Source of the DNA: Gemmatimonadaceae bacterium
GTDB taxonomy: Bacteria; Gemmatimonadota; Gemmatimonadetes; Gemmatimonadales; Gemmatimonadaceae
DNA: 64,000 nucleotides
NCBI GenBank assembly: GCA_025931335.1
Contig: JAICNG010000001.1
Span: 20,676-84,675, forward strand
Reading direction: 5' to 3'
Shown piece by piece: positions 1 through 64,000 of this stretch (positions are counted from its first letter, which is position 1; each line of letters opens with the position of its first letter). The notes under the pieces are model-generated. The model was not told where the DNA came from. It saw nothing but the letters and a program-made list of their open reading frames with translations, and ran no database searches. A program made the position numbers and the translations under genes.

Positions 1-1791
1 TCAAGGATGACGGGCGACCGGGGGTTCCCTCTCCGGCGAACAGGCGCACGAATCCGCTCCCACTCGGCCCGCCGAACCGCTTTGCCCACGCCGCGGCGAG
101 GCCCCACTCGTCTTCGGCGAGCACCTGGGTGACGTCTTCCGGGTTGGCTCCCCAGTTGTCGAGCCACCAGTCCGGAAGGCCGAGGTGCTTCGCCTGCGGC
201 GTCACTTTCGACACGCCGATCAGATCGAAGTTGCCGCGCTCGTGACGCACGCCGAGGAGGCGCGCGGTTGCGCCGCGATCCACGCCCTTCAGCGTGCGGC
301 GGCCTGAGTCGGGCTGCGGCCACAGCAATGGCGGCGTCCCGACCCACACGACCTTCCCGCGCGCCCCGAGGTAGCGGCGAAAGAGCACGGTGTCGGCGGC
401 GACCGGAGCCACGGATCGCGGCAGGTAGTCCATTGCGAACACCACCGCGCTTGGAGCGCGATCGCGAACGCGGTCATTCATGAATCGGGCGAGCGATGCG
501 GTGTCGAGCACTTCGTAGCCGCGCCGGGCGAGATACGCTCGCAATGGCTCACTGCTGACGATCGCCGAAGCGATGGCGGCGGAGTCGAAGAACACGGCGC
601 GCCGGAGCGGCTCCGCACGTGCCGCGTTGACCGCGTAGATGCCGCCGTCATCGCTACCGAAGTACAGGCGTCCGTCATCCACCAGCGGCGACGAGAAGAG
701 ACGATGCCCCACGCGATACCGCCACGCCTCCTGTCCTGTTCGCTTGTCCAGCGCGTACATCGTTCCGTCGCCTTCGCCGACGTAGAGAAGCGCATTGTCG
801 ACGGCTGGAGACGCCCACACAGTGCTCTGCGCTTTTGCACGCCACCGCTCCTGGCCCGTGGCCGTATCGACCGCGTGGACGAAACGCCCGTCCGAGCTGC
901 CCGCGTACACCAGCCCCTCGCTCACCGCGGGGGAGCTGTTCACCCACGACACCTTGTGGTCGTTGCGCCAGCGCTCTGCGCCCGTGGCGCGATCGATCGC
1001 GTACAGAAACCCGTCGCGCGCGCCGACGTATACCGCGCCTCCCACGACCGCCGGCGAGGACTGGACCGTCGTTCGATCGAATCCCCAATCCGCCGACTTG
1101 AGCCGAGTGCCCTCGGTGTCGAAGCGCCAGATCTGCCGGCCGCTCGTTAGGGAGAGCGCGAAGACGCTCCCGGCCTGATCGGCGGCAAAGACGGTTCCGG
1201 CGGCGATCGCGGGCGACGCATAGACGCGGCCCCCAGCTCGAAAGCGCCACCGCTGTCGACCGGTGCGGGTGTCGAGGGCGTACACGTGACCATCCTGCGA
1301 GCCGAAGACGACCGTGGTGCCATCGAGTGCGGGTGACGACGTGTAGATCTCGCCGCTCTCGTACCCCCACGTGAGCGGAATCGCGGCATCAGTGGCCACC
1401 GACCATGCCAGGCTCCCATCGGCCGCCCTCAGCGCCCGAAACCGTCCGTCGTTCCCATTGACGAAGACCAGGCCATCGCCGACCGCTGGAGTCGACGCGA
1501 CCGCGCTACCTGTCGCGTGGCGCCACCGTATCGTACCGGTCGTGGCGTCGATCGCGTACACGTGGCCGTCCCGCTGCCAATGTAGATCGTCGACTCGGAG
1601 AGGACTGGAGAGGACCGCACCGGTCCGCCCGTTTGCACCCGCCACTGCAACCCGCCGAACGCGGCGACTCCGCGCGTGCGGTACTCGCCGGCGTGGCTCG
1701 GGCCGCCGCGAAACATCGCGCCCTGCGCGCGGCCGACGGATGCGGACACGGCAGACGACGCCGCGATCGTTAGGGCGAGCGTGAGGCGCAC
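1..1791 (-). CDS. PQQ-like beta-propeller repeat protein (BamB-like), runs off the left edge; one-base frameshift near 1570
   Basis: Signal peptide then FRGGPSHAGEYRTRG..LQWRVQTGGPVRSSPVL, followed in the next frame by repeated VYAIDATTGTIRWR / YAIDRATGAERWRN / MYALDKRTGQEAWRY motifs. The frames join only if one G is added to the GGG run at about 1570-1572. Confidence 0.75.
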
Positions 1792-1918
1792 GCGGAATTC
1801 CCGTGAGTGAGGTCGCGAAAAGATACGCCCACCGCTCTCGGACGGGAGCGAGCTCGAGGTACGCGCGGTGTAAGGAACCTGTGCGACCTCTGTCCGTGTC
1901 GCACTCCCCGGCGAGTGC

Positions 1919-2425
1919 CTACCCCTTCCCAAGCGGCCGGAGGTGTTTCGGCCCCATCGACCAGATGAGGGTGCCCGAGCCCGCGCCTGGCTTGCCCTCG
2001 ACCTCGAGAAGGCACGCCCCCGCCTTCTTCAGCTGAAGGACCGTCCGCTTTCCACCCGCGATCAGCCAGCTCACGAGCCCGCTCAGGTGCGGTTCGTGGC
2101 CAACGATCACGACCACCTTCTTCTCGCGGTGCGCTCGGGCCCACTGCGCGAACTCTTCGTACTCCGCCTCCGGCCGCAGCCATTCGACGAGTGCTGGCTC
2201 GCGACCATAGGCGCTGCCGAGAATCTCCGCCGTTTGCACCGCACGGACGAGTGGGCTCGTCGCCAGCGCGTGGATCTCGGGTACCAGCTCGTGAAGAGCC
2301 CGGGTGACCTCTCGCATCTCCCGCTGCCCGCCGGGCGTGAGCGGTCGCAGGTCGTCATCCTCCCCCGTGCGGGCGAACGCGTCCTTGTCTTCGGCGGTGG
2401 CGTGACGCACGACGAGCAGTTCCAT
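1919..2425 (-). CDS. sixA: Phosphohistidine phosphatase SixA / histidine phosphatase family
   Basis: MELLVVRHATAEDKDAF..TSPLVRAVQTAEIL..VVIVGHEPHLSGLVSWL: RHG motif and second catalytic His. Confidence 0.85.
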   Translation of the reverse strand: MELLVVRHATAEDKDAFARTGEDDDLRPLTPGGQREMREVTRALHELVPEIHALATSPLVRAVQTAEILGSAYGREPALVEWLRPEAEYEEFAQWARAHREKKVVVIVGHEPHLSGLVSWLIAGGKRTVLQLKKAGACLLEVEGKPGAGSGTLIWSMGPKHLRPLGKG

Positions 2426-2435
2426 GCTGGAGCCG

Positions 2436-2957
2436 TCAGCCTCGCGCGGAATCGCAGGCGACGCGTGCGTACGGAAAGTCGCTGCCACGCGTCCGCCCGC
2501 TCTGCGTGCCCTCGACGCGCGCTCGCAGCGAGTCGCTGCGTACGCGGCGGTAGATGATGCGTTGCGGAAAGTCGTGCGCCGGGTTGGCGAACACCACTTC
2601 CGCATCACTCACCTTCTCCGACACGAACTCGGCCGACGGCTGGTTATGCGGCTGTGCGGCGTACACGAGGTCGGTGCCGCGCGCATAGACGCGGATGAAC
2701 TCCCACGCGATGGTGCTGTCGCCGCCAGGATTACGCCGCAGCGTGCGGCTCAGTCCGAGCATCGAGCCGCCCGCGGGACTCGTCCAGTGTTCCTCGATGA
2801 TCACGCGCGGGCTCGTGTAGGCCCAGCACCCGGTGAACCATCCGAGTTGATCGAGCGCGGACCCTTGCCCTCCCTGACGATGAGCGATGGGCCACGCCAG
2901 CGCGGTGGCCGCACCGAGCGTGACACCGAGAATGACGAACGTCGACGATAAACGCAC
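2436..2957 (-). CDS. DUF6265-like secreted protein
   Basis: N-terminal signal sequence then LGWFTGCWAYTSPRVIIEEHWTSPAGGSMLGLSRTLR..FANPAHDFPQRIIYRR, typical of this DUF. Confidence 0.65.
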   Translation of the reverse strand: MRLSSTFVILGVTLGAATALAWPIAHRQGGQGSALDQLGWFTGCWAYTSPRVIIEEHWTSPAGGSMLGLSRTLRRNPGGDSTIAWEFIRVYARGTDLVYAAQPHNQPSAEFVSEKVSDAEVVFANPAHDFPQRIIYRRVRSDSLRARVEGTQSGRTRGSDFPYARVACDSARG

Positions 2958-3045
2958 ACTCTCCTCCCGAGGGGATGGTCGCGCCCGCCGCGGGCGCGAC
3001 CACACGATATGACGTCGCTGCGCGCGTGGCCAGTAGAGGCGCGCG

Positions 3046-3969
3046 TTACCACTCGGGCGTACGCTGGGTTCCCGCCGTCGTCCATCGCGGATACGTGCCG
3101 AGCAAGCGGAATTCATCCGTTGCGCGGCGGATTGCGGCGAGCGCGGTGTGAACGGCCGGGTCACCCGACGCGTGCTCGAACTCGAGAAAGAACTGGTAGC
3201 GCCAGGGCTCGCGCGTCGGTCGCGAAGCCAGGTGAGAGATGTTGAACTTCGCCTCGGCCATGGGGCCAAGCGCGGACACGAGCGCGCCGGCCTCGTGCGG
3301 AAAGACGGCAAGGAGTGCGGTTCGCGCCGGCGTGTTCTCCGGAATCGTCGCGGCGTCGCGCGCGACGGCGAGAAACCGCATTTGGCTATCGGGCCGGTCC
3401 TCGATGTGGTCCATCAGCACCGCGAGATCGAATCGCTCGGCCGCGCGTCTCGTGCTGGCCGCCGCCCGAGTGCGATCGCCCGCGTCGCGCACCTCGCGCG
3501 CTGCGCCCGCCGTGTCCCACGCCGGCTGCGGGGTGATGTGCTTGTAGCGACCGAGGAAATGCGTGCACTGCTCGAGCATCACCGGGTGGCTCGAGAGCGT
3601 GCGAAGCGATTTGATGGTCGCGCCAGGCACGGCCAGCAGGCACAAGTGGACCGGCACGATGACCTCGGCCACGATCTTGAGACCGTCGTGGAGGCTGAGC
3701 AGATCGTACGCGACGTCCAGCCCGCCCGCGAGCGTGCTCTCGATCGGGAGCATGCCATACTCGACATCCCGCGATTCGGCGGCGGACATGACGTCCTCGA
3801 ACGTCGCTTTGGGAACGGGGTGCGCCTCCCCTCGCCAGAGGAGATGAATGGCCTCCTCTCCGAACGCCCCGAACTCTCCCTGAAACGCGACGCGCAGTCG
3901 GTCGAGCGTGCGCTGCGCGGAGGGACTGGGCTCGGTAAGGGTGTCGGGTGGCATCGCGGGAATGTGCAC
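3046..3969 (-). CDS. pheA: Prephenate dehydratase with C-terminal ACT domain
   Basis: VAFQGEFGAFGEEA, GMLPIESTLAG, HPVMLEQC; C-terminal ACT-like ALVSALGPMAEAKFNISHLASRP..YQFFLEFE. Confidence 0.88.
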   Translation of the reverse strand: MHIPAMPPDTLTEPSPSAQRTLDRLRVAFQGEFGAFGEEAIHLLWRGEAHPVPKATFEDVMSAAESRDVEYGMLPIESTLAGGLDVAYDLLSLHDGLKIVAEVIVPVHLCLLAVPGATIKSLRTLSSHPVMLEQCTHFLGRYKHITPQPAWDTAGAAREVRDAGDRTRAAASTRRAAERFDLAVLMDHIEDRPDSQMRFLAVARDAATIPENTPARTALLAVFPHEAGALVSALGPMAEAKFNISHLASRPTREPWRYQFFLEFEHASGDPAVHTALAAIRRATDEFRLLGTYPRWTTAGTQRTPEW

Positions 3970-4073
3970 CGCTCGGTGACGGGGTCAACACCCGGATGTG
4001 CCCGGGGAGGTGAGCCACCAGTGGCTGCGCGGCCCTGGATATGCGGAATCAGTTGGCAACCACGGACACTCAC

Positions 4074-4280
4074 ATGACCACACCTCTCGATCGTCCCATC
4101 AAGCGCGAGCTCGAGCTCGACGGAACGCGGTACACCCTCACGATCTCGCCGGAAGGCATCAAAGTCACCGAGAAAGGCAAGCGCAAAGGACAGGAGCTCA
4201 CCTGGCGCGACATCATCTCCGGCGACGCGGCCCTGCGACGTGACCTGAGCCTCTCCGTCGGCGCGTTGGCCGCCGAGTAA
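4074..4280 (+). CDS. Small hypothetical protein
   Basis: 69-codon ORF, MTTPLDRPIKRELELDGTRYTLTISPEGIKVTEKGKRKGQELTWRD; coding-like codon pattern. Confidence 0.55.
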   Translation: MTTPLDRPIKRELELDGTRYTLTISPEGIKVTEKGKRKGQELTWRDIISGDAALRRDLSLSVGALAAE

Positions 4281-4292
4281 AGCGCACGGTCA

Positions 4293-4916
4293 GTGGCATC
4301 CGCGTTGATCCTCGGCGCCACCGGGTTGGTGGGAGGGGAATGTGTGCGGCAGTTCGGCGAGAGCGCGCATTTCACGCGCGTGATCGCGCTGACGCGGAGA
4401 CCGCTCGCGCCGGCGGCGCCCGCTCGCGTCGAGTCGCACGTCGTCGATTTCGAGCGGCTCGACGACGCGGCCGAATACTTCCGCGTCACCCACATCACGT
4501 GCGCGCTCGGCACGACGATCAAGCAGGCCGGAACACAGGAACGCTTTCGCCGAGTGGACCACGACTACCCGCTGGCCGCCGCACGACTGGGCCTTCGCGA
4601 GGGCGCGCAGCATTTTCTCCTTGTCAGCGCAGTGGGCGCCACGGCGCGCTCACGCATCTTCTATAGCCGGGTGAAGGGTGAAGTGGAGGACGCCATTCGT
4701 TCGCTGCCCTATCGAAGCGTGACGATCGTGCGCCCCTCGTTGATCCTTGGTGAGCGCGCCGAGTTCCGCCTTGGCGAATCGATCGGCAAGGTATTCGCGA
4801 GAGTGATTCCAGGCCGTTACCGACCGGTGCACGCCCGCGACGTGGCCGCGGCGTTGCTCGAGGCCGCGGTCGAGGATCGTGCCGGCGTCAGGATCATCGA
4901 ATCCCGTGAGATGTAA
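4293..4916 (+). CDS. NAD(P)H-binding / HTATIP2-like oxidoreductase
   Basis: Rossmann N-terminus ALILGATGLVGGECVRQ; FLLVSAVGA; YSRVKGEVEDAIRSLPYRSVTIVRPSLILG. Alternative (GTG) start. Confidence 0.75.
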   Translation: MASALILGATGLVGGECVRQFGESAHFTRVIALTRRPLAPAAPARVESHVVDFERLDDAAEYFRVTHITCALGTTIKQAGTQERFRRVDHDYPLAAARLGLREGAQHFLLVSAVGATARSRIFYSRVKGEVEDAIRSLPYRSVTIVRPSLILGERAEFRLGESIGKVFARVIPGRYRPVHARDVAAALLEAAVEDRAGVRIIESREM

Positions 4917-4977
4917 CGTCGAGGTGCTCGAGCACCTGGAGCACCTGGAGCACCTGGAGCACCTGGAGCACCTCGTA
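4917..4977. repeat. Tandem 9-nt repeat (gagcacctg)n
   Basis: gaggtgctcgagcacctggagcacctggagcacctggagcacctggagcacctcg seen directly. Same unit at about 31527-31620 and 59731-59777. Confidence 0.9.
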
Positions 4978-5247
4978 GTGTCCCGAGCGTTCGTCAACGA
5001 AGACGCCGGCGGCGGGCCGCGTCGCCGCTTCTCGCTTCCGCCGCGTGACCACCCAGAGTTCGACGCCGCCGCCGCGGCCGCGCTCCTCGAGGGCGCGCGC
5101 GAGGGTGCCACGGGGGACGCCGAGGAGGCCACCGGGTATCGCTGGGGCGAGCCGGGCCTCCATCCGCACGTCGCGCGCATCCTCGCGCGAGCGCGCGATG
5201 GAGGCGACGAGCGCCTCGCGCAGCTCGCGGAGCGCTTCCTCCGCTGA
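4978..5247 (+). CDS. Small hypothetical protein; listed ORF is extended artificially by the 9-nt repeat
   Basis: VVSRAFVNEDAGGGPRRRFSLPPRDHPEFDAAAAAALLEGAREG..GYRWGEP..DERLAQLAERFLR after the repeat. Confidence 0.55.
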   Translation: MSRAFVNEDAGGGPRRRFSLPPRDHPEFDAAAAAALLEGAREGATGDAEEATGYRWGEPGLHPHVARILARARDGGDERLAQLAERFLR

Positions 5248-5338
5248 CGTGGCGTTGCGGGCAGGTCTCGCCCGCACTAAGGTAGGCGAGTCTCCGGGAG
5301 GACTCGTGCCCTACCAGAACTCGCCCATCACTGCGACG

Positions 5339-5662
5339 ATGCCGTGCCGCTCGTGCGACACGGAGATTTCCGCCATTGCGCGCGAGTGCCCGTATTGCGG
5401 CGCGGAGCAGTTCGATACGCGAAGCAGCGCGCTGGCGATGCGCGACATGCCGAGCGAGCGGCGCGGCCTAACGGCTGGGCTGCTCTGCCTCCTGGTCGGC
5501 GTGTTCGGCGCCCACCGCTTCTACGTCGGCAAGCACGCCACCGGCTTCCTCATGCTCGTCACGCTGGGCGGGGTGGGCATCTGGTGGCTGGCCGACCTCA
5601 TCATGCTCATCACCGGGCAGTTCCGCGACAAGGATGGGCGTCGCGTGACTGAATGGATCTAA
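5339..5662 (+). CDS. TM2 domain-containing protein with N-terminal zinc ribbon
   Basis: MPCRSCDTEISAIARECPYCGAEQ and TAGLLCLLVGVFGAHRFYVGKHATGFLMLVTLGGVGIWWLADLIMLI. Confidence 0.85.
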   Translation: MPCRSCDTEISAIARECPYCGAEQFDTRSSALAMRDMPSERRGLTAGLLCLLVGVFGAHRFYVGKHATGFLMLVTLGGVGIWWLADLIMLITGQFRDKDGRRVTEWI

Positions 5663-6045
5663 GCCCTCCGGCGCCGGCGCCTCGCGAATACGCGGTCGAC
5701 GCGCGCTCCACGGCGACGTTCGGCCGCGTGCTGTGCAGCGCGCGCATACATCATTTCATCATCGATGGGCCGGTGGCGAACGGATGTCCCGGCGAGGAGC
5801 TCACACCGCCGGAAGCGTTCCTCGCCGGCGTCGCGAGCTGCGGCGTCGAGCTGGTGCAGGTGATCGCGCGTGAGCAGTCGGTGCCGGTGGGCGACGTCAC
5901 GGTGAGGATTCAGGCCATCGTCGACCGAAGCAAACCGGTGCGACCCGACGTCACCCTGTTCAACTCCGTACGCATGCGGTTCACGCTTGCCGGCGTTCCC
6001 AGGGATCGCGCGGGGGGATTGATCGCGCAGTTCCAAAAGCGGTGA
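5653..6045 (+). CDS. OsmC family protein
   Basis: GEELTPPEAFLAGVASCGVELVQVIAREQSVPVGDVTVRIQA matches the OsmC/Ohr core. Confidence 0.8.
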   Translation: MDLSPPAPAPREYAVDARSTATFGRVLCSARIHHFIIDGPVANGCPGEELTPPEAFLAGVASCGVELVQVIAREQSVPVGDVTVRIQAIVDRSKPVRPDVTLFNSVRMRFTLAGVPRDRAGGLIAQFQKR

Positions 6046-6117
6046 CCGCTCTACGGCACGGTCGCGGTCGCGACCCCGGACGTAGCGGTAGAGTATGACG
6101 TGGTTTAGCCTTCGAGC

Positions 6118-6663
6118 ATGACCGAGAATCGACACGAGGTCGCGACGCTTGCCGGCGGATGCTTCTGGTGTCTCGACGCCGCGTTTCGTCTCCTCAAGGG
6201 CGTGACGAAGGTGGAGTCGGGGTACGCGGGTGGCATCCGGCCGAACCCGACCTACGAGCAGGTGTGCACCGGGGCGACCGGGCATGCCGAAGTCGCGCAG
6301 GTGACGTTCGACCCGTCCGTCATCACGTACCGCGACCTTCTCGACGTGTTCTTCACGATTCACGATCCCACGCAGCTCAACCGCCAGGGCGCCGACGTCG
6401 GTACGCAGTATCGCTCCGCGGTCTTTCCTCACAACGAGGAGCAGCGCGCGGAGGCCGAGCGTGCGATCAAGGAGCTCGAAGCGACGCGGGCGTGGGACGC
6501 GCCGATCGTGACCACCATCGAGCCGATGAAGGCGTTCTATCCCGCTGAGACGTATCACCAGGATTACTACGCGCGAAACCCGCGGCAGTCGTACTGTCAG
6601 GCCGTGATCGCGCCGAAGATCGCGAAGCTGCGCAAGATGCACTTCGAGCGCCTGGCGGTCTGA
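6118..6663 (+). CDS. msrA: Peptide-methionine (S)-S-oxide reductase
   Basis: [48 protein letters not shown]. Confidence 0.95.
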
Positions 6664-6676
6664 CCAAGGCACGCGC

Positions 6677-7096
6677 ATGACGGCGACGCTCGAGGAATCA
6701 GCCGACCGTCACCGGTGGACGTTCGACGCGCACCACGTCACGCGGCTCTGCGTCGAGCCCTCGGCGATGCGCATCGAGACGTGGACGCTCGAGGCGTCGG
6801 CGGAGGTGCGCATCGCGGCACCCTTCCGCTACCGAGAGCCGGACGGCTCCGAGCGCGCGATCGATCCCGGGGAGCCGGAGCGACTGGCGCCACTGCTCGG
6901 CCTCCTCCAGTGCCGGCTCGAGTGGTTCGAGGTGGTACGCGCCGGCGAGATCACGCTCCGCTTCGGCGACGGGTCGGAGCTGCGGTGCGCCCCGCGCGGC
7001 CGCGGCGCCACGTGGGAGGTGCGAGGTGGCGGCGCCCTCGAGGGAATCGAGTACCGCGGCGCGAGCGGTGAGCCCCCGTGGACGACACGAGCATAG
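6677..7096 (+). CDS. Hypothetical protein
   Basis: 140-codon ORF in a coding-oriented gap; no recognised family. Confidence 0.55.
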   Translation: MTATLEESADRHRWTFDAHHVTRLCVEPSAMRIETWTLEASAEVRIAAPFRYREPDGSERAIDPGEPERLAPLLGLLQCRLEWFEVVRAGEITLRFGDGSELRCAPRGRGATWEVRGGGALEGIEYRGASGEPPWTTRA

Positions 7097-7102
7097 GCGC
7101 TG

Positions 7103-7465
7103 CTACTTCGTCCCAACGACGAAGCGGTTCCCGTCCGGATCCTCGAAGATCGCGAACGTTCCCCACGGCTCCTTCTTTGGCTGCCCGGTGAACGTCACCC
7201 CTTTCGCCGACAGCGTCTTCCACGTCTTCTCGACATCGTCCGTCCAGAAGACCACATTCTGGTCGGTACCGATGCGATTCTCGTGGCCGTCAGGCGTGAA
7301 CAGAACAAGACGCGTATCGGCGCCCGGGATGCGGAGCTCGATCCAGCGCTGCGTTCCCATGGGCTGGTCCGTGGCGACCGCGAGGCCGACCTGGTCGCGC
7401 CAGAAGGCAAGAGCGCGGTCCTGATCCCGGACGGGGATGCTGGCGAACTTGATACCCTTGATCAT
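7103..7465 (-). CDS. VOC family (glyoxalase/bleomycin resistance) protein
   Basis: MIKGIKFASIPVRDQDRALAFWRDQVGLAVATDQPMG..WGTFAIFEDPDGNRFVVGTK. Confidence 0.88.
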   Translation of the reverse strand: MIKGIKFASIPVRDQDRALAFWRDQVGLAVATDQPMGTQRWIELRIPGADTRLVLFTPDGHENRIGTDQNVVFWTDDVEKTWKTLSAKGVTFTGQPKKEPWGTFAIFEDPDGNRFVVGTK

Positions 7466-7572
7466 TTCCATCTCCTCGCGCGCATGATGGGTCGCGGGAA
7501 ATCTTGGCGGGTCCGCTACCCGCGTCCAGCCGTGCATGCGGTGCCATGGCAATGGATGCCATAGCACGGCCG

Positions 7573-7860
7573 ATGCTCGACCCGTACGTCGTCGACACGT
7601 TGATGCCCGATTTGGTCGGCCACGACCGTCGGCCGTCCGCCTTCCTCGTCTACCTGTATCTGTGGCGGCACACGAACGGCGGCCGCTCACGTAGCGGTGA
7701 GATTCCGCTGCGCATGATCGCCGAAGGAACGGGGGTCTCCAAGCGTGCGGTGCAGAACGCGCTGCGCACGCTCGCTCGCCGGCGACTCATCACCGTCGCG
7801 CACGCGACGGCGACGTCAGCACAAACATTTCTCGTGCACCGCCCATGGGCGCGTCGGTGA
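7573..7860 (+). CDS. Helix-turn-helix transcriptional regulator
   Basis: LRMIAEGTGVSKRAVQNALRTLARRRLITV resembles a winged HTH; overlaps the ABC operon start. Confidence 0.7.
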   Translation: MLDPYVVDTLMPDLVGHDRRPSAFLVYLYLWRHTNGGRSRSGEIPLRMIAEGTGVSKRAVQNALRTLARRRLITVAHATATSAQTFLVHRPWARR

Positions 7861-8795
7861 TCACCGCCGCGCCAGCGCTCGCCGTGCGCGCGCTGCACAA
7901 GCGCTACAGTGACGTGGTGGCTGTCGGCGGGCTCGATCTCGAGGTCCACCCCGGGGAGTGCTTCGGCCTCCTCGGCCCCAACGGCGCGGGGAAGACGACG
8001 ACGATCGAGATTTGCGAAGGGTTGCTCACGCCCGACTCGGGCGATGTGGAGGTGCTGGGGCGCCGCTGGTCCACCGATGAGCGTGAGCTCCGCCAGCTGC
8101 TCGGCATCCAGCTTCAGGAGACGCAGCTCGCCGAGAAGCTGACCGTGCGCGAGACCATGGGGCTGTTTCGGAGCTTTTACGATCGTGGCCGTGAGCCCGA
8201 AGACGTCATTGCGCTCGTGCAGCTGGAGGAGAAGTCGCGCGCACGCGTCGGCTCGCTGTCCGGCGGGCAGAAGCAACGGCTCGCGCTCGCCTGTGCGCTC
8301 GTCGGCGATCCGCGGCTGCTGTTCCTCGACGAGCCGACGACGGGACTCGATCCGCAAGCGCGCCGCCAACTGTGGGAGCTGATTGGTGAGCTGCGCGCGG
8401 GAGGGCGCACGATCGTTCTCACGACGCACTACATGGAAGAGGCGGAGCGGCTGTGCGATCGCGTCGCGATCATCGACCACGGCCGCGCCATCGCTCTTGG
8501 AACACCCCGCGAGCTAGTGGAAACCCTCGGCGCCGATCACGTCGTGGAGTTTGCGTTAGGCGAGGTCTCGTCGCTTTCCACCGACGTGCTGGCCGCGCTC
8601 GCAGGCGTTCGGAGCGTTCGGGGCAGCGACGGTTCCTGGGCGCTGACTGTCGGCGAGCTTCACGTCGCCCTACCGGCGATTCTCGCCGAAGTGGAGCGGC
8701 GCGGTGCGACGCTGGCGGAGCTTCGCACCCACTCGGCGACGCTCGAGGACGTGTTCGTGTCGCTCACCGGCCGTCACTTGCGCGAGGGAGGATGA
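7845..8795 (+). CDS. ABC transporter ATP-binding protein
   Basis: Walker A GPNGAGKTTT, signature LSGGQKQR, Walker B LLFLDEPTTGLD. Confidence 0.95.
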   Translation: MGASVITAAPALAVRALHKRYSDVVAVGGLDLEVHPGECFGLLGPNGAGKTTTIEICEGLLTPDSGDVEVLGRRWSTDERELRQLLGIQLQETQLAEKLTVRETMGLFRSFYDRGREPEDVIALVQLEEKSRARVGSLSGGQKQRLALACALVGDPRLLFLDEPTTGLDPQARRQLWELIGELRAGGRTIVLTTHYMEEAERLCDRVAIIDHGRAIALGTPRELVETLGADHVVEFALGEVSSLSTDVLAALAGVRSVRGSDGSWALTVGELHVALPAILAEVERRGATLAELRTHSATLEDVFVSLTGRHLREGG

Positions 8796-9880
8796 CCGCG
8801 AGCGTGTCCCCTCCCTCCGTGAGCCGGCCGCGTCGCGGCCTGCGGGAGCATCCCCTCACACAGCTCGTGAAGGTGCGCTTCCTCGAGTTCTGGCGAGAGC
8901 CCGAGGCGGTGTTCTGGGTTTTCATCTTTCCCATCCTCCTGGCGGCGGGGCTCGGCATCGCGTTTCGCCAGCGGGCTCCCGATGTCGTGAAGGTGGGCGT
9001 GCTCGTCTCGGAGCCGCACGCGGGCGCGCTCAGCGATGCGATCGCGCGCGATTCCCGCCTCGATGTCCTCCCGCTCGATGACAGCGCGGGGATGCACGCG
9101 TTGCGCACTGGACGCATCGCGCTGTTCGTCGTGCCGCGCGCCGAGCGAACCGTCGAGTATCGCTATGATGACACGCGCCCGGACGCGCGGAACGCACGCC
9201 TGCTGGTGGACGACGCCATCCAGCGCGCCGCGGGACGGAGCGACGTCGCGACCGTGCGCGAGCGGCACGTGCGGGAGCCCGGAGCGCGCTACATCGACTT
9301 CGTCGTTCCCGGTCTCCTGGCGATGAACCTGATGGGAAGCGGGATCTGGGGTGTGGGATTCACGATCGTCGAATCGCGCCGGAAGAAGCTGCTGAAGCGG
9401 CTCATCGCGACACCGATGTCGCGCGCCCAGTTCCTCGCATCGTTCATCCTGTCGCGCCTGGCGATGCTCGTGCTGGAGGTGGGCGCGTTCCTCGGATTCG
9501 GCATCCTGGTGTTCGGTGTACCCGCCCGCGGCTCGCTGGGAACGCTGGTCCTGGTCGCGCTGACCTCCGCACTGGCGTTCAGCGCGCTCGGACTGCTCGT
9601 CGCCTCACGGGTCCGCACGATGGAGGGTGCGTCGGGCCTGATGAACCTCGTGATGCTCCCGATGTGGATCTTCTCGGGCGTGTTCTTTTCGGCGTCGCGA
9701 TTCCCCGATGCCGCGCAGCCGGTCATTCAAGCGCTTCCGCTCACCGCGGCGGCGGACGCGCTCCGCGCCACGCTGCTCGAGGGCGCGTCGCTTTCGGCGC
9801 TGGCGGGCGAGCTGGGTATTCTCGCCGCGTGGCTGGTGGGGGGCTTCACAGCCGCGCTGGCGCTGTTCCGCTGGCGGTGA
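8792..9880 (+). CDS. ABC-2 type transporter permease
   Basis: ATGA overlap with the ATPase; FWVFIFPILLAAGLGIAFRQ; C-terminal hydrophobic segments; VPGLLAMNLMGSGIWGVGF. Confidence 0.9.
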   Translation: MTASVSPPSVSRPRRGLREHPLTQLVKVRFLEFWREPEAVFWVFIFPILLAAGLGIAFRQRAPDVVKVGVLVSEPHAGALSDAIARDSRLDVLPLDDSAGMHALRTGRIALFVVPRAERTVEYRYDDTRPDARNARLLVDDAIQRAAGRSDVATVRERHVREPGARYIDFVVPGLLAMNLMGSGIWGVGFTIVESRRKKLLKRLIATPMSRAQFLASFILSRLAMLVLEVGAFLGFGILVFGVPARGSLGTLVLVALTSALAFSALGLLVASRVRTMEGASGLMNLVMLPMWIFSGVFFSASRFPDAAQPVIQALPLTAAADALRATLLEGASLSALAGELGILAAWLVGGFTAALALFRWR

Positions 9881-9925
9881 CGCGACCAACGGTTCGCGCA
9901 CGATCGTTGCACGATCGAGGTCTCG

Positions 9926-10162
9926 ATGGCCACCGAGCCGCTTCGTCCCGAGGACGTAGACGCCCTCCTTGCGCCCAACATGCGCACGACGGTCGCCGAC
10001 CTGTTGTCGGCGCGCGACTCGCTGTTGCGAGCGCGCGTCGCCTTCGAGCGTCTGGCGGTGGCGGTCGAGAACCTCCGCCAGGCCAGCGTTCGCGCCCAGA
10101 ACGCCGCGCGCACGCTCGAGGCCGAGGTGACCCGGCACACCCGTCCGCCGCGCGCCGACTAG
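9926..10162 (+). CDS. Hypothetical protein, probable coiled coil
   Basis: MATEPLRPEDVDALLAPNMRTTVADLLSARDSLLRARVAFERLAVAVENL. Confidence 0.45.
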   Translation: MATEPLRPEDVDALLAPNMRTTVADLLSARDSLLRARVAFERLAVAVENLRQASVRAQNAARTLEAEVTRHTRPPRAD

Positions 10163-10229
10163 CTTTGGGGATTCTGCGGGGCGAGGGGTGAGATGGCTGG
10201 CATCATCTCGCCACGAGCCGTCCCAGCCT

Positions 10230-10286
10230 GGCATCCAAGTTCAAAGGGGGGACGCGGATGCCGCGGATGCAGCGGATCAGGCGGAT
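10230..10286. repeat. Left terminal inverted repeat of the GxxExxY-bearing unit
   Basis: ggcatccaagttcaaaggggggacgcggatgccgcggatgcagcggatcaggcggat; inverted copy at 10750-10804. Confidence 0.85.
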
Positions 10287-10675
10287 TTGCTGCCTTTGTT
10301 ACTGCAGAACACCCGGTGGAAGCGAGGCTCCAATCCGAAATGCAGCAGGAGCCCAACTTCAAGACTGGTTGCACGGAGATAGTTGAAGAGTTGCCGCTGG
10401 GCCGCACCGGGGAGCTCGGCGCCCGCCTTCGTTTCGACGACGACTTTTTCATCCACGATCATGTCGATTCGCTGCACGGCGAGAACGTGATCCTTATAGG
10501 CCACGTGGACGCTGACTTCTCTTGCCACGCGATGGCCGCGATCGATCAGCTCACGCTCCAGCGCCATCACGTACACGTGCTCGAGGAAGCCGAACCCAAG
10601 GGTGTTGTACACCTCGAAGAACGCGCCAATGATCGAGCGTGTCGGCCGCTCCTCCGGCAAGGGAATTCTGGTCAT
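10277..10675 (-). CDS. GxxExxY protein (PD-(D/E)XK-like)
   Basis: IIGAFFEVYNTLGFGFLEHVYVMALERELIDRG..YKDHVLAVQRIDMIVDEKVVVETKAGAELPGAAQRQLFNYLRAT..GLLLHFG. Confidence 0.9.
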   Translation of the reverse strand: MTRIPLPEERPTRSIIGAFFEVYNTLGFGFLEHVYVMALERELIDRGHRVAREVSVHVAYKDHVLAVQRIDMIVDEKVVVETKAGAELPGAAQRQLFNYLRATSLEVGLLLHFGLEPRFHRVFCSNKGSKSA

Positions 10676-10749
10676 GCGAGAGGATACTTCCACGGCGCAC
10701 GACAAAGTCATCAGACCTATGCGCCAATGATCACGATTTACCGGTCACT

Positions 10750-10804
10750 ATCCGCCTGATCCGCTGCATCGGCCGCATCCGCATGTCCTTTGAACTTGGA
10801 TGCC
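10750..10804. repeat. Right terminal inverted repeat of the GxxExxY-bearing unit
   Basis: atccgcctgatccgctgcatcggccgcatccgcatgtcctttgaacttggatgcc is the imperfect reverse complement of 10230-10286. Confidence 0.85.
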
Positions 10805-10845
10805 CGAGCCGCCCCAGGCAGTAGAGACAACTCGGTCCCGGCGAC

Positions 10846-12021
10846 ATGTTTCGACAAACGCCGAACGAGGGAGCAGTGGCAGAACGGGACCACGCGGTGG
10901 TCGCTGAAGATCCCGCGACTGTCGTCCGCACAAGGTACTGGCATCGACTGGACGACGGGCGCGTTCAGTGCGACATCTGTCCGCGCGCGTGCAAGCTGCG
11001 CGACGGGCAACGCGGCCTCTGCTTCGTCCGCGCCTGTCAGGACGGCGAGATCGTCCTCACGACGTACGGGCGATCGAGCGGTTTTTGCGTCGATCCGATC
11101 GAGAAGAAACCGCTGAATCACTTCCTGCCCGGAACGCCCGTCCTGTCATTCGGAACGGCCGGGTGCAACCTGGCCTGCAAGTTCTGCCAGAACTGGGACA
11201 TTTCGAAGTCCCGCGAGATGGACACGCTCGCCGACGCGGCCTCTCCCGACGAGATCGCGGGCACCGCGCTGCGGCTCGGCTGCCAAAGCGTGGCGTTTAC
11301 CTACAACGATCCGGTGATCTTCCACGAGTACGCGATCGACGTGGCCCGGGCGTGCCGAGCGCGCGGGATCAAGAGTGTCGCCGTCACGGCGGGATACCAG
11401 AACGCCGACGCGCGCGCGGAGTTCTACCAGTACATGGACGCGGCGAACGTCGACCTCAAGGCATTCACCGACACGTTCTATCGCGAGATCTGCGCCGGCC
11501 ATCTCCAGCCGGTCCTCGACACGCTCGTCTATCTGAAACACGAGACCAGCGTCTGGTTCGAGATCACCAACCTGGTGATTCCCGGCCTCAACGACTGTGA
11601 CGACGAATTCGACGCGATGACGCGGTGGGTGGTCGGCGAGCTTGGCCCCGACGTGCCGATCCACTTCACCGCCTTTCACCCCGACTGGAGAATGCGCGAC
11701 CGGCCGCACACGCCACCGGCGACGCTCGCGCGTGCGCGCCAGATCGCGCTCCGGAACGGCGTACGATACGCGTATACCGGGAACGTCCACGACAGGGCCG
11801 GCGGGACGACCACCTGCCACGGGTGCGGTACGCCGCTGATCGTGCGCGACTGGTACGAGCTCCTCGAGTGGAATCTCACGACCGATGGCCGCTGTCGTTG
11901 CTGCAACGCCGAATGCGCCGGAGAGTTTGTCGGTCCGCCGGGTGACTGGGGAGCGCACCGGCAGGCGGTGCGCCTAACGGCGCGCGGACGCCCACCTCGA
12001 TCGCCGAGAGGAACGACGTGA
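10846..12021 (+). CDS. amrS: AmmeMemoRadiSam-system radical SAM enzyme
   Basis: VQCDICPRACKLRDGQRGLCFVR, radical SAM CxxxCxxC GTAGCNLACKFCQNWDISK, FTYNDPVIFHEYAIDVA, VDLKAFTDTFYREI. Confidence 0.9.
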   Translation: MFRQTPNEGAVAERDHAVVAEDPATVVRTRYWHRLDDGRVQCDICPRACKLRDGQRGLCFVRACQDGEIVLTTYGRSSGFCVDPIEKKPLNHFLPGTPVLSFGTAGCNLACKFCQNWDISKSREMDTLADAASPDEIAGTALRLGCQSVAFTYNDPVIFHEYAIDVARACRARGIKSVAVTAGYQNADARAEFYQYMDAANVDLKAFTDTFYREICAGHLQPVLDTLVYLKHETSVWFEITNLVIPGLNDCDDEFDAMTRWVVGELGPDVPIHFTAFHPDWRMRDRPHTPPATLARARQIALRNGVRYAYTGNVHDRAGGTTTCHGCGTPLIVRDWYELLEWNLTTDGRCRCCNAECAGEFVGPPGDWGAHRQAVRLTARGRPPRSPRGTT

Positions 12022-13088
12022 GCATACCCCTTCGTCCCGTCGCGTCGCTGTGTCTGCTCGCGGGGTGTCTTCACTCCGGGACATCCGAGCTCGAGCGCGC
12101 CCCCGCATCACCGCCCGTGCTCGCCGCGCAGCGGAGCGGCACCACCGCCCTGCTCCAGGCGGTGAGCGCGCCAAGCGCGCGGGTGGCCTGGGTGAGCGGG
12201 CATCGCGGCACCTATGCGGTGACGACCGATGGAGGCGCGAGCTGGCGCGCGGCGGTCGTCCCCGAGGGGGATTCCCTCCAGTTTCGTGACGTCTACGCCG
12301 TCGACGAGCGGACGGCCTGGCTGCTCGCCGCCGGCGACGGCGATCGCTCACGCATCTATCACACGACGAATGGCGGGCAGACGTGGACGCTCCAGTTTCG
12401 GAATACGGACCCCCGCGCGTTTTACGACTGTCTCGACTTCTGGGATGCGCGGCGCGGGCTCGCCTTCAGCGACGCGGTCGATGGACGCTTTGGCATCCTC
12501 ACGACGAGCGATGGTGGCCGCACGTGGGCGCGCGTCCCTGACGAGGCGTTGCCGGCGGCGCGGGCGGGAGAAGGGGCGTTCGCGGCGAGCGGCACCTGCG
12601 TGATCACGGGCACCGGCGGCCGCGCATGGATCTCCACTGGCAATGCCCCGCCGGAATCACGCATCCTCTATACGGCCGACTACGGACGCAGCTGGAGCGT
12701 CTTTCTCACGCCGCTCTCGGCGGGCGAAGCCGCCGGTGCCGCGACGCTCACCTTCCGCGATACTCTGCACGGGGTGGCGTTAGGCGGCCCGCTCGGCCGC
12801 CCGACCGAGCGTGGCGATCGGACCGCCGTGACCGGGGATGGCGGACGCACGTGGACGCTCGGTGGCCGCCCGGCGATGGCGGGCGCGGTGTACGGGTCCG
12901 CGTACCTCCCTCGCACCCCGGCGCTCGTCGCCGTCGGCCCCGGCGGAATGGACTGGTCGGCCGATGACGCGCGCTCCTGGAGCCGGCTCGACACGCTTGC
13001 ATACTGGAGCGTCGGATTCGCCCGAACGGGGCGTGCAGGTTGGGCGGTCGGGCCGAATGGCCGCATCACCAAACTCGTCATCGAATAG
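12018..13088 (+). CDS. YCF48/sialidase-like beta-propeller lipoprotein
   Basis: Lipobox-like LLAGCL; repeats HRGTYAVTTDGGASWRA, YHTTNGGQTWTLQF, LTTSDGGRTWARV, VTGDGGRTWTLGG. Confidence 0.8.
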   Translation: MSIPLRPVASLCLLAGCLHSGTSELERAPASPPVLAAQRSGTTALLQAVSAPSARVAWVSGHRGTYAVTTDGGASWRAAVVPEGDSLQFRDVYAVDERTAWLLAAGDGDRSRIYHTTNGGQTWTLQFRNTDPRAFYDCLDFWDARRGLAFSDAVDGRFGILTTSDGGRTWARVPDEALPAARAGEGAFAASGTCVITGTGGRAWISTGNAPPESRILYTADYGRSWSVFLTPLSAGEAAGAATLTFRDTLHGVALGGPLGRPTERGDRTAVTGDGGRTWTLGGRPAMAGAVYGSAYLPRTPALVAVGPGGMDWSADDARSWSRLDTLAYWSVGFARTGRAGWAVGPNGRITKLVIE

Positions 13089-13091
13089 GCC

Positions 13092-14726
13092 ATGCGCTTT
13101 CGCGTCCTCCTTCTCGCCCTCGCGCTCACCAGTCACGTCGCGCACGCGCAGGCAGCGCAGCGACAAGACACCGTCGGCCGGGTCGACAGCCTGTTTTCCC
13201 GGTTGACCACGAGCACTCCCGGATGCGCCGTCGGCGTCTCGCGCCACGGACGAACCGCGCTCGCCAGGGCGTACGGCATGGCGAACCTCGAGTACGACGC
13301 GCCGCTCACGACGGAATCGATCATCGAAGCGGGCTCCGTGGCCAAGCAGTTCACCGCCGCCGCCGTCCTGTTGCTCGCGCAGCAGGGGAAGCTTTCCATC
13401 GACGATCCGGTGCGGAAGCACATCCCGGAACTTCCCGACTACGGTGCGCCGCTCACGATCCGGCACATGCTCAATCACACGAGCGGGCTGCGGGACTGGG
13501 GCACGGTGGCGGCCGTGGAGGGGTGGCCGCGTGGCTCTCGTGTGCACACGCACGATCACGTCCTCGACATCGTCACCCGGCAACGCTCGCTCAACTTCCC
13601 ACCGGGGAGCGAGTACCTCTACAGCAACACCGGATACAACCTGCTCGCGATCATCGTGCAGCGGGTGAGTGGCCGCGCCTTCGCCGACTTCACGCGCACC
13701 GAGATCTTCGAGCCGCTCGGGATGGCGCGCACGTCCTGGCGTGATGACTACACGCGCGTCGTGAAGGGGCGCGCGACCGCCTATTCACCCACCCGCACCG
13801 GATTCCGTCTCAACATGCCGTTCGAGAACGTGCATGGAAACGGCGGGCTGCTCACCACGGTGGAGGACCTGCTGCGGTGGAGCGCCAATTTCGACGCCGG
13901 GCACGTCGGCGGGCCGGCGCTGCTGCGCGAGCAGGTGCGCCCCGGCCGCCTTACGAGCGGGCGCGAGATCGAGTACGCCGCGGGTCTCGGCGTGTCACGA
14001 TACCGCGGCGTGCCCCAGGTGAGTCACAGCGGTGCCACCGCTGGCTATCGCGCCTTCCTCGCCCGGTATCCCGATCAGGGGCTCGCCGTCGCCGTGTTGT
14101 GCAACCACGCCGGCGCGCCCGCCGTCACCCTCGGCCACCGCGTCGCCGATCTGTTCCTCGGTGCGGCCGCCACCGATCCCGCGCCGCCGAAGACAATCGC
14201 GCTCGCGCCGGACGTGCTCGCCGCGCGCGCCGGCCTCTACCGCAACACCGTCACCTGGGAGCCGCTGCGGATCTCCGTGCGTGACGGGAAGCTCATCGAC
14301 AACCGAGGCACCGAGGCGGTTGCCCTCTCGCCCAACCTGTTCCACGCATCGAACGGTGGGCGCGCGCTGTTCGACGTTGCGCCCGATGGGCGAACGCGCG
14401 CATTGCGACTCCTGCAGGAGGATGGAGACACGCTCCTCTTTCTGCCCGTCGAGCCGTGGACGCCAGCGCCCGGCGATCTCGCGCCCTTCGCCGGAACGTA
14501 CACGAGCGATGAGGCGGCGGCGACGTTCACCCTCGTGCAGCAGGCAGGTAAACTCCTTCTGCGCCAGCGCCCGACCCTTTCCCTCGAGCTGCAGCCGCGA
14601 TATCGCGACGTCTTCGAGGTCCCCACCGGCGACATCATCCGCTTCGTTCGCGATGACAGCGGGAAGGTCATCGAGATGAGCATCTTTCTGGGGCGGGTGA
14701 GGGATTTACGCTTCAAAAGACAATGA
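13092..14726 (+). CDS. Serine hydrolase, beta-lactamase class C / penicillin-binding family
   Basis: ESIIEAGSVAKQFTAAAVLLL (SxxK), LYSNTGYNLL (YxN), DYGAPLTIRHMLNHTSGL. Confidence 0.9.
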   Translation: MRFRVLLLALALTSHVAHAQAAQRQDTVGRVDSLFSRLTTSTPGCAVGVSRHGRTALARAYGMANLEYDAPLTTESIIEAGSVAKQFTAAAVLLLAQQGKLSIDDPVRKHIPELPDYGAPLTIRHMLNHTSGLRDWGTVAAVEGWPRGSRVHTHDHVLDIVTRQRSLNFPPGSEYLYSNTGYNLLAIIVQRVSGRAFADFTRTEIFEPLGMARTSWRDDYTRVVKGRATAYSPTRTGFRLNMPFENVHGNGGLLTTVEDLLRWSANFDAGHVGGPALLREQVRPGRLTSGREIEYAAGLGVSRYRGVPQVSHSGATAGYRAFLARYPDQGLAVAVLCNHAGAPAVTLGHRVADLFLGAAATDPAPPKTIALAPDVLAARAGLYRNTVTWEPLRISVRDGKLIDNRGTEAVALSPNLFHASNGGRALFDVAPDGRTRALRLLQEDGDTLLFLPVEPWTPAPGDLAPFAGTYTSDEAAATFTLVQQAGKLLLRQRPTLSLELQPRYRDVFEVPTGDIIRFVRDDSGKVIEMSIFLGRVRDLRFKRQ

Positions 14727-14812
14727 GGAATGAGGACTGAGGAGTGAGGAATACGATTGGCCAAGAGTCCACTCAATCGAATTGCTCACTCCTCGGTCCT
14801 CATTCCTCATTC
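14721..14812. repeat. Intergenic inverted repeat, GAATGAGGA family, copy 1
   Basis: caatgaggaatgaggactgaggagtgaggaat ... attgctcactcctcggtcctcattcctcattc; about 32-bp arms between convergent genes. Confidence 0.9.
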
Positions 14813-14823
14813 TCCGGGCGGCC

Positions 14824-17800
14824 TCAATCCCCAGCGGGCTCCGGGATCGGCATTTCCGCCGTCCTCTGCTTCGGCGTGAAGCCGAAGATCCGCGCGAGCC
14901 CGTGGCGCCACTCGTCGAGAATCTCGTAGAAGGTCGGGATCGCGATCAGCGTCAGCAATGTCGACGTGATCACGCCGCCGATCACCGCCATCCCCAGCGG
15001 CGCGCGAAACTGCGCTCCCTCCCCCCGGCCCAACGCCACCGGGATCATGCCGGCGATGAGCGCGAACGTCGTCATGAGGATCGGACGCAACCGTATCGCG
15101 CCCGCCTCGATGAGCGCCTCGCGCAACGGCAGCCCGCGTCGCTCACGCGCCCATTTCGCGAAATCGATGAGCAGAATCGCGTTCTTCGCGACGATGCCGG
15201 CGAGCAGAATGACGCCGATGAGACTCATGATGTTGATCGTGCCGCCTGACAACGCCAGCGCCAGCATCACGCCGATGAGCGACAGCGGCAGCGACAGCAT
15301 GATCGCCAGCGGGTCGAGGAACGACCCGAACTGCATCACCAGGATCAGGTACATCAGCAGCAGCGCGACGCCGAGGGCGAAGAAGATGTCCCCGAAGACC
15401 TCGGCCTGCTGTTGGGCGTCGCCGCCCTGGGTGACGCGAACTCCCGGCGGCAGCTGGAGGGTCGATATGCGGTCGGTGATGTCGGCAATGACCTCGCCGG
15501 TCGAGCGCCCGGACACGTTCGCCTCGACGTTGACGACGAGATCGCGGTCGAGGTGATTGATCACCGCGGGCCCGACACTCTCCTCGATCTTCGCGACCTG
15601 CCCGAGCGGCACCGTCGACGGCAGGCCGTTGGGCCCTGCCACCACGAGGGGAAGCTGGCGCAGATCGGTCGCGCGACGCCGGGCCTCCGGTGCCAGGCGC
15701 ACGACGACGTCGCGCACCTCACCGCTCGGATCCTCCCAGTCGCCGGCATCGATGCCCGCGAACGCCGGCCGCAGTGCCTGCGCCACGTGCCCGGCGGTGA
15801 TACCTAACGAGCCGGCCACACCGCGATGCAGCTCGACGTTGAGCTCGGGCTTCTGCCCCTTGCTCGACAGACTGATGTCGACGGCATTCGGCACCTGCTT
15901 CACTTCGGCGAGCACCATCTCGGCCGCGGCGTTCACGGCCTCGGGGTCGGTGCCGCGCACTTCGATCTGCAGCTGCTTCAACCCGCCCGCCCAATCGGTG
16001 GCGAAGACGGCGAGGGTCGCCCCAGACACCCGCTGCGTCTCCGCGCGCAGCATCGCGGCGAACTTCTCGGCGCTCACGTCACGATCCGACTTCGACACCA
16101 TCTTGATGTAGATGTTGCCAATGTCGACCGCTCCCGAGGTGTTGTCTCCGAGCGTCGTGTACGTATACCGCACCTCGGGGTGGGCGCGCGCGATGCGCGC
16201 CGCCTCCTCCGCTTTGAGCCGGGTGTACTCGAGGCTCGACCCCGGCGGCGTCTCGATCTTGATGTTCAGCTCGGCGTTGTCGTCCTCCGGAAAGAACGCG
16301 ACACCGACGATCCCCTTGGCCGGCACGATCGGCAGCAGGATCATCGCGACGGCAACCGCCGCGACGATCGCGCCAATCCGCAGATACCACCGGCGCAAGT
16401 GCGAGAGCCCGAACAGCGCGACCGCGATCGCGAGCAGCACGACGAGCAGCCCCGTGACTCCCTTGACCGGCAGCGTGAACGACCCGAGGAACGTCCCGAC
16501 CGCGATCACGACGATCGGCAGGCGGTGGTCGAGCGCCCAGGCGATCACTTTCTTGTAGTCCTGCGACCGCCGGTTGAACCAGGCGTTGAACCGGTCGAGC
16601 TTCTTCGTGATCCACGCCTTCTCGTGCTCCGCCTTGTGCGGGTCCTTCCAGTAGGCCGAGAGCATTGGGTCGAGCGAGAACGACACGAAGAGCGACACGA
16701 ACACCGACGCGGCAATCGTCAGGGCGAACGGCTTGAACCACTGCCCACCCACGCCCGGCATGAACGCGATCGGCACGAACACGGCCAGAATCGAGAACGT
16801 CGTCGCGGCGACCGCGAGCCCGATCTCATCGGTCCCTTCGCGCGCTGCCGTGTAATGGTCTTTCCCCATCTCCACGTGACGGACGATGTTCTCGCGCACC
16901 ACGATCGCGTCGTCGATCAGAATCCCGATCGCCAGCGACAGGCCGAGGAGCGACATCGTCTCGAGGCGGAACCCGAATGCCCACACCGCGATGAATGAGG
17001 CGAGCACGGAGATCGGCAGCGCGATGCCGGTGATGACCGTCGAGCGCCAGGAGTTGAGGAAGAGGAAGACGACGAGCACCGTCAGCAATGCGCCCTCGAT
17101 GAGCGCCTCCTGCACGTTGCGCACGGAGTTGCGGACTTCGACGCCGCTGTTCTTGACGGCGTCGATCGTCGTCCCGGCGGGCAGTGTGGTCCTCAAGCTG
17201 TCGATCCGCTCGAGGATCTTGTCGCTGACGCTCGTCGTGCTGTACCCCTTCGACTTCTTGACGTCGATACCGACGGCTTCGCGTCCGTTGTAGGCCGCTG
17301 CCGTGCGTTGCTCCTCGACGCCGTCGAACACGTCGGCGACCTGGCCCAGACGGATGAGCTGGCCATTGCGCTCGGCGACGACGAGCTGAGCGAATTCGGC
17401 CGGCGACTCCAGCCGTCCCTTGAGGCGGATCGATCGTTCCTCGAGCGCGCTGGTCACGCGACCGACGGGCGCCGCGAGGTTCTGGAGCGCAAGCGCCTGC
17501 ACGACATCCGAGACACCCACCCCGGCCGACTGAAGCGCCTCGGGCCTGATCTGCACCGTCAGCTCGCGCTCCACATTGCCCGACACCTGCACTTCCGCGA
17601 CACCGGGAATCGAGCGAAGCAGACGCGTGATCCCGGGATCCGCGAGTCGCGTCAGCTCGGCGGGCGTGAGCGATGTCGACGATAGCGCGAGCGAGACGAT
17701 CGGGAGATCCGTGTCGTTGAACTTGCGGATGATCGGCTCTTCCAGCTCCGACGGCAGATCGGCGCGTATCCCCGAGATGGCGTCACGGACATCCTGCGTC

Positions 17801-18111
17801 GCCTCCGACAGTGGCTTCGCGAACTCGAACTCGATCATGATGGTGCCGAAGCCGTCCTCGGCCTTCCCCCACACCTTCTTCACGCCGGAGATGGAGGAGA
17901 TCGCCTCCTCGACCGGATCGAGCACCTCGCGCTCGACGCCGTCCGGCGACGCACCAGGATACAGGAGCCCGACGGTGACGACCGGTGGCGCGACATCGGG
18001 GAACTCATCCGTCTGAAGCCGCATGAGCGCGAAGATCCCGAAGATCACCAGCGCCAGCATGCTGACGACGGTGATGATCGGTCGCTTGATGGCGAAATCT
18101 GAAATGACCAT
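14824..18111 (-). CDS. Efflux RND transporter permease (AcrB/HAE1-type)
   Basis: MVISDFAIKRPIITVVSMLALVIFGIFALMRLQTDEFPDVAPPVV; VEREVLDPVEEAISSISGVKKV; about 1095 aa. Confidence 0.95.
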   Translation of the reverse strand: MVISDFAIKRPIITVVSMLALVIFGIFALMRLQTDEFPDVAPPVVTVGLLYPGASPDGVEREVLDPVEEAISSISGVKKVWGKAEDGFGTIMIEFEFAKPLSEATQDVRDAISGIRADLPSELEEPIIRKFNDTDLPIVSLALSSTSLTPAELTRLADPGITRLLRSIPGVAEVQVSGNVERELTVQIRPEALQSAGVGVSDVVQALALQNLAAPVGRVTSALEERSIRLKGRLESPAEFAQLVVAERNGQLIRLGQVADVFDGVEEQRTAAAYNGREAVGIDVKKSKGYSTTSVSDKILERIDSLRTTLPAGTTIDAVKNSGVEVRNSVRNVQEALIEGALLTVLVVFLFLNSWRSTVITGIALPISVLASFIAVWAFGFRLETMSLLGLSLAIGILIDDAIVVRENIVRHVEMGKDHYTAAREGTDEIGLAVAATTFSILAVFVPIAFMPGVGGQWFKPFALTIAASVFVSLFVSFSLDPMLSAYWKDPHKAEHEKAWITKKLDRFNAWFNRRSQDYKKVIAWALDHRLPIVVIAVGTFLGSFTLPVKGVTGLLVVLLAIAVALFGLSHLRRWYLRIGAIVAAVAVAMILLPIVPAKGIVGVAFFPEDDNAELNIKIETPPGSSLEYTRLKAEEAARIARAHPEVRYTYTTLGDNTSGAVDIGNIYIKMVSKSDRDVSAEKFAAMLRAETQRVSGATLAVFATDWAGGLKQLQIEVRGTDPEAVNAAAEMVLAEVKQVPNAVDISLSSKGQKPELNVELHRGVAGSLGITAGHVAQALRPAFAGIDAGDWEDPSGEVRDVVVRLAPEARRRATDLRQLPLVVAGPNGLPSTVPLGQVAKIEESVGPAVINHLDRDLVVNVEANVSGRSTGEVIADITDRISTLQLPPGVRVTQGGDAQQQAEVFGDIFFALGVALLLMYLILVMQFGSFLDPLAIMLSLPLSLIGVMLALALSGGTINIMSLIGVILLAGIVAKNAILLIDFAKWARERRGLPLREALIEAGAIRLRPILMTTFALIAGMIPVALGRGEGAQFRAPLGMAVIGGVITSTLLTLIAIPTFYEILDEWRHGLARIFGFTPKQRTAEMPIPEPAGD

Positions 18112-18124
18112 GGAAAGCTCTCGC

Positions 18125-19240
18125 TTACTTGTCGTCGACGCGCTTTACGCGAACCTGGGAGCCCGGCGTCACACCTAGCGCCGCTCCGATGAGCACCGTG
18201 TCGCCGGCGGCCAGTCCGCTGCGGATCTCCACCCGCTCCGTGGCCTCATCCTCCAGGCCGAGCTCGACCTCTACCCGCTCGGCGCGGCCGCTTTTCACAC
18301 GCAACACCGTCGGCCGGATCCCGCGAACATCGACCGCATTCTGGGGCACCACGGCCGCGCTCCGCGCATCGGTGGCGACGCGCCCCTCGGCGAACAGTCC
18401 GGCGACGAGGCGGCCGCCGACATTCGGAATCGCGACGTAGATGCGCACCTGACGGGTCGCCGGGTCGGCCGAGGGGTTGATCCGCTCGACACGGCCGCTG
18501 AACGTGCGGTCCGGATACGCGTTGACGGTGAACTCCACCGGATCGCCGACGCGCAACGCCGACAGTGCCTCCGCCGGCACCGACGCCTCGAGACGCATGC
18601 TCGAGGGATCCACGATCGTGAACATCTCCGATCCCGGCTGCATGACGTCCCCCGCGCTCGCGGAGCGCTCGCTCACCATCCCCGCGAACGGCGCACGAAT
18701 CTGGGTGTTGTCGAGCTGGCGCTGCGCCAGCGAAAGGCGCGCGCGCGCGTCCTCCAGCTGCGCCTCGGCCGCGATGCGCGCCTGACGGGCCGCGTCGAGG
18801 TCCCGATCCGCCACCGCGCCTGCCTCGGCGAGACGCTGCGTGCGCTCCTCATCACGACGCGCGACGTTGGCGGCGTTCTGCGCCGACGTCACCAGCGATC
18901 GCGCCGACAGCCACTGATCGCGGATCGCCGTGTCGTCGATGCGGGCCAGCAACTGTCCCTTCTGGACCGTCTGGCCGTTGTCCGCCAGCGACTGGACGAC
19001 CGTGCCGGTGATCTCGGCGCGGACATCCGCCTCGCGCGACGCCTGAAGCGAGCCGGACAAGAGCGGTCCCACGCGGAGCATCGTCTGCTCGACGACCGCG
19101 ATGTTCTCCACGCCCACGTCGACGACGGGGGTGGTGTTCTCCTCGGCGCTCGCCTCGTTGTCGCTGCGGCAGCCCGTCACCGCGGCGAGCGTGACGGCGA
19201 TCAGGAGAGTTCCGCGAATGAATGGACGGTGGGGACTCAT
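18125..19240 (-). CDS. Efflux RND transporter periplasmic adaptor subunit
   Basis: Lipoprotein signal TGCRS; EITGTVVQSLADNGQTVQKGQLLARID; TQIRAPFAGMVSERSASAGDVMQPG. Confidence 0.93.
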   Translation of the reverse strand: MSPHRPFIRGTLLIAVTLAAVTGCRSDNEASAEENTTPVVDVGVENIAVVEQTMLRVGPLLSGSLQASREADVRAEITGTVVQSLADNGQTVQKGQLLARIDDTAIRDQWLSARSLVTSAQNAANVARRDEERTQRLAEAGAVADRDLDAARQARIAAEAQLEDARARLSLAQRQLDNTQIRAPFAGMVSERSASAGDVMQPGSEMFTIVDPSSMRLEASVPAEALSALRVGDPVEFTVNAYPDRTFSGRVERINPSADPATRQVRIYVAIPNVGGRLVAGLFAEGRVATDARSAAVVPQNAVDVRGIRPTVLRVKSGRAERVEVELGLEDEATERVEIRSGLAAGDTVLIGAALGVTPGSQVRVKRVDDK

Positions 19241-20868
19241 GGTGCGAATGCTCCGGTCTGGCCTGCGGTGAATGCTGTCGCCTGCTGTGAGCGTTGAGGA
19301 ACGGCCGGTTGCTGCTGCTGCGCTTGCTGCTGCGAAACGCCTGACGAGGGAGCGCCGATCGCGCCGAACGGCAGATCGCGCAGGAGCGCGACGCGTGCTC
19401 GCGCGACGGCGAGATCGCGAGCGGCCAGCGCGCGGTTCGCGGATGCCTGCTCCAGGAGAATACGCGAGTCGGACAGCTCGACCTGGGTCGAAATCCCCTC
19501 GCGGTACCGGATCTCGGCGATCTGATACGCGCGCGCGGCCTGCTGCGCCGTTCCCGCGCTCGCGGCGAACGATGCCGCGGCCGCCTCGAGTCTCGCCTGG
19601 GCCGCGTACGAGTCGAGCTCGGCGAGCTCGCGCGCCTGCGTCAGCCGGTAGCGCGCCTCCTCGAGATCGGCCTGCGCGACTCGCACGTCGCCGGTGATGC
19701 GCCCGCCCGTGAACAATGGCACCTGGAGCGCGACGCCCACCGTCCAGTTCGTGTTGAAGTCGGTCCACCCCGGCACGCCGGTGGGCGGATACGCCACGCG
19801 ACCGTACTTCATGTTGACATTGAGCTGCGGGAGCCGCTGTGCCTGGGCGACTCGCAACGCGTTCGCGCTGACCTCCACGGCGTCGGCCGCCTGGCGGACG
19901 GGCGCGCGCTCGGCCGGCATCACCGAATCGATGCTCGGCGACAGCCCACTCGTGAGGCGCGCCGGCACCACGGCGGTCGTGTCGTCGAGCGGCGTCGTCA
20001 GCACCAGCGGCTCATTCGCCGGGAGATTCAGCAGCTGCTTGAGGCGCATCAGCGCGATGTCGCGATCGGACTGCCGCTGGATCAGGATCGGGCGTTGATT
20101 GTCCCGGGCAACCGTCGCACGGAGAAGCTCGAACTCCGGCTGGTTGCCAACCTGCCGCGCGAGCTGGGTGTGCCGAAGGGTCGTTTCCGCCTGGTCCAGC
20201 GTCGAGACGGCGATCGCGAGGAGCCGATCGGCCAACGCCGCGTCGTAATACGCCTCGATGATGTTGAGGACGAGCTGCGCCCGCGTAGAGGTCAGCGATG
20301 TCTCCGCGATGCGGCGACCCGCCCCAGCCATCCGCGTCTGCGCGGTCACGCGTCCGCCCGCGAACAGCGTTTGCTGGACGTCGAGCCCGAGCGTCCAGTT
20401 GTTGCGCTGGCCGAATGGCAACGCGCTGAAGTCGAAGCCGGCGCTGGTGCACCGAGCGGCATTCTCGAGGCCGGTCAACCGGTCGGTGGTCGTCCCGCTC
20501 GGATTCAGGTAGTTGAAGCAGGTCGCGGGGAAAGCGTCGTTCGGATTGTCATCGATCGGATCGAGCGCCTGTGGGTTCCGCGGTGGTGCGTTGTCGGCGA
20601 TGTCCTCGAACTCCGAAGCGAGCGTCCGCGTGTAGCCGAGCGATGCGAAGATCTGCGGGAAGCGCTCGCTGCGCGCCCGAAGCTGTTCCCCGTGCGCGCG
20701 GTCGGCCGCGGCCCGAGCGATTCCCACCTCCTCACTGGCCGTCTCCGCGATGCGGAGCGCGTCGGCGAGAGAGAGAGGACGTCCCGTGGCGGGCTGCTGA
20801 GCGTCGAGCCGCGCACCGGCCAGCGCAGCCAGCACGGCGAACGTTGCGAGTGATGTTCTGAGCTTCAT
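19237..20868 (-). CDS. TolC family outer membrane protein
   Basis: Signal peptide then LSLADALRIAETASEEV; QRLPQLNVNMKYGRV; RYREGISTQVELSDSRILLEQA. Confidence 0.93.
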   Translation of the reverse strand: MKLRTSLATFAVLAALAGARLDAQQPATGRPLSLADALRIAETASEEVGIARAAADRAHGEQLRARSERFPQIFASLGYTRTLASEFEDIADNAPPRNPQALDPIDDNPNDAFPATCFNYLNPSGTTTDRLTGLENAARCTSAGFDFSALPFGQRNNWTLGLDVQQTLFAGGRVTAQTRMAGAGRRIAETSLTSTRAQLVLNIIEAYYDAALADRLLAIAVSTLDQAETTLRHTQLARQVGNQPEFELLRATVARDNQRPILIQRQSDRDIALMRLKQLLNLPANEPLVLTTPLDDTTAVVPARLTSGLSPSIDSVMPAERAPVRQAADAVEVSANALRVAQAQRLPQLNVNMKYGRVAYPPTGVPGWTDFNTNWTVGVALQVPLFTGGRITGDVRVAQADLEEARYRLTQARELAELDSYAAQARLEAAAASFAASAGTAQQAARAYQIAEIRYREGISTQVELSDSRILLEQASANRALAARDLAVARARVALLRDLPFGAIGAPSSGVSQQQAQQQQPAVPQRSQQATAFTAGQTGAFAP

Positions 20869-20893
20869 GTTCGGATTCTCGAAAGCGTAGAGT

Positions 20894-20999
20894 GGGTCAG
20901 GAGCCAAGGGCCAAGGACCACCAGCGAGGTTCAGGGATTGGCGAGTGACGGCTCACCCCTCGCCCGCCCCTTGGCCCTGGGCGCTTGGCCCCTGACCCC
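20894..20999. repeat. Intergenic inverted repeat (GGGTCAGGAGCCAAGGGCCAAGG) overlapping the TetR 3' end
   Basis: gggtcaggagccaagggccaagg at left; ccttggccctgggcgcttggcccctgacccc at right. Confidence 0.8.
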
Positions 21000-21584
21000 A
21001 TTTCCGGCATTCTCCGCCACACCGATGGCACGCAGAAACAGCGTCGCGTAGTGATCGGCCGAGTCCTCGAGGGATTCGTGATAGAGCTCCGGCATCACGT
21101 CGCGGCCCATCGCGTCGGCGAAGAGCGCTCCGAAGAAGGTGAGCGCCGCGCTGCGGGCATCGATGTCCGGATCCGCCCTCCCCTCCCGCTGGAGCTGCTC
21201 GACGTAGGCCCGGAGGCCGAGGATCACCTCGCGGGGTTTCTCGCCGATCAGCGGAATGATCTCTGGGCGCTCCTCGACCTCGCCAAGGCTGGTCCGGATG
21301 ATCGACCGGAGCTGGGTGAGGTGTGCGAGCTCTTCGCCCACCCACGTTCTGATCTCGGGGGCCACCTCGCTGGGGGTCAGCGGGACCTCCGGGCAGTCGC
21401 TGCGCAGGTTGGCCTGGCGGACGGCCTCGATGATCAGCGTAGTCTTCGAGCCGAAGTGCCTGAAGAGGGTGATCTCGTTGACGCCGGCCTCCTGCGCGAT
21501 GCGCCGGGTGGTGGCGCCCCGGTAGCCGGTTTCGGCGTAGACACGTGCGGCTGCGTCGAGAAGGCGTTCGCGAATGGAGCTCAT
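20931..21584 (-). CDS. TetR/AcrR family transcriptional regulator
   Basis: IRERLLDAAARVYAETGYRGATTRRIAQEAGVNEITLFRHFGSKTTLIIEAV. Confidence 0.93.
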   Translation of the reverse strand: MSSIRERLLDAAARVYAETGYRGATTRRIAQEAGVNEITLFRHFGSKTTLIIEAVRQANLRSDCPEVPLTPSEVAPEIRTWVGEELAHLTQLRSIIRTSLGEVEERPEIIPLIGEKPREVILGLRAYVEQLQREGRADPDIDARSAALTFFGALFADAMGRDVMPELYHESLEDSADHYATLFLRAIGVAENAGNGVRGQAPRAKGRARGEPSLANP

Positions 21585-21738
21585 GTGACGAATCTGCCCG
21601 GAAACATGTGTGGTAAGCAAGTGAGTACTTGCGCGTAAATGGGTGAACGGCCGCGGCCCGGAAAAGTTTCCGGTGGTTTCGCTGAATCCAAATCGGCGGC
21701 CCACCGCCAGCCGGGACTTCCGGGGACGATCGCGGTGA

Positions 21739-21926
21739 CGGGGCCACGGACCGCCGGAACTGACGAATCACCCGAATGACGCGAAGAGCGCACTGCGCCG
21801 CAGCACGCTCCAGACGCGGATGAAGTTCCGGAAGGCTCCTTCGGTTAACACCTCGCGGAGCCGGCTCGCGCGCTCGATCATTCGCGTGATACGGGTCATT
21901 CGGCAGTTTCGGCTGTCCGTGGCCGC
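21739..21926. repeat. Intergenic inverted repeat, CGAATGACCCGAA family, copy 1
   Basis: ggccacggaccgccggaactgacgaatcacccgaatgacgcgaa ... tcattcgcgtgatacgggtcattcggcagtttcggctgtccgtggcc. Confidence 0.8.
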
Positions 21927-21974
21927 TGTCGGGCAGTGCCCAGCGTCAGCCATCCCGCAAATCCCGGAAGAACC

Positions 21975-22004
21975 AAAAAAAAACCCGGCCTCGTCGCGGC
22001 CGGG
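21975..22004 (-). terminator. Rho-independent terminator
   Basis: On the minus strand CCCGGCCgcgacgaGGCCGGG followed by nine T, downstream of the 22036-22263 minus-strand gene. Confidence 0.88.
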
Positions 22005-22035
22005 GATCGGTCTCAATCACGCAACAACAGCAGCG

Positions 22036-22263
22036 TCATTTCTTTCGCCATTCGTTCAACACGCCGTAGGTAAGGCCGATCATCGGGATGGCGAGGAAGA
22101 ACCACCAGGTGATCGCGCCGTAGAGCGGCATGTGCGGGAACCCCGTCAGCCGGTGGGGCTGCGAGAGTCGGGTTCCGCCGTAGAAGACGAAGGCGCCGAC
22201 GAGAAGGCCGATGACGATCAGCCAGCCGACGAGAAGTCCGAGGAGTCGCGCGCGAGAAGCCAT
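22036..22263 (-). CDS. Small membrane protein, hypothetical
   Basis: Two hydrophobic helices, LLGLLVGWLIVIGLLVGAFVFYGG and GAITWWFFLAIPMIGLTYGVL; canonical terminator downstream. Confidence 0.65.
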   Translation of the reverse strand: MASRARLLGLLVGWLIVIGLLVGAFVFYGGTRLSQPHRLTGFPHMPLYGAITWWFFLAIPMIGLTYGVLNEWRKK

Positions 22264-22296
22264 GGGGTTGGTCGGGGTTGGTACCCCGATTCTAGC

Positions 22297-22439
22297 GGGC
22301 CACGGGTCGGGGGCCAAGGGCCGAGGGGATGGTAAGGCGAGCGGCCTGCGGCCGCTCGCTTCATCTGATGAGGCGGCAGCGGCGGAGCCGCGCCGCCTTT
22401 CCACCCCCTTGGCCCCTGGCCCCTGGCCCGCGACCCTGC
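22297..22439. repeat. Structured intergenic repeat (cloverleaf-like, CATCAGATGA linker), copy 1
   Basis: Outer arms gggtcgggggccaagggccgaggggatgg / ccaccccc..ttggcccctggcccctggcccgcgaccc enclose hairpins gcgagcggcctgcggccgctcgc and aggcggcagcggcggagccgcgccgcct separated by ttcatctgatg. Confidence 0.85.
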
Positions 22440-22450
22440 ATCATCCCCGG

Positions 22451-23902
22451 ATGAGCTTTCTCGCCCCCCTCGCCAACATCCTCCGCGCGCGGCGCGATCT
22501 CGCCGGGTTCCTCCTCGGGCTCCAGCGTGAGCAGGGAGATGTCGCGCGCGCGACGGTGGGGAATCTCCGCGTTCACCTGCTCGCGCATCCCGATCAGGTG
22601 CGCGACGTCCTCGTGACCCATCAGCGCGCGTTCACGAAGGGGCACGTACTCCAGCGCGCGAAGATCTTGCTTGGCGAAGGCCTCCTCACCAGCGAAGGGG
22701 AGTTCCACCTCCGCCAGCGTCGTCTCGTTCAGCCGGCGTTTCACCGGCAGCGGATTGCCGCGTACGCGCAGGACATGGTGGATCGCGCGTGGATCACCGC
22801 CGACCGATGGTGGGATGGCGAGACGGTCGACATGGATCACGAGATGATGCAGCTCACCCTCGCCATCGTCGCCCGCACGTTGTTCGACGCCGACGTCGAC
22901 GCGGAGGCGGACGAGATCGGCGTCGCACTCACCGAAGCGCTGCACCTCTTTCAGACCGTGTTCATCCCGGGGATGCATCTGCTCGATCGCCTCCCACTGC
23001 CGCACACACGGCGGTTCGCCCGCGCTCGCGGGCGGCTGGACGCGACCATCTACCGCCTCATCGCCGAGCGACGCGCCGAGCGCGCGCGGGGGAAGGAGCG
23101 AGGTGACCTGTTGTCGATGATGCTGTCCGCGCAGGATGCCGAAGGGGACGGCGGGAGCATGACGGACGAGCAGCTGCGCGACGAGGCGATGACGCTCTTC
23201 CTCGCCGGTCACGAAACGACCGCCAACGCGCTTACGTGGACCTGGTACCTGCTTTCCCAACACGCGGACGTCGCGGGGCGATTGCACGACGAGGTCGATC
23301 GCATCCTCGGGCAGCGACGCGCCACGGCCGACGATCTCGCGAGCCTCTCCTATACGCGCATGGTGCTGTCAGAATCGATGCGACTGTACCCGCCAGCGTA
23401 TGCGATTGGGCGGCGGGCGCTCGAGGACTACCCGGTGCCGGGGATCGTAATTCCTCGCGGGGCACTCGTCGTCGTGAGTCCACTCGTCACGCAGCGCGAC
23501 GCGCGCTGGTTTCCCGACCCGGCGCGGTTCGATCCCGAGCGATGGACCCCCGAGGCGCAGGCGGCACGACCGAAGTTCTCCTATTTCCCTTTCGGCGGCG
23601 GCACGCGTATGTGCATCGGGGATCAGTTCGCGTGGACCGAGGGGATGCTCGTGCTCGCGACGCTCGCGCAGCGCTGGCGCGCGGAGCTGGCGGCGGGGCA
23701 GCGCGTGGCGATGCGGCCGATGATCACGCTGAGGGCCCGATATGGGATGAGGTTGGTGCTACGTGAGAGGCGGCAGGGGTCAAGGGGTCAAGGGATCGAG
23801 GGATCGGAGGGATGGAGAGGCGGCGCGGTTTCGTCGCTGCCGCCTCCTTCAGATGAGCAGGCGGCCGCGGGCCGCCTGCCGTTCCATCCCCCGATCTCCT
23901 GA
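22451..23902 (+). CDS. Cytochrome P450
   Basis: AGHETTANAL (I helix), ESMRLYPPAY (ExxR), FPFGGGTRMCIGDQFAWTEG (heme loop). Confidence 0.95.
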   Translation: MSFLAPLANILRARRDLAGFLLGLQREQGDVARATVGNLRVHLLAHPDQVRDVLVTHQRAFTKGHVLQRAKILLGEGLLTSEGEFHLRQRRLVQPAFHRQRIAAYAQDMVDRAWITADRWWDGETVDMDHEMMQLTLAIVARTLFDADVDAEADEIGVALTEALHLFQTVFIPGMHLLDRLPLPHTRRFARARGRLDATIYRLIAERRAERARGKERGDLLSMMLSAQDAEGDGGSMTDEQLRDEAMTLFLAGHETTANALTWTWYLLSQHADVAGRLHDEVDRILGQRRATADDLASLSYTRMVLSESMRLYPPAYAIGRRALEDYPVPGIVIPRGALVVVSPLVTQRDARWFPDPARFDPERWTPEAQAARPKFSYFPFGGGTRMCIGDQFAWTEGMLVLATLAQRWRAELAAGQRVAMRPMITLRARYGMRLVLRERRQGSRGQGIEGSEGWRGGAVSSLPPPSDEQAAAGRLPFHPPIS

Positions 23903-23922
23903 CCCCTGGACCCCTCGACCCT
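23772..23922. repeat. Structured intergenic repeat (CATCAGATGA-linker family), copy 2; overlaps the P450 C-terminus
   Basis: ggcaggggtcaaggggtcaagggatcgagg ... aggcggcgcggtttcgtcgctgccgcct cctt cagatgag caggcggccgcgggccgcctg ... tcctgacccctggacccctcgaccctc. Confidence 0.85.
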
Positions 23923-23927
23923 CGTCC

Positions 23928-24698
23928 TCACATCGACTTCTCGATGAACTCCCGCACGCGCTCCCGGTAGCTCCGTCCCGTCGTCACGCGTGTTCCGTCG
24001 ACGAGAATCAGCACGAAGTCCCCCTGGAACCAGGGCTGCATCTCGCGAATGCGGTCGACGTTCACGATCGAGGAGCGGTGCACGCGCAGGAATTTGTGGG
24101 GCGGCAACCGCTGCTCGAGACGAGCGAGGGTGTCGCGCTGCCGATAGAGCTCGCGGCCCACGTGCACGACGACGTGATCATCGGACGCTTCCACCCAGTC
24201 GATGTCCTCCACGCGAACGAAGAGCAGACGCCCATCGCGCTTGAGCGCGATGCGCCGCGGGACCGCCGTGCCTTCGCTCCGCAGCTGATCGAGGAGTGCG
24301 GCGAGGGGGGGCCGCGCCGCGGGGGCCGGATCGCGCAGCTGCGATTTCGCGCGCGCGATCGCCTGATGGAACCGCGTGCGACTGACCGGCTTCATCACGT
24401 AGTCGAGGGCGTGCGCATCGAATGCCTTGACCGCGTACTCATCGAACGCGGTGACGAAGATCGTCGTCGGCATCGACTCGGCGCCCACCTCGTCGACCAC
24501 CGCGAGCCCGTTGAGCTCGGGCATCTGGATGTCGAGGAGCACGAGCGACGGCTGTTGAGAGCGAATCGCCTCCACGGCGTCGCGGCCGTTCCCACACTCT
24601 CCGATGACCGCGATCTCGGGATCGTCGGCGAGCAGGCCGCGGAGATGCTGGCGCGCCAGCGGCTCATCATCGACGATCAACGTGCGGATTTGCTCCAT
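23928..24698 (-). CDS. LytTR family DNA-binding response regulator
   Basis: RTLIVDDEPLARQHLRGLL receiver; C-terminal LLFVRVEDIDWVEASDDHVVVHVGRELYRQRDTLARLEQRL..FLRVHRSSIVNVDRI. Confidence 0.94.
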   Translation of the reverse strand: MEQIRTLIVDDEPLARQHLRGLLADDPEIAVIGECGNGRDAVEAIRSQQPSLVLLDIQMPELNGLAVVDEVGAESMPTTIFVTAFDEYAVKAFDAHALDYVMKPVSRTRFHQAIARAKSQLRDPAPAARPPLAALLDQLRSEGTAVPRRIALKRDGRLLFVRVEDIDWVEASDDHVVVHVGRELYRQRDTLARLEQRLPPHKFLRVHRSSIVNVDRIREMQPWFQGDFVLILVDGTRVTTGRSYRERVREFIEKSM

Positions 24699-24712
24699 CG
24701 GAACTCCGGTCG

Positions 24713-25993
24713 TTAGGTGCCCGCGGACTCGTCACGCGGGCGGAAGGGGATGACGATATCGACGACGAACCCGCCGTCGCGGCCACCCTGGGCGTTGAAC
24801 CCGTGCTCAGCGCCGTACAGGTGCTCCAGCCGCGCCTTCGTGTTGCCCAGCCCAATGCCTTCGCCGGACGACTCCGAGCGCCGGGCGCGCGCACCAACGC
24901 CGTTGTCGGCGACCCGCAGGTGCAAGGACCCGTTCTCGCGATAGGCACGCACATCGACGTGGCCGGGCGCGGCCCGCGGCCCGATCCCGTGACGGATCGC
25001 GTTCTCCACCAGCGGCTGGAGAATGAAGTTCGGCACCAGCGCCTGCATCGTCTCGGGGGCGACGTCGACCGTCACGGTCAGCCGGTCGCGAAACCGGATT
25101 TGCTGGATCTCGACGTAGTGCTCGAGCAGCTCCAGCTCCCGCGACAGCGGCACCTCCTGCTCGCCCGCATTCCGCAACGACAACCGCAGCAGCTCGCTCA
25201 GCCCGGAGACCATGCGCTCCGCCACACGCGGATCGACGCCGATGAGCGCGGTGATCGTGTTGAGCGTATTGAAGAGAAAATGCGGCTGCAGCTGGAGCTT
25301 GAGCGTCTGCAGCTGTGCCCGGGCGAGACGCGCCTCGAGGTGCTCGCGGTCCCGCGCCTGACGGAAATAGCTGATCGCGAGCCGCTCGTGCCACGCCGTC
25401 GCATAGGTCGCCACCGCTCCGGCAAGCGCGAGCAGCAGGACCTTCGCGCTCTCGTCGAGGAGCGAGACGCCCGAGACGCCCGGCGCGGCCAGCGGGGACG
25501 TGGTCACGATACGCCCCGACATCACGAAATAGTGCACGAGGAGCGCGTACTGGGTGACGGCGAGCGCGGCGACGAGCGCTGCCCGCGCGGTCGATGACGC
25601 GATCGGACGCGCCGCGAGGATGACGAAATACGAAAGGAAGATCGGCGTCTTGAGCGCGAGCGCCGCGGACTGCGCGAGCGCATAGCCGAGGATGATCGCG
25701 CTCACCGCGGTGATGTCGACGAGCGGATTGGCGATGGAGAGCCAGCCCGGGAGGCGCTCGCGCCGGTAGAAGATCAGGTACTGCGCGACCGTCCATGCGA
25801 GCGTCGGCGCGAGGACGAGTACGTTCACCCGATTGAGTGCCGGCGTCAGGCTCGGTGCGTAGGCCAGAGCCGCAACCGCCAGCGCCGCCAGCACGCCAGC
25901 GCGCACACCATTGAGCAGCCGCTCGGCTCGCTCGCGCTGTGTGTCGAGGAGATGCCGCGCTGACTCAGCGCTCTTGGCGGGTTGATCGCTCAT
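24713..25993 (-). CDS. LytS/YehU-type sensor histidine kinase
   Basis: LQPHFLFNTLNTITALI (His_kinase), FILQPLVENAIRHGI, GIGLGNTKARLEHLYG. Confidence 0.93.
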   Translation of the reverse strand: MSDQPAKSAESARHLLDTQRERAERLLNGVRAGVLAALAVAALAYAPSLTPALNRVNVLVLAPTLAWTVAQYLIFYRRERLPGWLSIANPLVDITAVSAIILGYALAQSAALALKTPIFLSYFVILAARPIASSTARAALVAALAVTQYALLVHYFVMSGRIVTTSPLAAPGVSGVSLLDESAKVLLLALAGAVATYATAWHERLAISYFRQARDREHLEARLARAQLQTLKLQLQPHFLFNTLNTITALIGVDPRVAERMVSGLSELLRLSLRNAGEQEVPLSRELELLEHYVEIQQIRFRDRLTVTVDVAPETMQALVPNFILQPLVENAIRHGIGPRAAPGHVDVRAYRENGSLHLRVADNGVGARARRSESSGEGIGLGNTKARLEHLYGAEHGFNAQGGRDGGFVVDIVIPFRPRDESAGT

Positions 25994-26563
25994 CTACGCC
26001 TCGGAGCGCTCGACCGCTTCGACGTGGAGGACCAGCCGAACCGCATCATCGATCAGATACCGCCGCACGTCCCACCAGGGCGCGCGCCGAGACGGGCCCA
26101 CACCGAAATCCGACCGGTGCAGGGTCACGTGGGCCCGCGCATGCATCCGACGCTGCGCGGCGTCGAACCGGCATTCGTCGACGTGGATCACCACCTCGCG
26201 CGCGGCCCCGCGCACCGTGAGGACGCCGATCACGCGCGCACCCGCGCGCCCGTCGGGGACGATGCGCTCACTTTGAAAGGTCGCTTCCGGACATCGGCGC
26301 GCGGCCAGGTAGCCGGCGCTGCTGAGATGCCAGTCGCGGAACCGGATACCGGTCGCGAGACCGACGATCGGGACGATCGCCGTCACCGACGAGGCCGAGA
26401 GGGCGCGCGGGTCCATTCCGAAGATCTCTCCCCGCACATCACGGAACTCGCCGTGCACACGAAGGAACCCGAAATAGCGCACGTCGAAAGCGAGGCGCGA
26501 GCGACCCGAGTCGATCGACAGCGATCCCGTGGGAGCGACCGCGCGGTCGCGCGCCTCCAGCAT
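25994..26563 (-). CDS. YceI family protein
   Basis: SIDSGRSRLAFDVRYFGFLRVHGEFRDVRGEI; HVTLHRSDFGVGPS. Confidence 0.8.
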   Translation of the reverse strand: MLEARDRAVAPTGSLSIDSGRSRLAFDVRYFGFLRVHGEFRDVRGEIFGMDPRALSASSVTAIVPIVGLATGIRFRDWHLSSAGYLAARRCPEATFQSERIVPDGRAGARVIGVLTVRGAAREVVIHVDECRFDAAQRRMHARAHVTLHRSDFGVGPSRRAPWWDVRRYLIDDAVRLVLHVEAVERSEA

Positions 26564-26690
26564 GCGAACGAATCCTCCGAGGTTCGACGACGCTGCAAGG
26601 TAGCGTCGCCTGCCGCGAGGGCCGCGCGCCGTGCGGTGAGGGCGTCGCTCCGCGAGGCGAACCGCTTCGCGCGCCGCGCGAAAGCCGCGA

Positions 26691-28244
26691 TCATGGCGCC
26701 GTCGACGCCGGCGCGCGGGACGGAAGACGCACACGCACCACCCGGCTCTCGTTGCCCACGCGGTCCACGCCGCTGACGAGCACCTCCTCCGGCCGAGGCG
26801 CAACGCCGTCGAGCGTCAGAGCGTGTGCCCGCTGCCACCCAGGAAGCACGTGGGTCGCCCACGCACCGCCGGTGCGTGTTCGCACGATCCACCGCCAGAT
26901 CGCCTCCTTGCCGCCCGGGAGCATGCGCACTCCCAGCCCGCCCGTCACCGTGTCGATGCGCGCGGAGACGATGGGGCGACGCGGCGGGACGCTGTCGAGC
27001 CAAGGTGTGGGGGGAACGAGGGCGGGCTCGGCGTACACGCCGCGCCCGAGCTGCGTCCCGATGCTGTCACGGTTCTCGAGAAAAACCTTCATGCTGAAGT
27101 GGATGTTGCCGGTGGCACCCGGCACCTCTCTCGTCAGGCGCACCTGGTCGAGAATCTCGCCCGCCATCCACCGCCGCACGGAGTCGGCGGCGCCGACGCG
27201 GCTGGTGAAGTTCCCAGGCCAGAGATGCCGCCGCTTCACGTTTTCCTGGACCCACCATGCAAGCAGGGTTGGATAGCTCTGCGCCGGTGGCTGAATCGGC
27301 CAGTAGAGTTGCGGTGCGAAGTAATCCACCCACCCCTCGACCAGCCACTTCCGGGCGTCGGCGTAGATCTGCTCGTACGGATCGAACCCCTGAATCGTCG
27401 GCGGATGCCCGGGGCGCCAGATCCCGAACGGGCTCACACCGAACTTCACGCGCGGCTTGGTGCGCTTGATGGCGCGATAGAGCTCCCGCACGAAGGCATC
27501 GACGTTGCCACGCCGCCAGTCATCGCGCGACAGCTCGCCCGCGCCGCCAACGTAGCGCGCCCAGCTCACGCTGTCCGGAAACTCCAGCAGCGTGCCTGAC
27601 GAGTCGCGCTCCTTGTAGGGATAGAAGTAGTCGTCGATCTGGACACCATCGATGTCGTACCGGCGGACGACGTCGGCGATGACGCGAACCGAGTACGCGC
27701 GCGCCGCCGGCAGACCGGGATCGAGCCAGAGGTGGCTGCCGTAGCGGAGCACGAGGTCGGGTTGCCGCCGCGAGACGTGGGTCGCGGCCGGCTCCGAGGT
27801 GGCGGACGGGTGACGCGCACGGAACGGATTGAACCACGCATGCAGCTCGAGCCCGCGGCGATGCGCCTCGTCCACGGCGAACGCCAGCGGATCCCATTCG
27901 GGCTCCGGCGCCACGCCCTGCCGGCCGCTGAGATACTCGGACCATGGCTCGTGAGGCGAGGGGTAAAATGCATCGGCCGCCGGGCGAACCTGGAGGACGA
28001 TCGCGTTGAGCCCGAGCGCGACGCTCCGATTGAGCACGTGGAGGAGCTCCTCCTGCTGCTCCCACGTCGAGAGTCCGGGTCGCGACGGCCAGTCGATGTT
28101 GGCCACCGAGGCGACCCACACCCCGCGGAACTCGCGGCGAACGGGGGGAGCCGAGTCCGGCGTCGAGGCGAGCTGCGCGCCGAGCGGAGGGACCGAGACG
28201 AGGATGGCGGCCGCGATGAGCGTGGCCGCGTTGGAGATCTTCAT
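26691..28244 (-). CDS. Glycoside hydrolase family 10-like (GHL10/DUF187) lipoprotein or secreted protein
   Basis: REFRGVWVASVANIDWPSRPGLS, YDIDGVQIDDYFYPY, KFGVSPFGIWRPG, WVDYFAPQLYWPI. Confidence 0.9.
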   Translation of the reverse strand: MKISNAATLIAAAILVSVPPLGAQLASTPDSAPPVRREFRGVWVASVANIDWPSRPGLSTWEQQEELLHVLNRSVALGLNAIVLQVRPAADAFYPSPHEPWSEYLSGRQGVAPEPEWDPLAFAVDEAHRRGLELHAWFNPFRARHPSATSEPAATHVSRRQPDLVLRYGSHLWLDPGLPAARAYSVRVIADVVRRYDIDGVQIDDYFYPYKERDSSGTLLEFPDSVSWARYVGGAGELSRDDWRRGNVDAFVRELYRAIKRTKPRVKFGVSPFGIWRPGHPPTIQGFDPYEQIYADARKWLVEGWVDYFAPQLYWPIQPPAQSYPTLLAWWVQENVKRRHLWPGNFTSRVGAADSVRRWMAGEILDQVRLTREVPGATGNIHFSMKVFLENRDSIGTQLGRGVYAEPALVPPTPWLDSVPPRRPIVSARIDTVTGGLGVRMLPGGKEAIWRWIVRTRTGGAWATHVLPGWQRAHALTLDGVAPRPEEVLVSGVDRVGNESRVVRVRLPSRAPASTAP

Positions 28245-28309
28245 GCGGTAGAGGTTGTGGCGACAGCGTCGCTGGTGGCAAGGGCGTTTCGGGAGCCGTC
28301 CGGGCTCTT

Positions 28310-28486
28310 TTGCGCCACGAGCCGTAACGGCGGTATCACAGAGGGCACCGAGACGCACACAGGGACTCACAGAGGACCCCAACCGCAAGAGCTTTTTCCA
28401 AAAGCTTCGCGGTTGCAGTCCCTCCGTGAGTCCCTGTGGATGTCTCTGTGGCCTCTGTGATAACGCTGTGACGGCTCGTGGCGCAA
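28310..28486. repeat. CACAGAGG long inverted-repeat element, copy 1
   Basis: ttgcgccacgagccgtaacggcggtatcacagagggcaccgagacgcacacagggactcac ... gtgagtccctgtggatgtctctgtggcctctgtgataacgctgtgacggctcgtggcgcaa. Confidence 0.92.
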
Positions 28487-28536
28487 CGAACGGAGGACCC
28501 TTGCGCGATCCCCCTCCCCGCCGCAGCCTTTTCCGA

Positions 28537-30372
28537 ATGCGCCCTGCCCTCCTCGCGTTCGCGGCCCTCGTCGCCATCCAGACTGCGGCGACCGCGCAGC
28601 AACATCGCCCGCCCTCGCTCGCCGAGCTCGACCGACGGTTCCGCGACCTCGCACGCCCGGATCGTCCGCGCACGTCGAGCGACTCGGCGCGCCTCCGACA
28701 GCTTGCCGAGCTGTACCTCGAGTGGCAGGTCACCGAGTCCCCTGAGTTCGCGACGTTGATCGGGCACGCGGGGCACGACCACGCGTGGACGGACCTGTCC
28801 GCGAGCGCGATCGCACGGCGCAAGCGGGAAGCGGGGCGGACGCTCGCCGTCCTCAAGGTGGTCGATCGCCAACGGCTCTCGCCGGCTGACCGTCTCACCT
28901 ACGATCTCCTCGAGCACGAGGGACGAAACGCCGTCGACCAGGCAAGGTTTCCGAGCGAGCTCATCCAGGTGACCGCGCTGAGCGGGATCCAGCGGGACAT
29001 TCCCGACCTCGTCTCGCTCATGAAGGTCGCTCGCAGCGAGGACGCGATGGCGCTCTTCGCGCGGCTCCAGTCCTTTCCGCGACTCGTGAGGCAGGTGATC
29101 GCCCTGCTCGATACGGGACTCGCGCGCGGCATCACGCCGCCCCGCATCACGCTGCACGGCGTCGCCGACGCGGTGGGACGGCAGATCGTGGACGACCCCG
29201 CGATGAGCGTCATGCTCTCGCCCCTCGCGCACCTGCCACCGGCGATGCCGGAGGCCGAGCGCGCTCGACTGCGCGAGCGTGGCGCGGTGATCGTGCGGGA
29301 CTCGGTGCTCCCCGCCTGGCGCCAGCTCCATCGCTTTCTCACCGAACGCTACGTTCCGGGCGCGCGCGAGAGCATCGGCCTGTCCGCGGTTCCCGATGGC
29401 GAGGCGTGGTACGCGTTCGCCGTCCGCCAATACACCACCACCGACATGACCGCGAGCGAGATTCACGCGCTCGGCCTGCGGGAAGTGGAGCGCATCCGTC
29501 GCGCGATGGACAGCGTCATCACGGCCACCGGGTTCACCGGTGGGTTCGGCGATTTCATTCAGTTCCTGCGCACCGATCCGCGCTTCTACTTCACCGATAC
29601 GGCGAGCCTCTTGCGCGAGTATCGCGACATCGCGAAGCGCATCGACCCCGGCTTGATTCGCCTGTTCGGCCGCTTGCCGCGAGTGCCGTACGGCGTGATC
29701 GCGGTGCCCGCCTACGCCGAGCGCGATGTCACGACGGCGTACTACATGCCCGGGTCGCCGGAGGCCGGCCGGCCCGGGTACTTCTACGCGAACACGTACG
29801 ATCTCAAGGCACGACCCAAATGGGAGATGGAAGCGCTCACGGTGCACGAGGCGGTGCCCGGACATCACCTTCAGATCGCGCTCGCGCAGGAGCTCGAGAA
29901 CGTTCCCGAGTTCCGCAAGCACCTCGGCTTCACCGCTTTCGTCGAGGGGTGGGGGCTCTACGCCGAATCGCTCGGCTCGGATCTCGGGTTGTACACCGAT
30001 CCCTATTCGCGATTCGGCGCGCTCACCTACGACATGTGGCGCGCCGTGCGTCTCGTCGTCGACACCGGCCTGCATTCGATGGGATGGTCGCGCCAGCAGG
30101 CGATCGACTTTTTCGCCGCCAACAGCAGCAAGCCGCTGCACGACATCACTGTCGAGGTCGATCGGTACATCTCCTGGCCGGGGCAGGCCCTCGCGTACAA
30201 GATCGGCCAGCTGAAGATCCTCGAGCTACGCGAGCATGCCACGCGCGAGCTCGGCGACGCGTTCGACGTACGCGCGTTCCACGATCAGGTGCTGGGTGCG
30301 GGCGCCGTGCCCCTCGGGATTCTCGACGCGCGCATCCGCGAGTGGGTGACGCGCGAGAAGCAGCGCGTGTGA
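28537..30372 (+). CDS. DUF885 family protein (metallopeptidase-like, HExxH-like motif)
   Basis: Signal peptide MRPALLAFAALVAIQTAATAQ; EMEALTVHEAVPGHHLQIALAQEL; FVEGWGLYAESLGSDLGLY. Confidence 0.92.
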   Translation: MRPALLAFAALVAIQTAATAQQHRPPSLAELDRRFRDLARPDRPRTSSDSARLRQLAELYLEWQVTESPEFATLIGHAGHDHAWTDLSASAIARRKREAGRTLAVLKVVDRQRLSPADRLTYDLLEHEGRNAVDQARFPSELIQVTALSGIQRDIPDLVSLMKVARSEDAMALFARLQSFPRLVRQVIALLDTGLARGITPPRITLHGVADAVGRQIVDDPAMSVMLSPLAHLPPAMPEAERARLRERGAVIVRDSVLPAWRQLHRFLTERYVPGARESIGLSAVPDGEAWYAFAVRQYTTTDMTASEIHALGLREVERIRRAMDSVITATGFTGGFGDFIQFLRTDPRFYFTDTASLLREYRDIAKRIDPGLIRLFGRLPRVPYGVIAVPAYAERDVTTAYYMPGSPEAGRPGYFYANTYDLKARPKWEMEALTVHEAVPGHHLQIALAQELENVPEFRKHLGFTAFVEGWGLYAESLGSDLGLYTDPYSRFGALTYDMWRAVRLVVDTGLHSMGWSRQQAIDFFAANSSKPLHDITVEVDRYISWPGQALAYKIGQLKILELREHATRELGDAFDVRAFHDQVLGAGAVPLGILDARIREWVTREKQRV

Positions 30373-30379
30373 GGCCGGC

Positions 30380-30913
30380 ATGCCGCACGTGATGCTCGAG
30401 CGGCCCCCGGCCGACGAATACGCTCCCTACCAGGCGGGATACGTCGCCAGCGTGCCCGACGGCGACATCTTCGAGATCCTGTCGCGCCAGGGCACCGAGT
30501 TCCCAGGGTTCCTCCAGTCGCTGGGCGAGACGCGCGGAAATTATCGTTACGCGCCGGACAAGTGGTCGATCAAGGAGATGATCGGCCACGTCAACGACAC
30601 CGAGCGCGTCTTCGCCTATCGTGCACTTCGCTTCGCCCGCGGCGACACCACCCCGCTCGCCTCGTTCGAGCAGGATGAGTACGTCCCGACGGGGAACTTC
30701 GGCGTGCGCACCCTCTCGAGCCTCGCCGACGAATTCGCCCACCTGCGCGCCGCGACACTCGACCTCTACTATCACCTCGACGCGGACGCCCTTGCTCGGC
30801 GCGGCACCGCCAGCGGCTTCGTCGTCTCCGTGCGCGCGATGGCGTACGTGATCGCCGGTCACGTCGCGCATCATGAGCGGATTCTCATGGAGAGGTACGT
30901 GGAGGAGGCATGA
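30380..30913 (+). CDS. DinB family protein
   Basis: YRYAPDKWSIKEMIGHVNDTERVFAYRALRFARGD; VIAGHVAHHERIL. Confidence 0.88.
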   Translation: MPHVMLERPPADEYAPYQAGYVASVPDGDIFEILSRQGTEFPGFLQSLGETRGNYRYAPDKWSIKEMIGHVNDTERVFAYRALRFARGDTTPLASFEQDEYVPTGNFGVRTLSSLADEFAHLRAATLDLYYHLDADALARRGTASGFVVSVRAMAYVIAGHVAHHERILMERYVEEA

Positions 30914-31001
30914 GGAATGAGAATCGAGGAATGCGGAAGCCGTTGAGCGGGCTGCTGCTGACATCGATTTCCTCACCGCTTGGTCCTCATTCCCCTCATT
31001 T
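30910..31001. repeat. Intergenic inverted repeat, GAATGAGGA family, copy 2
   Basis: atgaggaatgagaatcgaggaatg ... atttcctcaccgcttggtcctcattcccctcattt; overlaps the DinB stop codon. Confidence 0.8.
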
Positions 31002-31099
31002 CATCGACGCCCGATCTCGCGCAAAACCCCCGGAAGCGGTATTCTCACCCGCGCCCGGCGCGACGGCGCGCCGGCTCACCCCTGACGCGGGAGGTCTCA

Positions 31100-31516
31100 G
31101 TGCCCCAGATCGACGTGAACTGGCTCGCCATCATCGTCGCCGCCGTTGCCGCCTTCGCGCTCGGCGCGCTGTGGTATTCGCCCCCGCTGTTCGGTCGCCA
31201 GTGGATGACCGCTCACGGACACACTCCGGAGAAGCTGGCGGCCATGCAGTCGAGCATGGGCAAGACGTACACGTTCTCGTTCATCACGTACGTGATCATG
31301 GCGATGGTGATCGCCCTGCTCATGGGTCTCACCGGCGCCACGACGGCCATTCAGGGAATCGTGCTGGCGGTCCTCGCATGGCTCGGCTTCGGCTTCACGA
31401 TCGGCCTCAACACCAATCTCTACTCCGACAAGCCGGCGGCCGCGTTCATGATCGACGCCGGATACCAGCTCGTGCACGTCATCCTGATGGGAGCGATCAT
31501 CGGCGCCTGGCGCTAG
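31100..31516 (+). CDS. DUF1761 domain-containing membrane protein
   Basis: VNWLAIIVAAVAAFALGALWYSPPLFGRQWM; four hydrophobic segments; GTG start. Confidence 0.85.
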   Translation: MPQIDVNWLAIIVAAVAAFALGALWYSPPLFGRQWMTAHGHTPEKLAAMQSSMGKTYTFSFITYVIMAMVIALLMGLTGATTAIQGIVLAVLAWLGFGFTIGLNTNLYSDKPAAAFMIDAGYQLVHVILMGAIIGAWR

Positions 31517-31526
31517 GACCCAGCGA

Positions 31527-31620
31527 GGTGCTCGAGGTGCTCGACGTGCTCGAGGTGCTCGAGGGCGCCGCGGTTCCCCCTCGAGCACCTGGAGCACCTC
31601 GAGCACGTCGAGCACCTCGA
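31527..31620. repeat. 9-nt repeat array arranged as an inverted repeat, copy 2
   Basis: gaggtgctcgaggtgctcgacgtgctcgaggtgctcgag ... ctcgagcacctggagcacctcgagcacgtcgagcacctcga between convergent stops. Confidence 0.9.
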
Positions 31621-31622
31621 TT

Positions 31623-32585
31623 TCAGTCCCGCCCCGGCTCCGCGAGCGCCTTCTCGTACACGGCCACCGCGGCCGCGACATCCTGAAGCGCCGTCCCCGT
31701 GCTGTCGAACACGACGACCTCGTCGTCGTTCAGCCGGCCCCGTTTCTTCCCCGCGACCACTTCGCCCAGCTCGGCGCGCACGTCATCACGCGTCATCACC
31801 CCCGCGGCGATCGCGTGGTGAAGGTCGCCTGACGTCACGGCCTGATCGAGGATGTCGACGATCACCGCCGATCGCGCGAGGAGCGCGGGATCGAGCTCCT
31901 GCTTGTCGGCGTTGTCCGCCCCCACGGCGGCCACGAACGCCCCACGACTGATGTCTCCCGCGCCAAGGATTGCCTCGCGCGATGGCGTGCACGTGACACA
32001 GATGTCGCTGGCGCGCGCGGCGGTCGCGAGATCCGGCGCGACGGTCACTTCGATTCCCAGATCGTTCGACATCTCGCGCGCGAAGCGGACGGCGGTCTCT
32101 CGATTGCGGTCCACGGCGTACACGCGCGCGAGCTTCCGAACCGCGTGCACCGCGGCCAACTGCACGCGTCCCTGCACACCACACCCGCAGATCGTCACGA
32201 CCGACGCATCCGCCCGCGCGAGGTACTTCGCGGCGACGGCCGTCGCGGCCCCGGTGCGCAGACTGGTGATCTCGCGCGAATCGAGAATCGCCAGCGGAGT
32301 TCCACGCTCGGCGTCGAAGAGCGCAATGACTCCCTGAATCGTGGGAAGCCCGTAGCGCTCGACGTTCCCGGGAAAGTTGGCGTTCGTCTTCGCCGCAAAA
32401 TACGGCCGGCTGAGCTCGAGCACGCCCGCCTTGATGTGAAAGGTGCCGTGCGCCGCGTGGATCGCGAGCACGCCGGGTTGCGGCGCCTTCCCTTCACCGT
32501 ACAGTCGAAACGCGTGCTCTACCGCGGTGATGCACTCCTCGACGGAGAGAAGATCCCGCACCGCGGCGGCGTCGAGAAAGAGCAT
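31623..32585 (-). CDS. Ornithine cyclodeaminase family protein
   Basis: MLFLDAAAVRDLLSVEECITAVEHAF; ISREITSLRTGAATAVAAKYLAR; CGCGVQGRVQLAAV. Confidence 0.9.
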   Translation of the reverse strand: MLFLDAAAVRDLLSVEECITAVEHAFRLYGEGKAPQPGVLAIHAAHGTFHIKAGVLELSRPYFAAKTNANFPGNVERYGLPTIQGVIALFDAERGTPLAILDSREITSLRTGAATAVAAKYLARADASVVTICGCGVQGRVQLAAVHAVRKLARVYAVDRNRETAVRFAREMSNDLGIEVTVAPDLATAARASDICVTCTPSREAILGAGDISRGAFVAAVGADNADKQELDPALLARSAVIVDILDQAVTSGDLHHAIAAGVMTRDDVRAELGEVVAGKKRGRLNDDEVVVFDSTGTALQDVAAAVAVYEKALAEPGRD

Positions 32586-32588
32586 ACG

Positions 32589-34283
32589 TCAGCGTCCTCT
32601 GCGCACGGCACGTCCGGGCGTTGCCCCGGTGTGGCGTCCGTCGCTCACGACCGCCACGCCATTCACCAGGAGGTGCCGCACGCCATCCGAAAGTTGATGC
32701 GGGCGCTCGTAGGTCGCGCGGTCAAGGATCGTCGCCGGGTCGAACACGACGATGTCCGCGAACATGCCCGGACGCAGCATACCGCGGTCATAGAGCGACA
32801 GACGCGTCGCGACCGCGGACGTCATCTTGCGCACCGCTTCCTCGAGCGACATCACGCCCTGCTCGCGTACGTACCGCCCGAGCGCCCGGGTGTAATTCCC
32901 GTAGGCGCGTGGATGCGTCATCCCACGCGCGCGCTCGGGGTCCTGTCCCCCCGCGTCGGTACCGAACTTCATCCATGGTTGTCGCATCTGCAACGTGAGG
33001 TTGTCCTCCGACGCGATGAAGAAGATGCCGCCGAGCTTGTCCTCCTCTTCGAGTGTGAGATCGATGACCGCACTCACCCAGTCGGTGCCGCGCCGCGTGG
33101 CAATCTCCGACAGGCGCATTCCCTCGAGCGCCTTGTTCTCTTCCCTGGCGAAGGACACGACCATCACGCCTTCGGGAGTCGCGAGGCGGCACAGACTCTC
33201 CCACTCCGTGTACTCGCGCGACGCGTCGGCGTGAATGCGCGCGCGCATCGCCGAATCACGCAGATTGTCGAGCAGCTTCCCATCGGCGGAGGCCCAGGGG
33301 GGCAGGCACGACGAAAGATCGGTCGCGCCGGCGACGTACGCGTACATGTCGGCGGCGACATCCTGACCCGCGCGCCGCGCGGAATCGATCTTCGCGATGG
33401 CGAGTGGCGCCTTGTGCCAGTTCCGCTTTCCCGCCGCTTTCAGGTGATAGATCTCTACCGGCACACCCGCTCGGCGGCCGATCGCGAGCGCCTCATCGAT
33501 CGCTTCGAGCAGCTGGTCCGCTTCGGAGCGCATGTGCGTGATGTAGACGCCACCGAACGGCGCCATGACCCTGGCCACTTCAACCAGCTCGTCGGTGGAG
33601 GCGAAGACGCCGGGCGGGTAGATGAGCGCGGACGCGAGCCCGAACGCCCCGTCCTCCATCGCCCGGGTCATCGCCGCGCGCATGGTGTCGAGCTCGGCCG
33701 GTGACGCGGGGCCTTCGGACATTCCCTTTGCGTACATCCGGATGGTGGAGGCACCGACGAACGAGCCGACGTTGGTTGACGTGCCTCGCGTCTCCAGCGC
33801 GCGGAGCCAGGCATCGAACCCCCGGGGGCCGCGGAAGGGCGCGTGAAGGCGCAGCAAGGTGCTGTCGGCGCCAAGGAGCGTGAGGTCGTTCGCTGGCGCG
33901 TTCGTCGATCCTTCGCCGAGGATTTCGGTCGTGATGCCTTGTGTCACCTTGCTGACGACGCGGCCGTCGCCAGTGAGAAACGCGCTACGCGAATGACTCT
34001 GGATGTCGATGAACCCGGGTGCGACGACGAGCCCCGCCGCATCGATGCGGATTCGCGCGTTCGCGGTCGCGAGCCCGCCACGCGGTGCGATGCGAGCGAC
34101 GCGGTCACCACGAATGGCGACGTCGCCGTAGTACCAGGGATTTCCGGTGCCATCGACGATGCGGCCGCCCGTGATGATGACGTCATACGCTCCCGCGTCG
34201 GGGGCTGAGCGCGGGCGAGCGGAAGCGCAGGCGGAGAGGAGTACGAAGGTCGCGACAAAAGCTGTCGAGAAGCTGATTCGCAT
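32589..34283 (-). CDS. N-acyl-D-amino-acid deacylase / D-aminoacylase family amidohydrolase
   Basis: YDVIITGGRIVDGTGNPWYYGDVAIRGDRVARI; VVAPGFIDIQSHS; GITTEILGEGSTNAP; YITHMRSEADQLLEAIDEAL. Confidence 0.92.
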   Translation of the reverse strand: MRISFSTAFVATFVLLSACASARPRSAPDAGAYDVIITGGRIVDGTGNPWYYGDVAIRGDRVARIAPRGGLATANARIRIDAAGLVVAPGFIDIQSHSRSAFLTGDGRVVSKVTQGITTEILGEGSTNAPANDLTLLGADSTLLRLHAPFRGPRGFDAWLRALETRGTSTNVGSFVGASTIRMYAKGMSEGPASPAELDTMRAAMTRAMEDGAFGLASALIYPPGVFASTDELVEVARVMAPFGGVYITHMRSEADQLLEAIDEALAIGRRAGVPVEIYHLKAAGKRNWHKAPLAIAKIDSARRAGQDVAADMYAYVAGATDLSSCLPPWASADGKLLDNLRDSAMRARIHADASREYTEWESLCRLATPEGVMVVSFAREENKALEGMRLSEIATRRGTDWVSAVIDLTLEEEDKLGGIFFIASEDNLTLQMRQPWMKFGTDAGGQDPERARGMTHPRAYGNYTRALGRYVREQGVMSLEEAVRKMTSAVATRLSLYDRGMLRPGMFADIVVFDPATILDRATYERPHQLSDGVRHLLVNGVAVVSDGRHTGATPGRAVRRGR

Positions 34284-34325
34284 CGTTTCGGTGGAGGTTA
34301 TGCGGAGCTGCGTGTCCTGGTCATC

Positions 34326-34499
34326 GCGCAACGAGCCCTGACAGCATGATCACAGAGGACACCGAGACATTCACCGAGACTCACAGAGAACACCAACGGC
34401 AAGGGCTTTTTCCAAAGGCTTGCGCAGTTGCGGCTCCTCGGTGAGTCCCTGTGGATGTCTCGGTGTCCTCTGTGATAACGCTGTTACGGCTCGTTGCGC
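34326..34499. repeat. CACAGAGG long inverted-repeat element, copy 2
   Basis: gcgcaacgagccctgacagcatgatcacagaggacaccgagac ... gtgagtccctgtggatgtctcggtgtcctctgtgataacgctgttacggctcgttgcgc. Confidence 0.92.
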
Positions 34500-34515
34500 A
34501 TTGCACCAGGAACCG

Positions 34516-35463
34516 TTGTTCAAACGCGCGGACTTAAATAGACTCCCGGCCCACAGCCCCACAAGAGAGAACGCCACGCCCGCACGACCGCCTTCCACTG
34601 CTCGCGCCACGCTCTTCATCGTGCTTGGCGCGCTGTGCTTCGGCGCCATCGCGATCTTCGTCGTGCTCGCGCGCCGCGCCGGCGCCCCGCTCACCTCGAT
34701 TCTTTCGTGGCGCTTTCTCCTGGCGGCCCTTTTCCTCACCATCGCCGCCGGCGGTCTTCGAGCGCTGCGCCTGCCGCGCGCGCTGGCCGCGCGCGTGCTG
34801 CTCATCGGTGGCGGCGGGCAAGCGCTCATCTCGTTCCTCGCCCTGCGCGCACTCGATCATCTCCCGGCGGGGACGAACGCGTTCCTCTTCTACACGTATC
34901 CGGCGTGGGTCGCGCTTTTTGCGTTCATCCGCGGCACCGAGCGCGTGGATGCGCGGAGGCTCGTCGCGCTGGCGATCTCATTCGCCGGCATCGCGACGAT
35001 GGTGGGAACGCCGTGGTCCGACACCACCGATGTCCCGCTGGTCGGGGTGCTGCTGTCGTTGTCGGCCGCGGCGTGCTACGGGCTCTACATCCCCGCGATC
35101 GGGCGGTTACAGGAGGGCATTCGTCCCACGGTCGTGTCGGCGTACGTGTCGATTGGCGCTGGGATCGTTCACGTCGCGATTGGACTCGCGACCGGTGGTC
35201 TGACGGCGCGGCTCGCGCCGGAGGCCTGGGCGAGCATCCTCGGCTTCGCGCTCATCGGTACCACGCTCGCCTTCCTGCTATTTCTCCGCGGCCTGGCCGT
35301 GCTCGGCTCAGTGCGGACGGCGATCGTCTCGACCATCGAGCCGTTCTTCACCACCCTGCTCGGCGCGCTCGTCCTCGCGGAGCCGCTTCCTCCCTCGACA
35401 CTCCTTGGCGGCGTGCTGATCGCCATCGCGGTGGGGCTTCTCCAGAAGAAGAATGAGGAATGA
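34516..35463 (+). CDS. EamA/DMT family transporter
   Basis: ATLFIVLGALCFGAIAIFVVLARRAGAPLTSILSWRFLLAALFL; ten hydrophobic segments; IGTTLAFLLFLRGLAVLGS. Start codon uncertain. Confidence 0.85.
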   Translation: MFKRADLNRLPAHSPTRENATPARPPSTARATLFIVLGALCFGAIAIFVVLARRAGAPLTSILSWRFLLAALFLTIAAGGLRALRLPRALAARVLLIGGGGQALISFLALRALDHLPAGTNAFLFYTYPAWVALFAFIRGTERVDARRLVALAISFAGIATMVGTPWSDTTDVPLVGVLLSLSAAACYGLYIPAIGRLQEGIRPTVVSAYVSIGAGIVHVAIGLATGGLTARLAPEAWASILGFALIGTTLAFLLFLRGLAVLGSVRTAIVSTIEPFFTTLLGALVLAEPLPPSTLLGGVLIAIAVGLLQKKNEE

Positions 35464-35525
35464 GGAGTGAGGAAATCGATTGAGCTCGGTTGTCAATTCC
35501 TCACTGCTCGGTCCTCATTCCTCAC
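35451..35525. repeat. Intergenic inverted repeat, GAATGAGGA family, copy 3; overlaps the EamA stop
   Basis: gaatgaggaatgaggagtgaggaaatcgattgag ... caattcctcactgctcggtcctcattcctcac. Confidence 0.9.
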
Positions 35526-35861
35526 GTCGTTAAAACTGCCGATTTGACTTGAAAAATCGGAGGGCAAATCGGTGTCCCTTCGCTCCGGTTCGGGCCATTT
35601 CCGGGGGTGCATTTTTCATGCGCCAACGCAAGTCGCCGGCCACCGTTTCCTACGGTTCGGGCGCGGGCACGAACGCCAGCGGCGTCAACGAGTTATGCGT
35701 GCAAATCGCCCGAAGCTTCGGGAGGCGGTGAAGCCTAACGACTAGGCGCCGTTCCTAATGATTACGAGCGCCGCTGGATGTCCGTCATCTCTTTGGATAC
35801 CTCCGCCTGCCTGGCAGAGGGATCGCGCGCAGTACCACGGACATCAACCTCGAGCTCAACC

Positions 35862-37706
35862 ATGTTCCCGACCCGCAACGCCGCGGTGGCGCTCCTCGTG
35901 ATGACGCTGTCCACGAGCGCCTGTGAGTTCTTCACCACGAAGCCGTTCGCGCCGAACGTCGACGAGATGTCGTACGTCGAGGTGCCGGACGCGCTGGCCA
36001 AGTACGCGCCCGGCCTCCCGCCAAACATGTACGCCCGCGCGAATGCGTTCGGCGTCGCGCTGTCGACGGGAAGCATCGCCGGTGACGCGATGGCCGGGCT
36101 TCGTCTGTCGGCGAATCCGCTGTCGCCGATGGCCGTCGATCTTGCGTCGGTGACGCCTGCGGCATGGGTCCCCGAGCTCGGGACCGGACTTCAGTACATC
36201 GATGACGACACGACGCCGCAGGCGCTGCCATTCGCCTTTTCCTTTTACGGACAGTCCTACTCGTCCGTCTACGTGAGCGCGAACGGCCACATCAGCTTCG
36301 GCAGTCCGATTCAGTTCAAGCGCACGTGGAACCTTCCTGACGGCGCGTTCATCCTCGCGGCGCCGGCGTACGCCGACTGGATGCCTGCGTCGCGGTTCAG
36401 CTTCCCGAACCTCCAGAACAGCCGCGTCTTCGTGAACACGGTCGGCGACCCGGGCGACCGGCGCTTCGTCGTCACGTGGAACGACATGCGGCCCTGCTGC
36501 AGCCTCTCGTATCCGGGCAGCAGCTTCCAGGTGCAGCTGCTCGAGCGCACGGGCGAGGTGGTGTTTGCCTATCGCGAGATGCAGATGGTCGTGTCGAACG
36601 TCAGCGCCGGTATCGCGGCGGCGGCGAATCACGTGCGTACGGCCGCCGGGGCGGCCGTGCTCGGGCTGCAGGGATGCTCCATCACCTATATGCCCGGCGG
36701 TGAAGGATATCGCGAAGCGAACAGCTGCGCGCCCGAGCCCGTCAACGTCCCGCCTGTGGTCGAGGTCGGTGGGCCCTATGCATCGATGGAAGGCGAGACC
36801 GTGGAGCTCAGTGGCTCGGCGACCGACGAGAACGGGGACGCGCTCACGTACTCGTGGACGATCGGCGACGGGACGAACGTGAACGGCAACCCCGTCGCGC
36901 ATAGCTTTGCCGACAACGGTGAGTATGCCGCGACGCTGGCCGTCAGCGACGGCGAGCTCGTGACACTCGTGACGACCCGAGTGGATGTGTCAAACGGGCT
37001 TCCGTCATTGAGCGCGCTGAACGGGGCGACCCGGTTCATCGGCGAGCCGCATGACGTCTCGGTTGAGCTCAGCGACCCCGGCGTACTCGATGCGCCCTGG
37101 CGCTATTCCATCGAGTGGGGCGACGGCGCCGTCGATGAAGGTGACGCGACGAGCCTCGCCGTGCCGATTCGTGGCTCGCACGCCTACGCGGACGCGGGTA
37201 CGTACACGGTTCGTGTGAGCGTGCGCGACAAGGATGGCGGCGCAGCGTCGGCCGTCGAGGCACAAGTCCTCGTCAAGGTCGACGAGATCGACATCGACAT
37301 CAAGCCATGGCACCGCAGCAACCGCATTTACATGAAGGGTCCGTTCGACAGGCTGATCCCTGTGGCGGTCCTCACCTCGGAGACGCTCGACGCGAGCACG
37401 GTCAACGTCTCGAGCCTCAGGCTCGGCGGTGTGCCGGTGGTGCAGCTCAGGCATGGCTCGCACTTCTCGGCCCCGTCGGACATGGGGAACTGGGGGGACA
37501 ACAAGTTCCTCTTCGACGACGGCAGCCTCGCGGTGCTGGTCGACGTTGACCGCGACGGCGATAGAGACTTGCTGGTGGTGTTCGATCGCGACGACCTGAT
37601 CCGCGGCGGCGACCTCAGCCGCGCGACCAACTCGTTGACACTGAATGGTCTGACGATCGATGGCCGAAAGGTGGTTGGTACCGACGCAGTGCAGATCGTG
37701 AGGTAA
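35862..37706 (+). CDS. PKD domain-containing secreted lipoprotein
   Basis: Lipobox-like STSACEFF; PVVEVGGPYASMEGETVELSGSATDENGDALTYSWTIGDG and AHSFADNGEYAATLAVSDGE (PKD). Confidence 0.85.
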   Translation: MFPTRNAAVALLVMTLSTSACEFFTTKPFAPNVDEMSYVEVPDALAKYAPGLPPNMYARANAFGVALSTGSIAGDAMAGLRLSANPLSPMAVDLASVTPAAWVPELGTGLQYIDDDTTPQALPFAFSFYGQSYSSVYVSANGHISFGSPIQFKRTWNLPDGAFILAAPAYADWMPASRFSFPNLQNSRVFVNTVGDPGDRRFVVTWNDMRPCCSLSYPGSSFQVQLLERTGEVVFAYREMQMVVSNVSAGIAAAANHVRTAAGAAVLGLQGCSITYMPGGEGYREANSCAPEPVNVPPVVEVGGPYASMEGETVELSGSATDENGDALTYSWTIGDGTNVNGNPVAHSFADNGEYAATLAVSDGELVTLVTTRVDVSNGLPSLSALNGATRFIGEPHDVSVELSDPGVLDAPWRYSIEWGDGAVDEGDATSLAVPIRGSHAYADAGTYTVRVSVRDKDGGAASAVEAQVLVKVDEIDIDIKPWHRSNRIYMKGPFDRLIPVAVLTSETLDASTVNVSSLRLGGVPVVQLRHGSHFSAPSDMGNWGDNKFLFDDGSLAVLVDVDRDGDRDLLVVFDRDDLIRGGDLSRATNSLTLNGLTIDGRKVVGTDAVQIVR

Positions 37707-37725
37707 CCGCGCCACTTACGGAAAC

Positions 37726-37759
37726 AAAGCGGGCGGAGTCGAAAGGCTCCGCCCGCTTT
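37726..37759. terminator. Bidirectional intrinsic terminator-like hairpin
   Basis: AAAGCGGGCGGAGtcgaaaggCTCCGCCCGCTTT between convergent genes. Confidence 0.8.
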
Positions 37760-37763
37760 GCGT

Positions 37764-38330
37764 TCACACCTCGCCCGTTCGCCGAAAACACCCGACCACG
37801 TGGTCGTCGACGAGCCCGCACGCCTGCATGTACGCGTAGCAGATTGTCGAGCCCACGAACTTGAAGCCTCGCCGCAGCAGCTCCTTGCTCAATGCATCCG
37901 ACTCGGCGGTCGTCGCGGGAATGTCGCGGAGCGATCGGCGCAGCCCGCGCTTCGGGGTTCCGTCCACGAAGCGCCAGACAAAGCCGTCGAATGAGCCGAA
38001 CTCGTCGCGCACATCCAGAAAACTACGGGCGTTAGGCACCAGCGAGGCCACCTTGAGCCGGTTGCGCACGATGCCGGGGTCTCGCAGCAGCGCGTCGAGC
38101 TTGCGCTTCGTGTAGCGAGCGATGCGCTCAGGATCGAATCCATCGAGCACCTCGCGATAGCGCTCGCGCTTCTTGAGGATCGTCGACCAGCTCAGCCCCG
38201 CCTGCGCCCCTTCGAGGGTGATGAACTCGAAGTGCGTCCGGTCATCGTGCACCGCCACGCCCCACTCGGTGTCGTGATACGCGATGTCGAGGGGTGACCG
38301 CGCCCACTCGCAGCGCTGACGCTCGCTCAC
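37764..38330 (-). CDS. tag: DNA-3-methyladenine glycosylase I
   Basis: CEWARSPLDIAYHDTEWGVAVHDDRTHFEFITLEGAQAGLSWSTILKKRERYREVLDGFDPERIARY. Confidence 0.95.
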   Translation of the reverse strand: MSERQRCEWARSPLDIAYHDTEWGVAVHDDRTHFEFITLEGAQAGLSWSTILKKRERYREVLDGFDPERIARYTKRKLDALLRDPGIVRNRLKVASLVPNARSFLDVRDEFGSFDGFVWRFVDGTPKRGLRRSLRDIPATTAESDALSKELLRRGFKFVGSTICYAYMQACGLVDDHVVGCFRRTGEV

Positions 38331-39592
38331 GTTCGCGTGCCGTCCAGCTCCTGAATAGTCTTCGTCGATGCCGCTCGCTGCTGCCTGAGCCGCGCCGAGA
38401 CGGCCTCCGCCCGCTTGAGCACTCGCAGGAGATTCTCGCCGGCGAGCTTCCGCAGATCCGCCTCGGACCATCCGCGGCGCGACAGCTCCGCGAACAGTGC
38501 CGGGTACGTCGAAACGTCCTCGAGCCCCACCACCGTCTCGCTGATTCCGTCGAAGTCGCCACCAATGCCGACGTGATCCGGCCCGGCGACGCGCCGGATG
38601 TGATCGATGTGATCCGCGACGTCCTTGAGCGTCGCCTTCGGAGCCGGGTGAGCCGCGCGCCACGCGGCAAGCTCGCGACGACGAGCGGAGTCATCGCCGG
38701 CGAACCGCTGGCGAAGCTCGCCGTTCACCCGCTGCATCTCGCTTCCGTATTGCGCCACCTGCTGCGACACGAACCCGGGGACGAACGTCACCATGACGAC
38801 CCCTCCGTTTTGCGGCAATCGCTTCAGGATCGAGTCGGGAACGTTGCGCGGCACATCCGTGACCGCCCGCGCCGATGAATGCGAGAAGATCACCGGCGCC
38901 TCGCTGACGGTGAGCGCGTCGCTCATCGTGCCCGGCGACACGTGCGACAGATCCACCAGCATGCCGAGCCGGTTCATCTCGCGGACGACCTCCTCGCCGA
39001 ACTTCGTGAGGCCCCCGTGTCGCGCCGTATCGGTTCCCGAATCCGCCCAGTCGATGGTCGCCGAGTGCGTGAGCGTCATGTACCGCGCCCCGAGATCGTA
39101 GTAGGCGCGGAGCGCACCGAGTGAGTTCTCGATCGCGTGTCCCCCCTCGACGCCGAGGAGCGAGCCAATGCGTCCACGCCCGTGGCTCGCGCGAAGGGCA
39201 TCGGCGGTGAGCGCCCACTCGATCTCCGGATATTTGGCGATCACCTGGCGCGCGATGTCGATCTGCTCGAGCTGCACGCGCGCATACCCGGAGTCGCCGA
39301 CGCCAGCGGGGATGTACACCGACCAGAACTGTCCACCCACCATGCCCGCCTTGAGCCGCGCGAGATCCGTATGTCCCGGCGTGCGCTTCCGTAGGTCGTA
39401 TTTCTCGACGTCGTGTCGTGCGACCGAATCGGTGCGGATCGCCCAGGGCAAATCGTTGTGCCCATCGATGAGTGGCGTGGAGCGAAGCACGCGCCGCGCG
39501 CGGGCGAGGTGCGGATCGGAGGCCTGCGCGCGCAACGGCTCGAGCGTCAGGGCGGCAAGCAGTACGAGAATCGTGAGTCGCATGAGGATCAT
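38327..39592 (-). CDS. Membrane dipeptidase (peptidase M19)
   Basis: TPLIDGHNDLPWAIR; GVEGGHAIENSLGALRAYYDLGARYMTLTHS; MLVDLSHVSPGTMSDAL; HVGIGGDFDG. Confidence 0.95.
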   Translation of the reverse strand: MILMRLTILVLLAALTLEPLRAQASDPHLARARRVLRSTPLIDGHNDLPWAIRTDSVARHDVEKYDLRKRTPGHTDLARLKAGMVGGQFWSVYIPAGVGDSGYARVQLEQIDIARQVIAKYPEIEWALTADALRASHGRGRIGSLLGVEGGHAIENSLGALRAYYDLGARYMTLTHSATIDWADSGTDTARHGGLTKFGEEVVREMNRLGMLVDLSHVSPGTMSDALTVSEAPVIFSHSSARAVTDVPRNVPDSILKRLPQNGGVVMVTFVPGFVSQQVAQYGSEMQRVNGELRQRFAGDDSARRRELAAWRAAHPAPKATLKDVADHIDHIRRVAGPDHVGIGGDFDGISETVVGLEDVSTYPALFAELSRRGWSEADLRKLAGENLLRVLKRAEAVSARLRQQRAASTKTIQELDGTRT

Positions 39593-39647
39593 CGTCGAGG
39601 AGTGTTTACAGTTGCCGCGGCCTTCTGCGGTTCCGCCGTCGATCAGT

Positions 39648-40757
39648 TCACCCGAGAACGTCAACTTGCGCCGCGCGCCCGCGCGCCGCCACCGCCCAGC
39701 TCGTTTCGACCGCATTCCCTCGGAAGCCGTGCACCGTGTCGAAGAGGTGCACCACGATGCACACGTGATTCGGGATCACACGCACGCGGTCGCCGACGGC
39801 TGGGCGCCAGTCGCTCCTCGAGAGATCGAGCAGGCCGTGCTCCTCGGACATCGCGCGCACCACCACGTCGTCGCGCCCGTAGATCACGCCGAACCCCTCC
39901 CCCTCGGCGCCCCGCATCGGCTCGCGTCCCAGCGATTTGGTGCCGGCGTCGATCACCGCCTGGCCCGGCACTGCCGTGCTCACCACGGTCGCCAGCACAG
40001 TGAGCGCGCAGTCGTCGAAGGTGCACGCGCCGATCGCGGCCGTCGTGCGGTCATTGTAGATGTAGGTGCCCGGGCGCATCTCGGTCACGCCGGGGATCTC
40101 GTGCGTGCGCACGGCGGTCGGTGTCGAGCCGCCACTGACGACGCGCGGGTCGAGACGCGCACGCTTCAAGGCGTCCAGGGTGCGCCCCAGGCGCTCGCCC
40201 AGCGCGCTCAATGCCTCGTCCTGCCGGTCGAGCGGCTCGCGCACATGCCCGGGGTAGAAGGCGATGCCGACGTACTCCAGCTCGCGGCGACCCCAAACAT
40301 GCCTCACGAGCGTCACCGCATCCTCGGCGGACTGGACGCCGACGCGCCGCATCCCCATGTCGCACTCGACGAGCACGCCTATGCGCCGCCCTGCCTCGTG
40401 CGCCGCATCCGCGAGATCGTCGGCCGCGCGCGCCGAGTCGAGCGCCACCGTCAGCCGTACGGCGGTGGGGAGCGCGACCACACGTCGTGCCTTCACCGAC
40501 CCGACCATCGGGTACGCGATGAGGATGTCATCCGCGACCTCGCTCATCACCTCGGCCTCCCGCGGGGTCGCGCACGTCACGCCCACCGCGCCCCGGCGCA
40601 GCTGCTCGGCGGCCAGCCAGGGAGTCTTATGGGTCTTGATGTGAGGGCGGAGGGCCAGGCCGTGGGCCGTCGAGTAGGCGGCCATGCGGTCGAGGTTGCG
40701 CTCCATGCGCGCGAGGTCGACCACGGGGGCGGGCGTTTCGAGCTCGTCGAGCGTCAT
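39648..40757 (-). CDS. D-threonine aldolase-like / alanine racemase N-domain protein
   Basis: LETPAPVVDLARMERNLDRMAAYSTAHGLALRPHIKTHKTPWLAAEQL; GSTPTAVRTHEIPGVTEMRPGTYIYND. Confidence 0.9.
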   Translation of the reverse strand: MTLDELETPAPVVDLARMERNLDRMAAYSTAHGLALRPHIKTHKTPWLAAEQLRRGAVGVTCATPREAEVMSEVADDILIAYPMVGSVKARRVVALPTAVRLTVALDSARAADDLADAAHEAGRRIGVLVECDMGMRRVGVQSAEDAVTLVRHVWGRRELEYVGIAFYPGHVREPLDRQDEALSALGERLGRTLDALKRARLDPRVVSGGSTPTAVRTHEIPGVTEMRPGTYIYNDRTTAAIGACTFDDCALTVLATVVSTAVPGQAVIDAGTKSLGREPMRGAEGEGFGVIYGRDDVVVRAMSEEHGLLDLSRSDWRPAVGDRVRVIPNHVCIVVHLFDTVHGFRGNAVETSWAVAARGRAAQVDVLG

Positions 40758-40808
40758 GCGGCTCTCCTCGAGAGGGGCGAGAGGCTGGAGGAGGGAGAAA
40801 CTTATATC

Positions 40809-41972
40809 GTGCGCGCCGGTCACGGGACGTGGCTTCGCGATCCCGCGGCCAATCAGGTGACGGTGAACGGCGGTAGCACCATGATCACCGTGTTGGGGCT
40901 GAACGCGTCTGATGTCACGCTCGACGGCCTCATCCTGAGGACGCCGGTGGAGGCGCTCGCGACTGGATTGAGCGTCCACACGGTGCTCCTGCGGCAAACG
41001 CAGAACATCAGGATCACGAACAACCAGATCATCGCGGGTGATGCCGGCCCCGGATCGGGCGGCCAGTTCGGATTCAACGGCGTGCAGGGTCTGCCCGGCG
41101 CGCCAGGGACGAGTGCGGTGTGCCCGGCTTTGACCGGAGGAGCGGGTGGCGCCGCGGGACAGCCTGGTCCGCCGGACGCTGGCTCGCAGGTGGGTGTCGC
41201 CGGGGGCAGGGGTGGTAACGGCGGGAACGGGAACGTCAGTGGGGAAAACGGTACGAAGGGTAACGACGCCGGAGCACTCGTCGGTGGAACCGGAGGCCTG
41301 GGCGGCACGCTCGTATCAGTCGCTGGCGGCGCTGGAACCAACGGCGCAGCCGGAGCGGCGGGCCAGAACGGAACGGGCGGCGCGCAGCTCGGAACGCTCT
41401 CGACCGCCGGCTACGTGCCGGCTGATGGAACCAACGGCACGTCCGGTACGTCCGGAAGCGGTGGCGGTGGTGGTGGCGGCGGGAGCGGAACGGTGACGGG
41501 TGCCGGCGGTGGTGCTGGCGGCGGCGGCAGCGGCGGTGGTGGCAACGTTGGCCAGGGCGGAAAGGGCGGCGCCGGATCGTTCGCCGTGGTCGTGATGTCG
41601 TCGACCGGCGTCGTGATCGAGGGCAACACGATCATCACCGGCGACGGCGGGATCGGTGGTCCTGGTGGCGTCGGCGGGAACGGGCGGCCGGGTGGTCTGG
41701 GCGCTTTCGGCGGCGGTGGATGCGCCGGCGGCGGCAGTGGCGGCCGCGGCGGGAACGGCGGCGCCGGCGGCAACGGCGGCAACGGCGGCAACGGCGGGCA
41801 CGGTGGTGGCGGTGGCGGTGGTCCCTCCATAGGCATTCTGAAGGACGCCGCGAGCACGGTGACGATCGGCGGGAACAACACCTTCCAGATCGGCTCCCCG
41901 GGCGCGGGCGGGTTCAGCCAGGGCGCTCAGGGCGCTGGCGGAGTGTCGGGGAACACGCACACCATGCCGTAA
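40809..41972 (+). CDS. Glycine-rich (PE_PGRS-like) right-handed beta-helix protein; 5' end looks truncated
   Basis: VTVNGGSTMITVLGLNASDVTLDGLILRTP; NIRITNNQIIAGDAG; GGAGGNGGNGGNGGHGGGG; STGVVIEGNTIITGDGG. The listed 934-aa ORF extends antisense into neighbouring genes. Confidence 0.6.
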   Translation: MRAGHGTWLRDPAANQVTVNGGSTMITVLGLNASDVTLDGLILRTPVEALATGLSVHTVLLRQTQNIRITNNQIIAGDAGPGSGGQFGFNGVQGLPGAPGTSAVCPALTGGAGGAAGQPGPPDAGSQVGVAGGRGGNGGNGNVSGENGTKGNDAGALVGGTGGLGGTLVSVAGGAGTNGAAGAAGQNGTGGAQLGTLSTAGYVPADGTNGTSGTSGSGGGGGGGGSGTVTGAGGGAGGGGSGGGGNVGQGGKGGAGSFAVVVMSSTGVVIEGNTIITGDGGIGGPGGVGGNGRPGGLGAFGGGGCAGGGSGGRGGNGGAGGNGGNGGNGGHGGGGGGGPSIGILKDAASTVTIGGNNTFQIGSPGAGGFSQGAQGAGGVSGNTHTMP

Positions 41973-41997
41973 GCCCGTTAGGCGCCTGTCCAAGCGA

Positions 41998-42058
41998 CAG
42001 CGGAGTGCGCAGTGCGGAGTGCGGACGGTGCCTGTGGGCAATCCGCACTCCGCAATCG
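41998..42058. repeat. Short intergenic inverted repeat (GCGGAGTGCGGA)
   Basis: agcggagtgcgcagtgcggagtgcgga ... tccgcactccgcaatcgcc. Confidence 0.7.
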
Positions 42059-42060
42059 CC

Positions 42061-42492
42061 TTAGTTGGCCTGTCGCGCTCGACTGCGCCTCGCCTGAGCC
42101 TCGATCTTTCTCCGAAACGAGCGCAGCAGCCGCCGCGTGCCCTCGAAGGTCAGTGCCTCGAGCGCGTCATCGATGGTTCGCCAGGTCACGACGCGGCCGT
42201 CCCCTTCCCCCACCCGCTTGTTGAGCTCGAGCAGGAAGTACGTCACGCGCAGGTGACGCCCTTCGTGCGCGAATTCCAGGTCGCCCGCCGGGGCCACCAC
42301 ACGGCTGTCGACGCCCGCTTCCTCGCGCACCTCGCGCTCGGCCGCCTCGGCGGGCGATTCGCCCGCTTCGACGTCCCCTTTGGGAAAGATCCAGTGCGAG
42401 CGCTCGTGCTTCGCGCTCACGACGAGCACCTCGGCGCCGTCGTCCGCGGCGCGCCACACGATCCCGCCCGCTTGCTGCACCAGCGTCACCAC
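42061..42492 (-). CDS. NUDIX hydrolase
   Basis: FPKGDVEAGESPAEAAEREVREEAGVDSRV matches the Nudix box. Confidence 0.93.
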   Translation of the reverse strand: MVTLVQQAGGIVWRAADDGAEVLVVSAKHERSHWIFPKGDVEAGESPAEAAEREVREEAGVDSRVVAPAGDLEFAHEGRHLRVTYFLLELNKRVGEGDGRVVTWRTIDDALEALTFEGTRRLLRSFRRKIEAQARRSRARQAN

Positions 42493-42594
42493 GCCTCCTC
42501 ATTAGTACACATCACACGATACATCGAGTGCACGTCGTTTTCGATGGGCAACCATCACAAAGATCCCGGTGGCGGGGCCACGCACGGTCTGAGG

Positions 42595-42668
42595 AACGAA
42601 TGACCCGAAGGGCGCGAATGAAATTCGAATCGATTCGAATTTCATTCGCGCCCTTCGGGTCATTCGTT
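42595..42668. repeat. Perfect 74-bp palindrome, CGAATGACCCGAA family, copy 2
   Basis: aacgaatgacccgaagggcgcgaatgaaattcgaatc|gattcgaatttcattcgcgcccttcgggtcattcgtt, self-complementary around 42631.5. Confidence 0.95.
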
Positions 42669-42711
42669 TTGTCAGGCAGTACGTGGCCCTGCGATCGGAA
42701 CCTCGAACGAG

Positions 42712-45700
42712 CTACGGAGAGCCCCCGACTTCCGCCAGCGGACGCTCCGGCTCCCACCACCACGGCCGCTCGATGGCGCGCTGGCGCGGCCAGATCTCCG
42801 TGAGTGACTCCGCCTCGTACAGCCGCCCGTTCTTCATCACGTACCGGATGGTGTTCGTGTTGCGGATGTTCTCGAGCGGGTTGGCGTCGAGCACCTGCAG
42901 GTCCGCGAGCTTGCCGCCCTCGAGCGTTCCCAGCTCCTTGCCGAACCCGATCGCTTCGGCGCCGAACACCGTGCCGACGCGCAGGACGTCGTGATTCTTC
43001 ATGCCCCCCGACGCGATCGACCACAGCTCCCAGTGGACGCCGAGTCCCTGGAGTTGGCCGTGGCCGCCGACGCCGACGCGACCGCCCGCCTCCACGATCT
43101 TCTTCGCCTGCTCGGCGAGCAGCTCGAACGAGTACTGGCTCTCGTGCCACCATCCCTGCCGCCGGAGCCCACGACGCAGGAGCTCCGTCTTCGGAACCCA
43201 GCGACCGAGCTTGGCATCCTTCAGGATGTCGTGATGCTGATACCAGTAGTTCTCGGCCCACGGGCCGCCGTACTGCACGAGCAGCGTGGGCGTGTAGGTG
43301 ACACCGCTCTGCGCCAGCACCGTCACCACGTCGTTGTAGAGCGGGGCGATCGGCAGCGAGTGCTCGATCCCGGCATAGCCATCGATCGCCTCGGTGAGGT
43401 TCTTCTTGAAGTCGAGCCCGCCCTCGAGCGTCGGCGTGAGGCCCAGCTCCCTGGCGGCCATGATGACCCACTGCCGCACTTTCCGGTCGCCCACCATGTA
43501 CTGCTTGATCGTCTTGATGCCGTAGAACTCGGTGTAGCGCCGCAGCACGTCGCGCGCATCATCGAGGCTCTTGATGTCGTCCGACCAGAAGACGCCCGGT
43601 CCGGTCGAGAACACGCGCGGGCCGATCATGTCGCCCGTCTCGACGAGGTCGCCGTACGAGAGCACGTCGGTGGTCGACGTCTGCGGATCGCGCGTGGTCG
43701 TGACGCCGTAGGCGAGGTTCGCGTAGTACTCCCACGGCTGGATGGGGTGGATGCCGAAGCCCGGCCACATGTGCGCGTGCACGTCCACCCATCCCGGCAT
43801 GATCGTCTTGCCGGCGACGTCGATGACGCGCGCGCCCGCCGGCACCGACACCGTGCCGCGCGCGCCGACGGCGGCGATACGGTTGTCCGTCACGACGATG
43901 TCGGCGTTCTCGATGACCTCGTCACCCTTCATCGTCATCGCGCGCGCGCCGCGCAAGACGACGGTACCCTTGGGCCGATCGCGCTGCACGGTAATGAGCA
44001 CGTCGACGCGCTCGGGCTCGTACGCGGGCTTGCTCTTCTTGCCGGTGTCGGCCTGGGCGACCTTCACCGAGTCCGCTGGCGTGCGGGCGACGTTCTCCGC
44101 CGGGGCACCGCCCGCCCGGGCCGTGTCGACGCGAGCGGAATCGCGCGGCGCCGCCGCCGTCACGCGCTTGAGTGAATCAGCGCGCGCGACAGAGTCGCGC
44201 TGGAGCGAGTCGGCGCGCGGAAGGTCGAAGGTGAAGTACGAGTGACCGATCGAGTAGTGCACCCGCTGCGCGTCGCGGTACCATCCGACGAAGTCACCCC
44301 CAATGCGGGTGAGCCGCCGCGCCGGTACCTGGGCGTTCGCCGGATTGGCGACGTTGACGGTCGGCGTCGTGCCGCCGATGACGGGAATCGACAGTACGTA
44401 GACGTTTCCGTCGACCTGCGCGAGCACGCGATCCCCGTCGGGTGAGACGAGGATCTCATCGGCGGGATTGGGCAGTGGCGGGTTGCGGCGCGCGTCCATG
44501 TTGCCGGTCACCTTGATGTGCGCCTTCCGATCGGTTCCGTCGTAACGCATCGACACGAGCCCGTCGCGCGGGTCATACAGGTACACGCGCTCGGCATCGC
44601 GGGAAAAATGCGGATAGCCGTAGAACGTCATCGGGGTGATCACGCGCGCCTCACCGCCGGTGGCGGGAAGCCACACGAGCTCGATGCCGGCGGCGAACGG
44701 GTTGCGCGTGAACTCCTCGTGCTCCACTCGCTGCTGACGCGGCCCGCGCGCCACCACGAGGCGCTGTCCGTCGGGCGAGTAGTTGAGCTGCTCGTAGAAT
44801 GCCTGCTGTCTCGTGAGGCGCTCGGGCTGGCCGCGCCCCTCGGCGCGAATGCGCATGACGTCGCCGCCCTGATCCGTCCACGTGACGTAGGCGACGTACC
44901 GCCCGTCGGGCGACCACACCGGCGAGTGCTCGCCGATGCCGCGCGTGGTGGTAGTGAGCCGCCGGGGCGTGCCGCGCGGCAGGTCCATCACCCACACCTT
45001 GTCGAGCGCGGTGAAGGCGAGCCGCCTGCCATCGGGCGACGGCCGCGCTCCTCGCACCTGCTGCACCGTGAGCGTGGAGTCGTTCAGCTGATACTCGAAC
45101 TTCGACAGTGGCCCGAGTCCGATGTCGATGGCCGCGGTGAAGGGGATCTGGACGGAGCGGCCGGAGCCGACATCCACGCGCCAGAGCTTGCCGCCATACG
45201 ACGTGACGACAGCCTGCCCATCCGGAGTGAACGCGGATCCTGGGAGCAGGTCGCGAGTGAACCGGGACTCCTGGTCGTCGCGCTGTACGTTCTGCACGAG
45301 CCAGCGCTCGTCGCCGCTGGTGAGGTCGCGCAGGCGAAGTGAGGTGACGCTGTCGGCGCGCGTCCCATAGACCATCCATCGCCCGTCGGGGCTGATGACC
45401 GGCCGCATGGCGCCACCCAGCGCATCGGTGCGCCGAAAGATCTGGCCCGTCTCGCGGTCGTAGACGGCGATCTGCCATCCGAACGACGTCTGGTTGTATC
45501 CGCCCGTCCCCTGCCGGGCCGCCACGTAGACGTAGCGTCCGTCCTTTCCGAAGGCCGCACCCACGTAGTTGTTAGGCAGCTGCGGCGCGAACGGAGCGGG
45601 CGGACCGCTCGGCGCCGGAGCCGTCCCGGTCATCTTCAGGCCGGCGCCGCCATCCTTGTGATAGAGATAGAGATCGTATTGCGGCGTGAACTGCGACGCG

Positions 45701-46149
45701 TTCCGCGAGACGACGAGAAAGCGCCCATCGGGCGTCCACTCCGGCGAGACGTACTGCGTCTTCTCCCCTTTCGTGATCGCCTTCGCGTTCTTCCCGTCGG
45801 CGTCCATGACCCAGAGGTTGTCGGAGCCGGAGCGGTCGCTCACGAACGCGATCTGCTTGCCATCGGGCGAATACCGCGGCTGAACGTCGAAGGCAGGCCC
45901 TTCGGTGATACGCGTCGCCTGGCCGCCGGTGATGGGAAGGGTGTAGATGTCGCCCACCATCTCGAAGACGATCGTCCGGCCGTCCGGCGAGACGTCGAGC
46001 GACAGCCAGGTGCCCTCGTCGGTGGTCAGCTTGACCGTCCGCTCGGTCTTGAGCGGGAGATCTTTCTTCGTGGAGTCGGCTTTCTGTTCCTGCGCGTCGG
46101 CGGGAAGACCGAGACCGGCCGCGAGGGCGACGAGGAGTATGGAGCGCAT
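42712..46149 (-). CDS. Amidohydrolase with N-terminal TolB-like WD40/PD40 beta-propeller
   Basis: LDVSPDGRTIVFEMVGDIYTLPITGG..YSPDGKQIAFVSDRSGSDNLWVM; C-terminal KTIMPGWVDVHAHMWPGFG, YGVTTTRDPQT. Confidence 0.93.
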   Translation of the reverse strand: MRSILLVALAAGLGLPADAQEQKADSTKKDLPLKTERTVKLTTDEGTWLSLDVSPDGRTIVFEMVGDIYTLPITGGQATRITEGPAFDVQPRYSPDGKQIAFVSDRSGSDNLWVMDADGKNAKAITKGEKTQYVSPEWTPDGRFLVVSRNASQFTPQYDLYLYHKDGGAGLKMTGTAPAPSGPPAPFAPQLPNNYVGAAFGKDGRYVYVAARQGTGGYNQTSFGWQIAVYDRETGQIFRRTDALGGAMRPVISPDGRWMVYGTRADSVTSLRLRDLTSGDERWLVQNVQRDDQESRFTRDLLPGSAFTPDGQAVVTSYGGKLWRVDVGSGRSVQIPFTAAIDIGLGPLSKFEYQLNDSTLTVQQVRGARPSPDGRRLAFTALDKVWVMDLPRGTPRRLTTTTRGIGEHSPVWSPDGRYVAYVTWTDQGGDVMRIRAEGRGQPERLTRQQAFYEQLNYSPDGQRLVVARGPRQQRVEHEEFTRNPFAAGIELVWLPATGGEARVITPMTFYGYPHFSRDAERVYLYDPRDGLVSMRYDGTDRKAHIKVTGNMDARRNPPLPNPADEILVSPDGDRVLAQVDGNVYVLSIPVIGGTTPTVNVANPANAQVPARRLTRIGGDFVGWYRDAQRVHYSIGHSYFTFDLPRADSLQRDSVARADSLKRVTAAAPRDSARVDTARAGGAPAENVARTPADSVKVAQADTGKKSKPAYEPERVDVLITVQRDRPKGTVVLRGARAMTMKGDEVIENADIVVTDNRIAAVGARGTVSVPAGARVIDVAGKTIMPGWVDVHAHMWPGFGIHPIQPWEYYANLAYGVTTTRDPQTSTTDVLSYGDLVETGDMIGPRVFSTGPGVFWSDDIKSLDDARDVLRRYTEFYGIKTIKQYMVGDRKVRQWVIMAARELGLTPTLEGGLDFKKNLTEAIDGYAGIEHSLPIAPLYNDVVTVLAQSGVTYTPTLLVQYGGPWAENYWYQHHDILKDAKLGRWVPKTELLRRGLRRQGWWHESQYSFELLAEQAKKIVEAGGRVGVGGHGQLQGLGVHWELWSIASGGMKNHDVLRVGTVFGAEAIGFGKELGTLEGGKLADLQVLDANPLENIRNTNTIRYVMKNGRLYEAESLTEIWPRQRAIERPWWWEPERPLAEVGGSP

Positions 46150-46275
46150 GAGCTCGTATCCGGGGAAGTGAAGGTGGACCGCGGGCCTCTTGTCTAAGCC
46201 TTTTGGATGCGAGTCCGCAAGTCGGCTCGTGACGGTCTTACCGCAGGTTAACGAGCCATGGCCCGGGACGTCGGG

Positions 46276-46308
46276 CTGGCATCCAAGTTAAAAGGGGGGA
46301 CGCGGATG
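46276..46308. repeat. Isolated third copy of the GxxExxY-unit terminal repeat
   Basis: ctggcatccaagttaaaaggggggacgcggatg versus ctggcatccaagttcaaaggggggacgcggatg at 10228-10260. Confidence 0.85.
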
Positions 46309-46422
46309 CTTGAATGCATTGAACCCGAGTCGCCATATCGAGCCCCAGCAGAACGGACTCGTGACGCGTACTCACCCGTGGTACATTGGACGCCCGTCCC
46401 TGTCTCTCAACCGCGAGGGCCC

Positions 46423-48858
46423 ATGACTCGCTCGCTGCGTCTCGCCGCCGCTGTCTTCCTCGGCGCGTTCCCATCGCTGCTCCCGGCACAACAAGGATAC
46501 CGTCAGCCGCCGGCGCCCATTGCCGACATTCTCGACGCGCCGCAAACGCCGGCGGTCTACGTCAGTCCCGACCGCACGTGGCTCCTGCTGGCCGAGCGCG
46601 CGTCGCTCCCGTCGATCGCCGAGCTGTCGGAGCCGGAGCTTCGGCTGGCGGGGCTTCGCATCAATCCTCGGACTGGCGGCCGATCACGTGACGTGAGCGG
46701 CACCGGCCTGCGGTTGCGCGCGATCGTGGAGACGAAGAACGCACCGCGCGAGCGGCGGATCGAAACACCTCCGGGAGCGCGCATCGGCGTCCCTCTGTGG
46801 GCCGAGGATTCGAAGCACGTCGCGTTCACGGTGACCTCGGATAGCATGATTCGGCTGTGGGTCGCTGACGTGGCGACGGGCGCCGCACGCCCGGTCGACG
46901 CCCCGCCGCTCAACGCGACGATTGGAACGCCCTGTCGCTGGATCGACAACGCGCGGTTGGCGTGCAAGGTCATTCCGCCCGACCGCGGGGCCGAGCCCGC
47001 GCGGTCGATCACGCCCACCGGGCCGGTCGTGCAGGAGGCGGCGGGTCGCGCCGCCCCGAACCGTACGTATCAGGACCTCCTCGAGACCCCAGCTGACGAA
47101 CGGCTCTTCGAGCACTATGCGACGAGTCGCGTCGCCATCGTGTCCGCCGACGGTCCGGCGCGTCTCGTCGGCGACGCGGGAATTCATCTCGCGGTCGCGC
47201 CGTCTCCCGACGGACGCTACCTCCTCGTGACGACCGCTCACCGCCCCTTCTCGTACGTCGTCCCACTCGGCCGCTTTCCCCAGCGCATCGAGGTGTGGGA
47301 GCTCGATGGCGGGCTGGTGAAGCGCGTGACCGATCGCCCGTTGATCGAGGAGATGTCGATCGCGTTCGACGCGACGGTTCCCGGCCCGCGTGACGCCACC
47401 TGGCGGGAAGATGCTCCGGCGACGCTGGTGTGGACGGAAGCGCTCGACAACGGCGACCCTGCCCGCGCGGCGGAGCGCCGGGATCGCCTCGTTGCCCTCG
47501 CGGCCCCATTCACCGGAGAGCCGCGGACGCTGTTCGAGGCAGGGTATCGGATCAACGACATCGTGTGGGCGGGCGATGCCCTCGCGCTGACGTTCGAGGG
47601 GTGGTGGAAGTCGCGTCGCGAGCGGGTCTGGGCGATCACGCCCGGGCCGGCCACAGCGCGTCCACGGCAGCTCTTCGATCTCTCCTCCGAGGATCGGTAC
47701 GGCGATCCGGGACGCTTCGTGACGGTGCCCGGACCGTTAGGCACGCCGGTCCTCCTCACGACACGTGACGGGAAGTTCGCCTATCTCACCGGTGACGGCG
47801 CGTCGCCGGAGGGGGACCGTCCCTTCCTCGATCGCATCGAGCTCGCGACCGGGAAGACGACGAGGCTGTGGCGATCGCAGGCCCCGCATTACGAGTTCGT
47901 GGTGACGGTGCTCGATCCCGATGCGCGCCGGGTGATCACGCGACGCGAGGGAGTGAACGAGGCGCCCAATTACTTCCTGCGCGACCTGCGCTCGGGACGC
48001 AGCACGGCGCTCACCGAGTTCAAGGACCCGGCGCCGCAGTTCGCCGGCATGACGCGGGAGCTCATCAAGTACAAGCGCGCTGATGGCGTGGACCTGTCCG
48101 CGACCCTGTACCTGCCGGCGGGTTACGATCGCGCTCGCGGGCCCCTGCCCTTCCTGTTCTGGGCGTATCCTCAGGAGTTCAAGACCGCCGCCGCGGCCGC
48201 CCAGGTGCGGGGATCGCCGTATCGCTTCGTCCGCCCACAGGGGGCATCGCACCTGTTCCTGCTGACGCAGGGCTACGGCGTGCTCGACGACCCCGCCATG
48301 CCGATCGTCGGTGAAGGCTCCGCCGAGCCGAACGACAGCTACATCGAGCAGCTCGTGGCGGGTGCGCAGGCGGCGGTCGATGAGGTCGTGCGCCGCGGCG
48401 TGGCCGACCGTGAGCGCATCGCCGTCGGGGGCCACTCGTACGGCGCGTTCATGACGGCGAACCTGCTCGCGCACTCCGATCTGTTCCGCACCGGCATCGC
48501 GCGCAGCGGCGCCTACAACCGAACCTTGACGCCCTTTGGGTTCCAGGCCGAGGAGCGCGACTTCTGGAAAGCGCAGGACACGTACATGAAGATGTCTCCC
48601 TTCACCTTCGCTCATCGCATCAACGAGCCGGTGCTGATGATCCACGGTGAGGCGGACAACAACTCCGGCACCTTCCCGGTTCAGTCCGAGCGCATGTTCG
48701 CGGCGATCAAGGGGAATGGGGGTGTGGTGCGGTACGTGCTACTGCCGTCGGAAGCCCACGGCTACCGGGCCCGCGAATCCGTCGGTCACGTGCTGTGGGA
48801 AATGGTCGAGTGGCTTGATCGTTATGTGAAGGAGGGGAAGAAGACGGCAACGCGCTAA
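46423..48858 (+). CDS. S9 family prolyl oligopeptidase (acylaminoacyl / glutamyl endopeptidase-like)
   Basis: VAVGGHSYGAFMTANLLAHS (nucleophile elbow), EPVLMIHGEADNNSGTFPVQSERMF, EAHGYRAR. Confidence 0.93.
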   Translation: MTRSLRLAAAVFLGAFPSLLPAQQGYRQPPAPIADILDAPQTPAVYVSPDRTWLLLAERASLPSIAELSEPELRLAGLRINPRTGGRSRDVSGTGLRLRAIVETKNAPRERRIETPPGARIGVPLWAEDSKHVAFTVTSDSMIRLWVADVATGAARPVDAPPLNATIGTPCRWIDNARLACKVIPPDRGAEPARSITPTGPVVQEAAGRAAPNRTYQDLLETPADERLFEHYATSRVAIVSADGPARLVGDAGIHLAVAPSPDGRYLLVTTAHRPFSYVVPLGRFPQRIEVWELDGGLVKRVTDRPLIEEMSIAFDATVPGPRDATWREDAPATLVWTEALDNGDPARAAERRDRLVALAAPFTGEPRTLFEAGYRINDIVWAGDALALTFEGWWKSRRERVWAITPGPATARPRQLFDLSSEDRYGDPGRFVTVPGPLGTPVLLTTRDGKFAYLTGDGASPEGDRPFLDRIELATGKTTRLWRSQAPHYEFVVTVLDPDARRVITRREGVNEAPNYFLRDLRSGRSTALTEFKDPAPQFAGMTRELIKYKRADGVDLSATLYLPAGYDRARGPLPFLFWAYPQEFKTAAAAAQVRGSPYRFVRPQGASHLFLLTQGYGVLDDPAMPIVGEGSAEPNDSYIEQLVAGAQAAVDEVVRRGVADRERIAVGGHSYGAFMTANLLAHSDLFRTGIARSGAYNRTLTPFGFQAEERDFWKAQDTYMKMSPFTFAHRINEPVLMIHGEADNNSGTFPVQSERMFAAIKGNGGVVRYVLLPSEAHGYRARESVGHVLWEMVEWLDRYVKEGKKTATR

Positions 48859-48865
48859 CGCCCCG

Positions 48866-49025
48866 GCGATCGAAGGGATCGAAGGGATCGAAGGGGTCAA
48901 CGGGGTGGAAAGGCTGCGCGGCTTCGCCGCCGCCGCCATCATCAGATGAGCAAACGGCTGCGCGAAAGCGCAGCCGTTTTGCCTTTCCACACCCTTGGCC
49001 CTTGGCCCCAGGCCCCTGACCCTGC
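48866..49025. repeat. Structured intergenic repeat (CATCAGATGA-linker family), copy 3
   Basis: gatcgaagggatcgaaggggtcaacggggtggaaagg / cctttccacacccttggcccttggccccaggcccctgaccc outer arms; ggctgcgcggcttcgccgccgccgcc, linker atcatcagatgag, caaacggctgcgcgaaagcgcagccgttttg. Confidence 0.88.
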
Positions 49026-49028
49026 CTC

Positions 49029-49610
49029 TCAGACCTTCTTGTCCAGTTGCTCCGCGCGCTTCAGGTGCCCGTCCACCGCGCCGCGCGCCTTCTGCAACAG
49101 CGCCTTGAACTCGGCGTTCTGGGTCTTCTCGATCGCGTCATCGATCTTCTCGAGCGCGTCCTTGTGCGCCTCGACCTGCTCATCGATGTACTTGTCGTCG
49201 AAATCGTTGCCCGCCTGCGCCTCGTTCAGCTCCCGCATGTCCTCCTGATGGTCCTCGAGGACATCCTCGTCGGTCGCCGTCGTCGACAGGCCGAGCCGCT
49301 GCGCCGCTTCCGCGACCTCGTTCTTCATCGCGGTATGATCCATCTCCATCTGGCGCGCGAACGCCTTGATCTCCGGGTCGGTTGCCTTCGTCTTCGCGAG
49401 CGTGGCCGCTTCGACCTCACCCGTGTTCACCGTTTGAATGAACGCGACCGCGTTCGCATCGCTGTAGGCCTCGACGTTGCCACCAACCGCGGTGGTGTCC
49501 GTCACGACCGCGGCGGTATCACGATCGGAATACTCGGCACCACGGCACGCCGAGAAGCCGAGCAGAGTGACCGCCATCACACTCCCCAACAGCCTGTACT
49601 GGATCCGCAT
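49029..49610 (-). CDS. DUF4142 domain-containing lipoprotein
   Basis: Lipobox LLGFSACRG; AFIQTVNTGEVEAATLAKTKATDPEIKAFARQMEMDHTAMKNEV. Confidence 0.88.
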   Translation of the reverse strand: MRIQYRLLGSVMAVTLLGFSACRGAEYSDRDTAAVVTDTTAVGGNVEAYSDANAVAFIQTVNTGEVEAATLAKTKATDPEIKAFARQMEMDHTAMKNEVAEAAQRLGLSTTATDEDVLEDHQEDMRELNEAQAGNDFDDKYIDEQVEAHKDALEKIDDAIEKTQNAEFKALLQKARGAVDGHLKRAEQLDKKV

Positions 49611-49734
49611 GATCTCCTCCGAATGATCTGGCCCCCGGATTCGGTTCTCGTATCCGGACTGAGGCGGCGTTTGCAAGAACCGTGGAACTGCCGTCGGAAG
49701 GAGCGGAACGGCGGCGGCCCAGGGGGCGCTTTAA

Positions 49735-50592
49735 TCAGGCTGGCCGCGTCGATCGGAGCACGAACGAGAACACGCTGCCTCTCCCCGGCTCGCTCTCGAC
49801 GGCCAGCGCCGAGCCGTGAGCCTCTACGACTCCGCGTGCGATCGCGAGACCCAACCCGGCCCCGCCGCGCCGGTAGCGCCGCGCCTGCCAGAAGCGCTCG
49901 AAGAGGTGCGGGAGCTCTTCGGGAGCAATGCCGAAACCAGTGTCCGCTACCGCGCACAGGACGTCGGCGCCCTGCCGCGCGACGCGGACGGTGATCGCGC
50001 CCCCCGCAGGGGTGAACTTCAGTGCGTTGCTGACGAGGTTCTGGAGCACTTGCGACATCCGGCCCCGATCGGCGGGGACGAGGGGCAGATCCCGCTCGAC
50101 AGTACAGTCGAGCAGCCGCCCGGCTTCCGTCGCCTGAGGGCGGAACTGCTCGCACACTTCGCTGGCAAGCACGGCGAGGTCGACCCGCTGGAGGTCGACG
50201 GTGAACGCACCGCTTTCCATCCGCGCGACATCGAGCAGCTCGTCGATGAGGCGACTCATCCCGGAGGCGGCACGGCGAATGACATCGAGCAGCCGCCTCC
50301 GGTCCACCTCGGCCAGATCGGCGTCCATCAAGAACGCGGCGCTCGTCAGCACGGCATTGAGGGGGGCGCGCAAATCGTGCGCGACGATCGCGAGCACCTC
50401 ATCGCGCATCCCCAGCGCCGACTCCGCCCGGGATAGCGCCTCGGCCAGGCGCAGGTGCTCGGATTCGAGCTCGCGCTGGGCCGCGGCCAGATCGGGGTGA
50501 ACGGCCCCCCCTGCGCGTTGATCCGCGGGGGAATACGCGGCCGGCGTCATGGAATCGTGGACCACTCGCTCACCGTGCGGCTCGGTGCTCAC
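49735..50592 (-). CDS. Sensor histidine kinase
   Basis: IVAHDLRAPLNAVLTSAAFLM (H box), LVSNALKFTPAGG (N box), VADTGFGIAPEELPHLFERFWQ, GGAGLGLAIARGVVEAHG. Confidence 0.92.
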   Translation of the reverse strand: MSTEPHGERVVHDSMTPAAYSPADQRAGGAVHPDLAAAQRELESEHLRLAEALSRAESALGMRDEVLAIVAHDLRAPLNAVLTSAAFLMDADLAEVDRRRLLDVIRRAASGMSRLIDELLDVARMESGAFTVDLQRVDLAVLASEVCEQFRPQATEAGRLLDCTVERDLPLVPADRGRMSQVLQNLVSNALKFTPAGGAITVRVARQGADVLCAVADTGFGIAPEELPHLFERFWQARRYRRGGAGLGLAIARGVVEAHGSALAVESEPGRGSVFSFVLRSTRPA

Positions 50593-50865
50593 GCGAGCCG
50601 CCGATTCTCGAAGGGCATCGTCACCGATGGTGGTGCCAGGGGCATGAAGGCATCACCTCGACCGGCGAGACGGGCCGGAACAATGCCGGCGACTGCGTCG
50701 TCGCCGAATGACGCCCCTCGGCCGTGGGTAAGGGCGCGGTAGGAATGCCTTACGTTGCAAACGCGCGTACGCCAGCGCAAGCGGCGTTACGAGATCGAAA
50801 TGTTGCGCGCCGCGGTAAGCGAACGGCCAGCACTGGGCTGGCCGGTTCGCCACAGGCTCGTCGCG

Positions 50866-51048
50866 TCAACCGCGGGAACGCTTGCGCCGGCGCGCCGCCG
50901 CCGCTTTCTGCTGGCGCGCTTCACTCGGCTTCACGTAGTGCCGCTTGCGCCGCAGGTCCTGCAGCACGCCCGCGCGCTGGACCTTCTTCTTGAAGGTCTT
51001 GAGCGCCCACTCGATACGATCGACGTCGTCCAACTTCACTTCGACCAC
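50866..51048 (-). CDS. rpsU: 30S ribosomal protein S21
   Basis: VVEVKLDDVDRIEWALKTFKKKVQRAGVLQDLRRKRHYVKPSEARQQKAAAARRRKRSR; GTG start. Confidence 0.93.
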   Translation of the reverse strand: MVEVKLDDVDRIEWALKTFKKKVQRAGVLQDLRRKRHYVKPSEARQQKAAAARRRKRSRG

Positions 51049-51208
51049 GCTGGATCCTCCTCCTCTCGCGGTATGCCGCTCGGGACAGAACACGATAGGG
51101 GGTCGCGCGAAACCGCGAGCCCCCGATTCCCACGGATGACGCGTGTCTGGCACCCGCGGTAATCGGGCCAAAATATGGTATTTCCTCGGGGCCGCAAGAA
51201 ACCAAGGG

Positions 51209-51327
51209 GGCAGGAGTCGGGAGTCAGGGATCAGGGGGTGTCAGGGTCGAGGAGGGCAGGGCCCGCGCGAGTCGTTCTCCTCGCACCTTCCCCTGACACC
51301 CCCTGATTCCTGACTCCTAACTCCTAG
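51209..51327. repeat. Intergenic inverted repeat (GGAGTCRGGAGTCAGGGATCAGGGGGTGTCAGGG); overlaps the DEAD-box gene stop
   Basis: ggagtcgggagtcagggatcagggggtgtcaggg ... cccctgacaccccctgattcctgactcctaactcc. Confidence 0.88.
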
Positions 51328-53036
51328 TTCTTGTCCCGCCGCACCACCACGCGCTTCCCGCGAATCGTCGTGTGACGCAGCGCACCGATGATCTCGTCGA
51401 CCGCCTCGTCCGGCACCTCCACCAGCGAGAACCGATCGGCGATATCCACTGCCCCGATCGCGCGCGCGTCGATGCCAGCCTCGTTGGCGATCGCGCCCAC
51501 CAGGTCGGCCGGGCGCATTCCCGCCTTCCGCCCCAATCCGATATAGATGCGCGTCACATCCGCGTCAGCGGTCGCGCGATCCCGGCGCGGGCGCCCGGGC
51601 CTGGACTTCCGCCCATCGCGTGATTCCCGCGAGCGCGAGTCCGGCGGCGGTGATACCGATGGCACCTCCTCCGCGGCCTCGTCATCGCGCGCGCCGCCCG
51701 CGGTCGCCTCATGCGCGAGCTTCACCGCGGCGGCGGCGACGTCCAGCACGTCGAACTCTTCGGCCAGCGATTCCACCACCACGCGATGCTGCTCGAGGTC
51801 GCCGCCGAGCAACGTCTCGTGCAGCGATCCCCGGAGCACCTCCAGCCGGCGCGCCCGGAGATCGACGATCGTGGGCACCGTCTGCACCTGGATCTTCTGT
51901 CTCGTGACGCGCTCGAAGTTTCGCAGCTGCCGGTGCTCGCGCGGTTCGGCCAGCGTGATCGCGACGCCTTCACGACCGGCCCGCCCCGTTCGCCCGATGC
52001 GGTGCACGTACCCGTCCGGGGCGGACGGGACGTCGAAGTTCACGACGTGCGACACCGACTCGACGTCGAGCCCCCGCGCGGCCACATCCGTCGCGATGAG
52101 CAGCTCGGTCACCCCATCCCGAAAGCGCCGCATGACGCGATCACGCTGCTCCTGCGACAACCCTCCATGCAGCGCTTCCGCGCTGTAGCCGCGCCCACTC
52201 AGTGTCTCAGTGAGCTCATCGACCTCGGTCCGCGTGCGACAGAAGACGATCGCCGATGTCGGGTTCTCCATGTCCAGCACGCGGCCGAGCGCGACGACCT
52301 TGTGACGGCGCTGCACGATGTACGCGACCTGGCGCACTCGCGGCAGCTGCCCGGGGTCCGCGCGGTGTCGGTCGATGGCGATGCGGACCGGATCGCGCAG
52401 GTGACGCTCCGCGATCGACGCAACCCGCCCCGCCATCGTCGCCGAGAAGAGCGCGGTCTGACGCTCGGCCGGGAGCGCGTCGAGGACGGCTTCGAGATCC
52501 TCGGCGAATCCCATGTCGAGCATCTCGTCGGCTTCGTCGAGCACTACGAAGCGCACGCTGTCGAGACGGATCGACCCTCGGCGCAGGTGGTCGACAATGC
52601 GACCCGGGGTCGCGACGATGACATCGACACCGGCGCGGAGCGCCTTCAGCTGCATGCCGATCGCCTGCCCGCCGTACACCGGAAGCACGCGCGCCCCATA
52701 CGACTTTCCGTAGCGGTGCACCGCCTCCGAGACCTGCATCGCGAGCTCGCGCGTGGGGACGAGGATGAGCGCGCGGACCGCCCGGGCGCGACCGGCCTCG
52801 GGCACGTCACCGAAGATGCGCTCGAGCATCGGCAGCGCGAAGGCGGCGGTCTTGCCGGTGCCGGTCGCGGCCTGCCCGAGGACGTCGCGCCCTTCGAGGA
52901 GCAACGGCACCGCCTCGCGTTGAATCGGCGTCGGCTCTTCGTACCCGAGCGATGCCAGCGTCGCGATGACCGCCGGGCGAAGGCCGAGAGCGGTAAAGCC
53001 TTCAGGGAGGTCGGTGGTGCTGTCCGGCGATGTCAT
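51324..53036 (-). CDS. DEAD/DEAH box RNA helicase with DbpA-type RNA-binding domain
   Basis: EEPTPIQREAVPLLLEGRDVLGQAATGTGKTAAF, VLDEADEMLDMGF, SATMAGRV, HRIGRTGRAGREG; C-terminal IYIGLGRKAGMRPADLVGAIANEAG. Confidence 0.95.
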   Translation of the reverse strand: MTSPDSTTDLPEGFTALGLRPAVIATLASLGYEEPTPIQREAVPLLLEGRDVLGQAATGTGKTAAFALPMLERIFGDVPEAGRARAVRALILVPTRELAMQVSEAVHRYGKSYGARVLPVYGGQAIGMQLKALRAGVDVIVATPGRIVDHLRRGSIRLDSVRFVVLDEADEMLDMGFAEDLEAVLDALPAERQTALFSATMAGRVASIAERHLRDPVRIAIDRHRADPGQLPRVRQVAYIVQRRHKVVALGRVLDMENPTSAIVFCRTRTEVDELTETLSGRGYSAEALHGGLSQEQRDRVMRRFRDGVTELLIATDVAARGLDVESVSHVVNFDVPSAPDGYVHRIGRTGRAGREGVAITLAEPREHRQLRNFERVTRQKIQVQTVPTIVDLRARRLEVLRGSLHETLLGGDLEQHRVVVESLAEEFDVLDVAAAAVKLAHEATAGGARDDEAAEEVPSVSPPPDSRSRESRDGRKSRPGRPRRDRATADADVTRIYIGLGRKAGMRPADLVGAIANEAGIDARAIGAVDIADRFSLVEVPDEAVDEIIGALRHTTIRGKRVVVRRDKN

Positions 53037-53075
53037 GGTGCTGGTCTCTTCCGCAAGCCGTATTCCCCGAATCGT

Positions 53076-53270
53076 GCGCCACGAAGGCCACAAAAGCGGA
53101 ACACCCGAATGACCCGAATCTGACGGCAAAAGGGCCGAATACGGCAACGGCAAATCGTTACTCGAGACGGTCTTGCCCCCGACTCGTGCAGTTGCCGTTG
53201 CCGTATTCGGCCGTTTGCGGTTCAGATTCGCGCGATTCGGCTGTTCGAGCGTTCCGTGGCCGTTGCGCCC
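53076..53270. repeat. Intergenic inverted repeat, CGAATGACCCGAA family, copy 3
   Basis: ggccacaaaagcggaacacccgaatgacccgaatctgacggcaaaagggccgaatacggcaacggcaa ... ttgccgttgccgtattcggccgtttgcggttcagattcgcgcgattcggctgttcgagcgttccgtggcc. Confidence 0.9.
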
Positions 53271-53277
53271 GAAAGCT

Positions 53278-55653
53278 TCACGGCGTCACCGCGAGCGAGA
53301 AACGCAGCGTCCGCGGCGCGCCGGGCGCGATGTTGTTGTTGCCGTGGGATGTGGGATAGTAGCGCTCATCGAGCACGTTCTCGACGTTGAGCTGGGCGCG
53401 GAGCGACTCGGTGATCGTCACGAACGCAGCGGCATCGACGCGGGTGAATCCGGGAAGCGTCACGCTGTTGTCGATCGCCGCGAACATACGCGTCTGATGC
53501 ACGATCCCGAGCCCCACGCCTGCACGCCGGATGATCTGATAGCGGTTCCACAGCGAGAGGGTCTGCCGCGGAACGAGCGGGACGATCGCGCCCGCCGCCG
53601 CCTCCGCAGTGCGGCTTGTGATGCGCGCCTCCTGCGCGGCGAACCCGGCCGCGACTTGCCACGCATTCGTCACATTGCCCGTGACCGCAATCTCGAATCC
53701 GGTGCTGCGCTGCCGCCCCGTCTGCACGATGCGTGTCGCATCGTCAGGATCGGGCGCCGACGTGTTGGTGCGATCGAGCCGGTACCACGCGCCTGTCAGG
53801 GAGAGATCGGGACGAATGTCCCACTTCACTCCCAGCTCGCGGTTCGTGAAGCCCTCCGGCTCGAGCGCGCGCGTGGTCGGCGTGAGCGACGCGAACTGAT
53901 CGCCCGCGCTCGGGAGATGCGACACGCTGTACGTGCCGTACAGCGACATCGACTCGGCCGGCTTGAACACGAGGCCAGCGCGCGGAGAGATCATCTCGTC
54001 GACCCGGGCGAGATCACTGCCGGTGCGGTTGTCGTGCACGCCGAGATCGAAGTGATCGTACCGCACGCCGAGGATGGCATGCCAGCGCGAGCCGAGCGCG
54101 ATCTGGTCCTGGAGATAGATGGCGGCGACATTCGCGTCGACGCGGTTGTTCGCCTCCGTGCCACCCTGACGGTATTCGACGATCGGCGAGACGGTCGGGG
54201 ATTCGAATGGCACCGAGATCGACGTCATTGTGCCGTCGAAATAGCCGGTGTTGCGATAGTTGTCCGAGCGCTGGCGGCTCAGCTCGACACCGGCGAGCAC
54301 GGTATTTCGTATCCGGCCGGCCCCGAGCGTGTAGGTCGCATCGGTCTGGTTGAAGAGGCTTCGGCGGTCGGTCGCGTTGTTGTACGCGCGTAGAGTGACG
54401 TCGGTACCAGCGCTGCTCATGCCATCGGGAAAGACGTTCTGATAGAACTTGTCGTACCGGACGAGGCGCGTGCGGTTGCGCACCGATACGCCGCCCCATG
54501 TCCGATCGATCGTCGCGCTCCCCGCGTGCATTACGAGTCGCGAGCGACTCGCGGCGGGGTCGCCGAAGAAGGTGCGGATGTCGGTGGGCGCGGGCGCGCC
54601 CTCGAACGACGGGATGCCGCGGTTCACCGTGCGACGGTCGGCGAAATACTCGTAGCCGACGTGCACCAGCATGTCGCGGCTCAGGATCGTCGCCGTGGGA
54701 GTGACACCGTGGCGCTCGAGGTCCGTGGCATCGCGGAACTGGCGCGAGTCCTCCGCCATGGCGTTCAACCGCGCCGCGAGGCTCGGACCGAACCCGTCCC
54801 CCACATCGAGCGTCGCGCGGCGATGCTCGAACGATCCGCCCTCCACTGTGAGCGACCGCGTGGGCAGCCATTGCGCTTCCTTCATCACACGGTTGATGAC
54901 GCCACCACCCCCGCCACGCCCGAAGACCATCGCGTTCGGGCCCTTCAAGGCTTCCACGCGCTCCACGTTGTACAAATCACGCAGGTATTGCGCATCATCG
55001 CGAACGCCATCGGCGAAGAAGTCAGCCGTGGAGCTGATGCCGCGAATCGTCGGTGCGTCCCGGTGACCCTCGCCCTGCCCCATCGACACACCGGGCACAT
55101 AGCGGGCGACGTCAGCCATGGACTGCATCGCCTGGTCGGCAATGAGCTCACGACTGACGGCGCTGATGGCCTGGGGAACGTCGCGGAGCTGGGCGTCGGT
55201 GCGGGTCGCGCTCGTTGTGCGGCGCGCCGTGTAGCGGGCGCGGCGGGCCGAGTTGGCGGTCACGACCACTGGCGCGAGTGCCTGCGTGGCGGCGTCGCTC
55301 GACGCAGCACTGATGACCACCGTCTCCGCATCGACGAATCGAGCCTCGAAACCGGTGCCGACTAATAGCGCTCTCAGCGCCGCCGGGGCGGTGAGGTAGC
55401 CGCTGACGGCGGTGGCGTTTCGCGGGACAGCGCCCCCGTCGGCGAGCTCCACGCGCAGACCGGTGAGGCGCCCGAAGTGTGCGAGGGCGTCGAGCAGCGG
55501 CTGGGCCGTGATGTCGAAGCGATACACGCGGGTCGTGTCGCCACGAGTGGTGGAGAGGGCGATCGGTCGGAGACCAATGGGAGCGCTGCTCTGCGCGGCG
55601 GCGGCGGACGCGCCCAGGGCACCGGCCAGGGCGACAAGGAGAAGGTGGCGCAT
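53278..55653 (-). CDS. TonB-dependent siderophore receptor with N-terminal STN domain
   Basis: VYRFDITAQPLLDALAHFGRLTGLRVELAD (STN), DVPQAISAVSRELIADQAMQSMADVARYVPGVSMGQGEG (plug); C-terminal LNVENVLDERYYPTSHGNNNIAPGAPRTLRFSLAVTP. Confidence 0.94.
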   Translation of the reverse strand: MRHLLLVALAGALGASAAAAQSSAPIGLRPIALSTTRGDTTRVYRFDITAQPLLDALAHFGRLTGLRVELADGGAVPRNATAVSGYLTAPAALRALLVGTGFEARFVDAETVVISAASSDAATQALAPVVVTANSARRARYTARRTTSATRTDAQLRDVPQAISAVSRELIADQAMQSMADVARYVPGVSMGQGEGHRDAPTIRGISSTADFFADGVRDDAQYLRDLYNVERVEALKGPNAMVFGRGGGGGVINRVMKEAQWLPTRSLTVEGGSFEHRRATLDVGDGFGPSLAARLNAMAEDSRQFRDATDLERHGVTPTATILSRDMLVHVGYEYFADRRTVNRGIPSFEGAPAPTDIRTFFGDPAASRSRLVMHAGSATIDRTWGGVSVRNRTRLVRYDKFYQNVFPDGMSSAGTDVTLRAYNNATDRRSLFNQTDATYTLGAGRIRNTVLAGVELSRQRSDNYRNTGYFDGTMTSISVPFESPTVSPIVEYRQGGTEANNRVDANVAAIYLQDQIALGSRWHAILGVRYDHFDLGVHDNRTGSDLARVDEMISPRAGLVFKPAESMSLYGTYSVSHLPSAGDQFASLTPTTRALEPEGFTNRELGVKWDIRPDLSLTGAWYRLDRTNTSAPDPDDATRIVQTGRQRSTGFEIAVTGNVTNAWQVAAGFAAQEARITSRTAEAAAGAIVPLVPRQTLSLWNRYQIIRRAGVGLGIVHQTRMFAAIDNSVTLPGFTRVDAAAFVTITESLRAQLNVENVLDERYYPTSHGNNNIAPGAPRTLRFSLAVTP

Positions 55654-55703
55654 TCGGATCGCGGTGGAATCGTCGATTGGCGGACGCCGGGGATGCTAGA
55701 AAA

Positions 55704-55730
55704 CAATCCCGACAATGTCAATCGGGATTG
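55704..55730. promoter_or_regulatory. Candidate operator: inverted repeat upstream of the TonB receptor
   Basis: CAATCCCGAcaatgtcaATCGGGATTG lies about 50 bp upstream of the receptor start. Confidence 0.4.
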
Positions 55731-55750
55731 ATCGCATCGTGTCGCCACCG

Positions 55751-55879
55751 TTACCTCCTGACGGTGGGGAGGCCCGCGTCGACCCACGCGCGCCATCCGC
55801 CCACGAGGGGGCGCACGTCGGTCCATCCAGCCGCTCTCAGCTCGCGCGCCACCCGGGCGCTCGTGGCTTCGTCGACTCA
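55751..55879 (-). other. In-frame continuation of the antiporter-rhodanese ORF past a TGA codon (55877-55879)
   Basis: After TGA, VDEATSARVARELRAAGWTDVRPLVGGWRAWVDAGLPTVRR then TAA: an intact rhodanese C-terminus in the same frame. Confidence 0.85.
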
Positions 55880-57355
55880 CGCACAGTACACGACGAGCGA
55901 GCCATGCTGGTCGAGTCCCAGCTCCTTCGCCGCTCGGACCGCGTCATTCGGTGGCAGCCGGATGGCGTCGCGCGCCATGCGGTCGTCCTGCTCCCAGGTG
56001 CGCTCCGACCGCGCGTCGACAATGGTCAGCCGCTCACCGCGATCGAGGCGGGCGCGCATCTCGTCGATGGTGATCGGCGTCGCGTCGGCCTCCGGCGATG
56101 GAGGCTGAGCGGCGAGGGACTCTTTGGGGTGAGCGTGCTCACGCCTCGCTCTTCCTTCCTCGTTCGACGCTCGTGCATCCCGCCGCAACCAGATCGCGAT
56201 CCCGCTTCCGTGCAGCACCACCGACAGCAGCACGACGAGGCAGGTGATCGCGAACAGGGGGGCCGCGCCCGGCATGCCCGCGAACACGGGCAGCAGCACG
56301 AGGAGGAGCGAGCTGAGTCCCCGGGGGCCGAGCCATGCGATGAGCCGGCGATCCCGTTGGTCGAGTCCCGCGCGCGCAAGGACGGGGTACAGCGTCGCGG
56401 TTCGAACGATCAGCGCGAACGCGGTAAAGATGAGGGTGCGCCCATCGGCGACGTCGAACCCCGTCCACAGCAGCGCCGCGCCGAAGGCGACGAACGTCAG
56501 CAGCAGGAACATCTCGGCCGTCGCCTCGCCGAACTCGAGGAAGCAGTCGCACAGCTCGAGGTCCTGCACGGCGATGACGAGCCCAGCCGCGAACGCGGCG
56601 AGGAAACCGCTTCCCCCCACACTCTCCGCCAGCGCGAACGCGGTGAACGCAATGCCGAGCGCGTAGAGGGACTCGTAGTCTCGCCGAACCCCGACGCGGT
56701 CGCGCACGCGCACCAGCGCGATGATGCCGATCCACCCGACGAGGGCGCCGATGAGCGGGCCGAGCAGGAACATCCCGACGATGCTGCGCGAGAGTCTCAG
56801 CGCGATGTCGCCCTCGCCGGGCATCGCGAGCAGCATCGCGACGATGACGATCGGGAGCAGGACCGCATCGTTCATCCCGCTTTCCATGCGCAGCGCCACG
56901 CGGGTGGTCGCCGGCAATCGTCGGTGGCGAAGCACGGTGCGCAGCAACACCGGATCGGTCGACGCGAGCGCTGCCCCGAGAATCGCCGCATGCGGAAGGC
57001 TCACCGACAAGAGTAGATGCGCCGCGCCCGCGATGAGCGCCGCGACAATGACCGTTCCGGGGCCGAGGATGAGCAGCGCGAGCCTCCGCTGCTCTCGCAG
57101 CGCGCGCGTATCGACGGAGATCGCGTCGCTGAACAGCACGAGCACGAGCGCCAGCGTGGCGATGACGCGGAGCGCCGGCGAGTCGAGACCGACATCGACC
57201 AGCCCGAGACCCCACGGCCCCAGCGCGGCACCCAGGGCGAGGAAGATCGCCACCTGTGGAATGCCGCTCCGCTCGACTGCCCCGGAGAGCAGCGACGAAA
57301 CGACGATGACGATCCCGATGAGCGCGAGGAGAGACGCGAACTCGTGCACGGACAC
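55877..57355 (-). CDS. CPA-type cation:proton antiporter fused to a C-terminal rhodanese domain; ends at in-frame TGA
   Basis: IPQVAIFLALGAALGPWGLGLVDV; ASTDPVLLRTVLRHRRLPATTRVALRMESGMNDAVLLPIVI; C-terminal ITIDEMRARLDRGERLTIVDARSERTWEQDDRMARDAIRLPPNDA..LVVYCA. Confidence 0.92.
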   Translation of the reverse strand: MSVHEFASLLALIGIVIVVSSLLSGAVERSGIPQVAIFLALGAALGPWGLGLVDVGLDSPALRVIATLALVLVLFSDAISVDTRALREQRRLALLILGPGTVIVAALIAGAAHLLLSVSLPHAAILGAALASTDPVLLRTVLRHRRLPATTRVALRMESGMNDAVLLPIVIVAMLLAMPGEGDIALRLSRSIVGMFLLGPLIGALVGWIGIIALVRVRDRVGVRRDYESLYALGIAFTAFALAESVGGSGFLAAFAAGLVIAVQDLELCDCFLEFGEATAEMFLLLTFVAFGAALLWTGFDVADGRTLIFTAFALIVRTATLYPVLARAGLDQRDRRLIAWLGPRGLSSLLLVLLPVFAGMPGAAPLFAITCLVVLLSVVLHGSGIAIWLRRDARASNEEGRARREHAHPKESLAAQPPSPEADATPITIDEMRARLDRGERLTIVDARSERTWEQDDRMARDAIRLPPNDAVRAAKELGLDQHGSLVVYCA

Positions 57356-57452
57356 AATGTAGCGCGTGACGTCGTCCGGCGTTGCGCGGGCGCCGTTGGG
57401 TGCCGTGGCGGCCGCTACAACGGCGCCACGGCTGCCCTAACGCCGTTGGCTG

Positions 57453-59624
57453 CTATCGGCTCGAGCCCTCCGCACGGACCGCCGCATCTCGCAACTTTCG
57501 ATCGAAGAAGTCCGCGGTCGCCGCGTTCACGGCCAGGGCGTTCGCGTGGCGCATCCAGTGGTGGGTGTCATCGGGGATCACGATCTCCTCGAACGGCACT
57601 CCCGCTCGCTCGAGGCGCTGAACCAGATCGACGGTTTGAGAGAACCGCACGTTGCGGTCGTCGTCGCCGTGGATGAGCAGCACCGGGGACCTCCACGTGG
57701 CGATCGAGGACACCGGTGAGGAGCGCCAGGCGGTCTCGAGCGCGCGCTGGAGATCGGGTGGCTCCTCGAAGCGGTCGCGATTCATGAGCCCGCGGGCGCG
57801 CTCCGTCGTCCAGTCGTGCACGCCGTGGATGTCGACGCCGGCGGCGAACAGATCGGAGTCGCGCGCGAGGGCGAGCGCGGTGAGGAATCCGCCGTACGAT
57901 CCGCCGTAGATCCCGATCCGGCGCGGATCGACGTTGGGCAGCGTGCGCAGATACTCGCCCGCCGCCTTTACATCCAGATACTCCGAGGCTCCCTGCGCAC
58001 CGGCATGCGGCGGTCGATGAAATTCGTATCCATAGCCGATCCCCAGCCGGTAGTTAATCGCGAGCACGATGTAGCCCCGACTCGCCAGATACTGGTTGAG
58101 CGCATACGCGTTCGCGTAGTAATCGGAGTAGTGCCAGCCGAGAAGCATTTGACGGGGCGGGCCGCCGTGCACGTAGACCACGGCGGGGCGGCGCCCGCCG
58201 GCGTTAGGCTGCGCATCGAACAGCTGGGCGTGTACCTCCACGCCATCGGGGGCGCGATAGGTCACGGGCCGAGGCACGACCAGACGCGCCGTCGGGAAGT
58301 CGCGCGGAATCCGGTCCTCTCCGATGAGTCGAAGCGCGCCACCTTCGAGGGGCATCACCGCGGGCACCGGTGGTCGCTGCGCCGTGGCACTGATGAAGGC
58401 GACCGTTTTCCCATCGCCGGTGACGGCCGGGGTCCATTCGAGGCCCACGCCCGTCGTCATCACCACCGGGGCGGCACGGTCCACCGGGACCTTCACGACG
58501 TGGCGGCGATCGATGTCATCCGGCCGCGGTCCGGTGTTCGCCGTGAATACGACGGTGCGCCCGTCGGGGCTGAGCGAGATGTACTCAGCCATGTACGGGC
58601 CGGGCGTCAGCAGCAGCGGCGCGCCGCCGCGCGACGCGATCGAGTACAAGTGCGGCTGCCCGTCCATGTACGACAGAAACACGATGCGATCATTGGCGGC
58701 CCAATGCAGGTTCGTGCCTCCCTGCGTGCTCGGCAGCGAGCCGCGAAGTGTCGCGGGGCTCGACCAGAGGCGGCGCGCTTCGCCGGTCGCCACGGTGGCG
58801 GTCCAGATGCTCCACGGGACGTGCCGGCGGGCGAGGACGGAGTCGGATGGCCCGCCACTCCCGGGTCGTCGCACGAACACGATCTCCCGGCTGTTCGGCG
58901 CCCACCGCGGGCTGCCGTCGCGCGCGGTCGCCGGCGCGATCCATCGGATAGGTGTGGAGTCGTTGGTGAAGATCCCGATGAACGAGTGATCGCCTCGATT
59001 CGAGACGAACGCGAGTTTGGTCCCGTCGGGCGACCACAGCGCGCCACCATTCGACCCCCGCGCCGTGAACAGTCTGCGCGCTGGCGCCGATCCGTCGATC
59101 GGCACGATCCAGAGCTGGCGGTCCTTCTCGAATGCCACGGCGTCGCTGGACGATGAGATCACCGGGCTCTCGCCCTCGCCAAGCGAGGATGGCTCCCCGC
59201 CCCCGAACGGCACCGACCAGATCTGGACTTTCGGCAGCGTCGGCATCCCGGCGGGATTCACCGGCATCGCATCGTCGAAGTTCGAGCCGAAGTCGCCGCC
59301 GCGGAGATAGACGACGTACTTGCCATCGGGCGAGATCGACACGCTCGTCACATCCTGCCCGTCATCGTCCTCGTAGCTCGTGAGGCGCCGCGGAACGAAA
59401 CCCGGCCCTTCGGCCACCCAGATGTTGCGCCGCCCCTGCTCGTTGAGCACCCACACGATGTGAGCGCCCGTCCGCGCGGCGGTGAGCCCTGTTGGGAAGG
59501 GGTAGCTCTTGACGTCGGAGATCGAGAACGATTGCGGATTGCGGATTGCTGATTGCGGATGAACGGCATCCGGAATGGCGATGGCCGCCGCCACAAACAG
59601 CGCGAGGGTCGAGATCGGGCGCAT
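57453..59624 (-). CDS. S9 family peptidase (dipeptidyl aminopeptidase/acylaminoacyl peptidase-like)
   Basis: IGIYGGSYGGFLTALALARDSDLFAAGVDIHGVHDW; SPVLLIHGDDDRNVRFSQTVDLVQRL; DDTHHWMRH. Confidence 0.94.
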   Translation of the reverse strand: MRPISTLALFVAAAIAIPDAVHPQSAIRNPQSFSISDVKSYPFPTGLTAARTGAHIVWVLNEQGRRNIWVAEGPGFVPRRLTSYEDDDGQDVTSVSISPDGKYVVYLRGGDFGSNFDDAMPVNPAGMPTLPKVQIWSVPFGGGEPSSLGEGESPVISSSSDAVAFEKDRQLWIVPIDGSAPARRLFTARGSNGGALWSPDGTKLAFVSNRGDHSFIGIFTNDSTPIRWIAPATARDGSPRWAPNSREIVFVRRPGSGGPSDSVLARRHVPWSIWTATVATGEARRLWSSPATLRGSLPSTQGGTNLHWAANDRIVFLSYMDGQPHLYSIASRGGAPLLLTPGPYMAEYISLSPDGRTVVFTANTGPRPDDIDRRHVVKVPVDRAAPVVMTTGVGLEWTPAVTGDGKTVAFISATAQRPPVPAVMPLEGGALRLIGEDRIPRDFPTARLVVPRPVTYRAPDGVEVHAQLFDAQPNAGGRRPAVVYVHGGPPRQMLLGWHYSDYYANAYALNQYLASRGYIVLAINYRLGIGYGYEFHRPPHAGAQGASEYLDVKAAGEYLRTLPNVDPRRIGIYGGSYGGFLTALALARDSDLFAAGVDIHGVHDWTTERARGLMNRDRFEEPPDLQRALETAWRSSPVSSIATWRSPVLLIHGDDDRNVRFSQTVDLVQRLERAGVPFEEIVIPDDTHHWMRHANALAVNAATADFFDRKLRDAAVRAEGSSR

Positions 59625-59730
59625 GCGGTGCTCCAAGTGAATTGCGAGACGCAGCTATCGTCGGCTCCGCGCACCGCGGAGGCAAGGGCTTCCGCGCGAG
59701 GAGTTCCGGGGCCATAAAGGGGTCGCCCCT

Positions 59731-59777
59731 GAGCACCCTGAGCACCCTGAGCACTCCGAGCACCTTGAGCACCTCGA
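59731..59777. repeat. 9-nt tandem repeat (gagcaccct / gagcacctt), copy 3
   Basis: gagcaccctgagcaccctgagcaccctgagcactccgagcaccttgagcacctcgactt. Confidence 0.85.
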
Positions 59778-61000
59778 CTTCACGCGTCCTCCTCGCCCTC
59801 CTCGCCGGTCTCCTCGCCGGCGCCGCGGTCGCCGCGCTCGACAACGCCGCGCTGCGCACCCTCGCCGCCGTCATCGAGCCTATCGGGACGATTTGGGTGC
59901 GCACGCTCCAGATGACGCTCATCCCGCTCGTCCTGTCGCTCCTCGTCACCGGCATCGTCGCCACCGTCGACACCGGCGCCACCGGCCGGCTCGGCGCCAC
60001 CGCCCTCGGCGTCTTCCTCGCGCTTCTCGTCGGAACCGCCATCGTGAGCCTGGTGGTGGCGACGCCGCTCGTCTCCCGGATTCCGATCGATCCCGAGACG
60101 ACCGCGCTAATGCGCGCCACCGCTGACAGCTCCGTGCTTGCCACCGCGCGGCAGCTACCGAAGATGTCCGATTTGCTGGTCACCATCATCCCCGCCAACC
60201 CCGTGCGCGCCGCCGCGGATGGCGCGATGCTGCCGCTCGTCACCTTCGCGATTCTGTTCGGGCTCGCGCTCTCTCGCGTCGCCGTCGATCGTCGGGAAGA
60301 CGTCGCGCGCGTCTTTCGCGCGATCGCCGACGCGATGACGGTCATCGTCGGATGGCTCATCGCCGTCGCGCCAGCGGGCGTGTTCGCGCTCGCGATGACG
60401 CTCGTCATACGCACGGGCCTCGGCGCAGTGCGGGCACTCGCGCTCTACATCGCGCTGATCAGCGGCGTGATCATTCTCGTGACGCTGCTGCTCTACGCCG
60501 TCGCCGTCATCGTGGGACGCCAGCCGCTGGCGCGCTTCGCGCGCGCGCTCGTTCCGCCGCAGGCGATCGCGTTCAGCGCGCGCTCCTCTCTCGCGGCGCT
60601 GCCGGCGATGGTGGAGTCGGCACGCACGCGGCTCGGGCTCCCCACGCCGGTGACGAGCTTCGTGCTCCCGCTGGCGGTCACGACCTTGCGCCTGTCGACA
60701 CCGATCATGTGGAGTGTGGCGATTCCCTTTCTCGCCCGCCTCTACGGGATCGATATTGGAGCCGAGCAGCTGTTCCTGCTCATCGGCGCTGGCATCCTGC
60801 TGAGCTTCAGCGTACCGGGCCTGCCGAGTGCGAGCATCTTTCTCATGGGGCCGTTTCTCACCGGCCTCGGGATTCCCATGGAAGCCCTCGGCCTGCTCAT
60901 CGCGGCGGATTCGATCCCCGATCTCTTCAAGGGCGTGCTGAATGTCACGGGGCACGTGACGTCGGCGGCCGTCGTCGCCAGACGAGTGACGACCCCGTGA
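59765..61000 (+). CDS. Dicarboxylate/amino acid:cation symporter (DAACS)
   Basis: ALDNAALRTLAAVIEPIGTIWVRTLQMTLIPLVLSLLVTGI; IIPANPVRAAADGAMLPLVTFAILFGLAL; SVPGLPSASIFLM. Start is within or next to the 9-nt repeat and uncertain. Confidence 0.88.
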   Translation: MSTSTSRVLLALLAGLLAGAAVAALDNAALRTLAAVIEPIGTIWVRTLQMTLIPLVLSLLVTGIVATVDTGATGRLGATALGVFLALLVGTAIVSLVVATPLVSRIPIDPETTALMRATADSSVLATARQLPKMSDLLVTIIPANPVRAAADGAMLPLVTFAILFGLALSRVAVDRREDVARVFRAIADAMTVIVGWLIAVAPAGVFALAMTLVIRTGLGAVRALALYIALISGVIILVTLLLYAVAVIVGRQPLARFARALVPPQAIAFSARSSLAALPAMVESARTRLGLPTPVTSFVLPLAVTTLRLSTPIMWSVAIPFLARLYGIDIGAEQLFLLIGAGILLSFSVPGLPSASIFLMGPFLTGLGIPMEALGLLIAADSIPDLFKGVLNVTGHVTSAAVVARRVTTP

Positions 61001-61052
61001 CACATTCCGCCAGCGGCGAGGCGAAAGCGGTCAACAGCGGCCCGAGGCGTCG

Positions 61053-61520
61053 CTACTCCCACACGCGAGCCGTGAGCACGGCGTCTCCTCGCTCGATCAC
61101 GCGAAGCACTTCCAGCCCGTGCGTCGTTTGCCCGAACACCGTGTGTACCCCGTTCCACTCTCGCGCTCTGTCTTCGTCGAGGACGAAAAAGAACTGACTG
61201 CCGCCCGTGTCGCGCCCTTCGTGCGCCATCGAGAGTGTGCCGAGGTGATGCCGCCGTCGGTTGCCGACGGTCTCGCACGGGATCACGTAGCCCGGCCCGC
61301 CCGTCCCCACGCGCGGGTCGTCGACCGAAAGGTCGCGCGACAGCGGATCCCCGGTTTGCGCGAGCACATCCTCCACCACGCGGTGGAATTTCACCCCGTC
61401 GTAGAATCCGGAGTTCGCGAGCCGCTCGAGGTTCTCGATCGTGGCCGGGCAATCCCGGTCGAAGAGCTCGGCCACGATCGTGCCCCGGGTCGTCTCCAGC
61501 GTCAGGTGCTTCGTCGACAT
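61053..61520 (-). CDS. Peptidylprolyl isomerase (cyclophilin type)
   Basis: LETTRGTIVAELFDRDCPATIENLERLANSGFYDGVKFHRVVEDVLAQTGDP; GTLSMAHEGRDTGGSQFFFVLD; HTVFGQTTHGLEVLRVIERGD. Confidence 0.95.
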   Translation of the reverse strand: MSTKHLTLETTRGTIVAELFDRDCPATIENLERLANSGFYDGVKFHRVVEDVLAQTGDPLSRDLSVDDPRVGTGGPGYVIPCETVGNRRRHHLGTLSMAHEGRDTGGSQFFFVLDEDRAREWNGVHTVFGQTTHGLEVLRVIERGDAVLTARVWE

Positions 61521-61538
61521 GTCGATTGCCCTCCGTGG

Positions 61539-62951
61539 CTAGAGGCACCCGGACTCCCACGGGCCCCAGATCGCGTACGTCGCGGCGAAGGTGTCGGAGG
61601 CCGCGTTGGTCGAGCCCTGGATGTTGACGAACATCGTTCGGCCCTGCGGGCTGAAGCAGGCCCCGGCCCATTCGGCGTCGTTGACGTTGTTGCGAATGAA
61701 GTCGAAGACACGACCGTCGGGCGTGATGCCGCGGACGAAGTTCGTACCGGCACCATCCTCACAGATCACGATGCCACCGCGCGGGCTCACGCAGATGTTG
61801 TCCGGACTATTCAGGACCTCGAACGACGGGGACTCGAACACGAGCACGAGCTCGCCGCCGTTGAGGCTCGTCGGTGTGTACTTCCAGACCTGCCCGGCAC
61901 CGGCGTTGCCGCCACTCGTGGCGTTGAAGTAGATCCCGCCGTCGCCGTACCAGCATCCCTCGAGCCGGGCGAACTGCGCGCCTCCGTTCGCGAAGCCCTG
62001 GTTGAAGCAATGGCCGGAGCTAATGGTCGGTGCGTCGGAGTCCGGGTTGTCGACCGGCACCCACTCCACCCCAAATACCTGCCCCACCGTCTGACCGGTC
62101 CGGGTGTCATGTTTCGGTCGCCCCAGCACGGCCAGCATCTGCAGTGTTCCCCCGTCCGCGAGTCGCGTCGGTACCCGCGGGATGAACCGGTAGAACCCGC
62201 TCGGGTTGCGGTCCTCGGTCTCGTACACGAAACCGGTTCCCGGATCGACGGCCACCGCTTCGTGCGCGAAACGTCCCATCGCGCCTAACGCGACCGGCAC
62301 CACCGGGCCGTCGGCTGCCGCCGGGATTTCGAAGTTGTAGCCGTGATTCTTCTTCCATCCGGCGCCAATGCCGGCCACCGTTTCCTCGGACGTGATCCAG
62401 CTCCCCCATGGAGTGATGCCGCCCGCGCAGTTCACGAACGTCCCACTGAGGCTGACGAACTGGCGCTTGAGCTCCGCGGAGCCGTCGGCGCGAACATCGA
62501 CCTCGAGCGTCGTGTTCCCCGACGGCGCCAGCTCATCGTAGCGGTTCACGTCGGAGAGCGGCCGCCGATTCGGATCGCTCGCGCCATTGCGGACCTCGTG
62601 GTTGCGGACGAGACGCACCGTGTTGCCACCCATCGCGAACGCGCCCATGCCGTCGAGTGCCTGCGCGACGCGGTTTCCGTCATCCATCATGTCGCCGCGC
62701 ACGCTCAGCCGCGCCGCGTGGAACCCCGGGGGCAGTGAAATCTCGGGGTAATGCTTGTCGGGCTTCAGCGCCCCGTAGCCACCCATCCCCGCGGGCGCTT
62801 GACGAAGTCGCACCCCGTTCGGATCGAACGGCGCCGTGGCGTCGGCGTCGGTGCACGCGACGAGGCCCGAGAGCGACGGCGCAATGATCGTTGCACCGGC
62901 GAGCCAGGACGACTTCCGAAGAAAACTCCGGCGGTCCACTGTAGTGGTCAT
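61539..62951 (-). CDS. PhoX family phosphatase / DUF839 protein with Tat signal
   Basis: MTTTVDRRSFLRKSSWLAGATIIAPSLSGLVAC (twin-arginine); VRLVRNHEVRNG; GTFVNCAGGITPWGSWITSEETV; CVSPRGGIVICEDGAG. Confidence 0.92.
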   Translation of the reverse strand: MTTTVDRRSFLRKSSWLAGATIIAPSLSGLVACTDADATAPFDPNGVRLRQAPAGMGGYGALKPDKHYPEISLPPGFHAARLSVRGDMMDDGNRVAQALDGMGAFAMGGNTVRLVRNHEVRNGASDPNRRPLSDVNRYDELAPSGNTTLEVDVRADGSAELKRQFVSLSGTFVNCAGGITPWGSWITSEETVAGIGAGWKKNHGYNFEIPAAADGPVVPVALGAMGRFAHEAVAVDPGTGFVYETEDRNPSGFYRFIPRVPTRLADGGTLQMLAVLGRPKHDTRTGQTVGQVFGVEWVPVDNPDSDAPTISSGHCFNQGFANGGAQFARLEGCWYGDGGIYFNATSGGNAGAGQVWKYTPTSLNGGELVLVFESPSFEVLNSPDNICVSPRGGIVICEDGAGTNFVRGITPDGRVFDFIRNNVNDAEWAGACFSPQGRTMFVNIQGSTNAASDTFAATYAIWGPWESGCL

Positions 62952-63158
62952 GCGATCTTCCTCCTGTGCCCGACGGCGACGCGAGACGAGCCGAACGGAT
63001 TGGGCGGCGCGAACGGCGGGGACTGGTACCCACCGGGCGGATGCCGCGACGCGCGAGAACAGGTACAGCGGCCGTGCGCAACGTGAAACCAGTTGCGGCC
63101 TAACGTTACGGCAGGGTTACCGTGCGGTGACGACCACAACGGAACCGTGACACAAGCC

Positions 63159-64000
63159 ATGCCCCAGCATCACACCACGATCGACGAGGAGCGTGCGGTG
63201 GAGACGTCGCGTTTCGATGCGCTGCTCCCCGCGGAAATGGCAGCGAAGGCCGAGGCGATCGGCGTCGCCAAGGCGGGGATGAACGCGGTCAGCACGGTGG
63301 CGCTCGCCATCCTGGCCGGCGCGTTCATCGCGCTCGGCGCGGTCTTCGCCACGACGGTCGCGTCAGGCGCCGCTGGCGTGCTCGCAGGCGGGGTCACGCG
63401 GCTGCTCTCCGGCCTCGTGTTTTCGCTCGGGCTCATCCTCGTCGTCGTTGGCGGAGCGGAGCTGTTCACCGGCAACAATCTCATCGTCATGGCGTGGGCA
63501 AGTCGCAAGCTCAGCCATGCCGCGCTGCTCCGGAACTGGGCGCTCGTGTACACCGGCAACTTCATCGGCGCGTTCGGTACCGTGCTGCTCGTCTTCCTCG
63601 CTCGTCAGTACACGTTCGACGGAGGCGCCATCGGCGCCGCGGCGCTCGCGACGGCGACGCACAAGGTGGGGCTCGGATTCATGCAGGCGGTCGTGCTCGG
63701 CATCCTCGCCAACGGCCTCGTGTGCCTCGCCGTGTGGCTATCGTTCAGCGCCCGCACGACGACGGATCGCATTCTCGCCGTCATCTTTCCGGTCACGGCG
63801 TTCGTCGCCGCGGGATTCGAGCACAGCATCGCGAACATGTACTTCGTGCCGCTGGGAATCCTGATCCGGACATGGGCGCCCGCGTCGTTCTGGCTCGCGA
63901 TCGGCGCCGCACCCACACAGCACGATGCGCTGACCTGGTCGAACTTTCTCGTTGCCAACCTGCGGCCCGTCACCATCGGCAACATCATCGGCGGCGTCGC
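63159..64000 (+). CDS. Formate/nitrite transporter (FNT) family protein, truncated by the window end
   Basis: LVFSLGLILVVVGGAELFTGNNLIVMAWASRK; VLGILANGLVCLAVWLSFSARTTTDRILAVIFPVTAFVAAGFEHSIANMYFVPLG. Confidence 0.93.
   Translation, partial: MPQHHTTIDEERAVETSRFDALLPAEMAAKAEAIGVAKAGMNAVSTVALAILAGAFIALGAVFATTVASGAAGVLAGGVTRLLSGLVFSLGLILVVVGGAELFTGNNLIVMAWASRKLSHAALLRNWALVYTGNFIGAFGTVLLVFLARQYTFDGGAIGAAALATATHKVGLGFMQAVVLGILANGLVCLAVWLSFSARTTTDRILAVIFPVTAFVAAGFEHSIANMYFVPLGILIRTWAPASFWLAIGAAPTQHDALTWSNFLVANLRPVTIGNIIGGV

Follow-up and report, generated by a model that had tools for sequence, protein, structure and literature searches.

The question raised by this locus is what kind of DNA can repeat itself between genes while keeping its fold and changing most of its letters. 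The window, meaning the whole 64-kb stretch analysed, contains three copies of a repeat of about 140 bases that folds into a Y shape, here called the Y-element. A reading made from the sequence alone had placed three elements of common architecture in the window, and all three were recovered there; they align mutually over the core, with copy 1 on the opposite strand to copies 2 and 3. Written on the strand whose centre is TCATCAGATGAG, the plan of the element is a 7- or 9-nt tandem-repeat arm, GGTGGAAAGG, hairpin 1, CTCATCAGATGAG, hairpin 2, CCTTTCCACC and the complementary arm. The parts in the window are as follows.

22297-22436, minus strand: Y-element copy 1, complete, with GGCCAGG-type heptamer arms, between divergent genes
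22372-22397, minus strand: copy 1 hairpin 1, GGCGGC-GCGGC-TCC-GCCGC-(T bulge)-GCCGCC
22360-22371, minus strand: copy 1 central near-palindromic motif, TCATCAGATGAA
22337-22359, minus strand: copy 1 hairpin 2, perfect, GCGAGCGGCC-GCA-GGCCGCTCGC
23772-23922, plus strand: Y-element copy 2, with mixed arms, overlapping the open 3' end of a P450 frame
23819-23844, plus strand: copy 2 hairpin 1
23846-23857, plus strand: copy 2 central motif, degenerate, CCTTCAGATGAG
23858-23878, plus strand: copy 2 hairpin 2, CAGGCGGCCGCGGGCCGCCTG
48866-49025, plus strand: Y-element copy 3, with mosaic arms, filling the gap between convergent genes
48912-48937, plus strand: copy 3 hairpin 1, GGCTGCGCGGCTTCGCCGCCGCCGCC
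48939-48950, plus strand: copy 3 central motif, TCATCAGATGAG
48952-48979, plus strand: copy 3 hairpin 2, AAACGGCTGCGCGAAAGCGCAGCCGTTT

Folded as DNA and compared with dinucleotide shuffles, copies 1, 2 and 3 gave z = -6.9, -8.5 and -7.5, and copy 1 folded as RNA gave z = -9.1. The left arm of copy 3 consists of GATCGAAGG nonamers and the right arm of GGCCAGG heptamers, and the distal stem is poor. The cytochrome P450 frame (PF00067) at 23766-23902 is not closed by a stop codon of its own but reads through copy 2 and ends at a TGA in its right arm (23900-23902); the orthologue in the sister genome likewise reads into its own element.

The three copies belong to a large family. The central motif TCATCAGATGAG occurs exactly 33 times in the draft genome of the host, a soil bacterium of the Gemmatimonadaceae, and its reversed control not at all, a count that rules out a chance origin of the motif and bears out the expectation of the sequence-only reading that further copies would be found (at least 33 with an exact core, plus degenerate ones). 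BLAST and a covariance model add such degenerate copies to the exact-core set, which brings the host total to roughly 40-55, and the motif matches share the Y-element architecture with the exception of one chance match. The 13-mer CTCATCAGATGAG has 31 occurrences in the host and 37 in the sister species, the only other genome of the host genus searched, and was absent from the 97 further relatives searched. Outside the genus the covariance model returned three weak matches only, two of which lead to a related element in a complete genome (G048) from another genus of the family; the remaining match is no palindrome. Pattern matches outside Gemmatimonadota (L034 and L037) were dismissed as chance, being devoid of hairpins or arms. 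Carriage on plasmids or phages was rejected, as plasmids gave arm-like matches of 30-35 nt only and phages none, and a search for single-hairpin half-elements between GGAAAGG and CCTTTCC yielded one deletion derivative and a few unrelated hairpins only. A literature search found no description of the Y-element. The host and sister genomes are draft MAGs, the host assembly being 81% complete, and genes were called in this analysis. Contig ends carry many elements in both draft genomes, and at three of them (L078, L101 and L109) an identical unique flank lies on both sides of the element, a fold-back that the palindrome probably induced during assembly.

The two hairpins differ in a consistent manner. 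Of 68 copies, 56 carry precisely one bulge in hairpin 1, a single base of the 3' strand; this base typically separates a basal stem of 6-7 bp from an apical stem of 5-6 bp, and its identity is free (T in 22, A in 21, G in 10 and C in 3). In the window copies the 3'-strand bulge of hairpin 1 adjoins the triloop. Hairpin 2 is normally perfect, lacking a bulge in 58 copies, and four copies have a single bulge on its 5' strand, as if the hairpin pair had been swapped. In 59 of about 68 copies hairpin 1 closes with a C(TNC)G loop, which reads C(GNA)G on the opposite strand. GNA triloops of the C(GNA)G kind form unusually stable DNA mini-hairpins, a stability that we infer to be relevant to the Y-element. 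The hairpin feet GGAAAGG and CCTTTCC are present in nearly all copies, and the stems comprise 1349 G-C, 147 A-T and 12 G·T pairs (12 of 1508).

The sequence-only reading took the copies to show compensatory change, and the pairing is indeed maintained. With a fixed two-hairpin structure applied to 34 copies, 96.4% of hairpin cells were paired and both sides had changed in 96 cells, compared with 30.8 ± 4.3 after shuffling; none of 500 shuffles reached this number, and slid structures gave at most 22. The claim of a multi-copy structured element with stems kept through paired changes is therefore upheld, as is that of covariation above background. The double changes arrive in blocks, however, and the stems fall into recurring types, about six for hairpin 1 and about five for hairpin 2, so that the second stem does differ between copies and stay paired, as had been noted, but is drawn from a few modules rather than varying freely. 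Host arms come as GGCCAGG heptamers, GATCGAAGG nonamers or TCAGGAG heptamers, three types with periods of 7, 9 and 7, and arm and hairpin modules occur in many combinations. Of 30 host copies, 27 have left and right arms of matching type, compared with a mean of 10.3 and a maximum of 21 under permutation; arm mosaics are few, and copies 2 and 3 of the window are among them. What was called compensatory change resembles the outcome of exchanged modules, or of palindrome repair at the DNA level, more closely than that of stepwise covariation in an RNA, and RNA selection behind the kept pairing is possible but not required. Of the proposed selection on a folded RNA or a DNA cruciform, the cruciform or folded DNA option stays live; independent drift under RNA selection is not supported as the source of most changes, given that modules recur, that copies at orthologous sites are no closer than paralogues and that wobble pairs are rare. 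As a caution, strong 'covariation' in intergenic repeats can be obtained from module exchange and DNA-level maintenance of palindromes, with no functional RNA involved.

One reading of the paired changes, which are significant, and of the constant single-stranded linker is that of a structured regulatory RNA, a riboregulator or ribozyme built around this linker, which on the minus strand has CTGATGAG, reminiscent of the hammerhead core. We regard this as extremely improbable. No Rfam covariance model, hammerhead included, reached its gathering threshold and a lax scan returned chance matches of the microRNA type of hairpin, and the copies lie 3' of many different genes in both orientations, with no common downstream gene class seen in an unsystematic look. 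The hammerhead itself was rejected because the order of segments does not fit, the GAAA after stem II is misplaced on inspection and the Rfam search was empty. Another possibility is growth in situ, in which slippage of 7- or 9-mers lengthens hairpins and template switching between arms keeps them palindromic, with no mobility at all. The quasi-tandem arms of period 7 or 9, the many unrelated palindrome families with such arms in the same genomes and the near absence of G·T pairs would all fit; yet a 96-nt core with the same motif and hairpin modules is common to about 70 unlinked loci in the two genomes, which excludes independent origin and leaves this account very unlikely for the element as a whole. 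It is refuted for the core and may still describe the origin of the arms.

Placement relative to genes is strongly biased. The gaps holding the 52 copies with two scorable neighbours were convergent in 27 cases, tandem in 22 and divergent in 3, compared with 13, 37 and 28 of 78 background gaps longer than 100 bp (convergent excess, p = 3e-5; divergent deficit, p = 5e-5); copy 1 was correctly described as lying between divergent genes, yet it is an exception. The distance from element centre to stop codon has a median of about 78 nt and clusters at 70-90 nt, which equals half the length of the element, so the element starts at the stop codon. The adjoining stop is TAG in 44 of 87 cases, compared with 39 of 154 in the background (p = 1e-4), and this TAG is often the outermost heptamer unit (TAG-GAGTCAG-GAGTCAG). 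Element ends are often TAG, which hints at a TA target-site duplication, but this applies to just 28 of 72 ends.

One explanation for this placement is that Y-elements are bidirectional terminators or 3'-end RNA stabilisers, selected for structure with sequence left free, which we consider a tentative option and which is compatible with a mobile palindrome. Besides the position directly after stop codons and in convergent gaps, it would explain the very stable RNA fold and the finding that each of the four convergent gaps scored as orthologous has a palindrome in host and sister alike, with unrelated sequences in one case. The Y-element shares the 3' position of a Rho-independent terminator but lacks its U-tract: in the copies listed, neither orientation shows a run of T behind the hairpins. 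In two sister copies (L077 and L088) an ordinary hairpin-plus-T-run terminator already stands between the stop codon and the element, so termination is not the general reason for the placement. Moreover, copy 1 lies between divergent genes, termination needs neither a conserved central motif nor a bulge, and identical placement has been published for REPs (PMC3733652). An effect of the elements on transcript 3' ends would nonetheless be plausible.

REPs, BIMEs and REPINs are palindromes tagged with GTAG and CGTC (PMC3733652, PMC3116915, PMC8266576), and REPs sit no more than 20 bp from the 3' end of a gene, to which they often supply the TAG stop (PMC3733652). Like these repeats, Y-elements are palindromic, present in high copy number, extragenic, located within about 20 bp of gene ends on the 3' side, enriched in convergent and tandem gaps and often provided with a TAG stop at the end, and their hairpins likewise form an inverted pair with a hairpin bulge. 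Perhaps, then, the Y-element is a classical REP or REPIN moved by a Y1 tyrosine transposase (RAYT) or an IS200/IS605-type enzyme reading the bulged hairpin. The requirement of E. coli TnpA-REP for bulged, imperfect hairpins (PMC8266576), the inverted hairpin pair, the TAG stops that often come from REP ends (PMC3733652) and the one Y1_Tnp gene in the sister genome speak for it. We nevertheless consider it unlikely. There is no Y1_Tnp gene in the host (81% complete) or in the complete G048, which bears related elements, hence no cognate RAYT in either, and the sister gene lacks the flanking palindromes that are usual for a RAYT gene; a Y1 transposase was accordingly rejected as the obvious mobiliser. 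Where a REP has GTAG or CGTC as the tag of its hairpin foot, the Y-element has GGAAAGG and a near-palindromic centre of 12-13 nt; it measures about 140 nt with long repeat arms, compared with 20-50 nt for a REP hairpin; and its stems are modular, with several types per hairpin position, so that structure is conserved and sequence is not. Although it is REP- or REPIN-like in appearance and position, the Y-element has no such tag, no sequence-conserved hairpin and no RAYT found in the host or G048, and it is filed as a variant of the extragenic palindromes and not as a REP.

Other known repeats offer partial likenesses. As in MITEs and the imperfect palindromes of the ERIC/IRU type, the Y-element is short, non-autonomous, palindromic, dispersed and intergenic; unlike them, it has no demonstrated parent insertion sequence, fixed terminal sequence or target-site duplication, and its copies carry different tandem repeats as arms. 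The BOX elements of Streptococcus pneumoniae are modular intergenic repeats with stem-loop folds and exchangeable parts, and the Y-element resembles them in being modular and forming stem-loops but is unrelated in sequence and has two hairpins inside complementary heptamer or nonamer arms. An extrahelical base is shared with integron attC sites, whereas no GTTRRRY box was seen on inspection of the copies listed. The TAACTGA heptamers of Beggiatoaceae form intergenic arrays of 7-nt units that are mostly direct only (PMC4679880); the unit length is common to both, but the arrays of the Y-element form complementary palindrome arms around a hairpin core.

Comparison with the sister species bears on mobility. 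At the sites of copies 2 and 3 and of at least two other host copies, the sister has an element in the same place with other arms, other hairpins or both, and sharing an orthologous site does not bring copies closer to each other than to non-orthologous ones (ranks 5 to 26 within the other genome). The site of copy 1 is free of an element in the sister genome, which might also reflect a deletion there. One Y-element site of the sister is occupied in the host by a different palindrome with GATCGAGGG arms, a single small hairpin and the same TAG stop. Orthologous gaps in the sister are often occupied by a different palindrome, and the gaps at 31524-31619 and 42566-42698 hold unrelated palindrome families in the two species. 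Such replacement of palindrome by palindrome at orthologous gene ends allows sister species to be compared directly for how their gene-end signals turn over. Among the TCAGGAG-armed copies, some share 92-96.5% identity between species, the top values being the best of many comparisons, although the orthologous flanks reach about 80-87% only; this suggests mobility, by transfer or recent spread. No copies are identical, so any recent activity would be hypothetical, and a clean Y-element insertion with a target-site duplication was not obtained, the one tight empty site belonging to a different palindrome family.

The Y-element is a dispersed family with conserved shape, 3'-end placement, module combinations, mosaic arms and species-to-species turnover. 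We propose that Y-elements are probably genus-specific extragenic palindromes that behave as non-autonomous REP/REPIN- or MITE-like DNA. Copies would spread between loci and related species, and resident copies, to judge from the mosaics, would swap arms and hairpin modules by recombination. Insertions would persist mainly right behind stop codons and between convergent genes, where the copies are found and where a hairpin symmetric on both strands may be harmless or even useful as a putative bidirectional 3'-end signal. The conservation of the bulged C(TNC)G-loop hairpin, the GGAAAGG/CCTTTCC feet and the near-palindromic centre, with stem sequence free within limits, suggests that the folded single DNA strand may be recognised by a putative trans-acting enzyme. 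The Y-element adds to the extragenic palindromes a larger, modular type whose shape (symmetric feet, one-base bulge and C(TNC)G loop) persists longer than its sequence, and it lends itself to a clean test of whether DNA hairpins can be recognised by structure alone.

The related element of G048 is roughly 340 bp long, with long complementary arms around three internal hairpins and feet of the form GGTGGAAA.../...TTTCC; in several copies the outer hairpins have a one-base bulge and a triloop. It is present in about ten or more copies in G048, occurs also in two congeners and lies mostly 4-34 bp behind gene ends. It is conceivable, if doubtful at present, that Gemmatimonadaceae harbour a class of mobile palindromes in which long arms of tandem repeats enclose bulged hairpins, two or three in number. 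An enzyme other than Y1/RAYT would move them, reading the shape of a folded DNA strand and not its sequence, and they would replace one another as exchangeable modules at the 3' ends of the same genes.

Other palindromes are frequent, and the window has about one long palindrome per 5 kb. Those at 14719-14814, 31524-31619, 35448-35523 and 51212-51325 are intergenic with quasi-tandem arms of 7- or 9-nt units (GAGGAAT, GAGGTGCTC, and TCAGGAG with another core). Two members of a 180-200 bp palindrome family (CACAGAGGACACCGAGA...), at 28310-28486 and 34315-34511, both lie between divergent genes, and at both places the versions in the sister genome are shortened or altered. Long palindromes of the CGAATGACCCGAA family occupy 42566-42698, with a perfect stretch at 42595-42668 (37-nt arms), and 53099-53246; in the sister, the gap orthologous to the former is taken up by an unrelated palindrome with (AACTGCG)n arms. 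At 10254-10286 and 10750-10782, about 460 bp apart, two complementary arms of 33 nt, made of GCGGATGCN repeats, surround a small frame (10277-10675) and are possibly a palindrome that gained an insert. A second TCAGGAG-armed family has a TGTCAGGG core and includes L156:6233-6366 as well as about 14 loci in the host; where one of its copies occupies a 142-bp gap in the sister, the host gap measures 43 bp and is free of palindromes. In a genome from another family of the order (G188), the 53 matches to the reversed pattern are (GAGGACT)n heptamers, and heptamer-armed repeats may be widespread in that family too.
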